In this document: positions 1-64,000 of the stretch, one piece after another | Numbering within the stretch: the first letter of the stretch is position 1 | Layout of the letters: each line of letters begins with the position of its first letter | Assembly: GCA_013297755.1 (NCBI GenBank) | Contig: JAAFIH010000009.1 | Span: forward strand, 1-64,000 | Reading direction: 5' to 3' | Origin: Cytophagales bacterium | Lineage (GTDB): Bacteria > Bacteroidota > Bacteroidia > Cytophagales > UBA9547 | DNA length: 64,000 nt | Notes under the pieces: model-generated | What the model saw: only the letters and a program-made list of their open reading frames with translations | What the model was told of the DNA's origin: nothing | The model's database searches: none | Program-made: the position numbers and the translations under genes

Positions 1-2
1 CA

Positions 3-26
3 AGGTCGCTTTTTCGGCAGCGACCT
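3..26. repeat. Short palindrome (8-bp arms)
   Basis: AGGTCGCT and AGCGACCT flank an 8-nt loop (TTTTCGGC). No T-run follows, so it is not an obvious terminator. The window begins here, so its context is cut off. It resembles the other short palindromes in this window (25.2, 29.4, 53.7 kb) in layout but not in sequence. Confidence 0.5.
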
Positions 27-192
27 CTATATACTTGGTCTTCAAGTTCATATTCTATGTTGTTTGTCGTATTTAATCTATAATTCTTACTTTTATCTTC
101 GGATACAGTTACCCCCTTATACTACTGTAAAAATACATAGATATTTTTTAATAAACAAGTACATTTTTTAATGATTTTTTTAACTAGCTTTG

Positions 193-210
193 CTTAAGTA
201 AACGACATTG
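193..210. repeat. Terminal fragment of MITE family A
   Basis: CTTAAGTAAACGACATTG is the right terminus of the approximately 89-bp family A element found complete at 33.5, 35.9, 36.35 and 41.9 kb. The matching left terminus is not recognisable upstream, so this is a remnant. It ends one base before the start codon of the following membrane-protein gene. Confidence 0.7.
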
Positions 211-211
211 A

Positions 212-595
212 ATGTTATACATTAAAATTCTACTCTACGTACTTTTATTTTCACTTACTTCTTCGTTTTCAATTATGCTAATGGGTGATAGAAATCTTAT
301 AAGTGGCAATTTGCTGGAATGGAACAATTTTTTAAGACTAATTTTTCATTGGAAATTCATATTAGCAATGTTTTTGGCTGTGCTTTCAAGAGGATTTTAT
401 ATATTGGTAAATAATTCGATACTTGCTGTACCTAATTTGGCATCCAATTCTACTACTATTACTGCTTTTGTTTTATTAAGTTCGTATGTTTTTATAATAG
501 GAATAAATTATATATTTTTGGATGAAAATTTAAGTAAAATGCAATTTCTAGGTGCTTTTGTAATATTAGTAGGAGTAGGAATTATGTTAAAATAA
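212..595 (+). CDS. Small EamA/SMR-like (drug/metabolite transporter superfamily) membrane protein
   Basis: A 127-residue protein with four predicted membrane helices (about residues 5-25, 45-66, 79-99 and 107-126). The last helix carries the FLDENLSKMQ-x-GAFVILVGV signature typical of EamA/SMR half-size transporters. Proteins of this size next to a GT2 glycosyltransferase and sugar epimerases resemble the ArnE/ArnF undecaprenyl-phosphate-aminosugar flippase subunits, so lipid-linked sugar flipping is a reasonable inference. The substrate is unknown. It lies 20 nt upstream of an epimerase on the same strand, probably in one operon. The ATG directly follows a MITE terminus, so transcription may start within that repeat. 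A generic multidrug SMR protein is the alternative. Confidence 0.7.
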   Translation: MLYIKILLYVLLFSLTSSFSIMLMGDRNLISGNLLEWNNFLRLIFHWKFILAMFLAVLSRGFYILVNNSILAVPNLASNSTTITAFVLLSSYVFIIGINYIFLDENLSKMQFLGAFVILVGVGIMLK

Positions 596-615
596 TGAAA
601 AAGTAATATACACTT

Positions 616-1680
616 ATGCCCAACATTCTCATCACAGGCGGAGCTGGCTTTATAGGCTCCGCTTTGGCTTTTGAAATCAAAAAAGCCAACCCAAACACCA
701 ATATCTATTGCTTGGATAATCTAAAACGAAGAGGGTCGGAGCTTAATATTCCTCGTTTAAAAAAAGAGGGAATATACTTTGTTCATGGCGATATTCGCAA
801 TAAAGAAGATTTTGATGGTTTGCCGCCCATAGATTTAATCATTGAGGCTTCGGCTGAGCCTTCAGTATTAGCAGGCATAAACTCAACTCCAGATTACTTG
901 CTCAACACCAATTTAGTTGGCACAATCAATTGCCTCAATTTTGCATTGAAAAATAAATCAGATTTTATTTTTCTATCAACAAGTCGTATTTATCCTATCA
1001 AAAATATTGAAAAATCGGTTTATTCAGAAACCGAAACTCGATTTGAATTAGCTGAAAATCAGACTATTATTGGATTGTCAAAAAATGGAATTTCTGAAAA
1101 TTTTCCACTCAATGGCACTCGTTCGCTTTACGGAGCATCAAAGCTAACTTCAGAATTAATCATTCAAGAATATGGCGAGACTTACGGAATCAGAACGGTA
1201 ATCAATCGTTGTGGTGTGCTTACAGGGCCTTGGCAAATGGGCAAATCTGATCAAGGTGTGGTGGTTTTGTGGGCAGCTAGGCATTTTTGGAAAAAAAATC
1301 TAAGTTATATTGGCTATGGTGGCTCGGGCAAACAGGTACGTGATATTTTGCATACATCGGATTTGTATCAATTAATAGATTGGCAAATAAAAAATTTAGA
1401 TAAAATACATGGCGAAACGTACAATGTAGGTGGCGGCACAGATGTAAGTGTGTCGTTGCTTGAACTAACTAATTATTGCGAAAATATTACTGGAAATAAA
1501 ATAGAAATTTCAAAAGTTGCCGAAACTCGCCAAGCTGATATTCCCATTTATATTACCGATAACACAAAAATAACTACACTTTCGGGTTGGAAACCGCAAA
1601 TAAAACCACAACAAATAATGAACGAAATTTTTGATTGGATAACAGCAAATGAAAAAGATTTAGAAAATATTTTGAAATAA
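616..1680 (+). CDS. NAD-dependent epimerase/dehydratase (extended SDR, CDP-paratose 2-epimerase-like)
   Basis: This 354-residue extended short-chain dehydrogenase should interconvert a nucleotide-activated sugar. The N-terminal Rossmann glycine motif GGAGFIGS is at residues 8-15. The catalytic Tyr-x3-Lys is present as YGASK at 172-176. A cofactor-proximal STSR-x-YP segment precedes it. Length and the internal GVLTGPWQMG and GYGGSGKQVRDILH segments fit the CDP-paratose/CDP-tyvelose 2-epimerase-like branch, but the true nucleotide sugar cannot be read from sequence. It shares the locus with a paralogue at 3.5 kb and a GT2 enzyme. Three Uma2 genes separate it from that paralogue, which suggests the Uma2 array was inserted into an older sugar operon. 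Confidence 0.85.
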   Translation: MPNILITGGAGFIGSALAFEIKKANPNTNIYCLDNLKRRGSELNIPRLKKEGIYFVHGDIRNKEDFDGLPPIDLIIEASAEPSVLAGINSTPDYLLNTNLVGTINCLNFALKNKSDFIFLSTSRIYPIKNIEKSVYSETETRFELAENQTIIGLSKNGISENFPLNGTRSLYGASKLTSELIIQEYGETYGIRTVINRCGVLTGPWQMGKSDQGVVVLWAARHFWKKNLSYIGYGGSGKQVRDILHTSDLYQLIDWQIKNLDKIHGETYNVGGGTDVSVSLLELTNYCENITGNKIEISKVAETRQADIPIYITDNTKITTLSGWKPQIKPQQIMNEIFDWITANEKDLENILK

Positions 1681-1709
1681 ATTATATTTGTTTCTCTAAA
1701 GCTAAAATC

Positions 1710-2312
1710 ATGGCAAATATTACCCACATTTCGCAATTAGACCTAACAAAAAGATACACTTATGCAGATTATCTAACTTGGTCGTTTGACGAAAGATTGG
1801 AAATTATTAAAGGAAATTTAAGGCCATTAGGTGCTTCTCCAGGAACAACTCATCAACAAACATCTAGCAGATTGTTGTATTATTTTAGTGATTTCATAAG
1901 AAAATATAAAAATATAGCATTTTTTCATGCCCCTTTAGATGTTAGGCTGTTTGGTGCCGACAAATATGATGATGCTACAACAGTAGTACAACCTGATTTA
2001 TTGGTTGTTTTGGATAAGTCAAAAATAGAAGAAATTGGTTGCAATGGTGCTCCTGATTTAATTATCGAAATTTTATCTACTTTTGTAGGTAGCAAACATG
2101 ATTTAGTTACAAAATATAATTTATACGAAGAAGCTGGTGTTGGCGAATATTGGATTGTGTATCCTTACGAAGGTGTTATTGATGTTTACCACCTACAAAA
2201 CCAAAAATATTATTTACATCAAAAATACACAAACGGAGATAATATTGATGTAAAAACTTTGCCAGGATTAGTAATAAACATGGATGATTTATTTTATGAA
2301 GATGTAGTTTAA
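1710..2312 (+). CDS. Uma2 family (DUF820) putative restriction endonuclease, array copy 1
   Basis: A 200-residue protein with the Uma2 PD-(D/E)XK-like fold. Visible are VVQPDLLVV (catalytic Asp), GAPDLIIEILS (Glu on the next strand) and LYEEAGVGEYWIVYP. Biological roles of Uma2 proteins are poorly known. The N-terminus MANITHISQLD is nearly identical to the two following genes, so the array arose by tandem duplication. This copy is the most diverged: the usual SPST after IEIL is replaced by STFV, and the lysine-rich helix differs. It starts 29 nt after the first epimerase and reads the same way, so it is probably co-transcribed. Confidence 0.85.
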   Translation: MANITHISQLDLTKRYTYADYLTWSFDERLEIIKGNLRPLGASPGTTHQQTSSRLLYYFSDFIRKYKNIAFFHAPLDVRLFGADKYDDATTVVQPDLLVVLDKSKIEEIGCNGAPDLIIEILSTFVGSKHDLVTKYNLYEEAGVGEYWIVYPYEGVIDVYHLQNQKYYLHQKYTNGDNIDVKTLPGLVINMDDLFYEDVV

Positions 2313-2325
2313 ATTAAGTAATTAT

Positions 2326-2925
2326 ATGGCAAATATTACCCACATTTCTCAATTAGATATAACCAAAAGCTACACAGTTGGCGATTACCTTTCATGGAAA
2401 TTTGACGAAATGGTAGAGCTTATCAAAGGCAAGATATACAACATGAGCCCTGCCCCAAGAGGTAAACATCAAGAGATTTCGGGTAATATATTTGGAAATT
2501 TATTTAATTTATTGAGAAGTCGAAATTTAGATTGTAAATTATATTCTGCTCCCTACGATGTATATTTGAAAGGATTAGAATCATGGAATGAAACTGTTGT
2601 GCAGCCAGATATTTGTATCATTTGCGATTTTGATAAAATTCATGATAAAGGTTGCGTTGGTGCTCCAGATATGATTGTAGAAATTTTGAGCCCAAGTACA
2701 TTACGAAAAGATGTAGACACAAAATTTCATTTGTATGAAGAAAATGGGGTTAGAGAATATTGGATTGTGAACCCAAAAGAAAAACAAGTGTTAACATACA
2801 CATTGGATTTAAATGCAAATGTATATATTGAAGTTGGCAATTTTACAGAAGAAGCAAAAATTCCGATAACGATATGGAATGATAGTTCGGTTTTATGGAG
2901 CGAAATTTTCAGGAATATCAAATAA
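2326..2925 (+). CDS. Uma2 family (DUF820) putative restriction endonuclease, array copy 2
   Basis: A 199-residue Uma2 protein. It contains ELIKGKIYNMSPAP (N-terminal substrate-side segment), VVQPDICIICD, GAPDMIVEILSPST and LYEENGVREYWIVNP, so all three core motif blocks of the family are intact. It begins 13 nt after copy 1. Its first 45 codons are almost identical at DNA level to copy 3 (including the stretch SYTVGDYLSWKFDEMVELIK), which points to a recent duplication. Copies 2 and 3 resemble each other more than either resembles copy 1. Confidence 0.87.
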   Translation: MANITHISQLDITKSYTVGDYLSWKFDEMVELIKGKIYNMSPAPRGKHQEISGNIFGNLFNLLRSRNLDCKLYSAPYDVYLKGLESWNETVVQPDICIICDFDKIHDKGCVGAPDMIVEILSPSTLRKDVDTKFHLYEENGVREYWIVNPKEKQVLTYTLDLNANVYIEVGNFTEEAKIPITIWNDSSVLWSEIFRNIK

Positions 2926-2934
2926 CCCATTTGT

Positions 2935-3522
2935 ATGCAAACAAATATTACACATATTTCTCAATTAGATATAACCAAAAGTTACACTGTTGGCGATTAT
3001 CTTTCATGGAAATTTGACGAAATGGTAGAACTTATCAAAGGCAAGATATACAACATTAGTCCTGCTCCAAGAAGTAAGCATCAAGCATATTTGCATAATT
3101 TAGATGGAATATTTTATAATCTTACTAGAAAACGTACATGTAAAGTTTTTCCTGCTCCATTTGATGTTTATCTTAAAGGAATGGAATCAGACCAAGATAC
3201 TGTTGTGCAGCCTGATATTTGCATTGTTTGTGATCAAACAAAAATAAGTGAATTTGGATGTGTTGGCAGCCCTGATATGATTATAGAAATTCTTTCTCCA
3301 TCCACTATGAAAAAAGATTTGGAAGCTAAATTTCAATTATACGAAGAAAATGGCGTAAACGAATATTGGATAATAGCCCCTGAAAATTTACAGGTGTCGG
3401 TATATACTTTAGGAATTGATAAACTCTATATACATCGTGGAGATTTTTTGATGAATCAAAATGTGCCTGTTTATACTCTGAAAGAGGCATTGGTAAAAAT
3501 AAATGATATTTTTGAATTTTAA
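2935..3522 (+). CDS. Uma2 family (DUF820) putative restriction endonuclease, array copy 3
   Basis: A 195-residue Uma2 protein starting 9 nt after copy 2. VVQPDICIVCD, GSPDMIIEILSPST and LYEENGVNEYWII supply the PD-(D/E)XK-like core. The start MQTNITHISQL aligns with the MANITHISQL of the sister genes. The N-terminal 60 residues match copy 2 closely. The middle diverges (HNLDGIFYNLTRKRTCKVFPAPFDVYLKG), as expected for duplicated genes evolving separate specificities. A fourth, more distant Uma2 gene lies at 10.1 kb. Confidence 0.87.
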   Translation: MQTNITHISQLDITKSYTVGDYLSWKFDEMVELIKGKIYNISPAPRSKHQAYLHNLDGIFYNLTRKRTCKVFPAPFDVYLKGMESDQDTVVQPDICIVCDQTKISEFGCVGSPDMIIEILSPSTMKKDLEAKFQLYEENGVNEYWIIAPENLQVSVYTLGIDKLYIHRGDFLMNQNVPVYTLKEALVKINDIFEF

Positions 3523-3542
3523 ATTGTAAAATATAAATTAGT

Positions 3543-4610
3543 ATGAATATAGCATTAATCACTGGCTCTGCAGGACTTATAGGGAGCGAATCTGTCGAAT
3601 TCTTTTCTAATAAATTTGATAAAATTATTGGAGTTGATAATAATTTGCGAGAATATTTTTTTGGGGCTGATGCCTCCACAGTTTGGAACAACAATAGGCT
3701 AAAAGAAAAATTCGTTAATTACGAATCTCGAAATGCTGACATACGTTCAGTTGAAGCTTTAGAAAAAATATTTAAAGAATTTGGCAATGATATAAAACTA
3801 ATAGTCCACACTGCAGCACAACCTAGCCACGATTGGGCTGCCAAAGAGCCATTTACGGATTTTTCGGTAAATGCCACTGGCACACTCAATATGCTCGAAA
3901 TGACACGCCAACATTGCCCTGAAGCCGTTTTTATTTTTACTTCAACTAATAAAGTGTATGGAGATAATCCAAATTTCTTACCTTTAGTAGAACTCGAACA
4001 TCGTTGGGAAATTGATAGCAAACATGCATTTTATAAAAACGGAATCCCTGAAACTTTTAGTATAGATCATACTAAACATTCGCTATTTGGAGCTTCAAAA
4101 GTGGCTGCAGATGTGTTGGTGCAAGAGTATGGCAAATATTTTGGTATGAAAACTGGCGTTTTTCGTGGCGGATGTCTTACTGGGCCTAATCATTCTGGTA
4201 CAAAATTACATGGCTTTTTGAGTTACTTGATGAAATGTGCCATTTCAGGCGAAAAATACACCGTTTTTGGTTATAAAGGCAAGCAAGTTCGTGATAACAT
4301 ACATAGCTGGGATTTAGTAAACATGTTTTGGCATTTTTATCAAAATCCACGTGCAGGCGAAGTGTATAATGCAGGTGGTGGCAGGCATAGCAACTGCTCT
4401 ATGGCAGAAGCAATTGCAATTTGCGAAAAAATCACTTCTAAAAAAATGAATTATTCTTACGTAGAAACCAATCGAATTGGCGATCATATTTGGTGGATTA
4501 GCGACCTCTCAAAATTCAAAACACATTATCCAAATTGGAATTGGAAATATGGCATAGATGATATACTGGGTCAGATATTTGAGGCAACAGTGAAACGTGG
4601 TATGTTGTAG
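3543..4610 (+). CDS. NAD-dependent epimerase/dehydratase with Phe in place of the catalytic Tyr
   Basis: A 355-residue extended SDR and paralogue of the 616-1680 product. The Rossmann motif GSAGLIGS is at residues 8-15, followed by [11 protein letters not shown] and [14 protein letters not shown]. The expected YxxxK is F182-GAS-K186, so the usual general-base tyrosine is missing. This may reflect an unusual mechanism or a non-canonical subfamily. The segment [18 protein letters not shown] is close to the CDP-paratose 2-epimerase group. The stop codon TAG falls inside the left inverted repeat of the adjacent four-helix-bundle cassette, so the native C-terminus may have been altered slightly by that insertion. 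Confidence 0.82.
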
Positions 4611-5033
4611 GTTTTAAGTTTTAAGAAAAAAGATAATTAATATGCAAGACTTTAGAAAGTTGGAAGTTTGGAAAAATTCTCATACTCAAACACTAAAGTT
4701 GTATAAAATCACATCTTTATTTCCAAAAGAGGAATTATTTGGATTAACTTCTCAATTAAGACGAGCAGCAAGTTCTATTCCAACCAATTTAGCAGAAGGT
4801 TTTGGACGAAATTCTAATCCTCAAGTAATTCAGTTTATCAATATTGCTATAGGTTCTTCTCAAGAAGTAGAGTATCTACTTTTGCTTTCTAAAGATTTAA
4901 ACTACATCTCAGTAGAAAATTTTAATGACTTATCGCTAGAAGCAGGAAAAATAAAAGCTATGCTGTATAATTTAATGAAAAAAATAGAAATTAATAACAA
5001 AATACCTAATACTTAAAACTTATTACATACAAC
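4604..5033. mobile_element. Four-helix-bundle gene cassette bounded by 22-bp inverted repeats
   Basis: The left end (4604-4625) begins GTTGTAGGTTTTAAG and the right end (5012-5033), read on the other strand, begins GTTGTATGTAATAAG. Both finish with TTTTAAG, and the 22-bp arms match at 19 positions. Between them sits only the four-helix-bundle gene, whose stop codon lies in the right arm. The upstream epimerase stop (TAG) lies in the left arm, and the downstream GT2 gene starts with TTG 2 nt past the right arm. The arms are built from 7-bp GTTTTAA-like units. That this is a mobile cassette is an inference. No target duplication was seen. Confidence 0.6.
4642..5016 (+). CDS. Four helix bundle protein (S23/23S rRNA intervening-sequence family)
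   Basis: A 124-residue, almost entirely helical protein. The hallmarks of the S23/IVP family are visible: LEVWKNSHTQTLKLYKIT (helix 1), FGLTSQLRRAASSIPTNLAEGFGR (helix 2 and the conserved SIPxNLAEG), FINIAIGSSQEVEYLLLLSKDL (helix 3), and a final helix. Members were first noticed inside 23S rRNA intervening sequences and form small oligomers related to the Avd accessory protein. Their function is unknown. The gene is embedded in an inverted-repeat cassette inside a sugar operon, so its presence there probably reflects insertion rather than function. A decayed relative lies at 49.5-49.8 kb. Confidence 0.87.
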   Translation: MQDFRKLEVWKNSHTQTLKLYKITSLFPKEELFGLTSQLRRAASSIPTNLAEGFGRNSNPQVIQFINIAIGSSQEVEYLLLLSKDLNYISVENFNDLSLEAGKIKAMLYNLMKKIEINNKIPNT

Positions 5034-5035
5034 CT

Positions 5036-5773
5036 TTGAAACTATCCATCGTGATTCCTGCCTACAACGAAGAAGGTTCTATTGCCGAAACCTTACATTC
5101 GCTTTATGATACTCTTATTAAATTCAAGATTGAACACGAAATTTTCGTTACAAATGATAATTCTAAGGATAATACTGCTCAAGTATTAAGCGATTTGCAA
5201 AAAAATATTCCAACTTTAAAATGGGAAACTAACCTAGGACTAAATGGTTTTGGATATGCTGTTAGATATGGATTAGAACGCTTTTCTGGAGATTGCGTGG
5301 CCGTAATGATGGCTGATTTGTCGGACGATCCATTAGATTTGGTAAGGTATTATCATCGAATGTTAGAAGACAATGTAGATTGTGTTTTTGGCACGCGTTG
5401 GAGTGATGGTGGAAAAGTATATGATTATCCTTTTGTAAAAAAATATATCAATAGACTGGCAAATTTTATTGTTCGTATATTTTTAGGAATAAAATATAAT
5501 GATACCACAAATGCCTTTAAATTATATAAAAGAGAAACTATACAAGGGATTAAACCATTTCTTTCTCCCCATTTTAATTTAACACTCGAACTCCCAGCCA
5601 AAGCAATTGTTAGAGGATATAGCTATACTATAGTTCCAAATTCGTGGCGAAACAGAAAAGCAGGCGAATCAAAGTTGAAAATAAAAGAAATGGGAAGCAG
5701 ATATTTTTTTATTTTAATGTATTGTTGGCTCGAAAAATATTTTTCAAGAGGAGATTTTAAAAAGAAATATTAG
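5036..5773 (+). CDS. Family 2 glycosyltransferase, dolichyl-phosphate mannose synthase-like
   Basis: A 245-residue GT2 enzyme starting MKLSIVIPAYNEEGSI, with the nucleotide-binding VTNDNSKDNT segment, the metal-binding MMADLSDDP motif in place of the usual DADxxxxP, and a C-terminal RNRKAGESKLKIKEM segment as in ArnC/DPM1-type enzymes. There is no C-terminal membrane pair, so it is the short soluble form. It likely transfers a sugar to polyprenyl phosphate for the linked epimerase products. The start is TTG at 5036. No ATG or GTG is available in frame upstream, and the codon lies immediately after the four-helix-bundle cassette, so the original start or ribosome site may have been displaced by that insertion. 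Confidence 0.85.
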   Translation: MKLSIVIPAYNEEGSIAETLHSLYDTLIKFKIEHEIFVTNDNSKDNTAQVLSDLQKNIPTLKWETNLGLNGFGYAVRYGLERFSGDCVAVMMADLSDDPLDLVRYYHRMLEDNVDCVFGTRWSDGGKVYDYPFVKKYINRLANFIVRIFLGIKYNDTTNAFKLYKRETIQGIKPFLSPHFNLTLELPAKAIVRGYSYTIVPNSWRNRKAGESKLKIKEMGSRYFFILMYCWLEKYFSRGDFKKKY

Positions 5774-6189
5774 ATATTAGAGCTTAATAAACTTTGCTTT
5801 GAATTAATAAAAACCTGTTTTTTTTAAAAAACTTCCTTCTAATTCCTAAATACTATTTCGATCAAAACTTTGGTTTTCTCACAAAAGAATGAAAGGCAAA
5901 GTGATGTTTCTTAAAAGTGTAATATTATATGCTCCTTTAATCAACTTAAACACTTGATTCTCAGTATTTTAAGAGTTTATTGGCAGTAAAATAAATCTAT
6001 TATTGTCGGTTTTTTTAAATCATAAACAGTATTTGGATTTTCAATAATCTACTATTTCCATTTAAAATCCTTCAAAGCCTTTATTTTTTTATAAAATTCA
6101 ATTTATTACTAAATAATTTAAACTCATTATTTATGTAAATCAATACTTAAAGTATCACGTTTTTTTCGATATTTGCACAAAATTAATTG
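5774..6189. other. AT-rich intergenic region without a recognisable gene
   Basis: About 415 nt between the sugar locus and prfC. No coding frame or RNA gene is supported. A stretch around 5872-5900 (TCAAAACTTTGGTTTT and a following AAAGGCA) recurs at about 33629-33660, so part of it may be dispersed repeat. The prfC promoter-like box lies at the end. Confidence 0.5.
6168..6175 (+). promoter_or_regulatory. Promoter-like -7 box upstream of prfC
   Basis: GATATTTG differs at one position from the Bacteroidota -7 consensus TAnnTTTG and lies 14 nt before the prfC ATG, implying a very short leader. No clear -33 element was seen. The assignment is inferred from sequence only. Confidence 0.4.
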
Positions 6190-7785
6190 ATGACTTTTAC
6201 TTCTGAAATCGCAAAACGCAAAACTTTTGCTATCATTGCCCACCCTGATGCTGGCAAAACTACACTTACCGAAAAATTCTTACTCTTTGGCGGTGCTATT
6301 CAAACTGCTGGAGCAGTAAAATCTAATAAAATAAAAAAAGCTACTACTTCAGATTTTATGGAAATAGAAAAACAAAGGGGAATATCTGTGGCCACTTCTG
6401 TAATGAATTTTGAGTACAAAGGTTTTTCGATAAACTTACTAGATACTCCTGGACATAAGGATTTTGCAGAAGATACCTATCGCACACTTACGGCCGTAGA
6501 TAGCGTTGTATTGGTCATAGATTGCGTAAAAGGGGTAGAAGAGCAAACCAAAAAATTGATGGAAGTTTGCCGAATGAGAGATACTCCTGTGATAGTTTTT
6601 ATTAATAAAATGGACAGAGATGGCAAAGATCCTTATGATTTGCTAGAAGAGTTGGAGTCTATTTTGAAAATTAAAGTGCAGCCTCTTAGTTGGCCAATTA
6701 GCATGGGAACTTCTTTTAAAGGAGTATATAATTTATATGACAAAGGTTTATTGCTTTTTGAGCCAAATAAAAAAGCAACCCAAGAAAACAGTATTATTAT
6801 CAATGATTTAACAGATCCAACTATTGAGCAATTTATCAATAAAAGAGATGCAGACAAATTACGTGAGGATGTAGAGTTGATACAAGGAGTATATGAGCCA
6901 TTTGATAAACAAAAATATTTGGATGCTGCCTTGGCACCCGTTTTTTTTGGCTCTGGGGTCAATAATTTTGGGGTCAAAGAATTGTTAGATACTTTTATTC
7001 AGATAGCTCCAAATCCATTGGGTCGCCCATCAACAACAAGAGATGTGTTGCCTGATGATCCTAAATTTAGTGGATTTGTGTTTAAAATTCATGCCAATTT
7101 AGATCCCAAACATAGAGATAGAATTGCATTTTTGAGAATTTGCTCTGGCAAATTTGAAAGAAATAAATTTTTTCATCATGTAAGATTGGATAAGAATATG
7201 CGGTTTGCAGCTCCTGTTACATTTATGGGACAAGAAAAAGAAATTGTAGAAGATGCCTTTCCTGGCGATGTTGTTGGCCTTTATGATACAGGTAATTTTA
7301 AAATAGGCGACACACTTACCGAAGGCGAAAAGTTTTTATTCAAAGGAATCCCTAGTTTTTCGCCAGAAATATTTAAAGAACTTGTCAATAACGATCCAAT
7401 GAAATCAAAACAGCTCGAAAAAGGAATCGAACAACTCACTGATGAGGGTGTGGCTCAATTATTTACTTTTGAAATAGGAAATCGTAAGATTGTAGGCACT
7501 GTTGGCGAACTTCAATTTGATGTAATTCAATATAGATTGATGGGCGAATATGGTGCAAAATGCAGTTTTAGGCCAATGCAAATCTATAAAGCCTATTGGC
7601 TCACAAGTCTTGATGATAAAAAATTAGAAGATTTTAAACGAAGAAAATACACCAACATCGCCATTGACAAAGACCAAAACCCTGTATTTTTGGCAGAAAG
7701 TCCATACACACTCAAGCAAGTACAAGAAAATTACCCAGATATTATTTTTCACGATACAAGTGAATTCAAATTGATTACAGAGTAA
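6190..7785 (+). CDS. prfC: Peptide chain release factor 3
   Basis: A 531-residue translational GTPase that recycles release factors RF1/RF2 from terminating ribosomes. G1 is AHPDAGKTT (residues 17-25), G3 is DTPGHKDF (85-92) and G4 is NKMD (139-142). Domain II/III signatures follow, including the C-terminal [14 protein letters not shown] characteristic of RF3 as opposed to EF-G. Length agrees with the family. ATG at 6190 is chosen over an adjacent in-frame TTG at 6187. It is followed convergently by rfbC with a 36-nt gap. Identification is firm because all GTPase motifs and the RF3 tail are intact. Confidence 0.96.
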
Positions 7786-7821
7786 CAATACAATAAAATG
7801 TTAAATAAATTTTTAAACAAA

Positions 7822-8367
7822 TTACATATATAACTTACTTTTAAATACCTCAAAAGTTGGCAATGCTTCATCTTTTGCGTTCACTTTGATTTCATTTATT
7901 TTCCAATCAATATTCAAAAATGGGTCGTTCCACAAAAGTCCGCCCTCGGCCGATTTATTATAAAAATTTGTACATTTATAGCTGAAAATGGCATCTTCGA
8001 GGGTTACAAAACCATGAGCAAACCCTTTTGGAACATATAATAAATTTTGTAATTTTGAATCTAATATTACTGAATACCACTGACCAAAAGTAGCTGAATG
8101 AGGTCTTACATCTACCACAACATCAAGCACTTTGCCAGTGATTACTCTTACCAATTTTCCTTGTTCGTAGGGTGCATTTTGCAAATGCAAACCTCTTAGC
8201 ACACCTTTTGTTGAAAAAGATTGATTATCCTGCACAAATGAATCTTTGATGCCATGTTCTAAAAATAGTTTTTCGTTAAAAGATTCAAAAAAATATCCAC
8301 GCTCGTCTTCAAAAATACGTGGTTGAATCTCAAAAAGACCCTCAAAACCAGTTGCTTTAAATTCCAT
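7822..8367 (-). CDS. rfbC: dTDP-4-dehydrorhamnose 3,5-epimerase
   Basis: A 181-residue RmlC-type cupin converting dTDP-4-keto-6-deoxyglucose to the rhamnose-series intermediate. Visible are GLFEIQPRIFEDERGYFFESFN (N-terminal strand and active-site region), FVQDNQSFSTKGVLRGLHLQ with the catalytic His, VVVDVRPHSATFGQW, and YVPKGFAHGF with the second conserved His. The start is placed at ATG 8367 (MEFKATG); the longer frame adds 12 residues outside the fold. The other rml genes are not in the window, so dTDP-rhamnose synthesis is presumably completed elsewhere. Confidence 0.94.
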   Translation of the reverse strand: MEFKATGFEGLFEIQPRIFEDERGYFFESFNEKLFLEHGIKDSFVQDNQSFSTKGVLRGLHLQNAPYEQGKLVRVITGKVLDVVVDVRPHSATFGQWYSVILDSKLQNLLYVPKGFAHGFVTLEDAIFSYKCTNFYNKSAEGGLLWNDPFLNIDWKINEIKVNAKDEALPTFEVFKSKLYM

Positions 8368-8445
8368 ATTTGATAGTTTTAAATATTTGGCACGAATATA
8401 CAATTAATACTAAATTTTATTAAATTTACAAAAAAATAATAAGTC

Positions 8446-8898
8446 ATGAGTTTAAAATCAGAAATAGACAGTGCCATAAAAGAGGCCATGAAAGCCAAAG
8501 ATACAGACGCACTAAGAGCTTTGAGAGGAATTAAATCTTTAATTTTATTGGCCGAAACATCTGAAGGGCAACAAGGCGAATTGAGTAAAGAATCAGAAAT
8601 AAAACTTCTTACTAAAGCAGCCAAACAAAGAAAAGAAAGCCTTGAAGTATTTAAAAGCCAAAATAGAAATGATTTGGCCGATGTAGAAAGTACTGAATTA
8701 GCTATTATCGAAAAGTTTTTGCCAAAGCAACTTTCTGAAACAGAAGTAACTGATAAATTAAAACAAATTATTGCTAACATTGGAGCTAAAGGGGCTCAAG
8801 ATATGGGCAAAGTTATGGGGATAGCTACCAAAGAATTTGCAGGCATGGCCGATGGCAAAATGGTATCAACGCTTGTAAAATCACTGCTAGGTTCTTAA
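8446..8898 (+). CDS. GatB/YqeY domain-containing protein
   Basis: A 150-residue protein of the YqeY family, equivalent to the C-terminal helical tail domain of GatB, which contacts tRNA in the amidotransferase. It contains IDSAIKEAMKAKDTDALRALRGIKS at the N-terminus, IIEKFLPKQLSETEV in the middle and GAQDMGKVMGIATKEFAGMADGKMVSTLVKSLL at the end, matching full-length family members. Stand-alone YqeY proteins have been proposed to act on charged tRNA, but the role is uncertain. It is followed after 10 nt by cvpA, so the two are probably co-transcribed. Confidence 0.9.
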   Translation: MSLKSEIDSAIKEAMKAKDTDALRALRGIKSLILLAETSEGQQGELSKESEIKLLTKAAKQRKESLEVFKSQNRNDLADVESTELAIIEKFLPKQLSETEVTDKLKQIIANIGAKGAQDMGKVMGIATKEFAGMADGKMVSTLVKSLLGS

Positions 8899-8908
8899 TA
8901 AAATAATT

Positions 8909-9430
8909 ATGAAATTAATTGATATAATATTACTTATTCCTATAGTATATGGCGTTTATATTGGTTATCAAAAAGGCCTTGTAACTATGATTTTTGAGCT
9001 TATATCAATTATTCTTGGTATAATATTAGGATTTAAGTTGATGCAAGTTGGTATTTCATTTTTATATCAATATTTTCCAAATATGCCAAAAATATTACCA
9101 TTCTTGTCATTTCTAATTATTTTTACACTTGTGTTGATGGGTGTACGAATGATAGGTTTTGCCATAAAAACAATGTTAGATTTTACAATTTTTGCAGGTA
9201 TGTTAGATAATTTAGCTGGTGCTTTTGTGGGACTATTGCGATGGACATTTACAGTAAGTATTATAGTTTTTTTAGTTAAAAATTCGGGAATTATTATACC
9301 AGAAAATATGACTAAAGATGCACCTGTTTTTCAGTTTTTATCATCCATTGCTCCAAGTGTTGTAGGTTTTATAGAATTTATATTGCCTTTTACCAATGAT
9401 TTATTTAAACTTATCAAAAATCAATTGTAA
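8909..9430 (+). CDS. CvpA family membrane protein
   Basis: A 173-residue inner-membrane protein with four hydrophobic segments (about 3-20, 26-48, 61-84 and 104-124). The N-terminal MKLIDIILLIPIVYGVYIGYQKGLV corresponds to the CvpA signature D-x3-L-x-G-x4-G. Family members affect colicin V production and cell-envelope processes in enterobacteria; their function in Bacteroidota is not established. It is tightly spaced between yqeY and the uridine kinase gene (10 and 9 nt), consistent with a three-gene operon. Confidence 0.88.
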   Translation: MKLIDIILLIPIVYGVYIGYQKGLVTMIFELISIILGIILGFKLMQVGISFLYQYFPNMPKILPFLSFLIIFTLVLMGVRMIGFAIKTMLDFTIFAGMLDNLAGAFVGLLRWTFTVSIIVFLVKNSGIIIPENMTKDAPVFQFLSSIAPSVVGFIEFILPFTNDLFKLIKNQL

Positions 9431-9439
9431 TATTCTAAT

Positions 9440-10051
9440 ATGTCAAAAATTGTAGTTGGAGTATCTGGGGCTAGTGGTTCGGGTAAAACAAGTTTTGTAA
9501 AAGAGGTAGTATCCTTACTTGGTATAGAAAATGTGTGTGTGCTGTCGATGGATAATTATTATAAACCTATCCAAGCACAAGTAAGAGATAGCAATGGAAA
9601 AGAAAACTTCGACCTGCCACAAGCCATTGATATTGAGCGATTTAGTAAAGATTTCACAGATTTGCAAAATGGAATTACAATAGAAATAGACGAATATTTA
9701 TTCAATAATCCATACAAAACACCAAAAAAAATTATAATAAAACCAAAACCAATTACAATCATAGAAGGTGTATTTGTGTTTCATTTTAAGGAATTAAAAA
9801 ACGTTTTTGATTTAAAAGTTTATATTCAGGTTTCAGAACATATTAGCATTATTCGAAGATTGAGTAGAGATCTTGTAGAAAGAAACTACCCCATAGAACA
9901 TACACTTTATGACTTTGAAAATCATGTGTGGCATGGGTACAAAAAATACATAAAACCTTATATCCAAGAAGCCGATATAGTAATAAATAATAATAAAAAC
10001 ATGAATAAATCTATTGAAATTATTTGTGTGTATCTAAAATCTGTTATTTAA
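9440..10051 (+). CDS. Uridine kinase-like P-loop NTPase
   Basis: A 203-residue kinase. The Walker A GASGSGKT is at residues 10-17. SMDNYYKP (substrate-binding Asp-Tyr region) follows, then NFDLPQAIDIERF, IIEGVFVFH (Walker B-like strand) and RRLSRDLVERN (lid arginines). These are the uridine/cytidine kinase (Udk) hallmarks, so it likely phosphorylates uridine or cytidine in pyrimidine salvage. The C-terminal segment is diverged from classical Udk and the protein is slightly short, so a related kinase with another small substrate is possible. It ends the yqeY-cvpA operon. Confidence 0.82.
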   Translation: MSKIVVGVSGASGSGKTSFVKEVVSLLGIENVCVLSMDNYYKPIQAQVRDSNGKENFDLPQAIDIERFSKDFTDLQNGITIEIDEYLFNNPYKTPKKIIIKPKPITIIEGVFVFHFKELKNVFDLKVYIQVSEHISIIRRLSRDLVERNYPIEHTLYDFENHVWHGYKKYIKPYIQEADIVINNNKNMNKSIEIICVYLKSVI

Positions 10052-10096
10052 AATCTAGTCAAAAATCATTGTTTTTCATGTTTTAAACTTACAATT

Positions 10097-10672
10097 ATGT
10101 CTGCCCAACCCAAAATTTATTATTCAGAAGCCGACTATCTTGAAATAGAGCAAACTGCAACTTATAAAAGCGAATACATAAATGGCGAAATTTATGCTAT
10201 GGCTGGTGGTAGTACCAACCATAATAGAATAGTAGGGAATTTATATGTAGCAATAGGGAGTTATTTAAAAAGAAAGAAATGTAAATTTTTTCCAAGCGAC
10301 ATGAAAATATATGTTCCAAAACATCCATTTTATGCTTACCCTGATGTAAGTATTGTTTGCGAAAAACCAGAATATAGTCTACTTACAAATCACGCCATTA
10401 CTAATCCTAGCGTTATAATTGAAGTCTTGTCTAAGTCGACAGAAAATTATGACAAATCATTAAAATTTGATTTGTATAGTAAAATTCAAACGCTAAAAGA
10501 ATATATTTTAATTTCATCTACCGACAGACATGTAATGATATACAGGCGAAATAGTAACGATTATTGGGAATTATCCACTAACGAACATAGTATTGAAAAA
10601 ACCATTTTTATTACTGAAATTGGATTGGAAATACCTTTATTTGACATTTACGAAGATTCAGAAATTGAATAA
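10097..10672 (+). CDS. Uma2 family (DUF820) putative restriction endonuclease
   Basis: A 191-residue Uma2 protein. The standard opening YYSEADYLEIEQTATYKSEYINGEIYAMAGGSTNHNRI is followed by DMKIYVP, AYPDVSIVCE with the catalytic Asp, NPSVIIEVLSKSTENYD with the Glu, and LKEYILIS. It belongs to a different subgroup from the three-gene array at 1.7-3.5 kb and is not a recent duplicate of it. It stands alone 45 nt after the uridine kinase gene. The function of the family in cells is unclear. Confidence 0.88.
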   Translation: MSAQPKIYYSEADYLEIEQTATYKSEYINGEIYAMAGGSTNHNRIVGNLYVAIGSYLKRKKCKFFPSDMKIYVPKHPFYAYPDVSIVCEKPEYSLLTNHAITNPSVIIEVLSKSTENYDKSLKFDLYSKIQTLKEYILISSTDRHVMIYRRNSNDYWELSTNEHSIEKTIFITEIGLEIPLFDIYEDSEIE

Positions 10673-10809
10673 AATTAATTGAAGTCCCCTTAAAGTTTTA
10701 ATATCTCTATTTTGTTATGTAAAGTCAATTTATTTATAATTTTAGATTAAAAAAATGATTTTAGTAATTGAAATTAAATAAACCAATATTAAATATTACA
10801 TAGTCTAAT

Positions 10810-13800
10810 ATGCAAAAAAAAATAATAATACTCACATTTGTTACTATACTGTCATCTATAGCAGCCTTTTTTTTGTATAAAAATTATAAAAATAAAACTT
10901 TAAATTATTATAAAGACGAAGTTTTATCATCATACATCCTAGCCTATACCACTGGCAATATCAGTACTGAATCATCTATAGTTGTTGAATTTAGTACAAA
11001 TATTGTAAACGAAAATGCTGTAAATCAAGAAGCTAAAGAAGAAATCTTTGATTTTTCGCCATCTATAAAAGGCAAAACTATTTGGAAAAATAGAAATACA
11101 GTAGAGTTTATTCCCAATGAAAATCTAAAATCAGATACTAAATTTGATTGCACATTAGATATTGGAAAAATATTGCAAGTACCCGAAAATTTGAAATTAT
11201 TTGCATTTGATTTTAATACCTCTAAACAAAATTTTGATGTAGAACTTTTTGGAATTTATTACCAAAATGAAGATATAGAAAATATGCTCATCAAGGGGGC
11301 TGTGCATACTCAAGATCCTGCAAACAACCAATTGATTGAGAAAATGATGGTTTGCCAACATAACATAACATGGAATCATGCCACAACGAGAGACCACTAT
11401 TGGCAAATTGAAGGTATAAAAAAACAAAATTCCACTCAAAATTACAAAATTAGCTGGATAGGAAATGAAATAGAGGCTGATAAGGATATTGAAAAATATT
11501 GTGAAATACCTTCATTAAATTCTTTTAGGGTTTTGGATGTAAATGTATTTCAAGGAAATGATCAATTTATTAAGGTTATTTTCTCGGAACCTTTAAATAA
11601 ATTACAAGATTTTTCTGGAATTATTACTTTTGATCAACTGCCTGAATTTAGAACAGTAATTGAATCTAATATTTTGTTTTTATACCCTATAGTTAAGCAA
11701 AAAGGCATTTTACAGATGACTATAAATGAGGGTATTAAAAATACTATTGGTAATAAAATAAGTAAAGTTTATACGCATAAAATTGCTTTTGAAGAGCAAA
11801 AACCATCTATTAGATTGGTAGATAGGGGAATGATTGTGCCATCGACTAATGGTCTAAAATTTCCGTTTGAAGCCATAAACATAAAAGCTGTAGAAGTAAT
11901 AATATTGAAAATACATGAACAAAATATAAATCAATTTTTTCAAGTAAATAATTATGGTGATAATTACGAGCCAAGTGAATTGAGGCGAGTTGGCAAAAGA
12001 ATAGAACACAAAGTTGTGCCTATTATTAATTCAAACACTGCTGATTACGGACAATGGAAACGATATGAAATTGATTTAAGTAATATTATCAAAAAAGAAC
12101 CTAATGCCATCTACCAAGTAGTACTTAAATTTAAAAAAGAATACACAACACTAGCTTGCGATGGCAATCCTGATTTTTCTCCTATCAAAGCTCAAAAATT
12201 GTCTTCGCAAGAAGACGTAGATAACTTTAATAATCAGTTTGCAACCTACGATTATTATGACGATTATTACCCAAATGATTATGATTATGAACAAAGAGAT
12301 AATCCCTGCTCATCGTCTTACTATGTATCAAGTAATACAACTCAAAAAAAACTCATTTACCATTCAGATATTGGGCTTATTGCTAAGAAAAATAGTATTG
12401 GCGATGGTGTAATATTTGCTACTAATTTGCTTAATTCTAAACCAATCGAAAATGTTGATATTCAGTTATTTGACTTTCAAAATGTATTAATTCAATCAGG
12501 TAAAACAGATAAATATGGTAGTTTTAGTTTTGGTAATAAAAAATCTAAAGTTTTTGTTGCAAAAGCAATATTTGAAAACAATATATCTTACTTAAAATTA
12601 GATGATGTAGCTGCTCAAAACACAACCTTTTTTGATGTATCTGGTGCCGAATTAGCAAAAGGTTTAAAAGGATTTATATATGGCGAAAGAGGTGTTTGGC
12701 GACCAGGTGATAGTCTTTTTCTTACTTTTATTATAGAAGATAAATTAAATAAATTACCCCCAAATTATCCTGTTTCTTTTGATTTGATTGATCCACAAGG
12801 TCAGCTTGTGTACCATACAGTAAGCACAAACGATATTAATCGAATGTATGCCTTTGCAACCAAGACTGAATCTAATGCACCCACTGGACACTGGCAAGGT
12901 GTTTTTAAAGTGGGTGGAGCTACTTTTTATAAAGATTTACGAATTGAATCAATATTACCAAATAGATTAAAAATTAATATTGATTTAAGTAAGAAAATTA
13001 TCTATTCAAACAATCAAGATGTTTCAGGTACTATCAATGTTTTTTGGCTCAATGGTGCTATTGGTTCAAATCTAAAAACAACTGTTGATGTTTCTTACAA
13101 ACCACAAAAAAACACTTTTAAAGGTTTTGAAAAATATGATTTCAATGATATAACTTCTAGTTTTTATGCCGAAAATCAACTAGTTGCCGATAATATAACT
13201 AATCAAAACGGTCAAACAAGTTTTGTATACTCAATAAACAAAGACCTTCAATTTTCTAGTTTAATGGATATTAATTTTAATGTAAAAACTTACGAAGAGG
13301 GTGGATCTTTTAGTAGCTATTCTACTCATATTTCTTACTCGCCTTATTCTTCTTATGTGGGTTTACAAGTACCTAAAAGTTCAAATGAAAGTGCCATTGT
13401 ATATGAAACCAATAAAGAGCAGATTTTTGAAGTCGCAAATGTATCAGAAGAGGGATTTCCAATCAAAAGTAATGTTATTGAAGTTAGTTTATACAAGCTA
13501 GATTGGCATTGGTGGTACGACAACTCTGACAATAACTTGTACATGGATTTCAATGCTGCTGTACCTTTATTGAATCAAATTGTAAAAATTGACAATGGAA
13601 AAGGTAATTTTAGATTAAAAATTGATAATGAAAATTGGGGACGCTATTTAGTACGAATCAAAGATGCAAGCGGGCATATCTGTACAAAAATTCTTTATTT
13701 TGATTGGCCAGGATATGGGGCCAATTCAAACACAGGTGGAGCATCCATAATCTCTGTTTCTTCTGAAAAAAAATCTTATAATGTTGGCGACAAAATAAAA

Positions 13801-16377
13801 GTTTTTATCCCTACTTTGGGTATTGGCCAAGCATTGATTTCAATCGAAAATGGTTCAAAAATATTAAAATCTGAATGGATTGAAACAAATAGTAATCTTA
13901 CAACATATACATTTGATGCTTTGCCTGAATATGCTCCCAATATTTTTGTGCATGTAACTTTGCTACAACCACATAGCCAAACTGCCAACGATTTGCCTCT
14001 AAGATTGTATGGAATATGTGGAGTTGAAATAGCGGATAAAAATAATATTATTACTCCTATCATTGAAACATCTTCTGAATTTAAACCTTTAGAAAATTGT
14101 ACTATTTCTATAAAAGAACAATCAAATAAACCAATGACTTATACATTAGCTATTGTCGATGAAGGCTTATTAGATATTACTAGATTTATTACTCCTAATC
14201 CATACAATACATTTTATGCCAAAGAATCTTTAGGAATCTCTACTTGGGATTTATACGATCATGTGATGGGCTGTACTACAGGAAAAATTGGAAAAAATCT
14301 TACTATTGGTGGTGATGAAAATTTGAAAAAAGGCAACGATACTCCTTTAAATAGATTTAGACCTGTGGTAAAGTATTTTGGACCAGTAACTTTGGCAGCT
14401 AATGGCAAAAATACACATACTTTCAAAATGCCAAACTATGTTGGTTCTGTCAAAATAATGGCAGTGGCCACTTGCAAAAATGCCTATGGTAATTCAGAAA
14501 AGGTAGTTCCTGTACGAAAACCTTTGATGTTGTTGGCTACTCTCCCCAGGGTTTGTGCCCCAGACGAAGAGATTGCTGTGCCAGTTAATATTTTTTCTAT
14601 GAGTAAATATCTAAACAATATTACACTCTCTATTCAAGCATCTGGTGTAATAGAAACTACTCAAAACACATCTACAACTATAAAATTAAGTGAAAATTCT
14701 AATGGTTTGGTTTGGTTTAAAGTCAAGGTTAAGCCACAAATAGGACAAGGAAGACTTAAAATTGTGGCAGTTTCGGGCAAAGAAGTCGCTCAATATGATG
14801 TAACCATAGATAGCCGAAATCCAGTTTTACCTCAAACTTCTATTACAGATAAATCTTTGGAAGCAAATCAACAAATGATATATAATATTACTCCAAATGG
14901 CGTTTCTGGAAGCAATAATCTTACTTTAGAAGTTAGCAATATTCCAGCTATTAACCTTGATTTAAGGCTCAAATATTTGATGCAGTATCCTTATGGTTGC
15001 TTAGAGCAAACTACATCAGCTGTGTTTCCTCAATTATATTTACATAAATTTATAGATTTGGATATAAACCAAAAGTCAAAAATCCAGCAAAATATCAATG
15101 CTGGTATCGATAAAATTGCCAAATTTCAAACCAGTGATGGTGGTTTTGGATATTGGCAAGGCGACAACGAGGCCAATACATGGGCAAGTATTTATGCTTT
15201 TCATTTTTTGTACGAAGCCGAAAAAAATGGTTATGTTTTAAATCCTGTTTTTAAATCTAAGTGTTTAAAATATCTTACAAAATCGGCCAATCAATGGCAA
15301 CCTAAAAACTCAAATTATTACTATAATTCTGATTTAGTTCAGGCTTATAGATTGTATGTATTGGCACTTGCTGGGCAACAAGATCAGGCAGGTATGAATA
15401 GACTAAAAGAATATCCAACTTTAAGTTATCATGCCCGCTGTAGATTGGCTGCTGGATATGCCATTTTAGGACAAAATGATATAGCTCTCAGTTTGATTTC
15501 TAGTAAAAATATTACTTCAAAATATACTAAAAATGAAATTTTTGAAAATGATTATTTTGCTAGTTCTGTGCGTGATAATGCTTTGCTTTTAGAGTCAATG
15601 GTAATGCTTAAAAACAAACAAAATTGTATTGAATTAGCCAAAATTGTAAGTTCAAACCTAGCTTCTACACAGTATATGAACACCCAAGAAATAGCATTTT
15701 CTTTACTTTCTTTGGCCAGTATGCAAGATTTATTTGGTGCTAAAGATGATCTTAAATTTAGTTACAGCCAAGCAAATGCTTCATTTGTAAAAGCTCAAAC
15801 TAAAATGCCTGTGGCTCAAATAAAATTAAATGCTGAAAAACAGTCAAAAATTACTTTTATAAATACATCTAAAACACTCCAATATGTAAGATTTATACAA
15901 ACTGGTGTTCCTGAATTTGGTAAAGAAAAATCTTATGCTAATCAAATTGATTTACAAATGAGGTACACAACCTTAAATGATAATCCGTTGGATATCAGCA
16001 CTTTAGAGCATGGTACATCTTTTTTTGCTACCATCACAGTCAGGCATCCTGGTATTTTACCAAATTATAAAAACATAGCTCTAAAACAAATTTTTGCCTC
16101 AGGTTGGGAAATTGTAAATACTTCTTTTGATAACGAAAATCCTTCATCCAAAAACTCACAACTATTTGATTATCAAGACATTAGAGATGATAGAATGTAT
16201 ACTTTTTTTAGTCTCAATCGCAATGAAACCAAAACATTCAAAGTAAAATTGAATGCTTCTTATATTGGTAAATTTTATCTGCCCTCTCAAATAGTAGAAA
16301 GTATGTATCAAGGCGAGATTGGTGCAGCCATTGCAGGTAAATGGGTTTCTGTGGTCAAATCTGATAAAATTAATTAA
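10810..16377 (+). CDS. Alpha-2-macroglobulin family protein with thioester motif
   Basis: A very large (1855-residue) envelope protein. An N-terminal hydrophobic segment (residues 4-24) acts as signal sequence or anchor; there is no lipobox. Macroglobulin-like domains follow, with KGFIYGERGVWRPGDSLFLTFI typical of the MG region and an Asp/Tyr-rich stretch near residues 478-500. The thioester motif GCLEQ lies within YPYGCLEQTTS, with Cys at residue 1397, followed by the alpha-helical toroid (SDGGFGYWQGDNEANTWASIYAFHFL). Bacterial A2Ms trap attacking proteases in the periplasm. This is the TonB/YfhM-like type from Bacteroidota. No pbpC partner is next to it. The downstream cysteine desulfurase follows after 31 nt. 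Confidence 0.92.
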   Translation: MQKKIIILTFVTILSSIAAFFLYKNYKNKTLNYYKDEVLSSYILAYTTGNISTESSIVVEFSTNIVNENAVNQEAKEEIFDFSPSIKGKTIWKNRNTVEFIPNENLKSDTKFDCTLDIGKILQVPENLKLFAFDFNTSKQNFDVELFGIYYQNEDIENMLIKGAVHTQDPANNQLIEKMMVCQHNITWNHATTRDHYWQIEGIKKQNSTQNYKISWIGNEIEADKDIEKYCEIPSLNSFRVLDVNVFQGNDQFIKVIFSEPLNKLQDFSGIITFDQLPEFRTVIESNILFLYPIVKQKGILQMTINEGIKNTIGNKISKVYTHKIAFEEQKPSIRLVDRGMIVPSTNGLKFPFEAINIKAVEVIILKIHEQNINQFFQVNNYGDNYEPSELRRVGKRIEHKVVPIINSNTADYGQWKRYEIDLSNIIKKEPNAIYQVVLKFKKEYTTLACDGNPDFSPIKAQKLSSQEDVDNFNNQFATYDYYDDYYPNDYDYEQRDNPCSSSYYVSSNTTQKKLIYHSDIGLIAKKNSIGDGVIFATNLLNSKPIENVDIQLFDFQNVLIQSGKTDKYGSFSFGNKKSKVFVAKAIFENNISYLKLDDVAAQNTTFFDVSGAELAKGLKGFIYGERGVWRPGDSLFLTFIIEDKLNKLPPNYPVSFDLIDPQGQLVYHTVSTNDINRMYAFATKTESNAPTGHWQGVFKVGGATFYKDLRIESILPNRLKINIDLSKKIIYSNNQDVSGTINVFWLNGAIGSNLKTTVDVSYKPQKNTFKGFEKYDFNDITSSFYAENQLVADNITNQNGQTSFVYSINKDLQFSSLMDINFNVKTYEEGGSFSSYSTHISYSPYSSYVGLQVPKSSNESAIVYETNKEQIFEVANVSEEGFPIKSNVIEVSLYKLDWHWWYDNSDNNLYMDFNAAVPLLNQIVKIDNGKGNFRLKIDNENWGRYLVRIKDASGHICTKILYFDWPGYGANSNTGGASIISVSSEKKSYNVGDKIKVFIPTLGIGQALISIENGSKILKSEWIETNSNLTTYTFDALPEYAPNIFVHVTLLQPHSQTANDLPLRLYGICGVEIADKNNIITPIIETSSEFKPLENCTISIKEQSNKPMTYTLAIVDEGLLDITRFITPNPYNTFYAKESLGISTWDLYDHVMGCTTGKIGKNLTIGGDENLKKGNDTPLNRFRPVVKYFGPVTLAANGKNTHTFKMPNYVGSVKIMAVATCKNAYGNSEKVVPVRKPLMLLATLPRVCAPDEEIAVPVNIFSMSKYLNNITLSIQASGVIETTQNTSTTIKLSENSNGLVWFKVKVKPQIGQGRLKIVAVSGKEVAQYDVTIDSRNPVLPQTSITDKSLEANQQMIYNITPNGVSGSNNLTLEVSNIPAINLDLRLKYLMQYPYGCLEQTTSAVFPQLYLHKFIDLDINQKSKIQQNINAGIDKIAKFQTSDGGFGYWQGDNEANTWASIYAFHFLYEAEKNGYVLNPVFKSKCLKYLTKSANQWQPKNSNYYYNSDLVQAYRLYVLALAGQQDQAGMNRLKEYPTLSYHARCRLAAGYAILGQNDIALSLISSKNITSKYTKNEIFENDYFASSVRDNALLLESMVMLKNKQNCIELAKIVSSNLASTQYMNTQEIAFSLLSLASMQDLFGAKDDLKFSYSQANASFVKAQTKMPVAQIKLNAEKQSKITFINTSKTLQYVRFIQTGVPEFGKEKSYANQIDLQMRYTTLNDNPLDISTLEHGTSFFATITVRHPGILPNYKNIALKQIFASGWEIVNTSFDNENPSSKNSQLFDYQDIRDDRMYTFFSLNRNETKTFKVKLNASYIGKFYLPSQIVESMYQGEIGAAIAGKWVSVVKSDKIN

Positions 16378-16408
16378 GGTTCAACAACTTATTTTTCTAA
16401 CCAATAAA

Positions 16409-17560
16409 ATGAACGATAAAACTATTTATTTAGATCATGCAGCAACTACTTTTATGTTGCCTGAAGTAAAAGAGGCCATGATGCCATTTTTATCTGAAAA
16501 CAATAAATATGGTAATCCATCGAGCATACATTCTTTTGGGCGTGAATCAAAAATAGCTATCGAAAAATCACGAAAAACTATTGCTACATTATTAAAAACC
16601 TCGCCTGCACAAATTTTTTTCACTTCTGGAGGTACCGAAAGCGACAATACTGCCATTATTTCTACTTATTTTTCTTATAAATTTAGTGCAATTATTACCT
16701 CAAAGCTCGAACATCATGCTGTGCTTCATGCTGCTAATTTTCTGAATCAGCATTTTGGGGTTACTATTTTATATGTAGAAATTGACCAAAATGGTACTAT
16801 TTCTATGATTGATTTTGAAAATAAACTAAAGCAAAATCCTCATTCATTGGTGTCGCTTATGCACGGAAACAATGAAGTAGGAAATAGCATAAACTTACTT
16901 TCTATTGGACTTTTATGCAAACAGTATCATTGTATTTTTCATTCAGATACAGTGCAAACGATGGGTCATTATGGCTTTGATTTATCACAAACTCCAGTTG
17001 ATTTTGTGGTAGGGGCTGCTCACAAGTTTCATGGTCCAAAAGGAATTGGTTTTTTATACATTAATCAAAATATTACTATCCAACCTTTTATTTATGGTGG
17101 TTCGCAGGAGCGTAATATGCGTGGAGGCACCGAAAACATAGCCGCCATAGTGGGTATGGCCAAAGCACTAGAAATAGCCCAAAATAATTTAGAAAGTAAT
17201 ACGCATCATTTAATTTCTCTCAAAAGATATTTTATGACTGAAATAAAGAAATTATTACCTACTATAAGGTTTAATGGCAACTGTGAGAGCGAAAGCCATA
17301 GTTTATCTCATATAGTAAATGTGGCTTTTCCTAGCACTGATATTGATGAAATGTTACTTTTTAAATTTGATATTAATAAAATTTGTGTGTCTGGGGGCAG
17401 TGCCTGTACGAGTGGTGCTTTAGGTGGATCTCATGTATTAAATGCCATTTATGGCGATAATGACATTTTACCTTCAGTAAGATTTTCGTTTTGTAGCTAC
17501 ACCACAAAAGATGACATTGATAATGTTCTTAATGTAATAAAATCTATTTATAAATTATAG
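16409..17560 (+). CDS. Cysteine desulfurase (NifS/IscS-like)
   Basis: A 383-residue class V aminotransferase-fold PLP enzyme releasing sulfur from cysteine for Fe-S clusters or tRNA thiolation. It opens IYLDHAATTFMLPEVKEAM; TSGGTESDN binds the cofactor phosphate; the PLP lysine is K206 in AAHKFHGPKG. The persulfide cysteine is C333 in SGGSACTSGALGGSHVL, a short-loop arrangement. RGGTENIAAIVG is also conserved. The ATG at 16409 is chosen; an in-frame extension upstream overlaps the A2M gene and lacks homology. No iscU or other Fe-S genes are adjacent. The last 13 nt overlap the convergent deacetylase gene. Confidence 0.93.
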   Translation: MNDKTIYLDHAATTFMLPEVKEAMMPFLSENNKYGNPSSIHSFGRESKIAIEKSRKTIATLLKTSPAQIFFTSGGTESDNTAIISTYFSYKFSAIITSKLEHHAVLHAANFLNQHFGVTILYVEIDQNGTISMIDFENKLKQNPHSLVSLMHGNNEVGNSINLLSIGLLCKQYHCIFHSDTVQTMGHYGFDLSQTPVDFVVGAAHKFHGPKGIGFLYINQNITIQPFIYGGSQERNMRGGTENIAAIVGMAKALEIAQNNLESNTHHLISLKRYFMTEIKKLLPTIRFNGNCESESHSLSHIVNVAFPSTDIDEMLLFKFDINKICVSGGSACTSGALGGSHVLNAIYGDNDILPSVRFSFCSYTTKDDIDNVLNVIKSIYKL

Positions 17561-18609
17561 TTTTCATTTAGTTTTTCGATTAATTTTACATACAAAGCAA
17601 TTCCATCCTCTATTTGTTTTATAAAAATAAATTCATCAGCTGTGTGAGATCGTTCAGAATCGCCAGGACCAATTTTTATTGATGTACAACGCAGCAATGC
17701 TTGATCTGAGAGTGTAGGCGAGGCGTAAGTTTTCATTCCCAAGTCTAAACCAGCTTTTACAACAGGATGATTGAGGTCTATAGACGATGGTTGAAGCCTT
17801 AGACTACGTGGGTGGATTTCGGATTTTAAATTTTGCTTTAAAATTGTTATAATTTCTTCGTTTGTATAGGCATCTGTCGTGCGTATATCTATCGTAAAAT
17901 GACATTTATCAGGCAATACATTATGCTGTGTGCCAGCATTGAGTATTGTAACTGTCATTTTCACTGGGCCAAGATGGGTTGATTGCTTTGGAAAAACGTA
18001 AGAATGTATCCATTGTATGTCGTTTACGGCAACTTGTATAGCGTTTACTCCTTCGTATCTGGCTGCGTGGCCAGATACACCTTGAGCCGTACAATCTACC
18101 ACAATAAGACCTTTTTCGGCTATGGCCATATCCATTGAAGTAGGCTCGCCAATAATAGCCAAGGCTACTGGTTCTATCAATGGATATAGCAATTCTATAC
18201 CATTTTTGCCAGAAATTTCTTCTTCGGCAGTAGCAGCAAATATAAGATTAAAATGTAAGTTTTCATTATTATAAAAAAAAATAAAAGTAGCAAGTAAACT
18301 TACTAAAGCACCACCAGCATCGTTGCTGCCAAGTCCATACAATTTGCCATCTTCTATTTTGGAATCGAATGGATCACGGGTATATCCTGCATTTGGTTTT
18401 ACGGTATCGTGGTGCGAATTGAGTAATATGGTAGGTTTATTTGGCGAAAAATATTTGTTTTTTACCCACACATTATTATTGCAACGCTCTACTTGCATAT
18501 TTTTAGCGTTCAAAAAATCATAAATTACACTTGCAGTTTCGTCTTCGGCTCTACTGTACGATGGAATAGAAATTAATTTGCTTAATAAATCTATGATATT
18601 TGATTTCAT
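17548..18609 (-). CDS. M20 family metallopeptidase, N-acetyl(succinyl)ornithine deacetylase-like
   Basis: A 353-residue M20 zinc hydrolase. Metal-binding SHHDTVKP lies at residues 65-72, LYGLGSNDAGGALVSLL follows, then the general base in ATAEEEISGKNG, IGEPTSMDMAIAEKGL, and the C-terminal ligand region SERSHTADEFI. This pattern matches the argE-type deacetylase of Bacteroidota, which acts on N-acetyl- or N-succinyl-ornithine in arginine synthesis. No other arg genes are nearby, so the substrate is inferred. It converges on the cysteine desulfurase gene with a 13-nt overlap of 3' ends. Confidence 0.85.
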   Translation of the reverse strand: MKSNIIDLLSKLISIPSYSRAEDETASVIYDFLNAKNMQVERCNNNVWVKNKYFSPNKPTILLNSHHDTVKPNAGYTRDPFDSKIEDGKLYGLGSNDAGGALVSLLATFIFFYNNENLHFNLIFAATAEEEISGKNGIELLYPLIEPVALAIIGEPTSMDMAIAEKGLIVVDCTAQGVSGHAARYEGVNAIQVAVNDIQWIHSYVFPKQSTHLGPVKMTVTILNAGTQHNVLPDKCHFTIDIRTTDAYTNEEIITILKQNLKSEIHPRSLRLQPSSIDLNHPVVKAGLDLGMKTYASPTLSDQALLRCTSIKIGPGDSERSHTADEFIFIKQIEDGIALYVKLIEKLNENYNL

Positions 18610-19062
18610 TTTTTTATTTTTTTCAATATTAATATTATTTTTTTCAACATTTTATAAATAACCATAATATTAATTTTCAATTTAATGAATATGGGGGTGC
18701 TTTATTTTAGTTTATTATTGATAGTTACTTTTTTTTATTACTTATTTATTTTTTTATAGTATAAATCTTTTATTTTTTCTAGTCTATGAAGTGTAATCAT
18801 AGATTTTTAAATAGAACATTCTTATTGGTAGCGTGTTCTTACAAATCATTGTTTTAAGGAATTACACTTTTTTTAATAAGTCATTTATTATTCATAACAA
18901 ATTTTTTAATGATTATTATTTTACCTTTTTAAGTAAAATATTTTGTGAAAATCATATTTATTTTGTCAATTATCATCAATTTCTTACTTTAATTTTTATA
19001 ATACAACTACAACACACAAATTTGTTAATCGTAATACATGTATAAATTTAATCAAAAATAAA
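18610..19062. other. AT-rich intergenic region with two small inverted repeats
   Basis: About 450 nt with no supportable gene. A 70-codon open frame at 18833-19045 is low complexity and unlike any family. Two small inverted repeats are visible: CTATGA/TCATAG near 18783-18801 and AGAACA/TGTTCT near 18812-18837. The region must contain the promoters of the divergent deacetylase and secreted-protein genes, but no clear TAnnTTTG box was identified. Confidence 0.45.
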
Positions 19063-20631
19063 ATGAAAAAAATCAAAAGCATTTTAACAGTAGCTTTGCT
19101 TATAACTCAAATTGGGCAAAGTCAGATAGTAGATATTGAAAAAACGTATGAAATATCCAGGAAATCAAAAAGAGGGTTTTTGTCGGGTATAGACTATAAT
19201 TCTGATGAACAAACGTATCAATTAACCTATATAACTAAACAAAACGACCGAAAATTAAAATATGAATTTTATAAATTCGACAAAGATTTTAATTTTTTAA
19301 ACGATGGTGAAGGTGAGGAGATTTTTGAAAAAATGAAAACTAAATTTAGATGGTTTAAATTTAGAGATCTTTTGTATAGTGTAGAAGGGGTAACGGTCGA
19401 AAATAATCTGATGGGTACACTGGTAATGAGAAAAAAGTTGATCGAATTTAAGTATGATTTTTGGATTGCTGGATACTACCGAAAAGTTACAGTTTTAGAA
19501 AAACTAAAGCCTAAGACTGATGATGGACGCAAAATGTCGCTTGTTGCATATACCGAAGACAACAAAACTGGCGATATTTTGGTGTTAGCAGCCATAAAAT
19601 TAAAATTAGGTAAAAATATGGCCGAAAAAAATCCAAGACCTTATGACTTATATTTTATGAGATTCAACAAAGATTTGGATATTGTAAGTGAAACCATTAT
19701 TCCTTTCGAAACCCCACAAACCTTACTTGCAGCCAAAGCAATTTTTGAAACAAACGAAGAAGATCCCGAAAATCCAGGCGTTGAATCTATGGCAGTTACA
19801 TTAGCTACTGCACCAGAAAAAAACTTAAAACCTACTTGTACTTATTTAAGACTGGGTGCCGATACCAAAATAATTCATCGCCAATCGTTTGTTTCAAATG
19901 CCAATTATTGGAATCTTGATGAGATGATTTTAGACCAAAATACCAACGATATGTATCTTTTTGGCCCAGCTGTGGATGATTTAGGTAAATATTCTAAAGG
20001 CAAATTTAAGTCTATACAACTGGCAAAGATTAATAACAAAGGCGAAAAAGAATTTCTTACTGAAACCGAGCTTGAGGAGATTTCAAAAAAACTGAAAACA
20101 CCCCCAACCCAAAAATCAGCTCCTGAATATGAAGGCAAAAAATTTGAATTTAGTACATATAAAGTAAGTTCAACTGGAGATTTGTTTGTATCTGGCCAAA
20201 ACTATAAAATAGATCAAGCAGGAAACGACAAGGGTTCAAAAAATTTCAAAGACATCATGGGATTTCATTTTGATAGTAAAGGCCTCTTGAAATCTCAATA
20301 TGGCATTGATACAAAAGAAAACGGAAATGCTGCCCAGAATTTTGGAACCCCACAATTGTACCTCGAAGGTAATGATGGTAATATGTACTGGATGATCAGA
20401 GAAATAAAAGATTTTAATGCACTATATGGCAAATTACTTACTTATCCTAGATTAGGCAAGATAACTCCAGATGCTAAAGTATCTGATTTTCTTACCATTG
20501 GAAAATCAGATGGATATTACCTAGACCCTAAATACCCTTTTTTAGAAATTAATAAAGGCAATAATATTGTATTTTTTGGAGCAAACAAATCTGGTAAATC
20601 TATTTGGTTTTGTAGAGTAAATTTAAAATAA
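19063..20631 (+). CDS. Secreted protein of unknown function
   Basis: A 522-residue protein with a signal peptide (positive MKKIKS, then hydrophobic ILTVALLITQIGQSQ, likely cleavage near residue 21). The mature part alternates strands and charged loops with repeated FYKFDKDFN, MRFNKDLDIV, MYLFGPAVDDLGKY and GDLFVSGQNYKI segments, suggesting a beta-propeller-like or repetitive beta structure of the sort common in Bacteroidota periplasmic proteins. No catalytic motif was recognised. It is a single-gene unit followed by a strong intrinsic terminator. Confidence 0.75.
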   Translation: MKKIKSILTVALLITQIGQSQIVDIEKTYEISRKSKRGFLSGIDYNSDEQTYQLTYITKQNDRKLKYEFYKFDKDFNFLNDGEGEEIFEKMKTKFRWFKFRDLLYSVEGVTVENNLMGTLVMRKKLIEFKYDFWIAGYYRKVTVLEKLKPKTDDGRKMSLVAYTEDNKTGDILVLAAIKLKLGKNMAEKNPRPYDLYFMRFNKDLDIVSETIIPFETPQTLLAAKAIFETNEEDPENPGVESMAVTLATAPEKNLKPTCTYLRLGADTKIIHRQSFVSNANYWNLDEMILDQNTNDMYLFGPAVDDLGKYSKGKFKSIQLAKINNKGEKEFLTETELEEISKKLKTPPTQKSAPEYEGKKFEFSTYKVSSTGDLFVSGQNYKIDQAGNDKGSKNFKDIMGFHFDSKGLLKSQYGIDTKENGNAAQNFGTPQLYLEGNDGNMYWMIREIKDFNALYGKLLTYPRLGKITPDAKVSDFLTIGKSDGYYLDPKYPFLEINKGNNIVFFGANKSGKSIWFCRVNLK

Positions 20632-20643
20632 ATGGTATATTTT

Positions 20644-20680
20644 AAAAGGTTTTAGTATATTCTAAAACCTTTTATTTTTT
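20644..20680 (+). terminator. Intrinsic terminator after the secreted-protein gene
   Basis: A perfect 12-bp stem (AAAAGGTTTTAG / CTAAAACCTTTT) with a 6-nt loop is followed by ATTTTTTTTT. It begins 12 nt after the stop codon. The symmetric A/T flanks could let it work weakly in reverse as well. Confidence 0.85.
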
Positions 20681-20730
20681 TTAACAAAATTGAAGGAATA
20701 TATTAATTTTGATACTCTTTTAGATGACAA

Positions 20731-21312
20731 ATGAACAAAGATAACATTCAAAAATATATTCAGTCTATTATCAATATGCCTAACGAAAAGGCACAGGCAG
20801 TGGTAGAAAAATTTGAACTTTTTGAATTGCCTAAACACCAACTTTTGATTACCGAAAACAAGCAAGCTAAAGATACCTTTATTCTCGAAAGTGGCTTTGT
20901 GCGTTCGTTTACGCATGATAATCTAGGAAATGAGGTAACGACCAATCTTTTTTCTCCTGTTTGTTTTGTAAACGATTTTTTGGCTTTTTTTAAACAACAG
21001 CCCTCAAGCGAAAATTTTGAAACCTTAACTCCATGTGTTTTTTGGAAAATGAGCTACCAACATGTACAGGAAAGTTTTCACAATATTCCCGAATTTAGAG
21101 AATTTGGACGTATGATGCTAGTTACTAATTATTCGATTTTGCAAAATAGAATGTTGGGCATGATAAAAGATACTGCCGAAACACGCTATCTCAAATTGAT
21201 GAAACAGCATCCAGCTGTTTTTCAACATGTTCCGTTAAAAATTATTGCTTCTTATCTTGGTGTTACAGATACTTCGTTGAGTAGAATTAGAAAAGATATT
21301 TCAAGAAAATAA
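20731..21312 (+). CDS. Crp/Fnr family transcriptional regulator
   Basis: A 193-residue protein. An N-terminal cyclic-nucleotide-binding-like beta barrel (KHQLLITENKQAKDTFILESGFVRSFTHD) is followed by the dimer helix and a C-terminal winged helix-turn-helix (VPLKIIASYLGVTDTSLSRIRKDIS). No cysteine cluster for an Fe-S centre is present and the cAMP-contact Arg-Ser pair is not evident, so the effector is unknown. Bacteroidota have many such orphan Crp-type regulators. It stands alone, 50 nt after the upstream terminator. Confidence 0.88.
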   Translation: MNKDNIQKYIQSIINMPNEKAQAVVEKFELFELPKHQLLITENKQAKDTFILESGFVRSFTHDNLGNEVTTNLFSPVCFVNDFLAFFKQQPSSENFETLTPCVFWKMSYQHVQESFHNIPEFREFGRMMLVTNYSILQNRMLGMIKDTAETRYLKLMKQHPAVFQHVPLKIIASYLGVTDTSLSRIRKDISRK

Positions 21313-21479
21313 CTACTTAGCACTCTTATGATTTGGCTAGTGCGAAAGTAAAAAGAAATTTTTATAACCAATATGGTAATATTTCCATTAATTCGATTGA
21401 TTTAAACCACTAAAAAAGTCGAAAACAAGTAGCAAATGATACTATTTTTAGAATTTTATTAGCAAATATTAATTTTATT

Positions 21480-21566
21480 CGTATATTTGCAGTGTCGAAG
21501 GAGTTTAAAAAACTTCTTTGGCAGACAAGAAAAGCCTTTTATACAGAGTATGAAAGGCTTTTTGGT
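21480..21566 (+). ncRNA. Candidate small RNA with its own promoter and terminator
   Basis: A perfect -7 box TATATTTG (21480-21487) is followed by about 75 nt containing two hairpins: AAGGAGTTT/AACTTCTTT enclosed by TGTC/GACA, and then a terminator-like stem AAAGCCTTT...AAAGGCTTT ending in TTTTTGGTTTTT. A coding frame running through it is short and low complexity. The second hairpin also serves the convergent nuclease gene as a terminator, so this could be just a bidirectional terminator. The promoter plus first stem favour an sRNA. This is inference. Confidence 0.4.
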
Positions 21567-21568
21567 TT

Positions 21569-22069
21569 TTATTCCATGGGTATATCATCAATATTGTTGA
21601 TAATTTCCAAATATTTTTTGGTAACAATATCTAGTCTATTCATTGTGTATAGTTTGTTGTTATTGCCTATAAGCCATATTTCTTCAATTACTTTGTATTG
21701 TTCAGTATTGGTTAGCTTACCTCCAATAGCACGTTTTAAAACTCGTTTACTCATATTAGGATTAGAGAGTTCTATAACTAAAATTTTAATATTTTGAATT
21801 TTTGCGTCTGATATATCTTTTTCAATTCTTCCTTGAATATTTTTAGCTTTATTTGGCGATTTCAAATCTGCTAATTTGTTATTAATATTATAATCAGGGT
21901 TTTTTATTCCTTCGTTATTTTCAACGTAAGGCCTAATTTCTACTTTATGTCCATTATCAGCCAATACTATGCCTTTTAAGGTCAGTAATTCGATTTCGTC
22001 TTTATTTGCATCTTTGTGTAAATGCAAAGTGCCGCCATTTTGGCTTTTATAAATTTCATTATATCCCAT
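21569..22069 (-). CDS. Orphan CdiA C-terminal tRNase-like (PD-(D/E)XK) toxin domain protein
   Basis: A protein of about 166 residues (from ATG 22069; an in-frame TTG lies 4 codons earlier). MGYNEIYKSQNGGTLHLHKDAN, then a helix, then GHKVEIRPYVE, NPDYNINNKLADLKSP and ILVIELSNPN match the CdiA_C tRNase toxin domain, with Asp and the D-L-K triad as the nuclease core. Such domains normally sit at the end of very long CdiA or phage-head proteins. Here there is no delivery moiety, signal peptide or visible immunity gene. It may be an orphan toxin module or an immunity-independent nuclease. A candidate sRNA/terminator lies just beyond its 3' end. Confidence 0.7.
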   Translation of the reverse strand: MGYNEIYKSQNGGTLHLHKDANKDEIELLTLKGIVLADNGHKVEIRPYVENNEGIKNPDYNINNKLADLKSPNKAKNIQGRIEKDISDAKIQNIKILVIELSNPNMSKRVLKRAIGGKLTNTEQYKVIEEIWLIGNNNKLYTMNRLDIVTKKYLEIINNIDDIPME

Positions 22070-22081
22070 ATCAGTTGGCAA

Positions 22082-22374
22082 ATATATTCTTATTTATATT
22101 TTTTTTGCATTTTTAAGTAACAAGAATTTAATACAAAAAATTGATTTATGTTGCACTTTAGTCATAAGTATTTTGATTCATTTTTTACTTTAAAATGTGT
22201 TTTTTGTATTGGTATTACAATAGCATTAATAAAGTGAATCCTATTTGCCAAAATGGATTTTTCCACAGTTTTCAAGTGTATTTATAATTTTAGCAATTCT
22301 TGCCATTTGCTAAGTTGGTTTGGTTGTAAATTGTTCAAATTTGTATCCATGTTTCACTTAACAAAATTTACAAA
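22082..22374. other. Intergenic region between divergent genes, no feature recognised
   Basis: About 290 nt of AT-rich sequence separating the nuclease-like gene from the divergent membrane-protein gene. It must carry both promoters. No gene, RNA or repeat could be supported. Confidence 0.4.
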
Positions 22375-23109
22375 ATGAATATTTTATCAACAGCCGTACC
22401 TCAATGGGTTTCAATAGCATTTTTAGGAATGCTTCCCTTTGCTATTTTCATGATTGCCAACGCTGCAAAGCAAGGTGCAATTAAAGCCAATTTAGATTCA
22501 GAAAAAGTAACATGGGTGTTTAGATCTGTTTTTATTTTTTATGGAATATATTTTATTTATGTGTTTGTAATGAGCCAAACTGGGATATTCTTAGAAAATA
22601 CAGTTCCACCAAAAGTTATATTTTTTACTATTTTGCCACTCTTTTTATTTTTCATGTTGGTAGTTTCAAATCTTAAAATTTACAAAACCATTGTTCAAAA
22701 TGCAAGTTTAGAATCGCTTGTTTGGTTGCATATATTCAGATTTATTGGAATATTTTTTATAATCGTTTATTTCTATGGGGCTATTCCAAAAAACTTTGCT
22801 TATGTGGGTGGTTTTGGCGATATAGCTATTGCTTTTACAAGTATATTTGTTGCCAAAGCAATTTCACTAAAAAAGCATTATGCTAAAATACTTACTTTTG
22901 TATGGAATATTTTTGGAATTCTAGATATACTTTCAGTTTTGACCACAGCTATAATCACAACTAAACTTTCTATCGAAACTGGTTCACAAAGCGTGATTGA
23001 AATGGCAAAATTCCCATTTGTATTGATTCCAGCTTTTGCGGGAGCTACAATCATCTTTTTGCACATTACCATTTTTAGGAAATTGTGGTTGGAAAGGAAA
23101 ATTAATTAA
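22375..23109 (+). CDS. Multi-spanning membrane protein of unknown function
   Basis: A 244-residue polytopic protein with about seven hydrophobic helices spread from residue 10 to 238. A FLGMLPFAIFMIANAAKQGA opening and an aromatic FYGIYFIYVFVMSQTGIF stretch are seen, but no transporter or enzyme motif was recognised. It is followed 82 nt later by a LuxR-type regulator on the same strand, so the pair may be functionally linked. Confidence 0.7.
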   Translation: MNILSTAVPQWVSIAFLGMLPFAIFMIANAAKQGAIKANLDSEKVTWVFRSVFIFYGIYFIYVFVMSQTGIFLENTVPPKVIFFTILPLFLFFMLVVSNLKIYKTIVQNASLESLVWLHIFRFIGIFFIIVYFYGAIPKNFAYVGGFGDIAIAFTSIFVAKAISLKKHYAKILTFVWNIFGILDILSVLTTAIITTKLSIETGSQSVIEMAKFPFVLIPAFAGATIIFLHITIFRKLWLERKIN

Positions 23110-23191
23110 TTGAAACCAACAAATTAAAACATTCTTTCATGTATTTTCGCAAAAATCTAATAATGTAAATATTACTAATACAAGAAACTTT

Positions 23192-23962
23192 ATGCAAGAA
23201 TCCAATTCCATTGAACAAATATTTTTTAAATACTTGAGCGAACTCCAATTTGATGAAAAGCAATTGGATTATTCTTTGGTAGAAAAACATGCCCATGTTT
23301 TAGAAACGATTTCTACATTGAGCAATTCAGGAACATCCATTTTTGATTTGCACAAACGCCAAATTGTTTTCTATTCGTCAAATTATGGACAAAATTTAGG
23401 GTATAAACATTCTGATTATAAGGATATTGGGCAAATGTTTTTTGGACTTAAAATCCATCCAGATGATACTTTTCAGCTGAGTACCAATGGAGTAACGATT
23501 TATAAAATCTTCAATAATTTGTCTAATGACGAAAAACTAAATCATAAATTAGTTTCTGAATACAGAATATTGAATGCTCAAAATCAGTATACTCGTTTGG
23601 TAGAACAATATCAGGTATTGGAAATTGACAAAAAAGGGCAGATTTGGTTGATGTTTCTCACTGTAGATTTATCTCCCAACCAAGATGTGACTGAAGGTAG
23701 CAAAAGTCAATTATTAAATTTTAGAACTGGAAATATTATCCCCATAGAAAGTCCACAAAAAATTCAGTATGAATTGACAAAACGAGAAATGGAAATCCTA
23801 AAATTGGTAAAAGAGGGATTTTTGAGCAAGGAAATTTCAGATAAATTATCCATAAGTTTACACACAGTAAATACTCATAGACAGCGATTTTTAGAGAAAT
23901 TGGGAGCTAATAATTCCTTTGAAGCCATCATGTTTGCTTCCAAATATGGATTGTTGGATTAG
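23192..23962 (+). CDS. LuxR family transcriptional regulator with PAS-like N-terminal region
   Basis: A 256-residue regulator. The N-terminal 150 residues (SNSGTSIFDLHKRQIVFYSSNYGQNLGY...IHPDD...EYRILNAQNQYTRL) look like a PAS fold. The C-terminus is a clear LuxR-type helix-turn-helix: LTKREMEILKLVKEGFLSKEISDKLSISLHTVNTHRQRFLEKL (about residues 194-236). It lacks a receiver domain, so it is not a classical response regulator; the PAS-like part may sense a ligand. Its 3' end overlaps the convergent aspartic-protease gene by 4 nt. Confidence 0.87.
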   Translation: MQESNSIEQIFFKYLSELQFDEKQLDYSLVEKHAHVLETISTLSNSGTSIFDLHKRQIVFYSSNYGQNLGYKHSDYKDIGQMFFGLKIHPDDTFQLSTNGVTIYKIFNNLSNDEKLNHKLVSEYRILNAQNQYTRLVEQYQVLEIDKKGQIWLMFLTVDLSPNQDVTEGSKSQLLNFRTGNIIPIESPQKIQYELTKREMEILKLVKEGFLSKEISDKLSISLHTVNTHRQRFLEKLGANNSFEAIMFASKYGLLD

Positions 23963-24348
23963 GATATAGAAATAGTATTTTCTGAAGTATCAACACAAAA
24001 CTTGGTCTGATCTAAAAAATCAAGTCCAAGCAGACCATTATAATCAGAGAAAATGCCATGTGCTAAAAAATCGTACACTTGAATTTGATATTTTTCTTTT
24101 GTCAAACCAAAAGAAGAAAATGAATCTATTTCAAAAACCTCTGTTTCAATTATTCCATTAGCAGTTTCTATTTCAACAGTGCCTATATTATCTTTCAAAT
24201 CATACCCAAGCAAATACAAGGCATTGCTATCAATGGTAGTATTAGTTGCACCTGTATCTAATATCATTTTAAATTCATACTTTTTATCTATTTCTACATT
24301 TACAAGAATTAAGCCACTCTCTGGTTCACGTTTGAATTTATATGTCAT
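23959..24348 (-). CDS. Retropepsin-like (clan AA) aspartic protease
   Basis: A 129-residue single-domain protease. The active-site motif ILDTGATNT has its catalytic Asp at residue 31. The downstream hydrophobic-hydrophobic-Gly motif is GLLGLDFL, with the preceding SDYNG loop, as in retroviral-type proteases that work as homodimers. There is no signal peptide, so it is probably cytoplasmic. It overlaps the upstream 85-residue gene by 4 nt (ATGA), which implies translational coupling. Confidence 0.85.
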   Translation of the reverse strand: MTYKFKREPESGLILVNVEIDKKYEFKMILDTGATNTTIDSNALYLLGYDLKDNIGTVEIETANGIIETEVFEIDSFSSFGLTKEKYQIQVYDFLAHGIFSDYNGLLGLDFLDQTKFCVDTSENTISIS

Positions 24349-24602
24349 TTTGATATTCTATTAAAAATACCTGTAATTTTTCTGGTTGGTCTAAAAGTTC
24401 CAGTATAAATCAAGGTAATTTTATTAAAGTTTGAAGTCTTGTCTCTGCCAATGTAGCAAACTTCTTTTTTATCTTTACTATGAAATAATGGAATACCTGA
24501 AAGGACATCAAGTTTGCTATCGTCCATCATAGGATTTCCTAGCAAAACCCATTCATCAGGGAAACGTGTTTTGATATCTGCTATATTTAATAATTCTCCC
24601 AT
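24345..24602 (-). CDS. Small hypothetical protein coupled to the aspartic protease
   Basis: An 85-residue soluble protein (MGELLNIADIKTRFPDEWVLLGNP...PLFHSKDKKEVCYIGRD). No fold was recognised, but small proteins with a similar FPDEWVLLG start occur directly upstream of retropepsin-like genes in cyanobacteria and Bacteroidota, to my knowledge. The stop-start overlap with the protease gene suggests the two act together, perhaps as substrate or partner. Confidence 0.65.
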   Translation of the reverse strand: MGELLNIADIKTRFPDEWVLLGNPMMDDSKLDVLSGIPLFHSKDKKEVCYIGRDKTSNFNKITLIYTGTFRPTRKITGIFNRISK

Positions 24603-24702
24603 AATTTAATATTACATAATATATACAAATTTAAGTTTTTTGTATTTGAATTGCAAGTAAATAAATTAGCTATTTTTTGTTTATAAATATTATATATAAA
24701 GC

Positions 24703-24746
24703 AATGTCGTTTACTTAAGAATCTGATTAACTTTCTCCTTTGGAGC
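24703..24746. repeat. Truncated MITE family A copy
   Basis: It begins AATGTCGTTTACTTAAGA and continues with the family's internal TTTCTCCTTTGGAG, then stops exactly where a family B element begins. Its other half was not found beyond that element, so it was interrupted and then lost one end. Confidence 0.65.
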
Positions 24747-24934
24747 AGGGCAAACGCATTTAAGATATTTTAAATAAAATTACCTATTATTTTAATAACC
24801 CCACCCTAAATCCAATTTCTGTTTGATGCACAGAATCCAAAGGGAGGGACTTTACATTCAACTATTTAAAAAACATTCTTTTTTAGTAATATTTTACTAT
24901 TTCATCCTATGATATTTTTAAATGCGTTTGCCCT
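24747..24934. repeat. MITE family B, copy 1
   Basis: A 188-bp element with inverted termini AGGGCAAACGCATTTAA at both ends and the shared core hairpin inside (CCAATTTCTGT...ACAGAATCC). It is about as long as copy 2 at 35.5 kb and clearly homologous throughout. It carries no coding frame. Flanking 11-bp sequences do not match here, unlike copy 2. Confidence 0.75.
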
Positions 24935-24954
24935 GCTCTCAATCATTTACAATG

Positions 24955-25053
24955 AACCGAAAAACAAATATTACAAGTTTATTTTGAACCCCTCTTTTAA
25001 TTTCTCCCCATGTGGGAGAAAAATTATAGGAATGTAAACTTAATTTTTCGGTT
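24955..25053. repeat. MITE family C, copy 1 (core deleted)
   Basis: Termini are AACCGAAAAACAAATATTAC at the left and, inverted, AACCGAAAAATTAA at the right. Compared with the copies at 33.2 and 35.25 kb it has lost most of the central core hairpin. Confidence 0.65.
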
Positions 25054-25140
25054 TGATATAAAAACCAGATTCAGTCCAAAATATACTGATTAATCAGTAT
25101 TGTGCTTCATTGAGCTTAGATAGACCTTTGTAGTGTCTAA

Positions 25141-25242
25141 TCTAACTTATATTTCTATGCAACGCTGACAGGGTTCAAAACCCTGTCAGCGTTACTATCT
25201 AACTTATATTTATATGACAGGGTTCAAAACCCTGTCAGCGTT
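25141..25242. repeat. Duplicated palindromic repeat
   Basis: Two tandem copies of CTAACTTATATTT(C/A)TATG plus a hairpin. The first hairpin is a perfect 15-bp stem AACGCTGACAGGGTT/AACCCTGTCAGCGTT around CAA (25161-25193). The second keeps 10 bp of stem (25215-25237). The second copy ends 19 nt before the start of the DUF4386 gene, so it may influence that gene's leader. Confidence 0.75.
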
Positions 25243-25261
25243 TCTTAAACAACAAAATCAA

Positions 25262-25963
25262 ATGAATACAGATAAATCAAATGCTAGGCTTACAGGCATC
25301 TTTTTCATAGCAGCAGCCATTACTTCTATTATTGGTCTTAGTTTGTATAACCCAGTTTTGCAAAACGTAGATTTTCTAATTTTGGGTGCAAGTCATAAAA
25401 ATCAAATCGTTTTAGGAGCAATCATGGAGTTGTTTTTGGCTGTTTCAGCCATAGGAACAGCCATCATGTTGTATCCATATTTACGAAAATATAACGAAAG
25501 TTTGGGCTTAGGTTATGTTTGCTTTCGTATGTTAGAAGTTGTATTTATCTTGATTGGCACAGTAAGCGTATTGGCAATGGTATCACTTTCTGAACAATAT
25601 ACTTATTCAATTTTATCTGACAATTCTTACTATAACATACTTGGACTTGTGTTGAAAGGAATCCATGATTGGACATTTATGCTTGGTCCAAATTTTATGC
25701 TAGGTGTAAATACATTCATATACAGTTATGTTTTTTATCAAACAAATTTAGTACCAAAACCACTTTCAGTTCTTGGAATTGTAGGGGCAGTTTTTATATT
25801 TGCAGCTTCAATTTTAGAAATATTTGGGCTTATTGTCCAAATTTCTGCTTCAGGAGTAGTATTGGCACTGCCTATTTTTACTTTTGAAATGAGTTTGGCA
25901 GTTTGGTTGATAGTGAAAGGTTTTAATTTACAATATTTGAAGAATAAAAAAGATGGCATTTGA
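25262..25963 (+). CDS. DUF4386 domain-containing membrane protein
   Basis: A 233-residue integral membrane protein with about six helices. SNARLTGIFFIAAAITSIIGLSLYNPVL at the N-terminus and LGPNFMLGVNTFIYSYVFYQTNLVPKPLSVLGIVGAVF in the C-terminal half match the DUF4386 family, which has no assigned function. ATG 25262 is chosen because upstream in-frame codons run through the palindromic repeat. The end overlaps the next gene by 11 nt. Confidence 0.85.
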   Translation: MNTDKSNARLTGIFFIAAAITSIIGLSLYNPVLQNVDFLILGASHKNQIVLGAIMELFLAVSAIGTAIMLYPYLRKYNESLGLGYVCFRMLEVVFILIGTVSVLAMVSLSEQYTYSILSDNSYYNILGLVLKGIHDWTFMLGPNFMLGVNTFIYSYVFYQTNLVPKPLSVLGIVGAVFIFAASILEIFGLIVQISASGVVLALPIFTFEMSLAVWLIVKGFNLQYLKNKKDGI

Positions 25964-26633
25964 ATTAAAAAATACAGTTCCATGGGGACGCAATTTGAGC
26001 GAATACAAAAGCATGTTTAATCTCTCTGATGCAGATTTAGACAAACGAATTATCAGTTTTGGAGATGGGCCAGCGAGCTTCAATAAAGAAATGACTAAGC
26101 TCAACAAAAGTGTAATTTCTATTGATCCAGTATATAGATTTTCGACAAACGAATTAAAACAAAGAATCGATGAAACAAAAGATATAGTGATTGAACAAAC
26201 CCAAAACAATCTCGAAAATTTTGTATGGACTCATATAAAAAATGTTGAAGAATTAAAAAAAGTTCGATTATCTGCCATGAATGATTTTCTTGATGATTTT
26301 GAATTAGGCAAAAAGGAAAAGCGTTATATCAATCACGAAATGCCAAATGCTACACAGTTTAGCGATTTTAGTTTTGACTTGGCCTTGAGTTCACATTTTC
26401 TGATACTTTACTCACAATTAGGTTTAGCGTTTCATGTTGATACTATTACAGAAATGCTAAGGGTTGCCAAAGAAATTAGAATATTTCCTATTTTGAATCT
26501 GAACGCACAGAAGTCAGAATTATTAGATGACATAATCAACCATTATCAAGACAGTTTCATAGTAAAAATAGTGAAAGTAGGCTATGAATTTCAGAAAAAT
26601 GGCAATGAAATGTTAATTATACAAAGAAAATAA
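25953..26633 (+). CDS. SAM-dependent methyltransferase-like protein
   Basis: A 226-residue protein. Near the N-terminus is VPWGRNLSEYKSMFNL, then IISFGDGPASFNKEMTKLNKSVISIDPVYRF, which looks like motif I (G-x-G-P) and the acidic motif II of a class I methyltransferase in diverged form. FSDFSFDLALSSHFLILYS could be motif IV. Proteins of this type are often annotated as methyltransferases, but the substrate is unknown. It overlaps the DUF4386 gene by 11 nt and is likely co-translated with it. Confidence 0.7.
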   Translation: MAFELKNTVPWGRNLSEYKSMFNLSDADLDKRIISFGDGPASFNKEMTKLNKSVISIDPVYRFSTNELKQRIDETKDIVIEQTQNNLENFVWTHIKNVEELKKVRLSAMNDFLDDFELGKKEKRYINHEMPNATQFSDFSFDLALSSHFLILYSQLGLAFHVDTITEMLRVAKEIRIFPILNLNAQKSELLDDIINHYQDSFIVKIVKVGYEFQKNGNEMLIIQRK

Positions 26634-26867
26634 AATGGTAAAAAAACAATCATACCCTCGTTTTAAGCTATTTTACAAGCTAGCCTAGCCATTGTCTAAT
26701 GACATACTACCAACTTTTATCAATTAAAATACAATCAGTGCTTTAGTGTAAAGGTAAAAATAGTAATTGAGGGTTGAAATCCACTTTTATCTTTGGTTCA
26801 ACAATCGTTGTACAGGCTTGTAGTACTACTTTTGGTCGTTACAGAAGATATTACCTATATATTTCAT

Positions 26868-26900
26868 AAAACATTGATAATCAGTAGTTTGCGTTGTTTA
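26868..26900. repeat. Dispersed repeat shared with 52.68 kb (inverted)
   Basis: AAACATTGATAATCAGTAGT and the following TTGCGTTGTTT recur on the opposite strand at about 52677-52716 with one mismatch over some 32 nt. It lies in a 510-nt gap (26634-27145) with no intact gene. The rest of the gap holds a restriction-gene remnant and a terminator. Confidence 0.6.
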
Positions 26901-26909
26901 AAAGAATCT

Positions 26910-26985
26910 TAATTTATACACCAACTGGTCTATTTCTTTTTCGGCTGCAGTGCTGACTTCGCCTTTAGATTTTTGAGAGATAATA
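26910..26985 (-). pseudogene. Remnant of a restriction-modification gene 3' end
   Basis: The minus-strand translation QKSKGEVSTAAEKEIDQLVY is almost identical to the C-terminal QKSKGEDSTTAEKEIDQLVY of the type IIG enzyme ending at 29388. Only about 25 codons survive. It shows either a second, deleted R-M gene or a duplication of the 3' end. The DNA match covers roughly 75 nt and ends sharply. Confidence 0.75.
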
Positions 26986-27014
26986 ATTAGCCAAATTTTT
27001 AAAAAATAATTTCT

Positions 27015-27045
27015 AAACAAAAAAACCCAGAGCTTGTCTGGGTTT
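27015..27045 (-). terminator. Intrinsic terminator of the HigA-ImmA transcription unit
   Basis: On the minus strand AAACCCAGA/TCTGGGTTT form a 9-bp stem around a 5-nt loop, followed by TTTTTTGTTTAG. It lies about 100 nt beyond the stop codon of the antitoxin/protease gene. Confidence 0.75.
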
Positions 27046-27145
27046 AGAAACCGATTTTTAAGTGCTGCACAAAAGCGTAATGTAAAGTGGGGCACTGGGT
27101 TGTATACAATATATTTGTTTTTTTTATGGTGCAAAACTAGAAATT

Positions 27146-28222
27146 TTAATTTATTGATTTATCAATTTGGGTAAAAATTTTATAATTTTGACTTTCCCAA
27201 CATTTTCGCCCAAGCAAAATTGCTGGATGAATTTTGTGTAAATTAGCTAAATTTTGTATTTCAGTGTCTGATGTTAAATTATGTTTGATTCTATCCCAAA
27301 TTTCAGGGTTTATCAATGTTTTCTGAGCAAAAACATCTGCCTCTTGCTCAATAATTGATTTTTCATCCATTTTATCAATGTCTAAAATGGTATTTTGAGT
27401 GCTTAAATGTAGTATGACGTGTGCCAACTCATGCAAAATAGTAAACGCAAAATAATCAATATTTTTTTTTCGTAATGTAACAACTATGGCTGGGTTGTCG
27501 CCAGACCAAAATGCAACTCCATCTACTGGTGTTTTATCTAGTTTTTCTAAAACCAAAAATTTTATGCCATATTGATTCAAGTTATTTTCTACTTTGTTCA
27601 GTAATTGATTATTCTCAAAAATAATTTCATTCAATTTTTTTAGTAATTCATTTATTTTTGTGGCATCATACTTATTTATATTTTTGTGGCTTGCTTTATA
27701 TTTTGCCAACATTTGCCAGGTAAAAAGATTTTTTTCTTCGATTTGCAACTTTTCTGATTTTCGATACAAGGCAAATTGTTGCTTAAAACCTGCATATTGT
27801 GTAATCAAATCATCAATATTGCTTATTTTGAATATGCTTTTAATCGTTAGAATACTCTTTGACAATGTATTGTTGATTAAATTATTTTTTTTCAGGTATG
27901 CCACATTTATATACTCACTTATTACTTTCCATTGTTCTATATGTTCTATTTTAGTAATATTTTTTTTATTTATACGTGCACAATCCAAATCATATCCTGC
28001 CTGAAAACGCATCCAATATTCAGCTGAAATTTGTAAGGCTTTTTCTAGTGCCAAAGCAATTTCTGCTGTAACTGTACGCTTTCCTTTTATTAACTCATTA
28101 AGCATCGTTGGTTGCATGGCAATACTATGAGCAAATTCTTTTTGCGAAATGCCTCTATATGCTATCTCATCTTTAATCAAGCTACCTGGATGAGTGGCTT
28201 CAAAGGGAGTAATATTTTCCAT
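27146..28222 (-). CDS. HigA-type antitoxin fused to an ImmA/IrrE metallopeptidase
   Basis: A 358-residue fusion. Residues 1-95 form a HigA-like helix-turn-helix: HPGSLIKDEIAYRGISQKEFAHSIAMQPTMLNELIKGKRTVTAEIALALEKAL. The C-terminal part is an ImmA/IrrE zinc peptidase with HELAH at about residues 264-268 and a downstream EQEADVFAQ supplying the third ligand. Such fusions can repress their own operon and be inactivated by proteolysis. The gene starts 5 nt after the stop of a broken higB-like toxin gene and is preceded by a palindromic operator, so it was the second gene of a HigBA operon. The antitoxin/protease appears intact although the toxin is not. Confidence 0.88.
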   Translation of the reverse strand: MENITPFEATHPGSLIKDEIAYRGISQKEFAHSIAMQPTMLNELIKGKRTVTAEIALALEKALQISAEYWMRFQAGYDLDCARINKKNITKIEHIEQWKVISEYINVAYLKKNNLINNTLSKSILTIKSIFKISNIDDLITQYAGFKQQFALYRKSEKLQIEEKNLFTWQMLAKYKASHKNINKYDATKINELLKKLNEIIFENNQLLNKVENNLNQYGIKFLVLEKLDKTPVDGVAFWSGDNPAIVVTLRKKNIDYFAFTILHELAHVILHLSTQNTILDIDKMDEKSIIEQEADVFAQKTLINPEIWDRIKHNLTSDTEIQNLANLHKIHPAILLGRKCWESQNYKIFTQIDKSIN

Positions 28223-28226
28223 TTTT

Positions 28227-28534
28227 TTAAACTTTATAATGATTTGTTAAATCTAATAAGGAACAGATTAAAATCTCATCTGTTTGATTAGTTTTTAAAA
28301 TTAATCTATATTGATCATTAACTTTTACAGCTTCAAGTCCGTCAATATTATTTTTTTCTGATAATTTAAACTATTAATTACAAACAAATCTTCTAATTTT
28401 AATGTATTGCGTAGTTTGTTTACAGTTTTTACATACTGTTTTATCACTTGTGGCTGAAAACGATGCTTTTTATCAGAGGATTTGCCTTCTTCAAATAATT
28501 CACGCAAATATTCTTTTTCAAATTTAATTTCCTT
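28227..28534 (-). pseudogene. HigB/RelE-like toxin gene, frameshifted and without a good start
   Basis: The first part reads KKEIKFEKEYLRELFEEGKSSDKKHRFQPQVIKQYVKTVNKLRNTLKLEDLFVINSLNYQK. After a run of seven A residues (28341-28347) the frame must shift by one to continue NNIDGLEAVKVNDQYRLIL...DLLDLTNHYKV before the stop. Both halves match HigB/RelE toxins (about 100 residues). The family's initial ATG position is occupied by AAG, and the first usable start is TTG at 28507. It is therefore probably dead, although slippage on A7 could restore the frame. Confidence 0.75.
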
Positions 28535-28566
28535 TTTAAAAACACAAAGTTATATTTTGTTTTATA

Positions 28567-28589
28567 ATATTCACTGTTTTAGTGAATAT
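28567..28589. promoter_or_regulatory. Candidate HigA operator
   Basis: ATATTCACT and AGTGAATAT are perfect 9-bp arms around GTTTT, about 35 nt upstream of the higB remnant. Position and symmetry fit autoregulation by the HigA domain encoded next. Binding is inferred. Confidence 0.55.
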
Positions 28590-28628
28590 ATTTTGATTTT
28601 TCACAATTATTGTTTTAAAAATAAATTT

Positions 28629-29318
28629 TTACTCAAAATCAACCAAAGTACGATATATTTTAAGTTTTAATGCCGCTGAATAATCAATTTCATAGATTAA
28701 AGATGTAATAATTTCATGTAATAAGTCTTTATCAATTTTATTATCGGCTACATAAACTGTGATGTTTTCTGTTTTTTTGATAAACGAAGAAACCAAATAG
28801 TTATATCCATTTATTTCTAAAAAATATGCTGACAGTGCAATCGATGCTCTTTTATTCCCATCTTGAAAGCTATGGTTTTTGTTTATGGCCTAAAACAAAT
28901 GTGTAAGTTTGTCTTCTAAATTAGGATAATACATATCATTTTGGACTAGTGCTTTAAGTCTGCTAAGTGCTTGTTTATCAGGCTTTTGTAATGACAGAGG
29001 GACATTGATGTCCCTCTGTGAATCATCATCTACATCGTTGTATATGAGGTGTTCAAAAAGTTCTTTAAATTCTTTTAATTTTTGCCCTTTTAATACTACA
29101 TAGCCGTTGGTGCTAAGTTCGTTTTCTGACAAGGCAATATATCTTTTTATTGTTTTTGTACTTACTCCATAAAAATCTGCTATTTGACTTGTGGTAAACC
29201 TATATTCGTTTTCATAAAGCATACCAGAAATACCCAAGTAGTTTTGAATATTTTTTAGAGCCTCAGGATTGTTCAAAATATTTTGGCGATCAATAGCTGA
29301 TGTTGTTAAATCTTTCAT
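28629..29318 (-). pseudogene. Fic/DOC (death-on-curing) protein with N-terminal HTH, interrupted by an in-frame stop
   Basis: About 229 codons. The N-terminal 142 residues (YRFTTSQIADFYGVSTKTIKRYIALSENEL is a helix-turn-helix) end with KLTHLF and a TAG at 28890-28892. The same frame then continues AINKNHSFQDGNKRASIALSAYFLEINGYNYLV, the Doc/Fic catalytic motif (HxFxDGNKR), and ends LVDFE. A single Tyr-to-stop change explains the break. Unless the stop is read through, only the DNA-binding half is made. It lies just downstream of the type IIG gene on the same strand. Confidence 0.82.
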
Positions 29319-29350
29319 TTTTTTATCATTTTTAAGTTCTTTTTTTTCCC

Positions 29351-29383
29351 AAACCTATAAGGTTTTTAAAACCTTATAGGTTT
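29351..29383. repeat. Palindromic repeat P, intergenic copy
   Basis: AAACCTATAAGGTTT and AAACCTTATAGGTTT (15-bp arms, TTA loop) lie 5 nt after the stop of the type IIG gene. The same palindrome occurs inside that gene's coding region at 31048. Without a T-run it is a weak terminator candidate at best. Confidence 0.8.
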
Positions 29384-29387
29384 AATT

Positions 29388-32300
29388 TTACTCCCCTTCC
29401 ACCAATTTTACCTCCTCTGCCGTCAAATCATACAATTTGTACACCAACTGGTCTATTTCTTTTTCGGCTGTTGTGCTGTCTTCGCCTTTAGATTTTTGGT
29501 CTATAATTGTATCGACTAAGGTAATAAATGGTTTTTGATCGCTTTCTGGAATAATTTTGATAGGTAGCTGTTTACAATTTTCAATTAGTATTTTTTGAAA
29601 TAACTCTTTTTCTATGTCTAAATAAGAGTATTTGTGTACAAAATTCAATAAATTTGAATTAAGTAAGGAAGTCAAAAATTTTGGATTAATACTTTGGGGA
29701 TTCTTTGGAATTATTGCGAAACCAATTTGGGTAAAATAAAGGCTTTTTTCTGTGTATCCAGCATAAATTCTTAATGGTTTTCCAGAGACTATTTGACGTA
29801 CAATAATTCTAGGGTCTGTAAAAAATTTTTCACTTCTAGTCGCTCCAAGCCAACTACCATATCTAATATACTCTTTTGGTGTTGAGTCAATAAAATATCT
29901 TTGAATATTTTCGCCATTTATAATAGGTTTATATTCGTTATTTATTTTTTTTGTTGCATGAAATAACCTCTCTTTAATTTGTTCTTTTGAATGACCTTTA
30001 TGTTTGTCATAAGGAGTTATACCAAGTGAAAAATCAGCAATTTCTATTAAAGGTTTAGAAATGTTTGAAATTTTATTTAAAATAGATTGAGTACTTTTAG
30101 TTAAATATAAATTAAATTTCAAATTTTCTTTATTCCAAATTTCTTTAGTTTGGGTAATTGCTAGTTTAGAATTTATAAAATCAATTTTTTCATAATTTTT
30201 ATAAAGTAATAAATTTATTTTTTCAAATTTCATATTCTTACATAGCGAAAAAATAATTGTTTCAACTTTAACATTTGATTTTGAAAACACATTATCAGGT
30301 AATTTTACAATATCAGAAACATTATCAATAATCAAATTTCTTATCTTTGAGTATGAAGAATTCATTAATATTGAATTTGGGTTTATAAAACTCAAAAGAC
30401 CATTATTTTTAATAATTTTAAGACCTAATTCAATAAAAATCGAATAAAGATTTATTCTATTTTCAGTTGTTTCATAATTATTAAAAAGAAAATCAACAAA
30501 ACTTGGATTAAGCCCTTTTAAATCAATATATGGTGGATTTCCCACCACTACATCAAAACCCTCAAAATCTCCATTGTCGTTCATTACTTCTGGGAACTCA
30601 AACCTCCACTCAAAGGCGTTTCTATAAATGGCATTGGTTTCTATGTCTTCTATTTCTTTGGCAAGAATATTAATTTCATTTTCGAGTTTTTCTTGGCTGT
30701 CTTTTTTTGCTTTTTTTTCTTTTTCCGAAAGTTCAATCAATGTGGTTTGGGTCATTAAATTGGCCAATTCGCCACCTAGTTTGTTTAATCGCAATTTTTT
30801 TGGGTCTTTTTTGCCAATTTCGGTTCTAAAATCTGATTTTATGGCATTGATTAGCTGCACCAAACCACGTTTTACATCTCTGTTTTTTTCGTTTTTATAA
30901 TCATTTACATAGCTTCTATAGGTTTTTATATCATATTTTATGCTTTTTAGGGCTTTGCTCAAATCTGCATCTAGTGCAAAACGACTCAGCAAACTATTCC
31001 CACATTTTATATTGATGTCTATGTTTGGTAAGGTTTCCAATTCTCCTAAACCTATAAGGTTTTCAGAAACCTTATAGGTTTGGTCTGATTTATAATACGC
31101 ATTTTTCAACAACTCTATCCACAAGCGTAAACGACATATTTTTACCGAATTTGGGTTGATATCTACCCCAAAAAGGCAATTTTCTATAATCGTTTGTTTT
31201 TCGTGAAACAGTGTTTTTTGTAGCCTTTGGCTCTCTTTGTTTCTAAAATTATAGCTTACTTTTTCTCCATTTTCGTCTCTTATATCGAGCTCATCGTCTA
31301 TTATTTCGATTTCATAACCACGCAAAGTTTTGCCATTTTCGTCCATCAAAATACCCAATTCCGCTTTTATGGCTATAATTTCGTTGAGTGCCGATACCAA
31401 AAAGTGACCAGAACCCACCGCTGGGTCGCATATTTTTAAAGAATTGATAATTTTATTTGCATCCTCAAAAGAAATTCTCCTAAATATATGTTCATAAATC
31501 TCTTCTATTGTATCTAATTTTAATCTTTCAAGTTTATTAGCCAACGCAAACGATTTGAATTTATCAATCACAGCTTTACGAATGGTTTCCCTACACATAT
31601 ACATAGTGATGTAGGCAGGCGTAAAAACAGAACCATCTTTGTAGCCATTTATTTTTTCAAAAACCTTACCCAACACAGAGGCGTTGATGATAGTTTTGGC
31701 ATCTTCTCGCACATCTTCGGTGCCTTCGCTGGCAAAATCGTAGGCATCAAGAAAAGAAAAAAGATAGTTTAAAGTTGGCAAAAACCCAAACCCTAAACGA
31801 GTGGGAGTAAGAATTGTGCCTTTAGCATATTCTAGTTCGAGGCTATTATCAAGCGAATTTATTTTTATGGTTTTGTCTTCTAGTTCACTTATTTCGAAAA
31901 GCGAACTATTGAGATAGGGTACTCGACTGTATTTGGTTTTAATTTTTTCATCTCTGTCAGGAATATTTACAGCCAATACTTTATGAAAAAGTTTAAAAAG
32001 CTCATCAAAATCAGGAATCGTTGGTGTATTCAAAAACTTATACAACTCGCTTTCGTTCAGTTGTGGAGATTTGTGGTAAGAAACCAACTGCCCTTCGAGC
32101 AATTTCAAAAACAATATTCTGTTTATCCAAGTGATGCAAAGCTCGAGAGCTACATTAAAATATTGGTCTTCACGGTTGGTGCCATAATCTGCAATATTAC
32201 TAATGTGGTGCAACACATCTTGCGTTTTGAGGGCATCCATGGTGGCTTCTATCAACGATGCAGCATGGCGATTTTCGGTTTTTCTGCGAATAATTATTTT

Positions 32301-33107
32301 GCCTTCGGTCTTGGCTTCTTCTAGCCCAAGTATGTGCAAAAGTTCTCTATAAAACTGTTCGTTGAGCGAGTTACTATCGTTTTTGTCGGTTATTTTTAAA
32401 AGATATTCTGGCGAAAGTAGTTTGTAGAGAGCTATCAGCTCTTTGTCGTCTTCTTTATTATTGTTTCTTAAAATAGTGTCATACGATTTGATATTAAAAT
32501 ATACACAAGGCATATCAATATCCAATTTTGAGATTATTTTCTCAATTTCTTGATAAAAAAACGGGTTGTTTTTGTGGTCGTTGGTGTAAGTTTTATATAA
32601 ATTTTTTATTTGGGTATTGTTATAAATATGTTTGTCAAATTCGTTGGCATCGATTACAAACCATTCGTTGATATTGGTGATAATGAGGCGTTTGAGTTCA
32701 AAGTTTTGTGTTTGGTGTCGTTCGTCTAAGTAATATAATATGAGTTCGTGTAGGGCTTTTTTGTTTGGATTTTCAGCCGAAATCATTTCTAGCACATTGG
32801 TTGGTCGCTTGGCTTCTATGATTACCGCCACAGCACTATTGGTGGTTTTGTCTACATGAATGACAAGGTCTTTTTTGTCTTTGGTGTTGATAGCATTGGT
32901 ATCTTTGTAGTAAGTATCACGCAAAAAATCTCGTAAATCATTTTTCAGATGTTCTTCGCTTTCGTCTGTTGGTCTAGTTTCGATAATCTGAATTTTATCG
33001 AGCAATTGCACAAGATTTGCCTTAAAAACATCCATTTCGCTACGCAAAGGGGCATTGCGAAGCAATGCTTTGAGCGATTTTTTGGGATTATTTGGTATAA
33101 ATTTCAT
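29388..33107 (-). CDS. Type IIG restriction-modification enzyme (Eco57I/BREX-like methylase with N-terminal nuclease)
   Basis: A 1239-residue single-chain enzyme. The N-terminal region has DLVIHVDKTTNSAVAVIIEAKRPTN (about residues 83-107), a plausible PD-(D/E)XK nuclease core. The methyltransferase domain carries motif I DPAVGSGHF (from residue 561) and motif IV GNPPYIDLKG (NPPY from 857), marking an N6-adenine methylase. The C-terminal third is a TaqI-like target-recognition region followed by IIPESDQKPFITLVDTIID. It should both methylate and cut DNA. A palindromic repeat at 31048-31081 is translated in frame as an extra segment (TYKVSENLIGLG) between conserved KNAYYK and ELETLPNIDIN. It probably anchors the 27-33 kb defence island. 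Confidence 0.88.
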   Translation of the reverse strand: MKFIPNNPKKSLKALLRNAPLRSEMDVFKANLVQLLDKIQIIETRPTDESEEHLKNDLRDFLRDTYYKDTNAINTKDKKDLVIHVDKTTNSAVAVIIEAKRPTNVLEMISAENPNKKALHELILYYLDERHQTQNFELKRLIITNINEWFVIDANEFDKHIYNNTQIKNLYKTYTNDHKNNPFFYQEIEKIISKLDIDMPCVYFNIKSYDTILRNNNKEDDKELIALYKLLSPEYLLKITDKNDSNSLNEQFYRELLHILGLEEAKTEGKIIIRRKTENRHAASLIEATMDALKTQDVLHHISNIADYGTNREDQYFNVALELCITWINRILFLKLLEGQLVSYHKSPQLNESELYKFLNTPTIPDFDELFKLFHKVLAVNIPDRDEKIKTKYSRVPYLNSSLFEISELEDKTIKINSLDNSLELEYAKGTILTPTRLGFGFLPTLNYLFSFLDAYDFASEGTEDVREDAKTIINASVLGKVFEKINGYKDGSVFTPAYITMYMCRETIRKAVIDKFKSFALANKLERLKLDTIEEIYEHIFRRISFEDANKIINSLKICDPAVGSGHFLVSALNEIIAIKAELGILMDENGKTLRGYEIEIIDDELDIRDENGEKVSYNFRNKESQRLQKTLFHEKQTIIENCLFGVDINPNSVKICRLRLWIELLKNAYYKSDQTYKVSENLIGLGELETLPNIDINIKCGNSLLSRFALDADLSKALKSIKYDIKTYRSYVNDYKNEKNRDVKRGLVQLINAIKSDFRTEIGKKDPKKLRLNKLGGELANLMTQTTLIELSEKEKKAKKDSQEKLENEINILAKEIEDIETNAIYRNAFEWRFEFPEVMNDNGDFEGFDVVVGNPPYIDLKGLNPSFVDFLFNNYETTENRINLYSIFIELGLKIIKNNGLLSFINPNSILMNSSYSKIRNLIIDNVSDIVKLPDNVFSKSNVKVETIIFSLCKNMKFEKINLLLYKNYEKIDFINSKLAITQTKEIWNKENLKFNLYLTKSTQSILNKISNISKPLIEIADFSLGITPYDKHKGHSKEQIKERLFHATKKINNEYKPIINGENIQRYFIDSTPKEYIRYGSWLGATRSEKFFTDPRIIVRQIVSGKPLRIYAGYTEKSLYFTQIGFAIIPKNPQSINPKFLTSLLNSNLLNFVHKYSYLDIEKELFQKILIENCKQLPIKIIPESDQKPFITLVDTIIDQKSKGEDSTTAEKEIDQLVYKLYDLTAEEVKLVEGE
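31048..31081. repeat. Palindromic repeat P inside the type IIG coding sequence
   Basis: The same 15-bp arms as the 29351 copy (AAACCTATAAGGTTT/AAACCTTATAGGTTT) surround a TCAG loop. It is in frame in the host gene. The flanking conserved protein segments suggest a roughly 12-residue insertion rather than native sequence. Confidence 0.8.
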
Positions 33108-33184
33108 ATCAGATTTTTATGTATTTATTACTTTTTTTTGAAAAAAAATCAATGTTTTTAATTTGTTTTTATTCATTAGTTATG

Positions 33185-33301
33185 AACCGAAAAACAAATA
33201 TTACAATTTTATTTTAAACCCTCCCAAACCAATTTCTGTTACGATGCCACAGAATCCAAGTGGGAGAAAAATTATTGGAATGTAATTTTAATTTTTCGGT
33301 T
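33185..33301. repeat. MITE family C, copy 2
   Basis: Ends AACCGAAAAACAAATATTAC and inverted AACCGAAAAATTAAAATTAC enclose the complete core hairpin (CCAATTTCTGTTACGATGCC then ACAGAATCC). It sits in the 33108-33746 gap between the type IIG and gatB genes, which otherwise holds a family A element and no gene. It is nearly the reverse complement of the 35.25 kb copy. Confidence 0.75.
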
Positions 33302-33452
33302 TGATATAATAATGATGGTAAATATAAAATTCCCAAAATTTATTTTAAAAACACCACCCAAGCAAATTTTATTCTATTTGTAAAACCCAATATGGATGGT
33401 TTCAAAGAAATTGAAGTTTTTAAAAATTCCAATAAATAAAAACCTGTAATAT

Positions 33453-33542
33453 AATGTCGTTTACTTAGGCATTTTTTATTGCTTCTATCTTCGTCTTTCT
33501 CCAAAGGGCAAAGCTAATCTGGTACTTAAGTAAACGACATTG
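33453..33542. repeat. MITE family A, copy near 33.5 kb
   Basis: About 89 bp with inverted ends AATGTCGTTTACTTA and TAAGTAAACGACATT and internal CTTTCTCCAAAGG. The flanking 11-mers ACCTGTAATAT and CCCTGAAATAT agree at 9 of 11 positions, a decayed target duplication. Confidence 0.75.
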
Positions 33543-33746
33543 CCCTGAAATATAAAAAGCTAATTTTTAAAAATTTCATATTTATTTTCAAAAACCTTAC
33601 TCTAACATCAGCCATACAACCTGGCTCAAAACTTTGGTTTTGCAGCAAAGTAAAAGGCATCCATTGAAACGAGTTTTAGAATTTTTTTATATTACAAAAT
33701 TAAAAAATTATAAAAATGTCAAATTCACTTTTGTAAACCCACTAAT

Positions 33747-35195
33747 TTAAACATCAAGCATTTTCATTACCAATTGGTTTGTGATTTTGGGGTCTGCTTT
33801 GCCTTGTGCTTTTTTCATGACTTCTCCCACAAATAATCCCATCAATCCTTTTTTGCCTGCCTTGTATTCTTTTACTTTTTCGGGCATGGCCGCTAATACA
33901 CTTTCAATCAATGGAGTGATAAAATCAGAGCCACTTTCTTGTATCAAATTCATTTCTTCGGCCAACTGTTGGGCCGTTTTGGTTGGATTTTTGATTAGCT
34001 CTGGAAATATTTTTTGGGTAGCTACCGTATTACTTATTTTGTTGGATTCTACCATAGCTATAATTTCGGCCAGTTGATTGGTAGATACAGGAAAATCTTT
34101 GATGTGTAGCGTCAGTTCATTTAAGTAAGATTTTACAGAACCCATCATCCAGTTGGAGGCTTGTTTATAATTGCTAGTTTTTTGACATAAATCATCAAAA
34201 AATAAAGCAATTTCCTTACTATCTGTCAGCACACCTGCATCGTAATCGGGCAATTTATAGGTATTTGTAAATCGGTCAAAGAGTTCTTGTGGCAATGCTG
34301 GCATCTCAGATTTTACGGCCTCTATCCACGCATCTGACAAAGTAAATGGTTGTAAATCAGGCTCTGGAAAATACCTATAATCGTTTAAATCTTCTTTTGT
34401 TCGCAGCGAATATGTTTTTAAGTCTACAGTATTATATGTTCTCGTTTCTGATTGTACAGTTTGGCCAGCATCCAAGAGGGCAGCCTGACGATCGTACTCT
34501 AGTTCTATGGCTTTGCGTACGTTGTTGAAAGAGTTTAGATTTTTTACTTCTACTTTTTTTCCATATTCGGCTTCTCCCCAGGCTCTCAAAGATATATTAA
34601 CATCGCAACGCATAGAGCCTTCTTCCATATTTCCATCACAAATTTCTAAATATCTTACCAACTTTCGTACTTCTGTTAGCAATACATAAGCCTCTTCGGC
34701 CGAGCGTATATCAGGCTCTGTTACAATCTCAATCAATGGCACTCCTGCTCTATTCAAATCTACCAAAGATTCAGAAGCCCCATCCAAATGTTGGGATTTG
34801 CCGGCATCTTCTTCTATGTGTATTTTAGTAATGTTAATGTTTTTTTCTACGCCATCTTTTAATTTTATTTTTATAAATCCACCTCTACAAATGGGGGTTT
34901 TGTCTTGGGTAGTTTGATATCCTTTGGGTAGATCAGGATAAAAATAATTTTTTCGGTCAAAATATTGGTACCGAGAAAGTTGGCAGCCACAAGCCAAACC
35001 CATTTTTATGGCATATTCTACAACTTTTTTGTTTAAGCGTGGCAGCGTGCCTGGGTGAGCAAGCGTGTGTACACATACATTTGTGTTGGGCATATTGCCA
35101 AACTCAGTACTATCTGCATTAAAAACTTTGCTTTGTGTCGAAAGTTGTGCATGTACTTCTAATCCAATGACAGTTTCGTATTTTGGCTTACTCAT
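33747..35195 (-). CDS. gatB: Aspartyl/glutamyl-tRNA amidotransferase subunit B
   Basis: A 482-residue GatB, the kinase/tRNA-binding subunit of the GatCAB complex that converts Glu-tRNA(Gln) and Asp-tRNA(Asn) to the amides. It opens YETVIGLEVHAQLSTQSKVF, followed by HPGTLPRLNKKVVEYAIKMGLA, RKNYFYPDLPKGYQTTQ, the conserved IHIEEDAGKS, and the C-terminal YqeY-like helical domain ending KAQGKADPKITNQLV. gatA and gatC are not adjacent, as in many Bacteroidota. Repeats crowd both flanks of the gene. Confidence 0.97.
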   Translation of the reverse strand: MSKPKYETVIGLEVHAQLSTQSKVFNADSTEFGNMPNTNVCVHTLAHPGTLPRLNKKVVEYAIKMGLACGCQLSRYQYFDRKNYFYPDLPKGYQTTQDKTPICRGGFIKIKLKDGVEKNINITKIHIEEDAGKSQHLDGASESLVDLNRAGVPLIEIVTEPDIRSAEEAYVLLTEVRKLVRYLEICDGNMEEGSMRCDVNISLRAWGEAEYGKKVEVKNLNSFNNVRKAIELEYDRQAALLDAGQTVQSETRTYNTVDLKTYSLRTKEDLNDYRYFPEPDLQPFTLSDAWIEAVKSEMPALPQELFDRFTNTYKLPDYDAGVLTDSKEIALFFDDLCQKTSNYKQASNWMMGSVKSYLNELTLHIKDFPVSTNQLAEIIAMVESNKISNTVATQKIFPELIKNPTKTAQQLAEEMNLIQESGSDFITPLIESVLAAMPEKVKEYKAGKKGLMGLFVGEVMKKAQGKADPKITNQLVMKMLDV

Positions 35196-35249
35196 ATTGT
35201 GGCTGTTTTATTTTGATTACAAAAATACAGTATTGCCTTGATTATATCA

Positions 35250-35364
35250 AACCGAAAAATTAAAATTACATTCCTATAATTTTTCTCCCACTTGGATTCT
35301 GTGGCATCGTAACAGAAATTGGTTTGGGTGGGGTTAATAAAATTGTAATATTTGTTTTTCGGTT
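35250..35364. repeat. MITE family C, copy 3 (inverted)
   Basis: Reverse-orientation counterpart of the 33.2 kb element, 55 nt upstream of gatB, with the same termini and complete core. Together copies 2 and 3 bracket gatB in opposite orientations and could recombine to invert it. Confidence 0.75.
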
Positions 35365-35514
35365 CAAAATAATTGGTAGCATTGGTTTTGAAATGTATTA
35401 AAAAAGATTATTTTTGAAATAACTGAGATTCAAAATCCCTCTTTTTGGATAAACTTCCTCACTTTTATGGCAAACCCAGAATTTTGAGCAAGGTACTGGA
35501 TTGGGGTTATATTG

Positions 35515-35700
35515 AGGGCAAACGCATTTAAGATATTTTAATAAAATTACCTATTATTTTAATAACCCATCCTAAATCCAATTTCTGTTTGATACACAGA
35601 ATCCAAAGGGAGGGACTTTACATTCAACTATTATAAAAACATTCTTTTTTAGTAATATTTTACCATTTTAAACTGTAATATTTTTAAATGCGTTTGCCCT
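35515..35700. repeat. MITE family B, copy 2, with 11-bp target duplication
   Basis: A 186-bp element with termini AGGGCAAACGCATTTAA inverted at the far end. Exact direct repeats GGGTTATATTG lie at 35504-35514 and 35701-35711. The core hairpin is included. The 35196-35967 gap holds this element plus one family C and one family A copy, and no gene. Confidence 0.85.
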
Positions 35701-35866
35701 GGGTTATATTGAGCCAATTGAATATTTACAAATATATTTTTATACTATGCCCCTCATCTGACTTCCCCAAAAAGAAATGGAAGTTAAAATTTGAGAATAT
35801 TTGATTGGCCTAGTATAAAGGATTGTTTACGAAAATAAATAGGTGGTTTTTATAAGTTTTATTATC

Positions 35867-35956
35867 AATGTCGATTATATAAGCATTTTATGTTGCATCT
35901 GTCTTTGTCTTTATCCAAAGGAGAAAATTAATCTGACTCTAAAGTAAACGACATTG
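35867..35956. repeat. MITE family A, copy near 35.9 kb
   Basis: About 89 bp. The left end is degenerate (AATGTCGATTATATAAGC); the right end AAGTAAACGACATTG is intact. The internal CCAAAGGAGAAA matches the family. Flanking 11-mers match at 8 of 11 positions. It ends 11 nt from the 3' end of crcB. Confidence 0.7.
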
Positions 35957-35967
35957 GTTTTACTACT

Positions 35968-36339
35968 TTAATTTACAAATTTTGATACCCAAATGGCACA
36001 ACCAAAACTAAGCATACAAGCGAGCAAACTTGCCATAATATAGATTAAACCAGTAATTATGTTATTATTTTTAAACATTTCAAAAATTTCGGCATTGAAA
36101 CTAGAAAATGTGCTCAATCCACCACAAAATCCTGTAAGAATAAATAGTTTCAAATATGAATGATTAACAGCACTTTGAGTAATAATTCCTATAAAAAACC
36201 CAAAAATAAGACTTGCTAACACATTGGCTGTAAAAGTACCAACAGGCAATGTAGAAACTACTATTTTGCCCAGAAAATAGCGACTTACGCTACCAAGTCC
36301 ACCACCTACAAATACAATTAAAATATGAGTGTAGTGCAT
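35968..36339 (-). CDS. crcB: Fluoride-specific ion channel CrcB/Fluc
   Basis: A 123-residue protein with four membrane helices. Family hallmarks are GGGLGSVSRYFLGK near the N-terminus, GTFTANVLASLIFGFFIG with the pore Asn, and the second-half signature TGFCGGLSTFSSFNAE, whose Phe and Ser/Thr residues line the fluoride path. Fluc channels are dual-topology dimers that export toxic fluoride. The start codon is part of the left target-duplication-like flank of an adjacent MITE, so the native promoter has probably been displaced by that element. Confidence 0.93.
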   Translation of the reverse strand: MHYTHILIVFVGGGLGSVSRYFLGKIVVSTLPVGTFTANVLASLIFGFFIGIITQSAVNHSYLKLFILTGFCGGLSTFSSFNAEIFEMFKNNNIITGLIYIMASLLACMLSFGCAIWVSKFVN

Positions 36340-36347
36340 AAAGAATT

Positions 36348-36436
36348 AATGTCGTTTACTTAAGTATTTTTATTGCCTCTATCTTACTCTTTCTCCAAAG
36401 GAGAAAGAAATTCTGATTCTTAAGTATACGACTTTG
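36348..36436. repeat. MITE family A immediately upstream of crcB
   Basis: An 89-bp element with ends AATGTCGTTTACTTAAG and CTTAAGTATACGACTTTG. The flanking 11-mers CATAAAGAATT and CATAATGAATT match at 10 of 11 positions. The left one overlaps the crcB start codon. The internal segment CTTTCTCCAAAGGAGAAAG forms its own hairpin. Confidence 0.8.
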
Positions 36437-36625
36437 CATAATGAATTATAAAATAGTTTATCAAGATAAAATAAATTAAGGCAAAATCTAAAAAACTTCA
36501 AAAATATTTTTAAAAAACTCAGCTTCAACGGAGAGCCTTTTTTAAATATTTTATTTTTGTAGTAAAATACCAAATAAAATGAATAGATTTTTTAAAAATT
36601 TCTTTAATAAACTATTTATACTTTC

Positions 36626-38227
36626 TTACCAAAAAGTATAATATACCACTATCAATACCAATACTATAACAGCAGCTCCAATATTAAATATAGGACCAGT
36701 TTTGAACAAATCTTTACCAAAAATGATAGCCTTAGGATCGTTTTCGGTTTTGTTGCCAAACACATACATTATGGCACTCAAAAATGCAAAACTTATGCCC
36801 ATACGATACAAAAATGGCAAGTTAGAAATACTCATGGCTCCATCGCCAAAAAAGAAATAAAGCACCATTGATATTGGTAGGGTAGCTATGGCCACATACA
36901 AGGCACCTTTGGCAGTGGCTCGTTTCCAAAACAATCCAAACAAAAAAATCACAAATATGCCTGGGCTAAAAAAGCCAGTAAATTCTTGTATAAACTGAAA
37001 ACCACCAGAAAAATTACGAATAAATGGAGCAAATATTACTCCTACAATCAACGAAACAATAATAGAAATGCGACCCACAAGGACTATTTTTTGTTCTGAA
37101 TCGTTTTTGCCAAAAAATGGTCTGTACACATCCATAGCAAAAATTGTAGCAATACTATTTGTTTTAGAACTAAGCGAACCCACAATAGCAGCTACCAAGG
37201 CAGCAAAAATCAATCCTTTAACACCATCAGTAAGAAATTGATTGAGCAACCAAGGATAAACCTTGTCTTGTGTAGATGCATCAAACGAAACTGCTGTGTT
37301 GTCTTTGAGCAAAGCAAAAGCTACAATACCAGGCACTACCACTATCAAAGGCATCAACAATTTGAGAAAACCAGCCAAAATTACGCCATTTTGAGCTTCT
37401 TTTAGGTTTTTGGCAGCCAAAGCACGTTGCGAAATGTATTGATTAAACCCCCAATAATTTAGGTTGGCTATCCACAACAATCCAAACACACCCAACACGC
37501 CAGGCATAGAAGAATAGAATTGGGAGGTTTCGTCAAAAATCATTTTAAATTTTTGAGGATTGTTTTCATACAAAAATTGTAACCCAGTGAAAAATCCCTG
37601 CCCGTCTGTCAGCTTGTTCAGGGCAATAGATGTGGTTAGCAATCCACCAACAACCAAAAAAGTAACTTGTATAAAATCTGTGTAAGCAATGGCTTTGAGC
37701 CCACCAGCTACTGTATAAACTGCCGAAAAAAGTGCAATACCAATAATGGCATACTCCAATTTTATCTGAAAAACCTCTTCTAAACACACACCACCCAAAT
37801 ACAAAATAGATGTTACGTTTACAAACACATATAATACGAGCCATAAAATAGCCAAACTAGAGCGAACTTTGCCATCGTATCGCATTTCCAAAAAATTGGG
37901 CATAGAATATATTTTTTTCTCTAAAAATATTGGCAAAAAATATTTTCCTACAATAATTAATGTAGCGGCAGCCATCAATTCGTAAGTAGCTATGGCCAGA
38001 CCCATCGTAAAACCATTGCCAGTCATTCCTATCAATTGCTCGGCCGAGATATTGGCAGCAATCAGCGATGTACCTATGGCCCACCAAGGTAGCGAATTGC
38101 CGGCCAAAAAATAGCTTTGGGTTGTTTGTACTTCTCCTTTTTTCTTACGACTTACAAATAAAGCCACAGAAATAATGATGGCAATATAACTTACAAAAAC
38201 AAAAATGTCTAATGGTGCAAAATTCAT
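36626..38227 (-). CDS. Sodium:solute symporter (SSS family, SGLT-like)
   Basis: A 533-residue transporter with about 14 hydrophobic helices. LDIFVFVSYIAIIISVALFVSRKKK at the N-terminus, SYFLAGNSLPWWAIGTSLIAANISAEQLIGMTG (SSS signature 1), then AVYTVAGGLKAIAYTDFIQ and ALVAAIVGSLSSKTNSIATIF place it nearest the vSGLT-type sodium/sugar transporters. Substrate is probably a hexose or related polyol, inferred from family. It stands as a single gene between crcB and the GT39 gene. About 90 nt separate its start from the GT39 3' end. Confidence 0.9.
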   Translation of the reverse strand: MNFAPLDIFVFVSYIAIIISVALFVSRKKKGEVQTTQSYFLAGNSLPWWAIGTSLIAANISAEQLIGMTGNGFTMGLAIATYELMAAATLIIVGKYFLPIFLEKKIYSMPNFLEMRYDGKVRSSLAILWLVLYVFVNVTSILYLGGVCLEEVFQIKLEYAIIGIALFSAVYTVAGGLKAIAYTDFIQVTFLVVGGLLTTSIALNKLTDGQGFFTGLQFLYENNPQKFKMIFDETSQFYSSMPGVLGVFGLLWIANLNYWGFNQYISQRALAAKNLKEAQNGVILAGFLKLLMPLIVVVPGIVAFALLKDNTAVSFDASTQDKVYPWLLNQFLTDGVKGLIFAALVAAIVGSLSSKTNSIATIFAMDVYRPFFGKNDSEQKIVLVGRISIIVSLIVGVIFAPFIRNFSGGFQFIQEFTGFFSPGIFVIFLFGLFWKRATAKGALYVAIATLPISMVLYFFFGDGAMSISNLPFLYRMGISFAFLSAIMYVFGNKTENDPKAIIFGKDLFKTGPIFNIGAAVIVLVLIVVYYTFW

Positions 38228-38315
38228 GATTTTCTATATAAAATTGTTTTAATTTAAGTTCAAATATAATTATTTTAATGTAATTCAAAAAAATAAAATA
38301 ATAAATACACCAAAA

Positions 38316-39938
38316 TCACAAATCAATTCTACAAAAATGGAGAGTATCTATGGCTTCTTTTCGAGTTTGGGGGTTCAAAAATTTTGGGGTCAATCGTGAT
38401 ACATGATATAGCGGATATTTGGCCAATCGAGTAGTTTTAAAATCCCAACGCTGAAAAAGCTCATAGTATAAGTGGTTGGGTGCTACTAGATAGTAAGATT
38501 TTCCTTTTTCAAAACTATATAAATCTGGTATTGTATTGAGGCCGTGCGGTCTATGTCCTAAGTAAAAATCCATAGAATATGCCTCTATAATCAATGAATA
38601 GATACACTGGTCGTCTAAATGATGGTCTGTGATATAGTTTTTGAGCTGGCTTGCTGGTTGGTATTTCAAAACATTAGGATAAAATTGAATATTAAAAAAT
38701 AAATTTATAGTAATAATTGTGATACAAGAAAGATAAAAAATTTTAAAATTAATATCATTTTTAAGTAATAATACTATAAATAATATAAATAAAATGGTAT
38801 AAAGAAATATAAAAAAAATGGAAGCCCAAAACGCATAAAAAAACAGAAATATTCCCAAAATCCAAAGTCCAAAAAGAACAGGAATTTGAAATTTTGAAAA
38901 TAAATTTATTTGTTTGGTAGTAAAATTATCTAATACACATCCTGATAAAATGGCAGCAAAAGGAGTAACTAAAAAAATGTAGTGTGGCAGTTCGTAGCGA
39001 CTTTGTTCTAAACACAAATAGCAAAGTATCATACCACTAAAAGTAATATATTCGCTGTTTGGTTCAATTTGGAATTTATTTTGAATCCAAGATTTAATTT
39101 TGAAAAACACGGCCACAAAAGGCAAGAAAGTCCAGGGTAAAAAACCCCACAAAAAGGAATGGAATATAAACAAAGGTCCCATATTGTTTTCCCATACACT
39201 TTCGCCAGTGATACGGCCAAAACTTTGTGTCCAAAAGAAAAATCTAAGTCCATTTGTGCCATATTGCGTGTACAGTCCATAGCACATAGGGCCTAAAAAA
39301 AGTGCAATTATAATTATACCCAACAGCCAACGCCAATTAAAAATATCTTTAAAATTTCTTTGGATTAATAAATGGCCACCAAAACCAAGAACCACTGCCA
39401 AACAACCAATGGGACCTTTGGCCATTAGGGCCAAAGATATACCCAAAAATGCCAAAATAAAATTCAATTTAAGTCTAAATCGCAAATAGGCTGCTAAATG
39501 ATAATAGCTAAAAATGACACTATTGGTAAGAAGTGCATCAGTTCGTACATCGTTATTAAACAAAAAATAGGCCTGACAGCTGGCCAATATTACTGCCGAT
39601 AAAAATGCTGCATTCTCGGAATAGTATAATTTTGAAAATTTGTAAGTACTCCAAATTCCTATAATTGTAGATAACATAGTAGGCAGTTTATACGCAAAAT
39701 TTGAAACACCAAACATTTTAAAAGAAATGGCTGATAACCAAAACAACAATGGTGGCTTGTCTAAATAGGTATATCCACGATCAGTAAATTGAAGCCAATC
39801 AGATTTAGAAAGCATGCTTAGAGCCATATTGGCATATTGGGCTGCGTCTACATCCATTACATCTATGAGCATACCATAGTAATAGACAAGGGATAGGCCA
39901 AGAAAAATGATAATTTTTGAAGTAAGTTTTATGTGCAT
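38316..39938 (-). CDS. Family 39 glycosyltransferase (ArnT/PMT-like membrane protein)
   Basis: A 540-residue enzyme with about 11 membrane helices. The acidic motif in VMDVDAAQYANMALSML and the following YTYLDKPPLLFWLSAISFKMFG are typical of GT-C enzymes that use polyprenyl-phosphate sugar donors. It likely glycosylates lipid A, a glycan or a protein on the periplasmic side. The start is set at ATG 39938, which shares one base with the upstream stop codon (TAATG), so the two genes are translationally coupled. A longer frame adds 29 residues that overlap the exonuclease gene and look unnatural. Confidence 0.87.
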   Translation of the reverse strand: MHIKLTSKIIIFLGLSLVYYYGMLIDVMDVDAAQYANMALSMLSKSDWLQFTDRGYTYLDKPPLLFWLSAISFKMFGVSNFAYKLPTMLSTIIGIWSTYKFSKLYYSENAAFLSAVILASCQAYFLFNNDVRTDALLTNSVIFSYYHLAAYLRFRLKLNFILAFLGISLALMAKGPIGCLAVVLGFGGHLLIQRNFKDIFNWRWLLGIIIIALFLGPMCYGLYTQYGTNGLRFFFWTQSFGRITGESVWENNMGPLFIFHSFLWGFLPWTFLPFVAVFFKIKSWIQNKFQIEPNSEYITFSGMILCYLCLEQSRYELPHYIFLVTPFAAILSGCVLDNFTTKQINLFSKFQIPVLFGLWILGIFLFFYAFWASIFFIFLYTILFILFIVLLLKNDINFKIFYLSCITIITINLFFNIQFYPNVLKYQPASQLKNYITDHHLDDQCIYSLIIEAYSMDFYLGHRPHGLNTIPDLYSFEKGKSYYLVAPNHLYYELFQRWDFKTTRLAKYPLYHVSRLTPKFLNPQTRKEAIDTLHFCRIDL

Positions 39939-40648
39939 TAAATATAAATATTTTGTACTTGGATGACTTCTTTTCCTATCAATCTTAAATAAATTTGAGC
40001 CAAAACTACTACATCTCTTGTGCAATAATCGGCAATTTTTTGTAGATTTTTTTCGATATAATAAGTAGCGTTTACTTGGCTACCATCTATGCCATGTTTG
40101 CTTGTAGGCACATCAAGGCATGCGGCCAACAATTCTAGCGAAGTATAACTTTTGCGGTCGCCAAATTTCCAAAGCTCTAAAGTATCTATATGGTTGATTT
40201 CCCAGGGTTTTTTGCCTTGAATTTGAAATATTTTTGGTATCAAAATTTTATTGATTGTCATACGTCTGCAAATATAAGGAAAATCAAACTCTAAACCATT
40301 GTGTGCCACCAGCTGAGCACTTTCAAATTTTGAGTTTATGAGTGAAGCAAATTCAAGTAAAAGCTCATATTCGTTGTCGTTTTGTAGGGATTTTGCTTTT
40401 AGACAGGCCTCTCCGTTTTCGTTTTGATACAAAAAACCAAGACCAATAACAATTATTTTTCCAAATTCTGCATAAATAGCCGCTCTTTCAGGGAATAATT
40501 CAGCTGGCAATTTATCAGGGTTTGCATCCAAATATTTTGCTTTTTTTGTCCAAAGTGGTTTCATTCTTTCGGGTAAGTCTTCAAAAGTAGCTACTGATGC
40601 AGTAGTTTCTATATCCAAAAAAAGTAAGTTTTTTAAACTGTTATTCAT
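39938..40648 (-). CDS. Predicted 3'-5' exonuclease, PolB exonuclease-like
   Basis: A 236-residue DnaQ-fold nuclease. ExoI LFLDIETTA carries the first two metal-binding acidic residues; VAHNGLEFDFPYICRRM is ExoII; YCTRDVVVLAQIY is the ExoIII region. MKPLWTKKAKYL and the GDRKSYTSLELLAACLDVPTSK segment match the stand-alone family related to the exonuclease domain of polymerase B, common in Bacteroidota. Probably a DNA repair or RNA trimming exonuclease. Its stop overlaps the GT39 start by one base. Confidence 0.88.
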   Translation of the reverse strand: MNNSLKNLLFLDIETTASVATFEDLPERMKPLWTKKAKYLDANPDKLPAELFPERAAIYAEFGKIIVIGLGFLYQNENGEACLKAKSLQNDNEYELLLEFASLINSKFESAQLVAHNGLEFDFPYICRRMTINKILIPKIFQIQGKKPWEINHIDTLELWKFGDRKSYTSLELLAACLDVPTSKHGIDGSQVNATYYIEKNLQKIADYCTRDVVVLAQIYLRLIGKEVIQVQNIYI

Positions 40649-40853
40649 TTATCAAAAATAATCCTATTCAAAAGTATAAAACTATTTTGATTATTGGATA
40701 GATAAATGGTTTAAAATGTTTTTTTAGTATTAGTTTGAATTATAATAGGCATTCTTAACATAGAATTAATACAAAATTGTTTATTTGATAACGATTACAA
40801 AACATTCAATTAATATTAAATATTCAATTTTGTGCATCCTAATTTAAAAAATT

Positions 40854-41783
40854 GTGTCAAAATATATTTTTGTTTCTTGTGTGTTGGTTTGTATTTTAAA
40901 ATTCAATATTGGGTATTCACAATCATCAAATATTAAAATCCTGTCATGGAACATATATATGTTGCCAAGATTTATCAAAAATACTGGCAAAATACAAAGA
41001 GCCGAAAAAATTGGCCATAGTTTACAAAATTCTGACTATGATGTGATAGTTTTTCAAGAGGCTTTTCATCAAGGGGCCAGAAAAAAACTTAAAAACTTAC
41101 TTGAAAACAATTTTCCATATATGGCTGGGCCAGCCAATAGACAAACTTTTTCTCTTCGTACCAACAGTGGCTTATGGATTTTGAGTAAGCACCCTATTGA
41201 ATTTTCGCAAGAAATTAAATTTAATACTAAATCAGGTGTAGATGCCTTTTCTAGAAAAGGAGTTTTGTTGGCTCAAATTTGTGTTAAAGGTCAGAGAATT
41301 CAAATAATTGCCACTCACTTGCAATCTTCTGGAGAAAACTGGCTCAAAGAAAGTCAATGTGTAGAACTTACGCATAAAATTACTGATGTATACAAAATAG
41401 AAGGTGTACCTCAAATTATATGTGGAGACTTTAATATTGATATGGCTTCAAAATTACAATATAATAAAATGCTAAAAATACTAGATGCGCATGATTCTGA
41501 TATTTCTAGTAAACAACAATTTTCTTTCGATAGATTAAATAATGACCTTAACAGAAACGATAATCAAAAACAAGTTTTGATAGACTATGTTCTTATTCGC
41601 AAAAATCAATCAAACATGAGTTTTAAAGAAAAAATGATTAAAATTTTTAAAAACAAATGGGACAAAAATCATTCTGATTTATCTGACCACTTTGCTATAG
41701 AGGCTCAGTTGGAGATGACTCCTCAAAATTTATCTTTTGTGGATGATTATACTATTCAAAATAGTACAAAAATTTTAAAATAA
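40854..41783 (+). CDS. Secreted endonuclease/exonuclease/phosphatase family protein (sphingomyelinase-like)
   Basis: A 309-residue protein with a signal peptide (MSKYIFVSCVLVCILKFNIGYSQ). The EEP fold is clear: IKILSWNIYMLP, VIVFQEAFHQGARKKL (catalytic Glu), IIATHLQSS, ICGDFNIDM and SDLSDHFAIEA (terminal His). Arrangement and size resemble bacterial neutral sphingomyelinases, so a phosphodiesterase acting on lipids is likely, though a nuclease is possible. The start is GTG at 40854; no ATG lies before the signal peptide. Confidence 0.85.
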   Translation: MSKYIFVSCVLVCILKFNIGYSQSSNIKILSWNIYMLPRFIKNTGKIQRAEKIGHSLQNSDYDVIVFQEAFHQGARKKLKNLLENNFPYMAGPANRQTFSLRTNSGLWILSKHPIEFSQEIKFNTKSGVDAFSRKGVLLAQICVKGQRIQIIATHLQSSGENWLKESQCVELTHKITDVYKIEGVPQIICGDFNIDMASKLQYNKMLKILDAHDSDISSKQQFSFDRLNNDLNRNDNQKQVLIDYVLIRKNQSNMSFKEKMIKIFKNKWDKNHSDLSDHFAIEAQLEMTPQNLSFVDDYTIQNSTKILK

Positions 41784-41890
41784 TTTTTTGAAAATATAGC
41801 GATTGATAGGTTTTGATAGGTTATTTTATGTTTTTTTTCAAAAACTTACCTGCTAATACCAAATCGTTTTAGATTATATAGGTTGGCACT

Positions 41891-41979
41891 AATGTCGTTT
41901 ACTTAAACATTTTTTATTGCCTCTATCTTAGCCTTTCTCCAAAAGAGAAGTTAATAGAATTCTTAAGTAACCGACATTG
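41891..41979. repeat. MITE family A with perfect 11-bp target duplication
   Basis: An 89-bp element with ends AATGTCGTTTACTTAA and TTAAGTAACCGACATTG. Exact direct repeats AGGTTGGCACT flank it at 41880-41890 and 41980-41990. This is the best evidence that family A transposes with 11-bp duplications. Confidence 0.85.
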
Positions 41980-42107
41980 AGGTTGGCACTAACAATTAAG
42001 TTTTAGTTTTTGATTGCATCAAAACTAAAAATTCTATTTCATTTTTTTTTAAGTATTTTAATTTAGAGAACTTTTATAAATCTCCTTGTTTTTTTGCAAA
42101 AGCATCG

Positions 42108-42135
42108 TTCAATCCAATTTCTGTGATGATGTAAT
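42108..42135. repeat. Isolated fragment of the shared MITE core
   Basis: CAATCCAATTTCTGTGATGA is the left half of the core hairpin found in families B, C and D, here without recognisable termini. It lies in the 41784-42582 gap, which otherwise contains one family A element, a promoter-like box and no gene. Confidence 0.5.
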
Positions 42136-42344
42136 ACAAGATAAAATATAAAAAAAATATTATTATAATTATTACTAAAATTAGGTTATAAAATCTCAAT
42201 TATATTATAAAATATTAAAATAAATTTTAGAAGTTTCCCTTGATGTAAAGTAAAAATTAAGTTTTTGTAAACTGATAATATTTACTTAATGATTAAATAA
42301 CTTTTATATAACAAGTCATTAACAATATAGAAATATTCGTTTTA

Positions 42345-42352
42345 TACTTTTG
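42345..42352 (+). promoter_or_regulatory. Promoter-like -7 box upstream of the glycan cluster
   Basis: TACTTTTG matches the Bacteroidota -7 consensus TAnnTTTG exactly. It lies about 230 nt before the first gene of the surface-glycan cluster, implying a long 5' leader if used. No clear -33 box was seen. Confidence 0.4.
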
Positions 42353-42582
42353 TGTATATAAAATTTGAGTACATAATGGTCTTTATGTGAGATTTAATAA
42401 AAAATTTGCTAGATCCTTATTTGAAATTTAAAACATTTTATTATAGTTTAACTACACTTGAAGTTTTGTTTTAGACACTTGAGTAGGTTTTGATTTGAAA
42501 TTTATAAACATAAGAAACAATTTTGAAAAAAGTAAAAACTTTTGAATCGCAAGATTTCAATTGTTTAAAAAGGAAAAAAAAT

Positions 42583-43608
42583 ATGAAGAAAAAAATCTTA
42601 TTTATAGTAGGTTCCATGAACCAAACCACACAAATGCATAAAATATCTATGTATCTTAACGATGACTATGATTGTTATTTTACACCATTTTATACTAGAA
42701 ACCCCATTGGTAGTTTCATGAAAAAAATTGGATTATTTAATAATACTATTTTAGCAGGCAAGATTTTTAATAACGCATTAAACTACCTAAAATATCACGA
42801 ACTAAATATTGATTACAAAGGCAAAAAACACATAAAAGAATACGAACTTGTTTTTATGTGTACAGATATGCTTGTTCCAAATCATTTGAAAAATATCAAA
42901 AAAGTTTGGGTGCAAGAGGGAATGATAGATAAACTGAATAATTGGGGCAGAATAGTGAGATTTTTAGGATTGCCAGGGTATTTTGCAGGAAATACAGCCT
43001 TGAATGGTTCTGCAAATCTTTGTGATGTATATTGTGCTGCATCAGAAGGTTTTGCAAAATATATTTCTAAAATGGGTACAGATAAAAATAAAATTAGAGT
43101 TACTGGCACTCCAAACATGGATAACTTTGCTGTTGCGTTGAATAATAGCTTTCCACACAAAAACTATGTTTTGGTTTGCTCTTCAGATATTAGAGAATTA
43201 GGTGGCACAGAAAATAGAATAGAATTTATCAATAAATGTGTACAAAAAGCCAAAGGAAGAAAAATGATTTTCAAACTGCACCCAAATGAAAAGTTTGAGC
43301 GTGCAAACAAAGAAATCATCGAAAATACTCCCAAAGGCACACTTGCTTTTCAAGAAGGAAACACCAATGAAATGATTGCTAATTGCGATGAGTTAATTAC
43401 GCAATGGTCTACTGTTGTGTTTGTTGGCTTAGCATTAGGCAAAAAAGTTGATTCTTATTTTGATATTAATTTCTTGAACGAACTTGCAATGGAGCAAAAT
43501 GGTGGAAAATCTGCCGAAAAAATTGCCCAAATAGGTAAAGAATTAATTGAACCGAAAAAATTACACATTTACAAACAACTATTTAATCAAAAGTGTGAAG
43601 CTGCCTAA
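42583..43608 (+). CDS. GT-B-like glycan transferase (CDP-glycerophosphotransferase/polysialyltransferase-like)
   Basis: A 341-residue protein. It opens KKILFIVGSMNQTTQMHKI, and the second half shows KIRVTGTPNMDNF, KMIFKLHPNEKFE and ANCDELITQWSTVVFVGLALGKKV, reminiscent of GT-B enzymes such as CDP-glycerol glycerophosphotransferases and capsule transferases, where HPNE supplies donor-binding residues. The exact donor is unknown; the downstream CMP-sugar genes suggest a CMP-linked acidic sugar. ATG 42583 is chosen because AGGA lies 8 nt upstream. Its end overlaps the cytidylyltransferase start by 14 nt. Confidence 0.65.
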   Translation: MKKKILFIVGSMNQTTQMHKISMYLNDDYDCYFTPFYTRNPIGSFMKKIGLFNNTILAGKIFNNALNYLKYHELNIDYKGKKHIKEYELVFMCTDMLVPNHLKNIKKVWVQEGMIDKLNNWGRIVRFLGLPGYFAGNTALNGSANLCDVYCAASEGFAKYISKMGTDKNKIRVTGTPNMDNFAVALNNSFPHKNYVLVCSSDIRELGGTENRIEFINKCVQKAKGRKMIFKLHPNEKFERANKEIIENTPKGTLAFQEGNTNEMIANCDELITQWSTVVFVGLALGKKVDSYFDINFLNELAMEQNGGKSAEKIAQIGKELIEPKKLHIYKQLFNQKCEAA

Positions 43609-44359
43609 ATTACATGTAGTAGCTATAGTTCAAGCCAGAATGAGTTCTACTCGTTTGCTTGGAAAAACTATGCTCGATGTATTAGGCAAACCTTTGCTCT
43701 ATCGTCAGTTGGAACGCATGGAAAAAGCACAACTTTTGGATAAAATAGTAGTTGCTACTTCTACCCAAAAAGAAGATGATATAATAGCAGAGTTTTGTTC
43801 AAAGTTTGGTTATAGCTGTTTCAGAGGAAGTTTAAATGATTTATTGGATCGCCATTATCAAGCTGCAGTGAAATATGATGCTGATGTGGTGTTGAAAATT
43901 CCATCTGATTGTCCACTCATAGACCACAGAATTATAGATTTATTGATACAAGAATATTTGAATAATATTGATAAATACGATTTTGTAACCAACCTAAAAC
44001 CAGGCTCTTGGCCAGATGGGAATGATGTGGAAGTTATGCCTTTAAAAGCATTACAAAAAGCTTGGTTAGAGGCAAAGGATTCAGATGAAAGAGAACACAC
44101 TACACCATTTATCACAAATCCAACAAATGGATTTAAAGTGAAAAATGTATCTTGGAGTTCAGGTTTGAATTATTCAACTACCCATCGTTGGACAATAGAT
44201 TACCCAGAAGATTATCAGTTTATTAGACGTGTATATGAAGAATTATACCCTTCTAATCCTGATTTTTCGATGGAAGATATTTTGCAATTAATCATGTTAA
44301 AACCTGATATTCAGGATATAAATAGTCGATTTGCAGGACAATATTGGTGGAACAGGTAG
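43595..44359 (+). CDS. SpsF/NeuA-type cytidylyltransferase-like protein
   Basis: A 254-residue nucleotidyltransferase. HVVAIVQARMSSTRLLGKTMLDVLGKPLL is the hallmark R-x-x-S-x-R-L-x-G-K signature, followed by IVVATSTQKEDDII, FRGSLNDLLDRHYQAA, KIPSDCPLIDHRIIDLL (metal-binding Asp) and HRWTIDYPEDYQFI. SpsF-like enzymes probably activate an acidic or amino sugar with CMP. The GTG start at 43595 overlaps the preceding gene; a TTG 16 codons earlier is less likely. The stop codon TAG is formed by the first unit of the 8-bp repeat array that follows. Confidence 0.85.
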   Translation: MKLPKLHVVAIVQARMSSTRLLGKTMLDVLGKPLLYRQLERMEKAQLLDKIVVATSTQKEDDIIAEFCSKFGYSCFRGSLNDLLDRHYQAAVKYDADVVLKIPSDCPLIDHRIIDLLIQEYLNNIDKYDFVTNLKPGSWPDGNDVEVMPLKALQKAWLEAKDSDEREHTTPFITNPTNGFKVKNVSWSSGLNYSTTHRWTIDYPEDYQFIRRVYEELYPSNPDFSMEDILQLIMLKPDIQDINSRFAGQYWWNR

Positions 44360-44482
44360 ATTGGTAGATTGGTAGATTGGTAGATTGGTAGAATGGTAGA
44401 TTGGTAGAATGGTAGAATGGTAGAATGGTAGAATGGTAGAATGGTAGGTTGGTAGAATGGTCGATTGGTAGGTTGGTAGAAT
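44355..44482. repeat. Array of sixteen 8-bp units (GGTAGATT/GGTAGAAT)
   Basis: Sixteen uninterrupted units, mostly GGTAGATT and GGTAGAAT with a few variants (GGTAGGTT, GGTCGATT). It starts inside the last codons of the cytidylyltransferase gene and ends 29 nt before the transketolase start. The unit length is not a multiple of three, and unit number likely varies by slippage. Confidence 0.9.
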
Positions 44483-44511
44483 GGAAAGAGATTATAACTA
44501 AAGTAAATAAA

Positions 44512-45354
44512 ATGACGGAAAACGAAGCATTAGCTTTAAAAGTAAGAGAAACAATTATTAAAATGTCCACAGATGGAGGATGTTTTATAGGGGCTAGTTT
44601 ATCTTGTGTAGATATTTTGGTGTTTTTGTATACCAAATTTTTAAATATTAATAAAAATAATTTGACAGACCCAAACAGAGATTATCTCTTTCTTTCCAAA
44701 GGACATGATGTACCTGCCATGTATGGCTTGTTTTCAGAATTGGGGTTTATCGAAAAAAGTAGATTAGACAATCATCTTAAAGCAAATGATTCTGTGTATT
44801 GGCATCCAAACAGAAATATTCCTGGTGTAGAGTTTTATTCTGGTTCATTAGGTCATTTACCTGCAGTGGCTCTGGGTGTGGCTATGGATTGTAAAATAGA
44901 AAAAGCTAAAAACAAAATTGTAGTTATTACTGGCGATGGAGAACTCAACGAAGGTTCTGTGTGGGAAACTCTGCTTGTAGCATCTGCTTATAAAATGGAC
45001 AATCTATATATTGTGGTAGACAGAAATAAATTTCAAGCCAATAAAGCTACAGAAGATTTAATCCCTTTGGAAAAGTTGGAAGCTAAATTTGAAGCCTTTG
45101 GTTGCGAAGTTGTTAGAGTGGAAGGACATGATTTTGATGCTTTGGAGAATGGCTTTGAAGCAATAGCTAAAACTAATGGAAAACCAAAAGTAGTGATTTG
45201 TGATACTGTTCGTGGAAAAGGTTTACCAAGCATAGAAGCAAAAGCTGATCGTTGGTTTGTGAATTTTACTCATGATGAAGTTAGCCAATTATTAAATGAA
45301 CTTCATGGAAATGAAACAACACAACTTCAATCAGAAACAATAGTAGCAAGGTGA
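44512..45354 (+). CDS. Transketolase-like enzyme, N-terminal (TPP-binding) subunit
   Basis: A 280-residue half-transketolase. FLSKGHDVPAMYGLFSELGF, GSLGHLPAVALGVAMDCKI and the thiamine-diphosphate motif VITGDGELNEGSVWE followed by YIVVDRNKFQA are intact. With the next gene it forms a split transketolase, which transfers a two-carbon ketol unit. In surface-glycan clusters such pairs build unusual sugar precursors. ATG 44512 is chosen over an in-frame extension that would translate the 8-bp repeat array. Confidence 0.88.
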   Translation: MTENEALALKVRETIIKMSTDGGCFIGASLSCVDILVFLYTKFLNINKNNLTDPNRDYLFLSKGHDVPAMYGLFSELGFIEKSRLDNHLKANDSVYWHPNRNIPGVEFYSGSLGHLPAVALGVAMDCKIEKAKNKIVVITGDGELNEGSVWETLLVASAYKMDNLYIVVDRNKFQANKATEDLIPLEKLEAKFEAFGCEVVRVEGHDFDALENGFEAIAKTNGKPKVVICDTVRGKGLPSIEAKADRWFVNFTHDEVSQLLNELHGNETTQLQSETIVAR

Positions 45355-45655
45355 GTTTTGAATTGAGAATTGAGAATGCGTAAGCAAAATCCCCCTTCGG
45401 GGGTTTGGGGGCTTTAAAAAAGTCCTTGTTTGAAGTCCCTCCCCTTGGGGTTCTACGTATGGAGTAGAATTTGTTAGGGTGGGGTTTTATGGTAGATTGG
45501 TAGAATTGGTAATAAATTAAAATGGCGTAAGCCTAAAATACTAATAAAATCAGCTTTTAAGTCCCCTTCGGGGGTTTGGGGGCTTTAAAAAAACATAAAA
45601 AAGTCCTTATTTAAGCCCCTCTCCTTTGGAGAGGGGTTGGGGTGAGGCAAAAAAT
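45355..45655. repeat. Intergenic mosaic of short repeats
   Basis: This 300-nt gap has no gene. In order: TTGAGAA units, CCCCCTTCGGGGGTTTGGGGG hairpins, a diverged copy of the MITE core (CCCTCCCCTTGGGGTTCTAC ... AGGGTGGGGTTTT), two GGTAGATT units, a GGCGTAAGCC hairpin, and CCCCTCTCCTTTGGAGAGGGG ending 20 nt before the start codon. The second half is duplicated in the gap at 46613-46892. Confidence 0.75.
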
Positions 45656-46612
45656 ATGAAATATTACGAAGAAATTTTAAAAGATATAGCTATAGAAGAC
45701 AGTCGTTTTGTCGTAATGACTGCCGAAAATCGTGCCCTAGTTCGCAATCTACCTCAAGCTTTGGGAGATAGATTTATAGATACTGGTATTACAGAACAAA
45801 CCATGGTTGGTATGGCTGCTGGTTTGGCTTTGCGTGGACGCATTCCTGTGGTGCATGCGTTGGCAAGTTTTCTTACCATGCGTGCTTTTGAGTTTGTTCG
45901 TACAGATGTAGGAATTTCTGGCTTACCAGTGAAATTAACAGGTTTTATTCCTGGAATTTTATCTGATGCTAATGGCCCTACTCACCAAGCCATTGAAGAT
46001 GTATCTATCATGAGAGGCATTCCAAACATGACTGTTTTTGCCCCAGCTGATGAGCAAGATATGGCTTTGATGGTGGAGAAAATTTGGAAATCTGACAAAC
46101 CAGCTTACTTGCGTGCAAATACTAGAAAAGCTGTTTATCAGCACATTCCATTTGAAATTGGCAAAGCAGAAGTGGTTTCAAGAGGATCTGATATTTCCAT
46201 TCTTGTATATGGACCATTATTTGAGTTTGCATTATTAACCAAAAAAATATTAGAAGCAGAAGGCAAATCTGTAGGACTTTACAATATGCGTAGCCTAAAA
46301 CCAGTAGATGAAAAAGCTATTGTGGAAGCTACACAAAATAGTGATTTGACAGTAATTATCGAAGATCATTTTCAAACTGGTGGCTTATATTCTATTGTAG
46401 CAGAGGTATTATTGAAGCTCCAATTATCAGCAGATATTTTACCTATTTCATTTAACGAACATTGGTTTAAACCAGCTTTAATAAACGAAGTATTAGAATA
46501 TGAAGGAATGACTGGTGAAAAAATGGCTGAACGAATCATGCATTACTTGGGCGAAAATCATTTTAAATCTGGTTCAAATTCAAAAATAGAAAACTTGGAA
46601 TTTGCTGAGTAA
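45656..46612 (+). CDS. Transketolase-like enzyme, C-terminal subunit
   Basis: A 318-residue protein comprising the Pyr and C-terminal domains. SRFVVMTAENRALVRNLPQ, the catalytic Glu region DTGITEQTMVGMAAGLALRG, THQAIEDVSIMRGIPNMTVFAPAD and YLRANTRKAVY match transketolase C-terminal halves. It should dimerise with the preceding subunit so that the two halves complete the active site. ATG 45656 directly follows the GAGGCAAAAAAT segment of the repeat mosaic, which acts as its leader. Confidence 0.88.
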   Translation: MKYYEEILKDIAIEDSRFVVMTAENRALVRNLPQALGDRFIDTGITEQTMVGMAAGLALRGRIPVVHALASFLTMRAFEFVRTDVGISGLPVKLTGFIPGILSDANGPTHQAIEDVSIMRGIPNMTVFAPADEQDMALMVEKIWKSDKPAYLRANTRKAVYQHIPFEIGKAEVVSRGSDISILVYGPLFEFALLTKKILEAEGKSVGLYNMRSLKPVDEKAIVEATQNSDLTVIIEDHFQTGGLYSIVAEVLLKLQLSADILPISFNEHWFKPALINEVLEYEGMTGEKMAERIMHYLGENHFKSGSNSKIENLEFAE

Positions 46613-46892
46613 AGCCCCCTAACCCCCAAGGGGGAATTTGAGGCTCATAGGTTGGTAGATTGGTAGGTTGGTAGATTGGTAGATTGGTAGAAATGGTAAT
46701 AAATTAAACTGGCGTAAGCCTAAAAAATTAAAAAAATCCGCTTTTAAGCCCCCTTCGGGGGTTTGGGGGCTTTTAAAAAAATCTGCTTTTAAGTCCCATT
46801 CGGGGGTTTGGGGGCTTTAAATAAATCCTTATTTCTTCCCTCTCCTTTGGAGAGGGGCTGGGGTGAGGCAAAAAATAAAACAATATTTAAAC
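46613..46892. repeat. Second intergenic repeat mosaic, homologous to 45491-45655
   Basis: It contains a CCCCCAAGGGGG hairpin, about five GGTTGGTA/GGTAGATT units (46649-46690), the same GGTAATAAATTAAA-CTGGCGTAAGCC module, two copies of the CCCTTCGGGGGTTTGGGGGC hairpin, and CTCTCCTTTGGAGAGGGG before the aminotransferase start. No gene is present. A duplicated leader module best explains its similarity to the previous gap. Confidence 0.75.
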
Positions 46893-48230
46893 ATGAAAAA
46901 CACAGTTCAATTCAACGAAACATATCCAGAAACAAGTATATCTGATAAGCTTTATCTTCAGGCTCAACAAATCATGACTCCTGTGACTCAGACTCTTGCT
47001 AAAGGACCTGGCCAGTGGGTGAAAGGCATAGCTCCAAAATATATGGAATCTGGAAAAGGTTCACATGTGTGGGATGTGGACGGAAATGAGTATATAGATT
47101 ATACCATGGCTGTTGGTCCTCTTTCGTTAGGTTATTGCTATGAAGCTGTAGATAATGCTATTATCAATCAACTAAAAAAAGGAATTACTTTTTCGATGAT
47201 GCATCGTTTGGAAGTAGAATTGGCCGAATTGATTCACGAAGTGATTCCAAATGCAGAATCTATAAGAATATCAAAAACAGGGGCTGATGTATGTAGTGCT
47301 GCCATCAGAGTTTCTCGTGCATTTACAGGTCGCAAAAAAGTGCTTTGCTGTGGCTATCATGGATGGCATGATTGGTACATTGCTGTAACAAGTCGCCATG
47401 CTGGTATTCCAGAAGACATCAAAGACATGAGTTTCACGATTGAATATAATAATATTGAGAGTGTAAAAGCAGCTTTGGATGAAGATGTAGCTTGTCTGAT
47501 TCTTGAACCATTTGTATTTGAAGAACCTAAAAACAATTTCTTGCATGAGCTTCAAAAACTATGCAAAGCCAATGGTACATTGCTGATTTTTGATGAAATG
47601 TGGACTGGATTTAGAGTTTCATTAGGAGGTGCACAAGAATATTTTGACATCAAACCAGACTTGGCTGTGTATTCAAAAGCATTGGCAAATGGAATGCCTA
47701 TCAGTTTGCTTACTGGCAGAAAAGATGTGATGGAATTGTTTGAAAAAGATGTCTTTTTCTTTACCACCTTTGGAGGAGAGGCTCTTTCATTAGCAGCTTG
47801 TATTGCTACCATTACTGAATTGAGAGACAAAAATGTGCCAGCTTATTTAAGAGAAAAAGGAAAAGTATTAAAAGATGGTTATAATCAAATTGCACAAGAA
47901 TTAGGAATTGATTCTTATACTAAATGTACAGGATATGATTGTAGAACTATCATGACCTTTGATGCATCTGGTGGCGATCCATTGGTTTTAAAATCAATTG
48001 TTCAGCAAGAAATGATAAAACGTGGAATCCTTTGGGGTGGATTTCATAATATGTCTTTCAGCCATACTGACGAAGATATTGCTTATACTTTAAAAGCCTA
48101 CAGAGAAGCTCTTGCTTATTTGAAAGAAGCCATTGAAAGCAAAAATCCTTTAGAATATTTGAAAGGAGAGCCTGTAGAAGCAGTCTTTAGAAAAGTTACA
48201 GATTTTAACATGAAGCCAGTTGTTAGATAA
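46893..48230 (+). CDS. Class III aminotransferase, glutamate-1-semialdehyde 2,1-aminomutase-like
   Basis: A 445-residue PLP enzyme. GSHVWDVDGNEYIDYTMAVGPLSLGY, SIRISKTGADVCSAAIRVSRAFTGR, GYHGWHDWY, LLIFDEMWTGFR and the PLP lysine K262 in VYSKALANGMPISLL are present. This is the HemL-like subgroup, but in glycan clusters its members act as sugar aminotransferases or aminomutases rather than in heme synthesis. Here it sits between split transketolase and a NeuB-family synthase, supporting a role in making an amino sugar. ATG 46893 is preferred; a GTG 10 codons upstream lies in the repeat. Confidence 0.88.
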   Translation: MKNTVQFNETYPETSISDKLYLQAQQIMTPVTQTLAKGPGQWVKGIAPKYMESGKGSHVWDVDGNEYIDYTMAVGPLSLGYCYEAVDNAIINQLKKGITFSMMHRLEVELAELIHEVIPNAESIRISKTGADVCSAAIRVSRAFTGRKKVLCCGYHGWHDWYIAVTSRHAGIPEDIKDMSFTIEYNNIESVKAALDEDVACLILEPFVFEEPKNNFLHELQKLCKANGTLLIFDEMWTGFRVSLGGAQEYFDIKPDLAVYSKALANGMPISLLTGRKDVMELFEKDVFFFTTFGGEALSLAACIATITELRDKNVPAYLREKGKVLKDGYNQIAQELGIDSYTKCTGYDCRTIMTFDASGGDPLVLKSIVQQEMIKRGILWGGFHNMSFSHTDEDIAYTLKAYREALAYLKEAIESKNPLEYLKGEPVEAVFRKVTDFNMKPVVR

Positions 48231-48298
48231 TTGAAAATGAAAAATTGAGAATGTCTTTAAACAATAATTAATTAAATATTAACCTAAATATTAAAACC

Positions 48299-49183
48299 AT
48301 GAACACAATAAAAATCTCAGAAAACAGATATATAGGCGATGGACAACCAGCCTATATCATTGCAGAAATAGGCATTAATCATAATGGCTCATTGGAAATG
48401 GCAAAGAAAATGATTGATGCAGCAGTAGAAGCAAAATGTGATGCCGTAAAATTTCAAAAACGTACACCAGAAATATGTACACCAAAAGACCAATGGGAAG
48501 TAGAAAGAGACACTCCTTGGGGCAGGATGACTTATATTGACTATCGCAGAAAAATAGAATTTGGCGTGTTAGAATACTCAGATATAGATACTTATTGCAA
48601 AATACGTGGTATTGATTGGTTTGCCTCGCCTTGGGATGAACCTTCAGTTGATTTCTTAATGCAATTCGATCCAGTAATGATAAAATTAGCATCAGCTTCT
48701 CTTACAGACTTGGATTTGTTGAAAAAAGTTCGTTCAACAGGAAAACCTATGATGATTTCTACTGGAATGAGTACTATCAATGAAATTCAAACTGCAATAG
48801 ATTATATTGGTACTGAAAATTTGATGATTGCCCATACCACCTCATCTTATCCATGCCCACCACAAGAATTGAACTTGAGAATGATTCATACATTACAAGA
48901 TATGTTCAAAAATTGTCCTATTGGATATTCTGGTCATGAAGTTGGATTAGCTACTACTCTGGCTTCTGTAGCTATGGGTGCTAGTTTTGTAGAACGTCAT
49001 TTTACTTTAGATAGAGCCATGTGGGGTTCAGATCAAGCTGCTTCTGTAGAGCCAGGTGGAATGGCACGCTTAGTAAAAGACATCAGAGATGCAGAAGCTG
49101 CTTTTGGTGATGGCATCAAACAAGTATATCAAAGTGAACTTGCTCCAATGAAACGATTGAGAAGAGCGTATCTGACGGTTTAA
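48299..49183 (+). CDS. N-acetylneuraminate synthase (NeuB) family protein lacking the SAF domain
   Basis: A 294-residue TIM-barrel enzyme condensing phosphoenolpyruvate with a sugar. PAYIIAEIGINHNGSLEMAKKMIDAA, CDAVKFQKRTPE, FDPVMIKLASASLTD, GKPMMISTGMST and PIGYSGHEVGLATTLASVAMGASFVERHFTLDRAMWGSDQAASVEP are canonical. NeuB proteins normally end in an antifreeze-like SAF domain of about 60 residues; this one stops shortly after the barrel. The product is therefore some 3-deoxy-2-keto acid, not necessarily sialic acid. Repeat arrays start right after the stop. Confidence 0.88.
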   Translation: MNTIKISENRYIGDGQPAYIIAEIGINHNGSLEMAKKMIDAAVEAKCDAVKFQKRTPEICTPKDQWEVERDTPWGRMTYIDYRRKIEFGVLEYSDIDTYCKIRGIDWFASPWDEPSVDFLMQFDPVMIKLASASLTDLDLLKKVRSTGKPMMISTGMSTINEIQTAIDYIGTENLMIAHTTSSYPCPPQELNLRMIHTLQDMFKNCPIGYSGHEVGLATTLASVAMGASFVERHFTLDRAMWGSDQAASVEPGGMARLVKDIRDAEAAFGDGIKQVYQSELAPMKRLRRAYLTV

Positions 49184-49184
49184 T

Positions 49185-49325
49185 GGAGAATGTTTTGAAT
49201 TGAGAATGTTTTGAATTGAGAATGTTTTGAATTGAGAATTGAGAATGGAGAATGTTTCGAATTGAGAATGTTTTGAATTGAGAATTGAGAATGTTTCGAA
49301 TTGAGAATGGAGAATGGAGAATAAA
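49185..49325. repeat. TTGAGAA-type repeat array, left orientation
   Basis: Repeated GAATTGAGAATGTTTT and TTGAGAATTGAGAATG units follow the NeuB-family gene's stop. The reverse-complement type (TTCTCAA units) appears at 49406-49476, so the two arrays form an inverted pair. An 80-nt non-repeat segment lies between them. Confidence 0.85.
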
Positions 49326-49405
49326 TAGCCGCTGGCTTTACCTAACTTGATTTTAGTTTTGTTTAATGTAAGTTTATTGATAAAATTATTTAATGCGAAG
49401 GCAAC

Positions 49406-49476
49406 ATTCTCAATTATCAATTCTCAATTCTCAATTATCAATTATCAATTCTCAATTATCAATTCTCAATTAAAAA
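49406..49476. repeat. TTCTCAA-type repeat array, right orientation
   Basis: Repeats of AATTCTC and AATTATC (7-bp units), the inverse of the preceding array, end 12 nt before the 3' end of the decayed four-helix-bundle gene. Confidence 0.85.
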
Positions 49477-49487
49477 GCGATTCCCAA

Positions 49488-49840
49488 TTATTTAATCTTT
49501 TTTGAAGATTTTATAATTGAAGTTAGCAATCTTAGAAGCTCGTTACAATCAATATTGATAGATTCAAATTGTTTTTGTTCGATATAGTTAGTATCTTTAA
49601 GTAAACTTAACCAATACTCGGTTTCTCTAGCTTCTTTTAGTGCAACACTCATTTTGTGAATAAAATCAGCAGCAGATTGTGCATCAACTGCCTCTGCAAT
49701 ATTTGCACCTATGGAAGTTCCACATCTTAAAATCTGTTTTGATAAAATAAATTCTTTGTGTGTTTCAACTAAGTATTTATATAAATGATTATTCTAATTG
49801 GAAACAAATACGATTTAGATTTTACAACATTATCTTTCAT
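49488..49840 (-). pseudogene. Four helix bundle protein gene with a frameshift
   Basis: From ATG 49840 the frame reads MKDNVVKSKSYLFPIRIIIYINT then stops. Shifting one base near 49790 continues YKYLVETHKEFILSKQILRCGTSIGANIAEAVDAQSAADFIHKMSVALKEARETEYWLSLL...LLRLLTSIIKSSKKIK to a stop at 49488. The family signature (SIGANIAEA) and length are right. It lies between arrays of TTCTCAA repeats, paralleling the intact cassette at 4.6 kb. Confidence 0.82.
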
Positions 49841-49871
49841 TTTATAAGAATATTTTATAATAATAAATATT

Positions 49872-50771
49872 ATGAATACAACAATAGAAAATAATTCTCA
49901 ATTCTCAATTCTCAATTCTCAATTCTCAGAAGAAAATTCTCAATTCTCAATTCTCAATTCTCAATTACAAGATTTGTTCAGTCTTAAAAACAAAGTTGCT
50001 ATCGTTACAGGTGCTTGTGGGCTTATTGGCAAACAACACTGTATTGCCTTGGCAGAAGCTGGTGCAAGTGTAATTGTTGCTGATTTAGACATCAATAAAA
50101 CACAAGCCTTTGCAAAAGAATTAGGTCGAAAACATCTGGGCATTTATCTGGATGTTACAAATCAACAAAGTGTAGAATTAGCCAAAAAAGAAATTTTATC
50201 AGAATATGATAGTTTAGATATTTTGGTAAACAACGCAGCTATCAATGATATGTTTGAAAATCCTGCTATGGCTGCCGAGCAATCAAAGTTTGAAAACTAC
50301 CCCTTGGAGATGTTTCAACGCTCAATAGATGTAAATATCAATGGCGTTTTTAATTGCTCACAAATATTTGGCACACACATGGCTCAAAAAGGTTCTGGTA
50401 GTATTATCAATGTTGCTTCTACTTATGGCATAGTTGGCCCAGATCAGTCTTTGTATATAGATAAAGAAGGAAAACAAGCATTCTACAAATCAGCAGCATA
50501 TCCTGTTACCAAAGGAGCTGTCGTTAACTTTACTCGATTTTTAGCTGCATATTGGGGCAAAAATGGCGTAAGAGTAAATACACTATCGCCAGGTGGAGTA
50601 GAAAACAGTCAAGATGAGTGGTTTGTAGAAAAATATAGCAGCAAAACATTATTAAACAGAATGGCTAAAAATTCTGATTACAAAGGAGCTTTAATTTTCC
50701 TTGCATCAGATGCTTCAAGCTACATGACTGGTGCCAATTTAGTAGTAGATGGTGGGTGGACAGCCATATAA
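49872..50771 (+). CDS. Short-chain dehydrogenase/reductase with a repeat-encoded N-terminal tail
   Basis: A 299-residue SDR. The fold proper starts around residue 35: LKNKVAIVTGACGLIGKQHCIALAEAGA, LVNNAAINDMF, the catalytic Ser in IINVASTYGIVG, YPVTK (Tyr-x3-Lys) and VNTLSPGGV. The first 34 residues are translated 7-bp repeats (NSQFSILNSQF pattern). A TTG at 49974 could be an alternative start beyond the repeat. Probably reduces an intermediate in the glycan pathway. Loss or gain of one 7-bp unit would shift the frame if the upstream ATG is used. Confidence 0.88.
   Translation: MNTTIENNSQFSILNSQFSEENSQFSILNSQLQDLFSLKNKVAIVTGACGLIGKQHCIALAEAGASVIVADLDINKTQAFAKELGRKHLGIYLDVTNQQSVELAKKEILSEYDSLDILVNNAAINDMFENPAMAAEQSKFENYPLEMFQRSIDVNINGVFNCSQIFGTHMAQKGSGSIINVASTYGIVGPDQSLYIDKEGKQAFYKSAAYPVTKGAVVNFTRFLAAYWGKNGVRVNTLSPGGVENSQDEWFVEKYSSKTLLNRMAKNSDYKGALIFLASDASSYMTGANLVVDGGWTAI
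49893..49968. repeat. AATTCTC repeats inside the SDR coding region
   Basis: About nine units, with an interruption (AGAAGAAA), are read in frame as NSQFSIL-type heptads. Three 7-bp units make exactly seven codons. Confidence 0.85.
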
Positions 50772-51000
50772 TTGAGAATTGAGAATTGAGAATTAAGAAT
50801 GAATTGCCGTTGGCTTCAGCCAACGGATTAAATAAAAAATCAAGAGATAAATGAACATATCGAATATATTATTAAAGATTGTTTGTGTAAGTAATATTCT
50901 CAATTCTAAATTCTCAATTCTCAATTCTCAATTCTCAATTCTCAATTCTTAATTCTCAATTTAGAAAATATACTCAATTCAAAACATTCTCAATTTTAAA
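50768..51000. repeat. Inverted pair of 7-bp repeat arrays without an intact gene between
   Basis: TTGAGAA units at about 50770-50800 are matched by inverse TTCTCAA units at about 50899-50995. Between them lie a hairpin CCGTTGGC/GCCAACGG and a short frame (NEHIEYIIKDCLCK) that could be a decayed small gene, though this is not certain. It looks like an emptied version of the cassette pattern. Confidence 0.65.
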
Positions 51001-51002
51001 CA

Positions 51003-51953
51003 ATGAACATTATCCCATACACCACAGCCATCATGTTTGCATGGATTGGCTTTATGATTTTTTTAGAACGAAAATACCCTTTTCGCAAAGGTTTACCCAT
51101 TTTTCGTGAAGGTTTTTGGATAGATTTTGTATGGTACACAGTCATTCAAAGTTACTTTTTGCAAATACTTATTTTTGAAGTAATCATTTGGGCTATTCAA
51201 TCAAAAGTAAATGAAAATGATTTTTTTTACTCCATTCTCCATTCTCCATTCTCAATTAAACATTGGCATATTGGTTGGCAAGTCTTATTTTTCCTTGTTA
51301 CACATGATATTTACATTTATTTTTTTCATCGTTTGCAACACCATAACAAATGGCTTTGGCGAACACATGAAGCACATCATTCTGTAAAAGAAGTAGATTG
51401 GCTGGCTGGTTCTCGTTCTCATGTGTTGGAAATTATTATTAACCAAACCATAGAATTTGCTCCCATTATTTTACTTGGAGCTGCTCCAGAAGTTGTACCC
51501 ATCAAAGCATTGCTTGATGCCATGTTTGGCCTGTGGATTCATTCAAATACTAGATTCACACTAGGTTGGTTGGGCAAAATCATCAATACACCAGTAGCAC
51601 ACCAGTGGCATCATGCAGACGATAAAATAGTGTTTTATGCCAATTATGCTACTAAATTTTCTATCTGGGATCATTTATTGGGCACTGCCATCACTCCCAA
51701 TCGTATTCCTGAAAAATGGGGATTGCCTTATGATTTCCCAAAAGATTATTTCGTTCAACATATTTTTTCAATCAAGCGTTTTGATGAACGCATATTATTT
51801 AAAAATCGCTGGATTAGATTTGTATATCAAATAAGGATAAAATTGATAAAACTGTTTTTGCCAAAAAGAATAGTTGAATTTTTATTGCCTAAAAAAGTAA
51901 ATAATGACAAACAAAGTGAATCTAAGATTCTAAGTTATCAGCTATCAATTTAG
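51003..51953 (+). CDS. Sterol desaturase/fatty acid hydroxylase family protein
   Basis: A 316-residue membrane di-iron enzyme. The histidine boxes are complete: HDIYIYFFHRLQHH, HEAHHSVKE and, further on, HQWHHADD. There are about four membrane helices. Family members hydroxylate or desaturate lipids. It carries an unusual loop (YSILHSPFSIK) encoded by CCATTCT/CAATT repeats of the type that fill the neighbouring gaps. In a glycan cluster it might modify a lipid anchor, which is inference. Confidence 0.88.
   Translation: MNIIPYTTAIMFAWIGFMIFLERKYPFRKGLPIFREGFWIDFVWYTVIQSYFLQILIFEVIIWAIQSKVNENDFFYSILHSPFSIKHWHIGWQVLFFLVTHDIYIYFFHRLQHHNKWLWRTHEAHHSVKEVDWLAGSRSHVLEIIINQTIEFAPIILLGAAPEVVPIKALLDAMFGLWIHSNTRFTLGWLGKIINTPVAHQWHHADDKIVFYANYATKFSIWDHLLGTAITPNRIPEKWGLPYDFPKDYFVQHIFSIKRFDERILFKNRWIRFVYQIRIKLIKLFLPKRIVEFLLPKKVNNDKQSESKILSYQLSI
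51229..51259. repeat. Short repeat units in the sterol desaturase coding region
   Basis: Four CCATTCT/CAATTC-like 7-bp units (ACTCCATTCTCCATTCT then CCATTCTCAATT) sit inside an otherwise conserved membrane protein gene in a predicted loop. The repeat type equals the intergenic arrays. Confidence 0.7.
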
Positions 51954-52000
51954 TATAAATCATTCTCAATTCTGCATTTTCAATTCTGAATTTTAAAAAT

Positions 52001-52363
52001 ATGTCTTGGATTTATATCATCATTGCCGCATTTTTCGAAGCCATTTGGGTATATTGTGTTAAATATATTAAGTGGGAAGATATCAAAAAGTTGCCTTTCT
52101 CTAATTTGAGCTTAATTCCTCAGTATTTAATATCTATCTCACCATTAATTGGATATATAGTTTTTGGAGTATTGAATGTGTTTTTCTTTTCTATGGCTAT
52201 GAGAACTATTTCGGCATCCATTGCCTTAGCCGTTTGGATGGGCGTTTCGTTGATTTTTGTAAAAATAATAGATGTTTTTTATCTCAATGAACCAGTTTCT
52301 CCTTTACAATTCATTTGCATTGTATTAATCGTTTTGGGTGCAATTGGACTTAAAAATTCATAA
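52001..52363 (+). CDS. SMR (small multidrug resistance)-like membrane protein
   Basis: A 120-residue protein with four helices. WIYIIIAAFFEAIWVYCVKY carries the membrane Glu typical of SMR/EmrE proteins, and ISASIALAVWMGVSLIFVKIIDVFYLNEPVSPLQ matches the third/fourth helix signature. SMR-like subunits in glycan loci often act as lipid-linked sugar flippases; drug export is the alternative. It is the last gene of the cluster. Confidence 0.8.
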   Translation: MSWIYIIIAAFFEAIWVYCVKYIKWEDIKKLPFSNLSLIPQYLISISPLIGYIVFGVLNVFFFSMAMRTISASIALAVWMGVSLIFVKIIDVFYLNEPVSPLQFICIVLIVLGAIGLKNS

Positions 52364-52495
52364 AATAATAATATCAAAACATATCAAAATTAGTTTTATA
52401 TTAATTCTTAGAAATATTTAATTTATAGATAAATGGTTTAAAATGTTTTTTAAACAAAAAATTTAGGACTTAAGCACTTAAAAAATTTAAAATAA

Positions 52496-52636
52496 ATGTA
52501 CTGATTTTTTTAAATAACCCACCCTAAATCCAATTTTTGTTAAATGCTCAGAATCAAAAGTGAGGGAATTTAGATACAATTATACAAAAAAAGACCTATT
52601 TTAGTAATATTTTAATTTTTTAATATATTTTTTAGA
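52496..52636. repeat. Degenerate MITE family B-like copy
   Basis: CCCACCCTAAATCC and a following TGCTCAGAATC align with the family B core, and TTTTAGTAATATTTTA matches its right half. The termini are lost. It lies in the gene-free gap 52364-52941 together with the 52677 repeat. Confidence 0.65.
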
Positions 52637-52676
52637 ATACTTATGCCATGCAAATAAGCCATCAATAGTAAATTAG

Positions 52677-52716
52677 GTTTCTCTTTAACAACGTAAACTA
52701 CTGATTATCAATGTTT
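52677..52716. repeat. Dispersed repeat shared with 26.87 kb
   Basis: Contains AACAACGTAAACTACTGA and ATTATCAATGTTTTAT, the reverse complement of the 26868-26900 repeat with one mismatch in the shared part. Origin unknown. Confidence 0.6.
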
Positions 52717-52941
52717 TATTAATTTTATAGCTAATAAATTGTACATATAAAATGCAATATTAAAAATACAAAAATATTGCTAAAATTTTTTACAATATAA
52801 AATTTTAAATAATTTTATATCTTCAGAATAAAATTTACTTTATAATTGAATAACTTATTAAGACAGAATATTATTTTGATTTGATTTTCAAAACTAATTT
52901 TAGAGATAAGCCTAAATTATTGATGGCTTTTTTATTGACAT

Positions 52942-53502
52942 TTAATAATTCAACCAGTTTTCAATCATTTTTTCGCCATGTTCGGTCATTACTGATTCTG
53001 GGTGAAACTGCACGCCACGCACATCGTAAGATTTATGTTTTAGTGCCATGACTATACCATTGGCATCAATGGCAGTGGTTTCGAGGTAAGAAGGTAGGTT
53101 TTTGACAGCCCACGAGTGGTATCTGCCTGTTTTAAATGTTTTGGGTAAGCCCTCAAATATGTAATCTTCGGCCACTAGGGTGGTATCCATCGATTTACCA
53201 TGTATCACTTTTTGGATATTATATAGTTCGCTTCCAAAACTCTCGCCAATGGCTTGATGCCCAAGGCATACGCCTAAAATTGGTTTTGTGGGAGCATATT
53301 TCTGAATCAAATCCATTAAAATACCAGCCTCTACAGGTATGCCTGGCCCTGGCGACAATATTATTTTATCATAAACTGAAACATCGGCCACCGAAATTTT
53401 GTCGTTTCGTATGACATCCAAATTTTTGAAACCTAATTTGCGAACGATATGCACCAAATTATAGGTAAAAGAATCGTAATTGTCGAGTATTAATATGTGC
53501 AT
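52942..53502 (-). CDS. Anthranilate/aminodeoxychorismate synthase component II (glutamine amidotransferase)
   Basis: A 186-residue class I glutamine amidotransferase of the TrpG/PabA type. It opens HILILDNYDSFTYNLVHIV, has the oxyanion segment LSPGPGIP, the catalytic Cys79 in GVCLGHQAIGE, and the His/Glu pair in VQFHPESVMTEHG. It supplies ammonia to component I. Whether it serves tryptophan or folate synthesis is not decidable without a partner; no trp gene is adjacent. ATG 53502 is chosen over an upstream in-frame ATG because the family starts at MHILIL. Confidence 0.92.
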   Translation of the reverse strand: MHILILDNYDSFTYNLVHIVRKLGFKNLDVIRNDKISVADVSVYDKIILSPGPGIPVEAGILMDLIQKYAPTKPILGVCLGHQAIGESFGSELYNIQKVIHGKSMDTTLVAEDYIFEGLPKTFKTGRYHSWAVKNLPSYLETTAIDANGIVMALKHKSYDVRGVQFHPESVMTEHGEKMIENWLNY

Positions 53503-53698
53503 AAATTCGTAAGGCTCTGTTTGATTTGGCAAAAGACTACTCTTCTAAAGAAGTAAAATATCAAAGCCAAATATAAAAACAAAGATATAAAACGCAAATA
53601 TATTTTTATTAATTAAATTGATAAAAATTATAGCTAACCCAATCGCCCTTATTTGCCACAATAGCGAAAAAGACATAAATTTTGGCATTATATTGTAG

Positions 53699-53718
53699 GG
53701 ACAGGGCATGCCCTGTCC
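53699..53718. repeat. Perfect 20-bp palindrome
   Basis: GGACAGGGCATGCCCTGTCC is a perfect palindrome followed by TGTCC. It lies in the gene-free stretch 53503-54038, where short frames look like low-complexity noise. Confidence 0.7.
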
Positions 53719-53980
53719 TGTCCTCACATTGTACCAGCAAAAGATTTATCAATGGCAAAGCCACTTTTTTTTTGGGGCATCCTCTTTTTATATTTTTTTT
53801 TATGGATTGAAACACGAAAAATGGTTTTTTTGATAAAAATATATAGACTTTTTATGTTTTTTTATGTAGTTGGAAAACTATATTTTATTACCCATCTTTA
53901 GACTGCTACGCTCAAAATCTACACATAAGACTATGGGTAGGTTAGGGTTTTTTATTGTCGATAATTTTCAGAAATTTCTA

Positions 53981-54047
53981 CCCTCACACCCCATAAAAAT
54001 CAAACAAATAGTTGTGTTTGGTGGGCATGTTTGGGGTTTCAGAAAAC
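53981..54047 (-). repeat. MPTKHN repeat, copy 1
   Basis: On the minus strand it reads ETPNMPTKHNYLFDFYGV then stop. The same peptide and stop occur at the end of the hypothetical gene at 55970 and in another copy at 55637. It overlaps the last bases of a T9SS-tail remnant. Confidence 0.75.
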
Positions 54048-54148
54048 TATCATTTTTTGTGTTTGATTGCCTATTTTTACCAAATACACACCTTTTGGTA
54101 AATTGAAAACTCGTTTTGGGTTGAGTGTGGGCGAAAGTCTGAACACGA
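54039..54148 (-). pseudogene. C-terminal T9SS sorting-domain remnant
   Basis: About 35 codons read LSPTLNPKRVFNLPKGVYLVKIGNQTQKMIVF then stop. LPKGVYLVKI followed by a basic strand is the hallmark of type A C-terminal sorting domains of type IX secretion cargo. The rest of the gene is missing; the fragment abuts the GxxExxY cassette, whose end forms the break point. Confidence 0.75.
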
Positions 54149-54612
54149 TTTATTTGATTTTAGGATTAATAGGATTAGTATTTGGGCTTACTAATTTTTT
54201 GTTATAGACACGATTAAACTCTAAGCTTAATCCTCCAAAATTAATGAGTAAACCATCTGCAATATTGTATGCTTCACAATAGTTTATTGCTTGAGCCTTA
54301 TGCACAGCTTCTAACTTCTCAATTGCCTTTAATTCAACCATTACTTTGTCTTCTACAAAAAAATCAACTCTTCTTGTACCAATATCAATACCTTCATAAT
54401 AAATGGACATTTCCATTTCTCTGTTAAATCCTAATCCTTGTTTTTCAAATTCAATAGCTAATGCTCTTTGGTAAATTACTTCTTGAAACCCATTACCTAA
54501 AATAGTGTGTACTTTCATTGCACAACCAATTATCTTATGGGTTAGCTTGTCAATTTCGACTTTGTTTATTTCCATCTTGTTAATCATCTAATCTTTAAAA
54601 TCATGTTCAGAC
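54137..54612. mobile_element. GxxExxY gene cassette bounded by about 39-bp inverted repeats
   Basis: Both ends start GTCTGAACA(C/T)GATTT and continue with spaced GATT units; 29 of 39 positions match between the left end (from 54137) and the reverse complement of the right end (to 54612). Only the GxxExxY gene lies between, with its start codon and stop codon inside the arms. The RhuM stop codon abuts the right end and the T9SS remnant the left end. No target duplication was found. Confidence 0.65.
54150..54587 (-). CDS. GxxExxY protein (PDDEXK_3 family)
   Basis: A 145-residue protein. The name-giving motif is GFQEVIY at residues 33-39. THKIIGCAMKVHTILGNG precedes it, and RRVDFFVEDKVMVELKAIEKLEAVHKAQAINYCEAYNI is the PD-(D/E)XK-like core (Asp, then Glu-x-Lys). 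The family is related to nucleases but its role is unknown, and genes are often found as isolated cassettes. The last residues (NTNPINPKIK) are translated cassette-end repeats. ATG 54587 is used; ATG 54575 is possible. Confidence 0.88.
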   Translation of the reverse strand: MINKMEINKVEIDKLTHKIIGCAMKVHTILGNGFQEVIYQRALAIEFEKQGLGFNREMEMSIYYEGIDIGTRRVDFFVEDKVMVELKAIEKLEAVHKAQAINYCEAYNIADGLLINFGGLSLEFNRVYNKKLVSPNTNPINPKIK

Positions 54613-55616
54613 TACTTTTTAGGCTTCTTTGGGTTCAATTTTTTTGCTGTATTTTCTATTTGTTTTACAAAGTGTTTTTCGCCTTCTGATAATTCGTTTT
54701 TTGTTTTCTGTTTGTAAATTTCATACTCAGCATTTGCCTTTTTGAGTGCTTCTGAATGGCTTACACTACCAGCATTTTGTAAAATATCATTGCCTGTCAT
54801 TCTTACAAAATCATCTAAGCGTTCGATCCAATCTTTCATATACATTGGCTTGCGGTTTAGTGCTTGTAATTCGGCTAACTCTAAGTAAGCAGTTACCATT
54901 CTATTGAGCACATTCAGTTCGGTTTCGTCCAAATAGTTTTTAGCAATTTCGGTTTCTTGTTTTGTTGGTTTGCTTCCTTTTATGTGGGTTAAACCAAGAT
55001 TTGGCTTTTTTGCTTCTATTCTTTGATAAATAATTTCGGCAGCTGTATGTCCGTGTGCTGCCCAGTGCATTTTATTTTGCACTGTTTGAAAAAACTGTAT
55101 GGATATTTCTAACTTGGCATCATAGTCAATGCTGGTAGCGTAAATATCCAAAACTTTTCTCCAAAATACTTTTTCGGATGAACGTATATCACGGATACGG
55201 GCCAATAATTCTTCAAAATAATTACCGCCACCAGCTTGTTTCAGCAAATCATCGTTCATTGTAAATCCTTTTACAATATATTCTCTTAATCTGGCCGTTG
55301 CCCACTGGCGAAATTTTGTTCCTTGATGGCTTTTTACACGATAGCCAACAGAAATGATTACATCAAGGTTGTAGTAATTGGTATCATAAGATTTACCATC
55401 TAAGGCAGTATGTCGGAATTTCCGACATACTGTATTTTCAAGCAGTTCGCCTTCTTTAAAAATATTGCCAATATGCTCGGTTATGGTAACTCTACTTTTT
55501 TGAAAAAGCTCAGCCAATTGGGCTTGAGTAAGCCAAACGGTCTCGTCTTCTAAACGGGTTTCTATTTTTGTAGTGCCGTCTTCGGTTTGGTATATAATTA
55601 GGTTTGAATTTTCCAT
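54612..55616 (-). CDS. RhuM family (virulence protein-like) DNA-binding protein
   Basis: A 334-residue protein. EDETVWLTQAQLAELFQKSRVTITEHIGNIFKEGEL is the N-terminal helix-turn-helix; NLDVIISVGYRVKSHQGTKFRQWATARLREYIVKGF is the RhuM core; ILARIRDIR and YDAKLEISIQFFQTVQNKMHWAAHGHTAAEIIYQR follow. Function is unknown; the family was named from a Salmonella pathogenicity island. A perfect 27-bp palindrome (55406-55432) encodes TVCRKFRHT. Paralogues occur at 62.7 and 63.9 kb. Confidence 0.87.
   Translation of the reverse strand: MENSNLIIYQTEDGTTKIETRLEDETVWLTQAQLAELFQKSRVTITEHIGNIFKEGELLENTVCRKFRHTALDGKSYDTNYYNLDVIISVGYRVKSHQGTKFRQWATARLREYIVKGFTMNDDLLKQAGGGNYFEELLARIRDIRSSEKVFWRKVLDIYATSIDYDAKLEISIQFFQTVQNKMHWAAHGHTAAEIIYQRIEAKKPNLGLTHIKGSKPTKQETEIAKNYLDETELNVLNRMVTAYLELAELQALNRKPMYMKDWIERLDDFVRMTGNDILQNAGSVSHSEALKKANAEYEIYKQKTKNELSEGEKHFVKQIENTAKKLNPKKPKK
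55406..55432. repeat. Perfect palindrome in the RhuM coding region
   Basis: CAGTATGTCGGAA and TTCCGACATACTG are 13-bp arms around a single T. It sits at the same protein position as a similar palindrome in the 62.7 kb RhuM gene, sharing TCGGAATTTCCGA. Confidence 0.85.
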
Positions 55617-55636
55617 TTTACTTTATTTTATTTTTT

Positions 55637-55690
55637 TCACACCCCATAAAAATCAAAAAGAGGGTTGTGTTTGGTGGGCATGGTTGGGAT
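55637..55690 (-). repeat. MPTKHN repeat, copy 2
   Basis: The minus strand reads PTMPTKHNPLFDFYGV then stop. It is 54 nt long and not attached to an intact gene. It lies in the gap 55617-55969. Confidence 0.75.
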
Positions 55691-55725
55691 ATTTAGAAAG
55701 GGTATTACATGTATTTCCAAAAAGA

Positions 55726-55820
55726 TTCATTTTTCCAACCTAAAGGAAACCCCATTTCTTTTTCTTAGTTTAATGATTTGCTCTGATATAGTAATGGGTG
55801 GTTTGGAATATAGCAAGCTA
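55726..55820 (-). pseudogene. Possible fragment of an Abi_2-like abortive infection gene
   Basis: The minus strand reads KPPITISEQIIKLRKRNGVSFRLEK before a stop, resembling the start of Abi_2/AbiD-type proteins (KPxLTxxEQIxLLKxRG). Nothing else of the gene is recognisable. The rest of the 353-nt gap shows no feature apart from the flanking MPTKHN repeats. Weak evidence. Confidence 0.3.
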
Positions 55821-55966
55821 TAAATATTGAAAGGTCTTTAAAATCGAAAACCCGCCAAAGTGTGCATCGTAGAGAGGCATGGCAGGTACTATTGATACAA
55901 ACGTAAGCAAGTTCACCAAATATACCAAATTTTTAAAAATTAAATTTGTTGCAAATTTTGCAAAAA

Positions 55967-56032
55967 CCCTCACACCCCATAAAAATCAAATAAATAGTTG
56001 TGTTTGGTGGGCATGGTTGGGGTTTCGGAAAA
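55967..56032 (-). repeat. MPTKHN repeat, copy 3 (within a coding end)
   Basis: The last 18 codons of the hypothetical gene 55970-57076 (ETPTMPTKHNYLFDFYGV and its TGA) coincide with this repeat, so the gene may have acquired its tail from it. Confidence 0.75.
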
Positions 56033-57076
56033 GTCGTTGTTTTCTAATTTTAGTTTTGAGATGGCGGATTTGAGGTGTTTGAGTTTGAGCTGGGTTTTGT
56101 TGAAAATGAGGGTAGAATTTGCCATTTCTTTGCCTTTGCATGGATTGAAAACGGAGCGAATACGAATTTTGGTTGTTTTATTTTCTTGAATTTCAACTTT
56201 AGAACTATATATATCAAAGGAAGTCCCAATATTAATCGTTAAATAATTGGTGTAAATATCACGGTCATGGAGTTTATCATTTTCGGTTTCGTTTGAAATT
56301 AGATTATAAATACCAAAGTTTACTTTTTTTATCTTTTCAGAAAGGTTTTGATTCAAATATATAAGTTGATTTTGGTGTTCATTACTTGGATTTTCATTTT
56401 TCTTTTTTTCAGCTTCTGAAATATGTTGTATAAAACTAATAGTTTTATTTTCATTATCAGAACTAGTTATACTTTCTATCATTTCAATTAAGTTTTTATA
56501 AATACTTGATTTCGATTTGATTTTCTTTTTTTCTATATCAACTGTCCATAAAACATTTTTTAGAAAATAATTATCACACACAACTGCACTAGAATTGTAA
56601 AAAGTCTTTAATTCTACAATATTTCCCCACCCCAAAAATTCATTAGTATTATTTGGGCTTACTTCTATTTCTTCATCTACAAAATAAATATCTGCTTTAT
56701 TGTAAATATCTTGATAATTGAGGTGTAAGATGCCAGTTTCTTTTGAAACAAATTCATTTTTTGTTTTATCTACAACATCGTTTAAAATCAAATGGAAATA
56801 TTTTATTTCTTTTTCGTTGCTTTTATATTCTTCTTCATTACTATTAGTTTTAATTGTAGTATTATATATTATTGCTAGGCTTGGATTATTTTGTTTTAAT
56901 AATTCAATTTCATTTTTTGATTCTTCAAAACATAATATTGAATTTTTAATTAACACACGTAATCTTATTTGAGCTATTGCAACATTTTCATCTTCACTTA
57001 TGTCTTTTTCATTGCATAATTTTTTATACAAATAGCTATAATGCTCAAATTTACATTTGATTCTAATTTTATCCAT
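55970..57076 (-). CDS. Hypothetical protein partnered with an AAA ATPase
   Basis: A 368-residue soluble protein with no recognised domain. The N-terminus is MDKIRIKCKFEHYSYLYKKL; NLIEMIESITSSDNENKTISFIQHISEAEKKK looks helical; the end is a dispersed repeat peptide. Its ATG shares one base with the ATPase stop codon (TAATG), so the two are translationally coupled and probably form one system. Possible roles are effector or sensor of an OLD-like defence pair; nothing in the sequence shows which. Confidence 0.65.
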   Translation of the reverse strand: MDKIRIKCKFEHYSYLYKKLCNEKDISEDENVAIAQIRLRVLIKNSILCFEESKNEIELLKQNNPSLAIIYNTTIKTNSNEEEYKSNEKEIKYFHLILNDVVDKTKNEFVSKETGILHLNYQDIYNKADIYFVDEEIEVSPNNTNEFLGWGNIVELKTFYNSSAVVCDNYFLKNVLWTVDIEKKKIKSKSSIYKNLIEMIESITSSDNENKTISFIQHISEAEKKKNENPSNEHQNQLIYLNQNLSEKIKKVNFGIYNLISNETENDKLHDRDIYTNYLTINIGTSFDIYSSKVEIQENKTTKIRIRSVFNPCKGKEMANSTLIFNKTQLKLKHLKSAISKLKLENNDFSETPTMPTKHNYLFDFYGV

Positions 57077-58710
57077 TAGTTAGGATTGTTTAAGTTGTGC
57101 AAATCCCAAGCAATATTATCTGCCATATCCATAAAGCCAGTAGGAAAATTCCTTGTTAAACTCCCGCTTTTATTAACCCCAATTTTTAATACTTGTGGCT
57201 CATTTCCTACTATTACTGCTGGTTTGTCTGGTTTGTTTACATAGTTTATGGCTATGTCATCGTGGTGAAATTCTTTTTTTGCTACCAAATATTGCAACCT
57301 ACGAATAAGATACTCAGAATGGGTTTCGATGATAAACTGGCATCCATGATTTGTAGCCATATCTACAAAAAAATCGGCTAACTTGCTTTGTAAATTTGGA
57401 TGTAAGTTGAGTTCGGGTTCTTCGATGATGATAATTGAACCATTTATTTCGGATTTTGAATTACCTACTATTGAAAATTCTTTTTTTGAAACACAGCCTA
57501 TCAATAAATATACTAATCGTAAATAACCACTGCCAAGTTCATTTATATTAATTATTTTATCGTTTTTTTTAATTTTAGCAACAAGTACTTGGTCTTCAAA
57601 TGTGTTAACTATTAAACTATCGCCAATTTCAAAGTATTTTAACCATTTTTCAAATTCAGATAAATCAAATAAACTACTATTAACTTTATTGAACAAATCG
57701 TATAATTTATTTTTATTATCATATATGCGTCCTCTTGTAATTTCTTTGTTTAAAAATGTAATATTTTTAATTTCATCAGAAGTGTATTCTAAGTTTGATA
57801 TTGATCTTTTTGGAAAAGTAATAGTTGAAAATAATATCTCATAAAAACCGCTTTCATCTGTTATAAATTTGTCAGAAAATGAACGAATAATCAACCAAAT
57901 ACTAAAATTATTATTAATATTATACGTATTTTTAAATTTAACATCTTCATTTACAAATGTATTTAAAAAGTTTAAGACTAAAAAAGCATCAATTAAGTCT
58001 AAATTATGTATATTTTTTTTTATGAAAGATTTTCTGTTATTAGTATTTTTTTGTAAACTTTTAGGCACTAAGATTGCATGCAAAATTACAAAATCCGATT
58101 TTTGTAATACATCAGCAATACTTTGATTGAAAATTTCTTTTTTTAATAATTCTTTTTCTACCCCTGTTTCAGAATTAACTAATTCAGGAAATTTATCCAT
58201 CGATTCTTGTTGTAATTTTAATTTATTTTCGAGTATTTCATTATTTGTTAATTTGGCATTTTTATAAAGGAGAGTTTTTTCAAAATGATTTGAAGATATT
58301 GATATAGTGTAAGAAAAAAGCCAATTTCGACTATCATATTCCAAATCTAAATAATAGTAAAATTCATTACCCTTGTTATCATCAAAAAACTGCTTTGTTT
58401 CTGCATTTTTGCTAAAAATAGTTTCTAAACTTGCTAAATCAAACTCAATTTTGTTTTTAATTTCAAAACAAATAAATCCTTCTGCATTTGGTTTCGATTC
58501 TTTTACTGAAAATTCGTTGGTTGTTAGTGTTCCAAAATTATTTTTAGCTGCATCACTCAATAGCATCAAAGCCTTGAGCATACTGCTTTTGCCTGAGTTG
58601 TTTTCTCCAGTCAAAATAGTGATGGGTCGTATTTCAAACTCGGTTTTTTCGCCAAAAACACTAAAGTTTTCGATACTAAATTCTGTGAGGCTGGTGGCTA
58701 GTTTTTTCAT
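57076..58710 (-). CDS. AAA family ATPase (AAA_21/DUF3696, OLD-like)
   Basis: A 544-residue ABC/SMC-type ATPase. The Walker A is GENNSGKSS at residues 35-43; the Walker B is IIIIEEPELNLHPNLQSKLADFF and the switch His sits in FIIETHSEYLIRRLQ; the C-terminus KPAVIVGNEPQVLKIGVNKSGSL matches DUF3696. There is no TOPRIM nuclease domain, so a separate effector is expected and may be the coupled downstream gene. Such two-gene units are common in defence islands, next to restriction and Fic/RhuM genes as here. Confidence 0.87.
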   Translation of the reverse strand: MKKLATSLTEFSIENFSVFGEKTEFEIRPITILTGENNSGKSSMLKALMLLSDAAKNNFGTLTTNEFSVKESKPNAEGFICFEIKNKIEFDLASLETIFSKNAETKQFFDDNKGNEFYYYLDLEYDSRNWLFSYTISISSNHFEKTLLYKNAKLTNNEILENKLKLQQESMDKFPELVNSETGVEKELLKKEIFNQSIADVLQKSDFVILHAILVPKSLQKNTNNRKSFIKKNIHNLDLIDAFLVLNFLNTFVNEDVKFKNTYNINNNFSIWLIIRSFSDKFITDESGFYEILFSTITFPKRSISNLEYTSDEIKNITFLNKEITRGRIYDNKNKLYDLFNKVNSSLFDLSEFEKWLKYFEIGDSLIVNTFEDQVLVAKIKKNDKIININELGSGYLRLVYLLIGCVSKKEFSIVGNSKSEINGSIIIIEEPELNLHPNLQSKLADFFVDMATNHGCQFIIETHSEYLIRRLQYLVAKKEFHHDDIAINYVNKPDKPAVIVGNEPQVLKIGVNKSGSLTRNFPTGFMDMADNIAWDLHNLNNPN

Positions 58711-58760
58711 TTTGTAAAAGTATTTATTTTTATGAAATTTAGTAATTTTTTTTCTAAATT

Positions 58761-59195
58761 TTAATACCCATTACAATCCATATAGTCGCTTTCATCGCCA
58801 GCCCAATCGCTGTCGAGGCCAAAGGCAAATCTAAAGTCGGCTTCTGCATCTGCTGCAGAGTATTCGTTTCGATTATTTTCAGAATCAAGTATTTCATGCC
58901 GCCTTTGGTCATAATCTTGCTCGGTTACTACTTTTGAAAACGGGAATACCGCCTTTGGCAAACGTGCTTTTATTTGTTCGGCTACAGAATCGAAAACATA
59001 AAATTTTTCTATATGCAACATCCGCCAAATGATGTATTTATAGTCTACTAAAATTACCTCTTCTATGCTTAAACCCTCATATTTACCATATTTGAAGATG
59101 GTTTGCAAATTATAAATCTTTGTTTTTTTACTTACTAATTCGCATACTGTGTGATAGTCGCAAAAGGGATGAGTTTTTGTTTCGGTTGTTTGCAT
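58761..59195 (-). CDS. Protein with an ExoX-like C-terminal domain, copy 1
   Basis: A 144-residue protein. IFKYGKYEGLSIEEVILVDYKYIIWRMLHIEKF is the G-K-Y-x-G-x-x-I-E-E-V domain found at the C-terminus of exodeoxyribonuclease X and related proteins. There is no DnaQ nuclease domain, so on its own it probably binds rather than cuts. The acidic C-terminal part (ADAEADFRFAFGLDSDW) is unusual. A degenerate copy of the region's inverted repeat lies 37 nt upstream of the start. Confidence 0.65.
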   Translation of the reverse strand: MQTTETKTHPFCDYHTVCELVSKKTKIYNLQTIFKYGKYEGLSIEEVILVDYKYIIWRMLHIEKFYVFDSVAEQIKARLPKAVFPFSKVVTEQDYDQRRHEILDSENNRNEYSAADAEADFRFAFGLDSDWAGDESDYMDCNGY

Positions 59196-59232
59196 GGTAT
59201 TTTTGTTTAGTTGTATAAAATCAATATGTAAG

Positions 59233-59251
59233 TGTGCAATTTATTTGCATT
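59233..59251. promoter_or_regulatory. Module palindrome, copy 1 (degenerate)
   Basis: TGTGCAATTTATTTGCATT differs from TATGCAATCTATTTGCATA at three positions. It precedes the 59195 start by 37 nt. Confidence 0.5.
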
Positions 59252-59264
59252 TTATATAGTATAT

Positions 59265-59678
59265 TTACACTAAGTAAGATTTTGTAAGCCTTCGTTTTTG
59301 ATTACATTCAGGCGAATACTGCTCTTGCTCATTTTCTTTTGTTTCTTTGATAAATTGCAATATTTTCAATATTTTAACTTGCTCTTCAGAAACCTCTGTA
59401 TGTGCGTGTACATATTCGTAGTTTAGGTCAATTTCTACATTATTGTCAATCACAGATTTTAGCTTTTTGCATATAATTTTGTGCAAAGGAGCTTTCCAAA
59501 ATGGTAAAACATCTTTTATTCTTTGTTCTAGTTCTGTTGTAATATAAAACTGAGCATGTTCTTTTAAGCAATAAGTTATATACGTGGGTTCGTTTTCAAG
59601 TATCATTTCTATTTTGAATCCTTTGTACTTACCATATTCCATTCTTGTATTTTCGTTGTATGGTGCAAATGTTTCCAT
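59265..59678 (-). CDS. Protein with an ExoX-like C-terminal domain, copy 2
   Basis: A 137-residue protein with the same motif as its neighbour: MEYGKYKGFKIEMILENEPTYITYCLKEHAQFYI. The remainder is diverged, with a central acidic EIDLNYEYVHAHTEVSEEQ and a basic tail (NQKRRLTKSY). It begins 41 nt downstream (minus strand) of a perfect copy of the region's palindrome. Probably a paralogue of the previous gene; function unknown. Confidence 0.65.
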   Translation of the reverse strand: METFAPYNENTRMEYGKYKGFKIEMILENEPTYITYCLKEHAQFYITTELEQRIKDVLPFWKAPLHKIICKKLKSVIDNNVEIDLNYEYVHAHTEVSEEQVKILKILQFIKETKENEQEQYSPECNQKRRLTKSYLV

Positions 59679-59718
59679 TTTTTCGGTTGTTTTTTATTTT
59701 CGATTCAAAATTAATTCC

Positions 59719-59745
59719 AATCTATGCAATCTATTTGCATAGATT
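59719..59745. promoter_or_regulatory. Module palindrome, copy 2
   Basis: AATCTATGCAA and TTGCATAGATT are perfect 11-bp arms around TCTAT. It lies 41 nt upstream of the 59678 start and overlaps the stop codon of the ATPase gene upstream. The 60 nt around it are conserved with copy 3. Confidence 0.8.
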
Positions 59746-60382
59746 AATTTTTTATATTTTTATTTATTTTATTGTAAGAAAACTCATACATTTCTTTGGT
59801 TCTCCATCTGTTTTTTAGTTCAAATAGATATACCAAACACTCATCTTCTTCAAATCCATAGTAAGATTTTCGGTGCATGGCAAAAATACAATCTGCAAAA
59901 AAAAATATTTTTTTGTCCGTCAATTCATGGTATTGAGGGCAATCATCTTCTTTTACTTTTTTGGGTGTTTTTATTTTAGTTTCTACAACGATTGCTATGT
60001 TGTTTTTTTCTGCAAACTGTTTTAGTTTTTTTGCACACAATGTTTGCAAATCAGTTTCTATAAATAGAATATCAATTTTTGAGTTACACACCAATCCATC
60101 TAAGAAAGCAAAATATTCTTTTTGTTTGGCATAAACTGGATTTACTATTTTTACATTTTCAATAAAATGTTTTTGCAAATCGCTTTCTAATTGATTCTCT
60201 ACTTGGTCTTTTATTTGCATATCAGCTCTCGACAAAGACACATACACAACAGCTTGTTTATCTGCCACTAATACAGCAGCCCAGTATTGCATCAAATTAC
60301 TTTTGCCCATAGCAGTTGCTCCAGCCAAGGCATACAAACTGCCTTTTTCTAATTTTGGTAGTGTTATACTATTTTCTATCAT
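59744..60382 (-). CDS. DnaB/KaiC-like RecA-fold ATPase
   Basis: A 212-residue protein. The Walker A is GATAMGKS at residues 21-28, preceded by LEKGSLYALA as in DnaB and KaiC RecA cores; DILFIETDLQTLCAKKLKQFAEKNNIAIVVETKIK covers the Walker B region and the following helix. It is only the ATPase core, without DnaB's N-terminal domain, so not a full helicase. Partner proteins in this module are likely. Flanked on both sides by the palindrome. Confidence 0.72.
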   Translation of the reverse strand: MIENSITLPKLEKGSLYALAGATAMGKSNLMQYWAAVLVADKQAVVYVSLSRADMQIKDQVENQLESDLQKHFIENVKIVNPVYAKQKEYFAFLDGLVCNSKIDILFIETDLQTLCAKKLKQFAEKNNIAIVVETKIKTPKKVKEDDCPQYHELTDKKIFFFADCIFAMHRKSYYGFEEDECLVYLFELKNRWRTKEMYEFSYNKINKNIKN

Positions 60383-60419
60383 TTTCTTGTCTTTTTATTT
60401 TCGATTCAAAATTAATATC

Positions 60420-60446
60420 AATCTATGCAATCTATTTGCATAGATT
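60420..60446. promoter_or_regulatory. Module palindrome, copy 3
   Basis: Identical 11-bp arms and TCTAT spacer to copy 2, 37 nt upstream of the ATPase start and overlapping the stop of the CAP-protein gene. The leader CTTTTTATTTTCGATTCAA is shared with copy 2. Confidence 0.8.
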
Positions 60447-60948
60447 ATTTTGTTCGCAGTACCACAAACCAATTTACATTTGCTTCATCAAAACTAATAC
60501 CTATACCAATTTTAGTATCTGATTTATGACATTCTTTTACGTTCATCATGTGTAGACGGTGTCCATCGCCATCGTATCCATGTTCTTCTATCCAATATTT
60601 TACGCAATCACTAGGATTTCCCACCCAAGCCAAAGATTCATTACATATCACATAACTTGGAGAATGTACCAAAAAATCATCATAATTTTTTACTTTTTTG
60701 CTTCTTTTCAATAAATAATCTGCATAATCTTGACATTCTTGTGCCAGTTTTTTATCATATTTTAGCATTTTTTGAGTTGGTTCAAATTGGCAAATATCAA
60801 AATCGTACCTTTGTGCATATTTGCATGGATTTGTGCGAACTTCTGTAAGTTCATATATAATGTTGTTTATTCTATAATCTGTTGTTTGAGCAAAACACAC
60901 ATTTGCTAAGGCTGCAATTATCAATGCTTTTTTTATTTTATTTTTCAT
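60445..60948 (-). CDS. Secreted CAP (SCP/PR1) domain protein
   Basis: A 167-residue protein with a signal peptide (MKNKIKKALIIAALANVCFA, cleavage after residue 20). The CAP fold follows: ELTEVRTNPCKYAQRY, DKKLAQECQDYADYLLKRSKK, VICNESLAWVG, HRLHMMNVKECHKSDTKIGIGI and NWFVVLRTK, with the typical metal-site histidine region HRLHMMN. CAP proteins are extracellular; roles range from lipid binding to protease-like activity. Its presence beside cytoplasmic accessory genes is odd. Confidence 0.85.
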   Translation of the reverse strand: MKNKIKKALIIAALANVCFAQTTDYRINNIIYELTEVRTNPCKYAQRYDFDICQFEPTQKMLKYDKKLAQECQDYADYLLKRSKKVKNYDDFLVHSPSYVICNESLAWVGNPSDCVKYWIEEHGYDGDGHRLHMMNVKECHKSDTKIGIGISFDEANVNWFVVLRTK

Positions 60949-60983
60949 ATCTTTTTTATTTTTCGTTACAATATTATTTCCTA

Positions 60984-61006
60984 TCTATGCAATCTGTTTG
61001 CATAGA
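60984..61006. promoter_or_regulatory. Module palindrome, copy 4
   Basis: TCTATGCAA and TTGCATAGA (9-bp arms) around TCTGT. It lies 35 nt upstream of the CAP gene on the minus strand and about 100 nt before the divergent small gene on the plus strand, so it may serve both. Confidence 0.75.
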
Positions 61007-61103
61007 AAAAATATTTATCAAAAAACATATAGAAAATGAAATCAATAAAAAATTATTCTTAAAATGTTATTTATTTTGTAAATTGCAATGTTTATTCAAG
61101 ACT

Positions 61104-61445
61104 ATGAAAAAGAAAGATTATGTGTTGTTTGAAAACAACAACTTAGAGGTGTTTTTAAACTGTAATTTTTTTCAAAAAGATAATTTTTTTATTGGTTTTG
61201 TGCCATCATTAAAAATTACTTCAAAGTCAGTAATCTCTGAAAACGATGCATTTTTGCAGCTAAAAAGTATTTTAATTAAATATTTTGAACTTGTTGCTAT
61301 TAATAAAGAATCGCTAAATGCCGAACTACAACGCTTGGGTTGGGATAATTTTAATCCTCCTTTGGTGGTTTCTGTTCCATCTGAATTGTTTTACAACGAT
61401 TTTCACTTTCAAGATTTGCGTTTGTCCTTGCCTTTAGTTGCCTAG
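61104..61445 (+). CDS. Small protein with faint HicB-like features
   Basis: A 113-residue protein (MKKKDYVLFENNNLEVFLNC...FFIGFVPSLKITSKSVISENDAFLQLKSILIKYFELVAINKESLNAELQRLGW). The strand-strand-helix order with F(I)GFVPSLKITSKS and E-N-D-A recalls HicB antitoxins, but the match is weak. A longer frame upstream is mostly transmembrane-like noise and overlaps the CAP gene, so ATG 61104 is preferred. No HicA gene follows; a broken small frame does. Confidence 0.55.
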   Translation: MKKKDYVLFENNNLEVFLNCNFFQKDNFFIGFVPSLKITSKSVISENDAFLQLKSILIKYFELVAINKESLNAELQRLGWDNFNPPLVVSVPSELFYNDFHFQDLRLSLPLVA

Positions 61446-61451
61446 TTTTGA

Positions 61452-61670
61452 ATGAAAGAGTACTTTTCGCTTTCGAGCTAAACCACTTTTTTAGAACAAA
61501 ACGGATTTCATTTTGAGCCATTTACTATCCAAAATAGTATATGGAGAAAAGGTAATTTAATCGTATTTGTATCAGTACTAGAAACCGTAACTTTGTTTGA
61601 GGTTATGCAAGGTTTAGAGAAAGCAGAATTTTATTTAGAAGATTTTTTGATTTTTGAGGGTAATCTTTAG
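61452..61670 (+). pseudogene. Small reading frame interrupted by a stop
   Basis: The frame reads MKEYFSLSS, TAA at 61479, then TTFLEQNGFHFEPFTIQNSIWRKGNLIVFVSVLETVTLFEVMQGLEKAEFYLEDFLIFEGNL and stop. The second part has coding-like composition (amphipathic, no low complexity). No family was recognised. It could be a decayed partner of the preceding gene. The gap 61446-61866 otherwise holds only the palindrome. Confidence 0.4.
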
Positions 61671-61734
61671 TGTATTTTGTGTTTAAATCTAATAAATTAA
61701 TTCCAAGTAATTGACTTATAATCATTTCCTTATC

Positions 61735-61753
61735 TATGCAATCTATTTGCATA
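61735..61753. promoter_or_regulatory. Module palindrome, copy 5
   Basis: TATGCAA-TCTAT-TTGCATA with perfect 7-bp arms, about 114 nt before the Fic start codon. Confidence 0.75.
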
Positions 61754-61866
61754 TCAAATTTCGAGTAGCTCATTTTAATATTTAAAACTTTACTTATTCT
61801 ACATTACTTCTGCCATGCAATTCAATTTTTTACATTAAATTGCCTTGCAATAACACCTTTGAAAAA

Positions 61867-62682
61867 ATGGAAAAATTTGAAAAAATAAATGCTGATTTTA
61901 AAAAATTAGCAAACCAAAACATCCATGATTTGGAACGCATTTTCTCCTATATTTCTACATTTCATTCTACGGCCATAGAGGGCTCAACGCTTACTCAAAA
62001 TGATACTTCTATTTTTTTGGAGCATCAAATTCCTATAAAAGGCAAGCCTATGCTGCACCACGATATGGTAAGGGATTATTTCAATGCCTATCAATTTTTG
62101 AAAAATCATATTCAAAATAAGCCAAAATTTGAGCTTTCTATCGATTTTATAAAGCAAATCAATCGATTGGTTATGAAAAACTCTGGCTCTATCGTTCATA
62201 ATGCCTTGGGTACTATCGATACAGGAAATGGAGAAATCAGAAATTTTGCAGTAAGGGCTGGCACAGGCGGCTATTATATGGCACATAATAAAGTAGAATC
62301 GGCTTTGATCCAACTGATAAAAGATGTAAATAAATCTTTTATTGATGCAAAAACAACCATGCAAAAACACCACCTTGCCTTTGATTTGCACTACAATTTT
62401 GTAACAATCCATCCTTTTGGAGATGGTAATGGTAGAACATCTCGTTTGCTAATGAATTTTGTTCAGATGTGTTTTGGCGAACCACTTTCTATTGTTTTTG
62501 TAGAAGATAAAGTAGAATACATAAAAGCGTTAATGGAAACAAGAGAAAAAGAAGATATTTCTATTTTTAGAACATTTATGGAGCAGCAACATGTCAAATT
62601 TTTAGAAAACGAAATAGCACTAGCCCAAAAAGAGCACATCCAAAAGAAGCCTTTTGATAAAGGAATGACATTTTTTTTCTAG
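61867..62682 (+). CDS. Fic domain protein (class II-type, with inhibitory helix)
   Basis: A 271-residue Fic enzyme. The active-site motif HPFGDGNGRTSR has its catalytic His at residue 182. The N-terminal inhibitory motif S-x3-E-G is STAIEG at 34-39, so self-restrained AMP-transferase activity is expected. FYISTFHSTAIEG and HNALGTIDTGNGEIR fit the family. The target is unknown. ATG 61867 is chosen; a TTG frame start at 61840 is less likely. Confidence 0.9.
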   Translation: MEKFEKINADFKKLANQNIHDLERIFSYISTFHSTAIEGSTLTQNDTSIFLEHQIPIKGKPMLHHDMVRDYFNAYQFLKNHIQNKPKFELSIDFIKQINRLVMKNSGSIVHNALGTIDTGNGEIRNFAVRAGTGGYYMAHNKVESALIQLIKDVNKSFIDAKTTMQKHHLAFDLHYNFVTIHPFGDGNGRTSRLLMNFVQMCFGEPLSIVFVEDKVEYIKALMETREKEDISIFRTFMEQQHVKFLENEIALAQKEHIQKKPFDKGMTFFF

Positions 62683-62698
62683 TTTTAAAAAAAAGTAC

Positions 62699-62717
62699 TA
62701 TGCAATCTATTTGCATA
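62699..62717. promoter_or_regulatory. Module palindrome, copy 6
   Basis: TATGCAA-TCTAT-TTGCATA with perfect 7-bp arms, 21 nt before the RhuM start codon. Confidence 0.75.
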
Positions 62718-62738
62718 TAATTATTTAACCAAAAACGT

Positions 62739-63734
62739 ATGGAAACCGAAATCAATAAATTTTTACTTTATACCACACCCAATGGCGAGGTGAGGGTAGA
62801 TGTTTTTTTAGAAAACGAAACCCTTTGGCTTACCCAAAAGGCTATGGGTCTGTTGTTTGATGTCTCAAAATCAACTATTAGCGAACATCTAACCAATATT
62901 TATGCAGCTCAAGAGCTTTCAGAAACAGCAACCGTTCGGAATTTCCGAACAGTTCAAATGGAGGGTTCTCGTGAGGTAAAAAGAGAATTAGAATACTACA
63001 ATCTCGATGCCATAATTTCGGTTGGCTATCGTGTAAATTCATCAAAGGCTACTCAATTTAGGATTTGGGCCACTCAAACCCTCAAAGAATATATCATCAA
63101 GGGTTTTGTGATGGATGACAAACGTCTAAAACAAGGTCAAACCGTTTTTAGCAAAGATTATTTCAAAGAATTATTACAACGTGTACGCTCCATTAGAGCC
63201 AGCGAACGCAGAATTTACCAACAAATAACCGATATTTTTGCTGAATGTAGCCTTGATTATGACAAAAATTCGGAAACTACCAAAATGTTTTATGCCACTG
63301 TGCAAAACAAGTTTCATTTTGCTATTACTGGTAAAACAGCTGCCGAAATCATATACCACACTGCCGATAGCCAAAAAGGAAACATGGGACTTAGCACCTG
63401 GAACAATGCTCCCGAAGGTAGAATACTGAAATCAGACGTAATCATTGGCAAAAACTATTTAAAAGAAAATGAAATCAAGCAATTGGAGCGAACCGTAACA
63501 GGTTATTTTGATTATATCGAGGGACTAATCGAGCGAGAAAACACGTTTACCATGACTCAGTTGGCTACAAGTGTAAACGATTTTTTGGCATTTAATAAAT
63601 ATAAAATCCTAGAAAACAATGGCTCTATTTCAAAACTAAAAGCCGATAAAAAAGCTATTTCAGAATATGATACCTTTAATAAAACTCAAAAAATAGTATC
63701 AGATTTTGATAAATTAATTTTGAAAATGAAGTAA
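62739..63734 (+). CDS. RhuM family DNA-binding protein
   Basis: A 331-residue RhuM protein. ENETLWLTQKAMGLLFDVSKSTISEHLTNIYAAQEL is the HTH; LDAIISVGYRVNSSKATQFRIWATQTLKEYIIKGFVMDD the core; LLQRVRSIRASERRIYQQITDIF and SKMFYATVQNKFHFAITGKTAAEIIYH the helical domain. A near-palindrome at 62931-62953 (TVRNFRT) matches the one in the 54.6 kb gene. It is preceded by the module palindrome and followed by MITE family D and a third RhuM gene. Confidence 0.88.
   Translation: METEINKFLLYTTPNGEVRVDVFLENETLWLTQKAMGLLFDVSKSTISEHLTNIYAAQELSETATVRNFRTVQMEGSREVKRELEYYNLDAIISVGYRVNSSKATQFRIWATQTLKEYIIKGFVMDDKRLKQGQTVFSKDYFKELLQRVRSIRASERRIYQQITDIFAECSLDYDKNSETTKMFYATVQNKFHFAITGKTAAEIIYHTADSQKGNMGLSTWNNAPEGRILKSDVIIGKNYLKENEIKQLERTVTGYFDYIEGLIERENTFTMTQLATSVNDFLAFNKYKILENNGSISKLKADKKAISEYDTFNKTQKIVSDFDKLILKMK
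62931..62953. repeat. Palindrome in the second RhuM coding region
   Basis: GTTCGGAA and TTCCGAAC are perfect 8-bp arms around T, extending with one mismatch to 11 bp. The rare CGG codon is used, as in the sister gene. Confidence 0.75.
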
Positions 63735-63741
63735 TAATTTA

Positions 63742-63868
63742 TTAAGGGAACTTCTAAAAACCTCAATTCCGTTGAAGCCCTCCCTCTTGGATTCTGTGGC
63801 ATCGTAACAGAAATTGGTTTGGGTGGGGTTTTTGAAAATAAATTTGGGGTTTTTAAAAGTTCCCTTAA
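63742..63868. repeat. MITE family D
   Basis: A 127-bp element with inverted ends TTAAGGGAACTTCTAAAAAC and GTTTTTAAAAGTTCCCTTAA. The interior is the shared core (GGATTCTGTGGCATCG, then AACAGAAATTGG). It lies between two RhuM genes. No target duplication was identified. Confidence 0.75.
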
Positions 63869-63899
63869 TTTTAAAATAAATATTATAATTTTAAAACCA

Positions 63900-64000
63900 A
63901 TGAAAGCAAGAGATTTATTACTGTTTAGTACCAGCGACAAAGCAACCAAAGTATCGGTTTATTTTCAAAATGGCACATTTTGGCTTACTCAAAAGGCTAT
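63900..64000 (+). CDS. RhuM family protein, N-terminal fragment (cut by window end)
   Basis: The first 33 codons (MKARDLLLFSTSDKATKVSVYFQNGTFWLTQKA) show the typical RhuM opening with FWLTQKAM leading into the helix-turn-helix. It continues beyond the window. It is the third RhuM gene here and directly follows MITE D. Confidence 0.8.
   Translation, partial: MKARDLLLFSTSDKATKVSVYFQNGTFWLTQKA

Follow-up and report, generated by a model that had tools for sequence, protein, structure and literature searches.

Four-helix-bundle genes between inverted heptamer arms look like mobile cassettes related to rRNA intervening sequences

Between an epimerase gene and a glycosyltransferase gene of a sugar operon in a Cytophagales bacterium, within the 64,000-nucleotide stretch of DNA that we analysed (hereafter the window), sits a small gene for a four-helix-bundle protein framed by an inverted repeat. 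The locus raises the question of whether gene and repeat together form a mobile unit, as a first-pass annotation had proposed in describing them as a cassette inserted into the operon and similar in layout to a GxxExxY cassette elsewhere in the window.

The element in the sugar operon

The inverted repeat around the gene is real, and larger than was claimed. Its 22-nt arms (4604–4625 and 5012–5033) pair at 19 of 22 positions (86%), which shuffled 70-nt flanks never matched (0/1000; best 18), and the repeat reaches 31 nt at 81% pairing (4593–4623 and 5007–5037). The 19/22 repeat is the core of two longer arms of five heptamers each, a left arm on the plus strand at 4597–4631 (GTGGTAT GTTGTAG GTTTTAA GTTTTAA GAAAAAA) and a right arm at 4999–5033 whose minus-strand units read GTTGTAT GTAATAA GTTTTAA GTATTAG GTATTTT, giving an element of 437 bp, arms included. 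All ten units start with G and nine with GT; an all-G start was seen in 0 of 20000 shuffles. As proposed, the arms enclose an S23/IVP-type gene alone: the sole ORF of at least 70 aa in the enclosed stretch (4642–5016, plus strand, 124 aa) matches PF05635, the four-helix-bundle family of the 23S rRNA IVP, with an E-value of 2e-37 and also TIGR02436 (four helix bundle protein), and its stop codon falls within the right arm. The edges were likewise correctly described. The stop codon of the upstream NAD-dependent epimerase gene (3543–4610, plus strand), TAG at 4608–4610, lies in the left arm, the first two units of which overlap the final codons and stop of the epimerase, while the downstream family 2 glycosyltransferase (GT2) gene (5036–5773, plus strand) starts with TTG at 5036, 2 bases from the right arm, its homologues in the related genomes G001 and G004 starting with ATG. 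In a predicted RNA fold, moderately better than those of shuffled sequences (z –1.7; 4 of 100 as good), the two arms pair together. In the same sugar operon, positions 1710–3522 hold a tandem trio of Uma2-family (PF05685) genes.

That the cassette was inserted into this operon is borne out by an uninterrupted junction in a relative: in the same-genus genome G001, epimerase and GT2 (89% and 93% identical to those of the window) overlap at TAATG and there are no arms. In G004 the two genes stand apart, with a different sequence of roughly 750 bases between them, and in G002 no GT2 gene was found adjoining the epimerase. The gene is therefore missing from this locus in some relatives rather than present in all of them. 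The window cassette holds no transposase, and neither a clear target-site duplication nor movement was seen at the sites compared.

The genome to which the window belongs carries seven PF05635 copies, and a genome-wide comparison of their flanks found inverted arrays at five of the other copies, each with its own heptamer (AACTACG, TAATGCG, AATTATG, GTTAATG and TGAGAAT); one copy (L003) has mixed arrays, partly in direct orientation. Two of the seven are decayed, one by an in-frame stop (L004) and the other, also in the window, by an N-terminal truncation with no start codon found (49500–49784, minus strand). Upstream of this second window gene an array lies in the start of an SDR ORF (49888–49973, minus strand); on its downstream side are interrupted TTGAGAA-like heptamers, recognised by eye (49188–49322, plus strand), which are the inverted partner of that array, and a further array that is direct relative to it (49402–49473, minus strand). 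The G001 homologue of this gene lies across the SDR gene, about 1.2 kb off, at the position where the window has an arms-only inverted heptamer pair without an IVP gene (50765–50966; arms 50765–50806 and 50893–50966). Heptamer arrays also occur within coding sequence in two species of the genus (window 49888–49973 and 51230–51264; L082 8598–8705 and 10480–10513), where the genes hit are the SDR gene, at its start, and a gene identified by Pfam as a fatty acid hydroxylase, in its middle, and at 9497–9700 of L082, from G001, arrays alternate with a repeated hairpin-like unit, GATTCTGCgacatcgaaGCAGAATAA.

Heptamer arms and their words across IVP genes

Outside rRNA, PF05635 genes are annotated as 'S23 ribosomal protein' or 'four helix bundle protein', and 42 of the 59 genomes searched as relatives, the window's own included, have at least one. 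We scanned for tandem periods in 81 stretches (the window and 80 genome stretches taken in order of E-value from the top of the matches listed, with G058:C46 passed over), amounting to 1.457 Mb with 97 IVP hits, the split pseudogenes L064, L092 and L115 counting as two hits each. Period-7 arrays cover 6.76% of the sequence within 100 bp of an IVP gene and 4.71% at 100–300 bp, falling to 0.17% at 4–8 kb and 0.05% beyond 8 kb. Near the genes period 14, the double of 7, comes next, followed by period 8 (1.27%) and period 15 (0.29%), with periods 4–6 and 9–13 at 0.11% or less, so that only 8 and 14 stand out besides 7. Random 20-kb stretches gave 0 period-7 arrays in 400 kb from IVP-rich and 400 kb from IVP-less genomes, and thus no contrast between the two.

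Inverted arms were scored at thresholds of 13 and 16, fixed after the first shuffles, for 96 of the 97 hits, one being left out for a short flank. Scores of at least 13 were reached by 66 of 96 IVP hits (68.8%); for the two controls, 1920 random places and 242 other small ORFs, the shares were 0.9% and 4.1%. At a score of at least 16 the three shares were 50.0%, 0.0% and 1.7%, respectively. Direct matches of at least 16 were found at 17.7% of IVP hits, 0.6% of random places and 3.7% of other small ORFs. A separate scan of named loci, the best 80 of at least 588, of which 78 were usable after two were dropped for short flanks, gave inverted arms of at least 13 at 49 and at least 16 at 34 loci, the direct orientation reaching these scores at 14 and 12. 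Among plasmid loci (15 of 29 records fetched, all complete and named) inverted arms of at least 13 flank 14 of the 15, which comprise thirteen cyanobacterial loci, the sole miss among them, and one each from Gemmatirosa and Azospirillum. No inverted arms reached the threshold at 30/96 hits in the relatives, 29/78 named loci and 1/15 plasmid loci, and direct matches of at least 13 occur at 20/96 of the relatives' hits and 2/15 plasmid loci. Beyond Bacteroidota, the armed loci include ones from records titled Ignavibacteriae, SAR324, Desulfobacteraceae, Nitrospirae, Alphaproteobacteria and Clostridia, every one of these a MAG; misbinning may affect some of the named MAGs, the flanks of L179 matching Flavobacterium. 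Of arrays not near an IVP gene 29/43 scored as inverted pairs against 1018/1608 in the control, a test that is too loose, and a search of phages with one IVP protein as query returned no match.

The best period is 7 in 98 of 115 arms, 8 in 13 and another in four; in the plasmid arms it is 7 in 12 of 14 and 8 in the other two. Aligned cyclically in the sense of the gene, the 98 period-7 arms, all from among those already scoring at least 13, share the consensus G-W-N-N-T-N-A with an information of 1.53, compared with a mean of 1.21 and a maximum of 1.29 in 30 permutations, and fall into 78 distinct cyclic words. In the same set of arms, word similarity is 4.49 for cross-genome pairs of IVP proteins at least 60% identical (n = 89) and 3.46 when word positions are permuted. 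For the 63 of these close pairs that have unrelated flanks it is 4.50, compared with 3.12 for 3799 pairs below 50% identity, and pairs from the same genome below 50% identity score no higher (3.00, n = 31). A Mantel permutation of word against protein reached the observed association in 4 of 500 cases, protein pairs in these tests not being independent. The heptamer word thus goes with the IVP lineage and not with the host, a tie that would also be expected from joint inheritance alone. A unit length chosen to place stop codons in all frames was considered and rejected: a stop is present on the gene strand in 66 of 98 words (null 65 ± 4) and on the other strand in 46 (36 ± 4), an excess to which we give no weight.

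The first-pass annotation had also suggested a mobilisation principle shared with GxxExxY genes. The window's GxxExxY (PF13366/TIGR04256) cassette occupies 54136–54613 on the minus strand between arms at 54136–54175 and 54574–54613, whose units recur at about 8–9 nt. Across PF13366 loci of the own genome and its relatives, inverted arms of at least 13 are present at 15/27 and of at least 16 at 12/27; 10/27 score at least 16 in direct orientation as well. Among the 15 armed loci the best period is 8 or 9 in ten and 7 in one. GxxExxY is present in 31/42 genomes with and 1/17 without IVP, phylogeny not being corrected for in this count, which like those for Y1 and RVT_1 below was compiled by hand from the separate searches. 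GxxExxY cassettes thus look parallel to IVP cassettes, with units mostly of 8 or 9 nt; the proposed shared principle is partly supported, a common mobilising machinery being at most conjectural.

Occupied and empty sites, and how the element may move

Nine sites have a homologous junction without the IVP gene, at one of which, that of the second window copy, the gene lies about 1.2 kb away. At L099, G002 keeps the IVP gene and G001 has instead an arms-only pair of another word, which resembles that of G001's own IVP at C143. The gene is missing from the L094 site, where the stop of the upstream gene overlaps an arm in the filled state, in both G044 and G058, and at the L078 site G043 retains abutting arms with the gene gone. 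The remaining four are plasmid sites: the cas6–cas4 IVP of Anabaena sp. 90 (L358) is absent from Dolichospermum (L370) with flanks 98–99% identical, two Nostoc stop/start junctions are empty in other plasmids of Nostoc, some belonging to the same strain (flank pieces 87–98% identical), and the nrdB–nrdA IVP of Nostoc edaphicum is absent from Calothrix (85–86% identity). L098 has no synteny in G001 or G002, hence no empty-site comparison. In the junctions inspected insertion is at gene boundaries, gene-less copies with arms exist, and a consistent target-site duplication was not seen by eye at the empty/filled pairs. Junctions without the cassette in relatives, the Dolichospermum cas6–cas4 junction among them, carry different hairpin-like repeats recognised by eye (L370 915–1189 and intergenic stretches of L321 and L322), as if such junctions were shared landing places.

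We put the probability at roughly 0.8 that the element is an IVS-like mobile cassette, a PF05635 gene between inverted, degenerate 7-nt tandem arms, and that such cassettes are widespread, apparently a kind of mobile genetic element that has gone unnoticed. Gene and arms would move as one unit, and the IVP protein, by analogy with Avd, would bind its own word, whether in DNA or in an RNA hairpin, and so probably recognises its own arms, which predicts cognate binding of word by protein. Once transcribed, the arms may fold to a stem cleavable by RNase III, as in rRNA intervening sequences, and such a stem would make insertion cheap for the operon. The strand-cutting enzyme would be supplied by the host or by another element, and in rRNA intervening sequences we would see the particular case of a copy that landed in a 23S gene. 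Against this reading count the lack of a transposase, of a clear target-site duplication and of observed movement, the loci above that have no inverted arms or match in direct orientation, and the moderate advantage of the RNA fold over shuffles.

One such enzyme could be a Y1 (HUH, IS200/RAYT-like) transposase that recognises the arm hairpins and moves the cassette as a non-autonomous element. Y1_Tnp is found in 34/42 genomes with IVP and 4/17 without (Fisher 6e-5), and in 34/41 and 4/11 of those of at least 2.5 Mb (p 0.005), a correlation that, however, disregards phylogeny and genome plasticity. Eight genomes with IVP have no Y1, including G036 (97% complete, five IVP copies), and a heptamer array accompanies 1 of 20 Y1 loci, 1.6 kb off, so that Y1 transposases as flanked partner genes are rejected and we regard this route of movement as unlikely.

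Placement within one operon bears on whether the element moves at all. Ten named loci, among the best 80 of at least 588, share a beta-oxidation operon of a 3-hydroxyacyl-CoA dehydrogenase/enoyl-CoA hydratase gene (A), a thiolase gene (B; both by Pfam) and a gene that by reading is acyl-CoA-dehydrogenase-like (C). The IVP gene lies upstream of A at L185, between A and B at six loci across several Bacteroidota families (L175, L179, L184, L186, L189 and L217) and between B and C at L156, L163 and L167; a second IVP gene occupies the B–C junction at L189 and L217, and an extra IVP fragment precedes B at the contig edge of L156. Since three junctions are occupied, a model in which all copies sit at one place and both arms switch word was set aside; IVP genes hop among adjacent junctions, or else these junctions are favoured targets. 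The words at the A–B junction are AGATTTG-like (L175, L184 and L189) or TTGTATA-like (L179 and L186), and separate insertions fit this difference equally as well as a concerted change of both arms. The six of ten loci at a single junction across families, together with the IVP gene that G002 retains at the L099 site, speak against mobility; the shared junction, any concerted arm change, the intercistronic placement and the pairing of the arms in the RNA fold would all suit a domesticated regulator or RNA-processing module, its arms being selected RNase III or terminator sites and its presence or absence reflecting differential loss. However, the gene is absent from L370 despite its near-identical flanks, has relocated across one gene within a genus, as it has between L185 and L186, where it lies on opposite sides of the first beta-oxidation gene, and is decayed in two of the seven own copies, and domestication is in our view distinctly improbable.

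We give little credence to the arrays being independent simple repeats, produced by polymerase slippage, into which an IVP gene mobile by other means prefers to insert. Arrays without an IVP gene do occur at gene boundaries, and an origin by slippage has been proposed for bacterial heptamers (PMC4692102), but some empty sites are array-free by eye (G001; L371, L374 and L373), the 800 kb of random sequence contain no period-7 array, the word tracks IVP protein similarity at unrelated sites, and both arms of a locus carry a common word. Movement by reverse transcription, as kin of the diversity-generating retroelement Avd system that PF05635 resembles in sequence and structure (PMC10053308), is hardly credible and was dropped as the motor, since RVT_1 shows no association with IVP (20/42 compared with 7/17 genomes), is absent from seven genomes that are 97–100% complete and carry 5–11 IVP copies (G057, G028, G043, G018, G052, G038 and G036), and occurs once in the own genome, on a different contig. 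The enzyme mobilising the IVS-like cassette need not be a reverse transcriptase.

Relation to known systems

The PF05635 gene being the sole ORF of at least 70 aa between its arms, the cassette encodes no transposase of its own and falls outside insertion sequences and transposons. It resembles REP/RAYT elements and MITEs in its short inverted ends, gene-less copies and insertion at gene boundaries, but differs from the former in having no internal Y1 ORF, in the near-absence of arrays from Y1 loci (1/20) and in arms that are heptamer arrays and not a single palindrome, and from the latter, its gene-less copies notwithstanding, in its ORF and in target-site duplications that were not consistently seen. 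Avd is a four-helix bundle homologous to PF05635 (PMC10053308); in contrast to the Avd retroelement, however, the cassette contains no reverse transcriptase, the seven IVP-rich genomes above have no RVT_1, and a PDB sequence search did not find Avd, its credible matches being only 2gsc and 2rld. IVP cassettes are also present in cyanobacterial plasmid CRISPR operons (cas6–cas4 and cas10–cmr3; L357, L358 and L361), and these may account for the association between IVP and CRISPR adaptation modules that has been reported (PMC10910872).

If the mobile-cassette reading is true, PF05635 genes outside rRNA mark mobile cassettes in Bacteroidota, Cyanobacteria and other phyla and sit in many kinds of operon, those for CRISPR and ribonucleotide reductase included, so that methods based on gene neighbours may misassign IVP to those systems. 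It would also join two puzzles, the role of rRNA intervening sequences and S23/IVP proteins and the origin of bacterial heptamer repeats.

Heptamers and IVS proteins have each been published before. TAACTGA repeats are described from Beggiatoaceae, cyanobacteria and Bacteroidetes (PMC4679880), and their opposite strand, GTTATCA, fits the GWNNTNA consensus of the cassette arms; Xanthomonas campestris has 70 convergent pairs of GGGAATC arrays, described as generally unconnected to mobile elements (PMC4692102), and also an IVP protein, XCC0516 (2gsc). Like the cassette arms, both repeats form intergenic period-7 tandem arrays (PMC4679880, PMC4692102). The words 'intervening', 'S23' and 'four helix' are absent from the main texts of these two reports, and beyond the Coxiella report discussed below we noticed no literature that joins heptamers with IVS proteins, most subscription journals lying outside the search. 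A more far-reaching reading, which we advance tentatively, is that the IVP protein is the specificity factor of a new minimal class of mobile element in which every IVP lineage reads and propagates a word of its own, gene-less arm pairs in trans included; the orphan heptamers found in Bacteroidota, cyanobacteria, Xanthomonas and giant sulfur bacteria might then be its traces, and rRNA intervening sequences copies that landed in 23S genes.

The heptamer arms, the tie to rRNA intervening sequences and their own heptamers, and the spread across phyla all go beyond what the first-pass annotation had described. Among the nearest known systems is the rRNA IVS of Coxiella burnetii, reported as 428 nt long with inverted ends and with GACAGAT heptamers before its S23 ORF that vary in number among strains (PMC4990558). 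We term the cassette IVS-like and not an IVS because it lies outside 23S rRNA: the window copy sits between epimerase and GT2, and in a screen of 160 IVP stretches (L038–L117 and L150–L229) for seven 23S motifs, with two mismatches allowed, six stretches contain one motif and none contains two. Whereas the IVS interrupts 23S rRNA, the cassettes lie between protein genes, and, unlike in Coxiella, each of their two arms is a heptamer array whose word is tied to the IVP lineage. Cassette and IVS nevertheless share the PF05635 family, a length near 430 nt, a stem closed by terminal inverted repeats, and heptamers (PMC4990558), and the right arm of one cassette, in a Lewinella MAG (L151), carries the very word GACAGAT.
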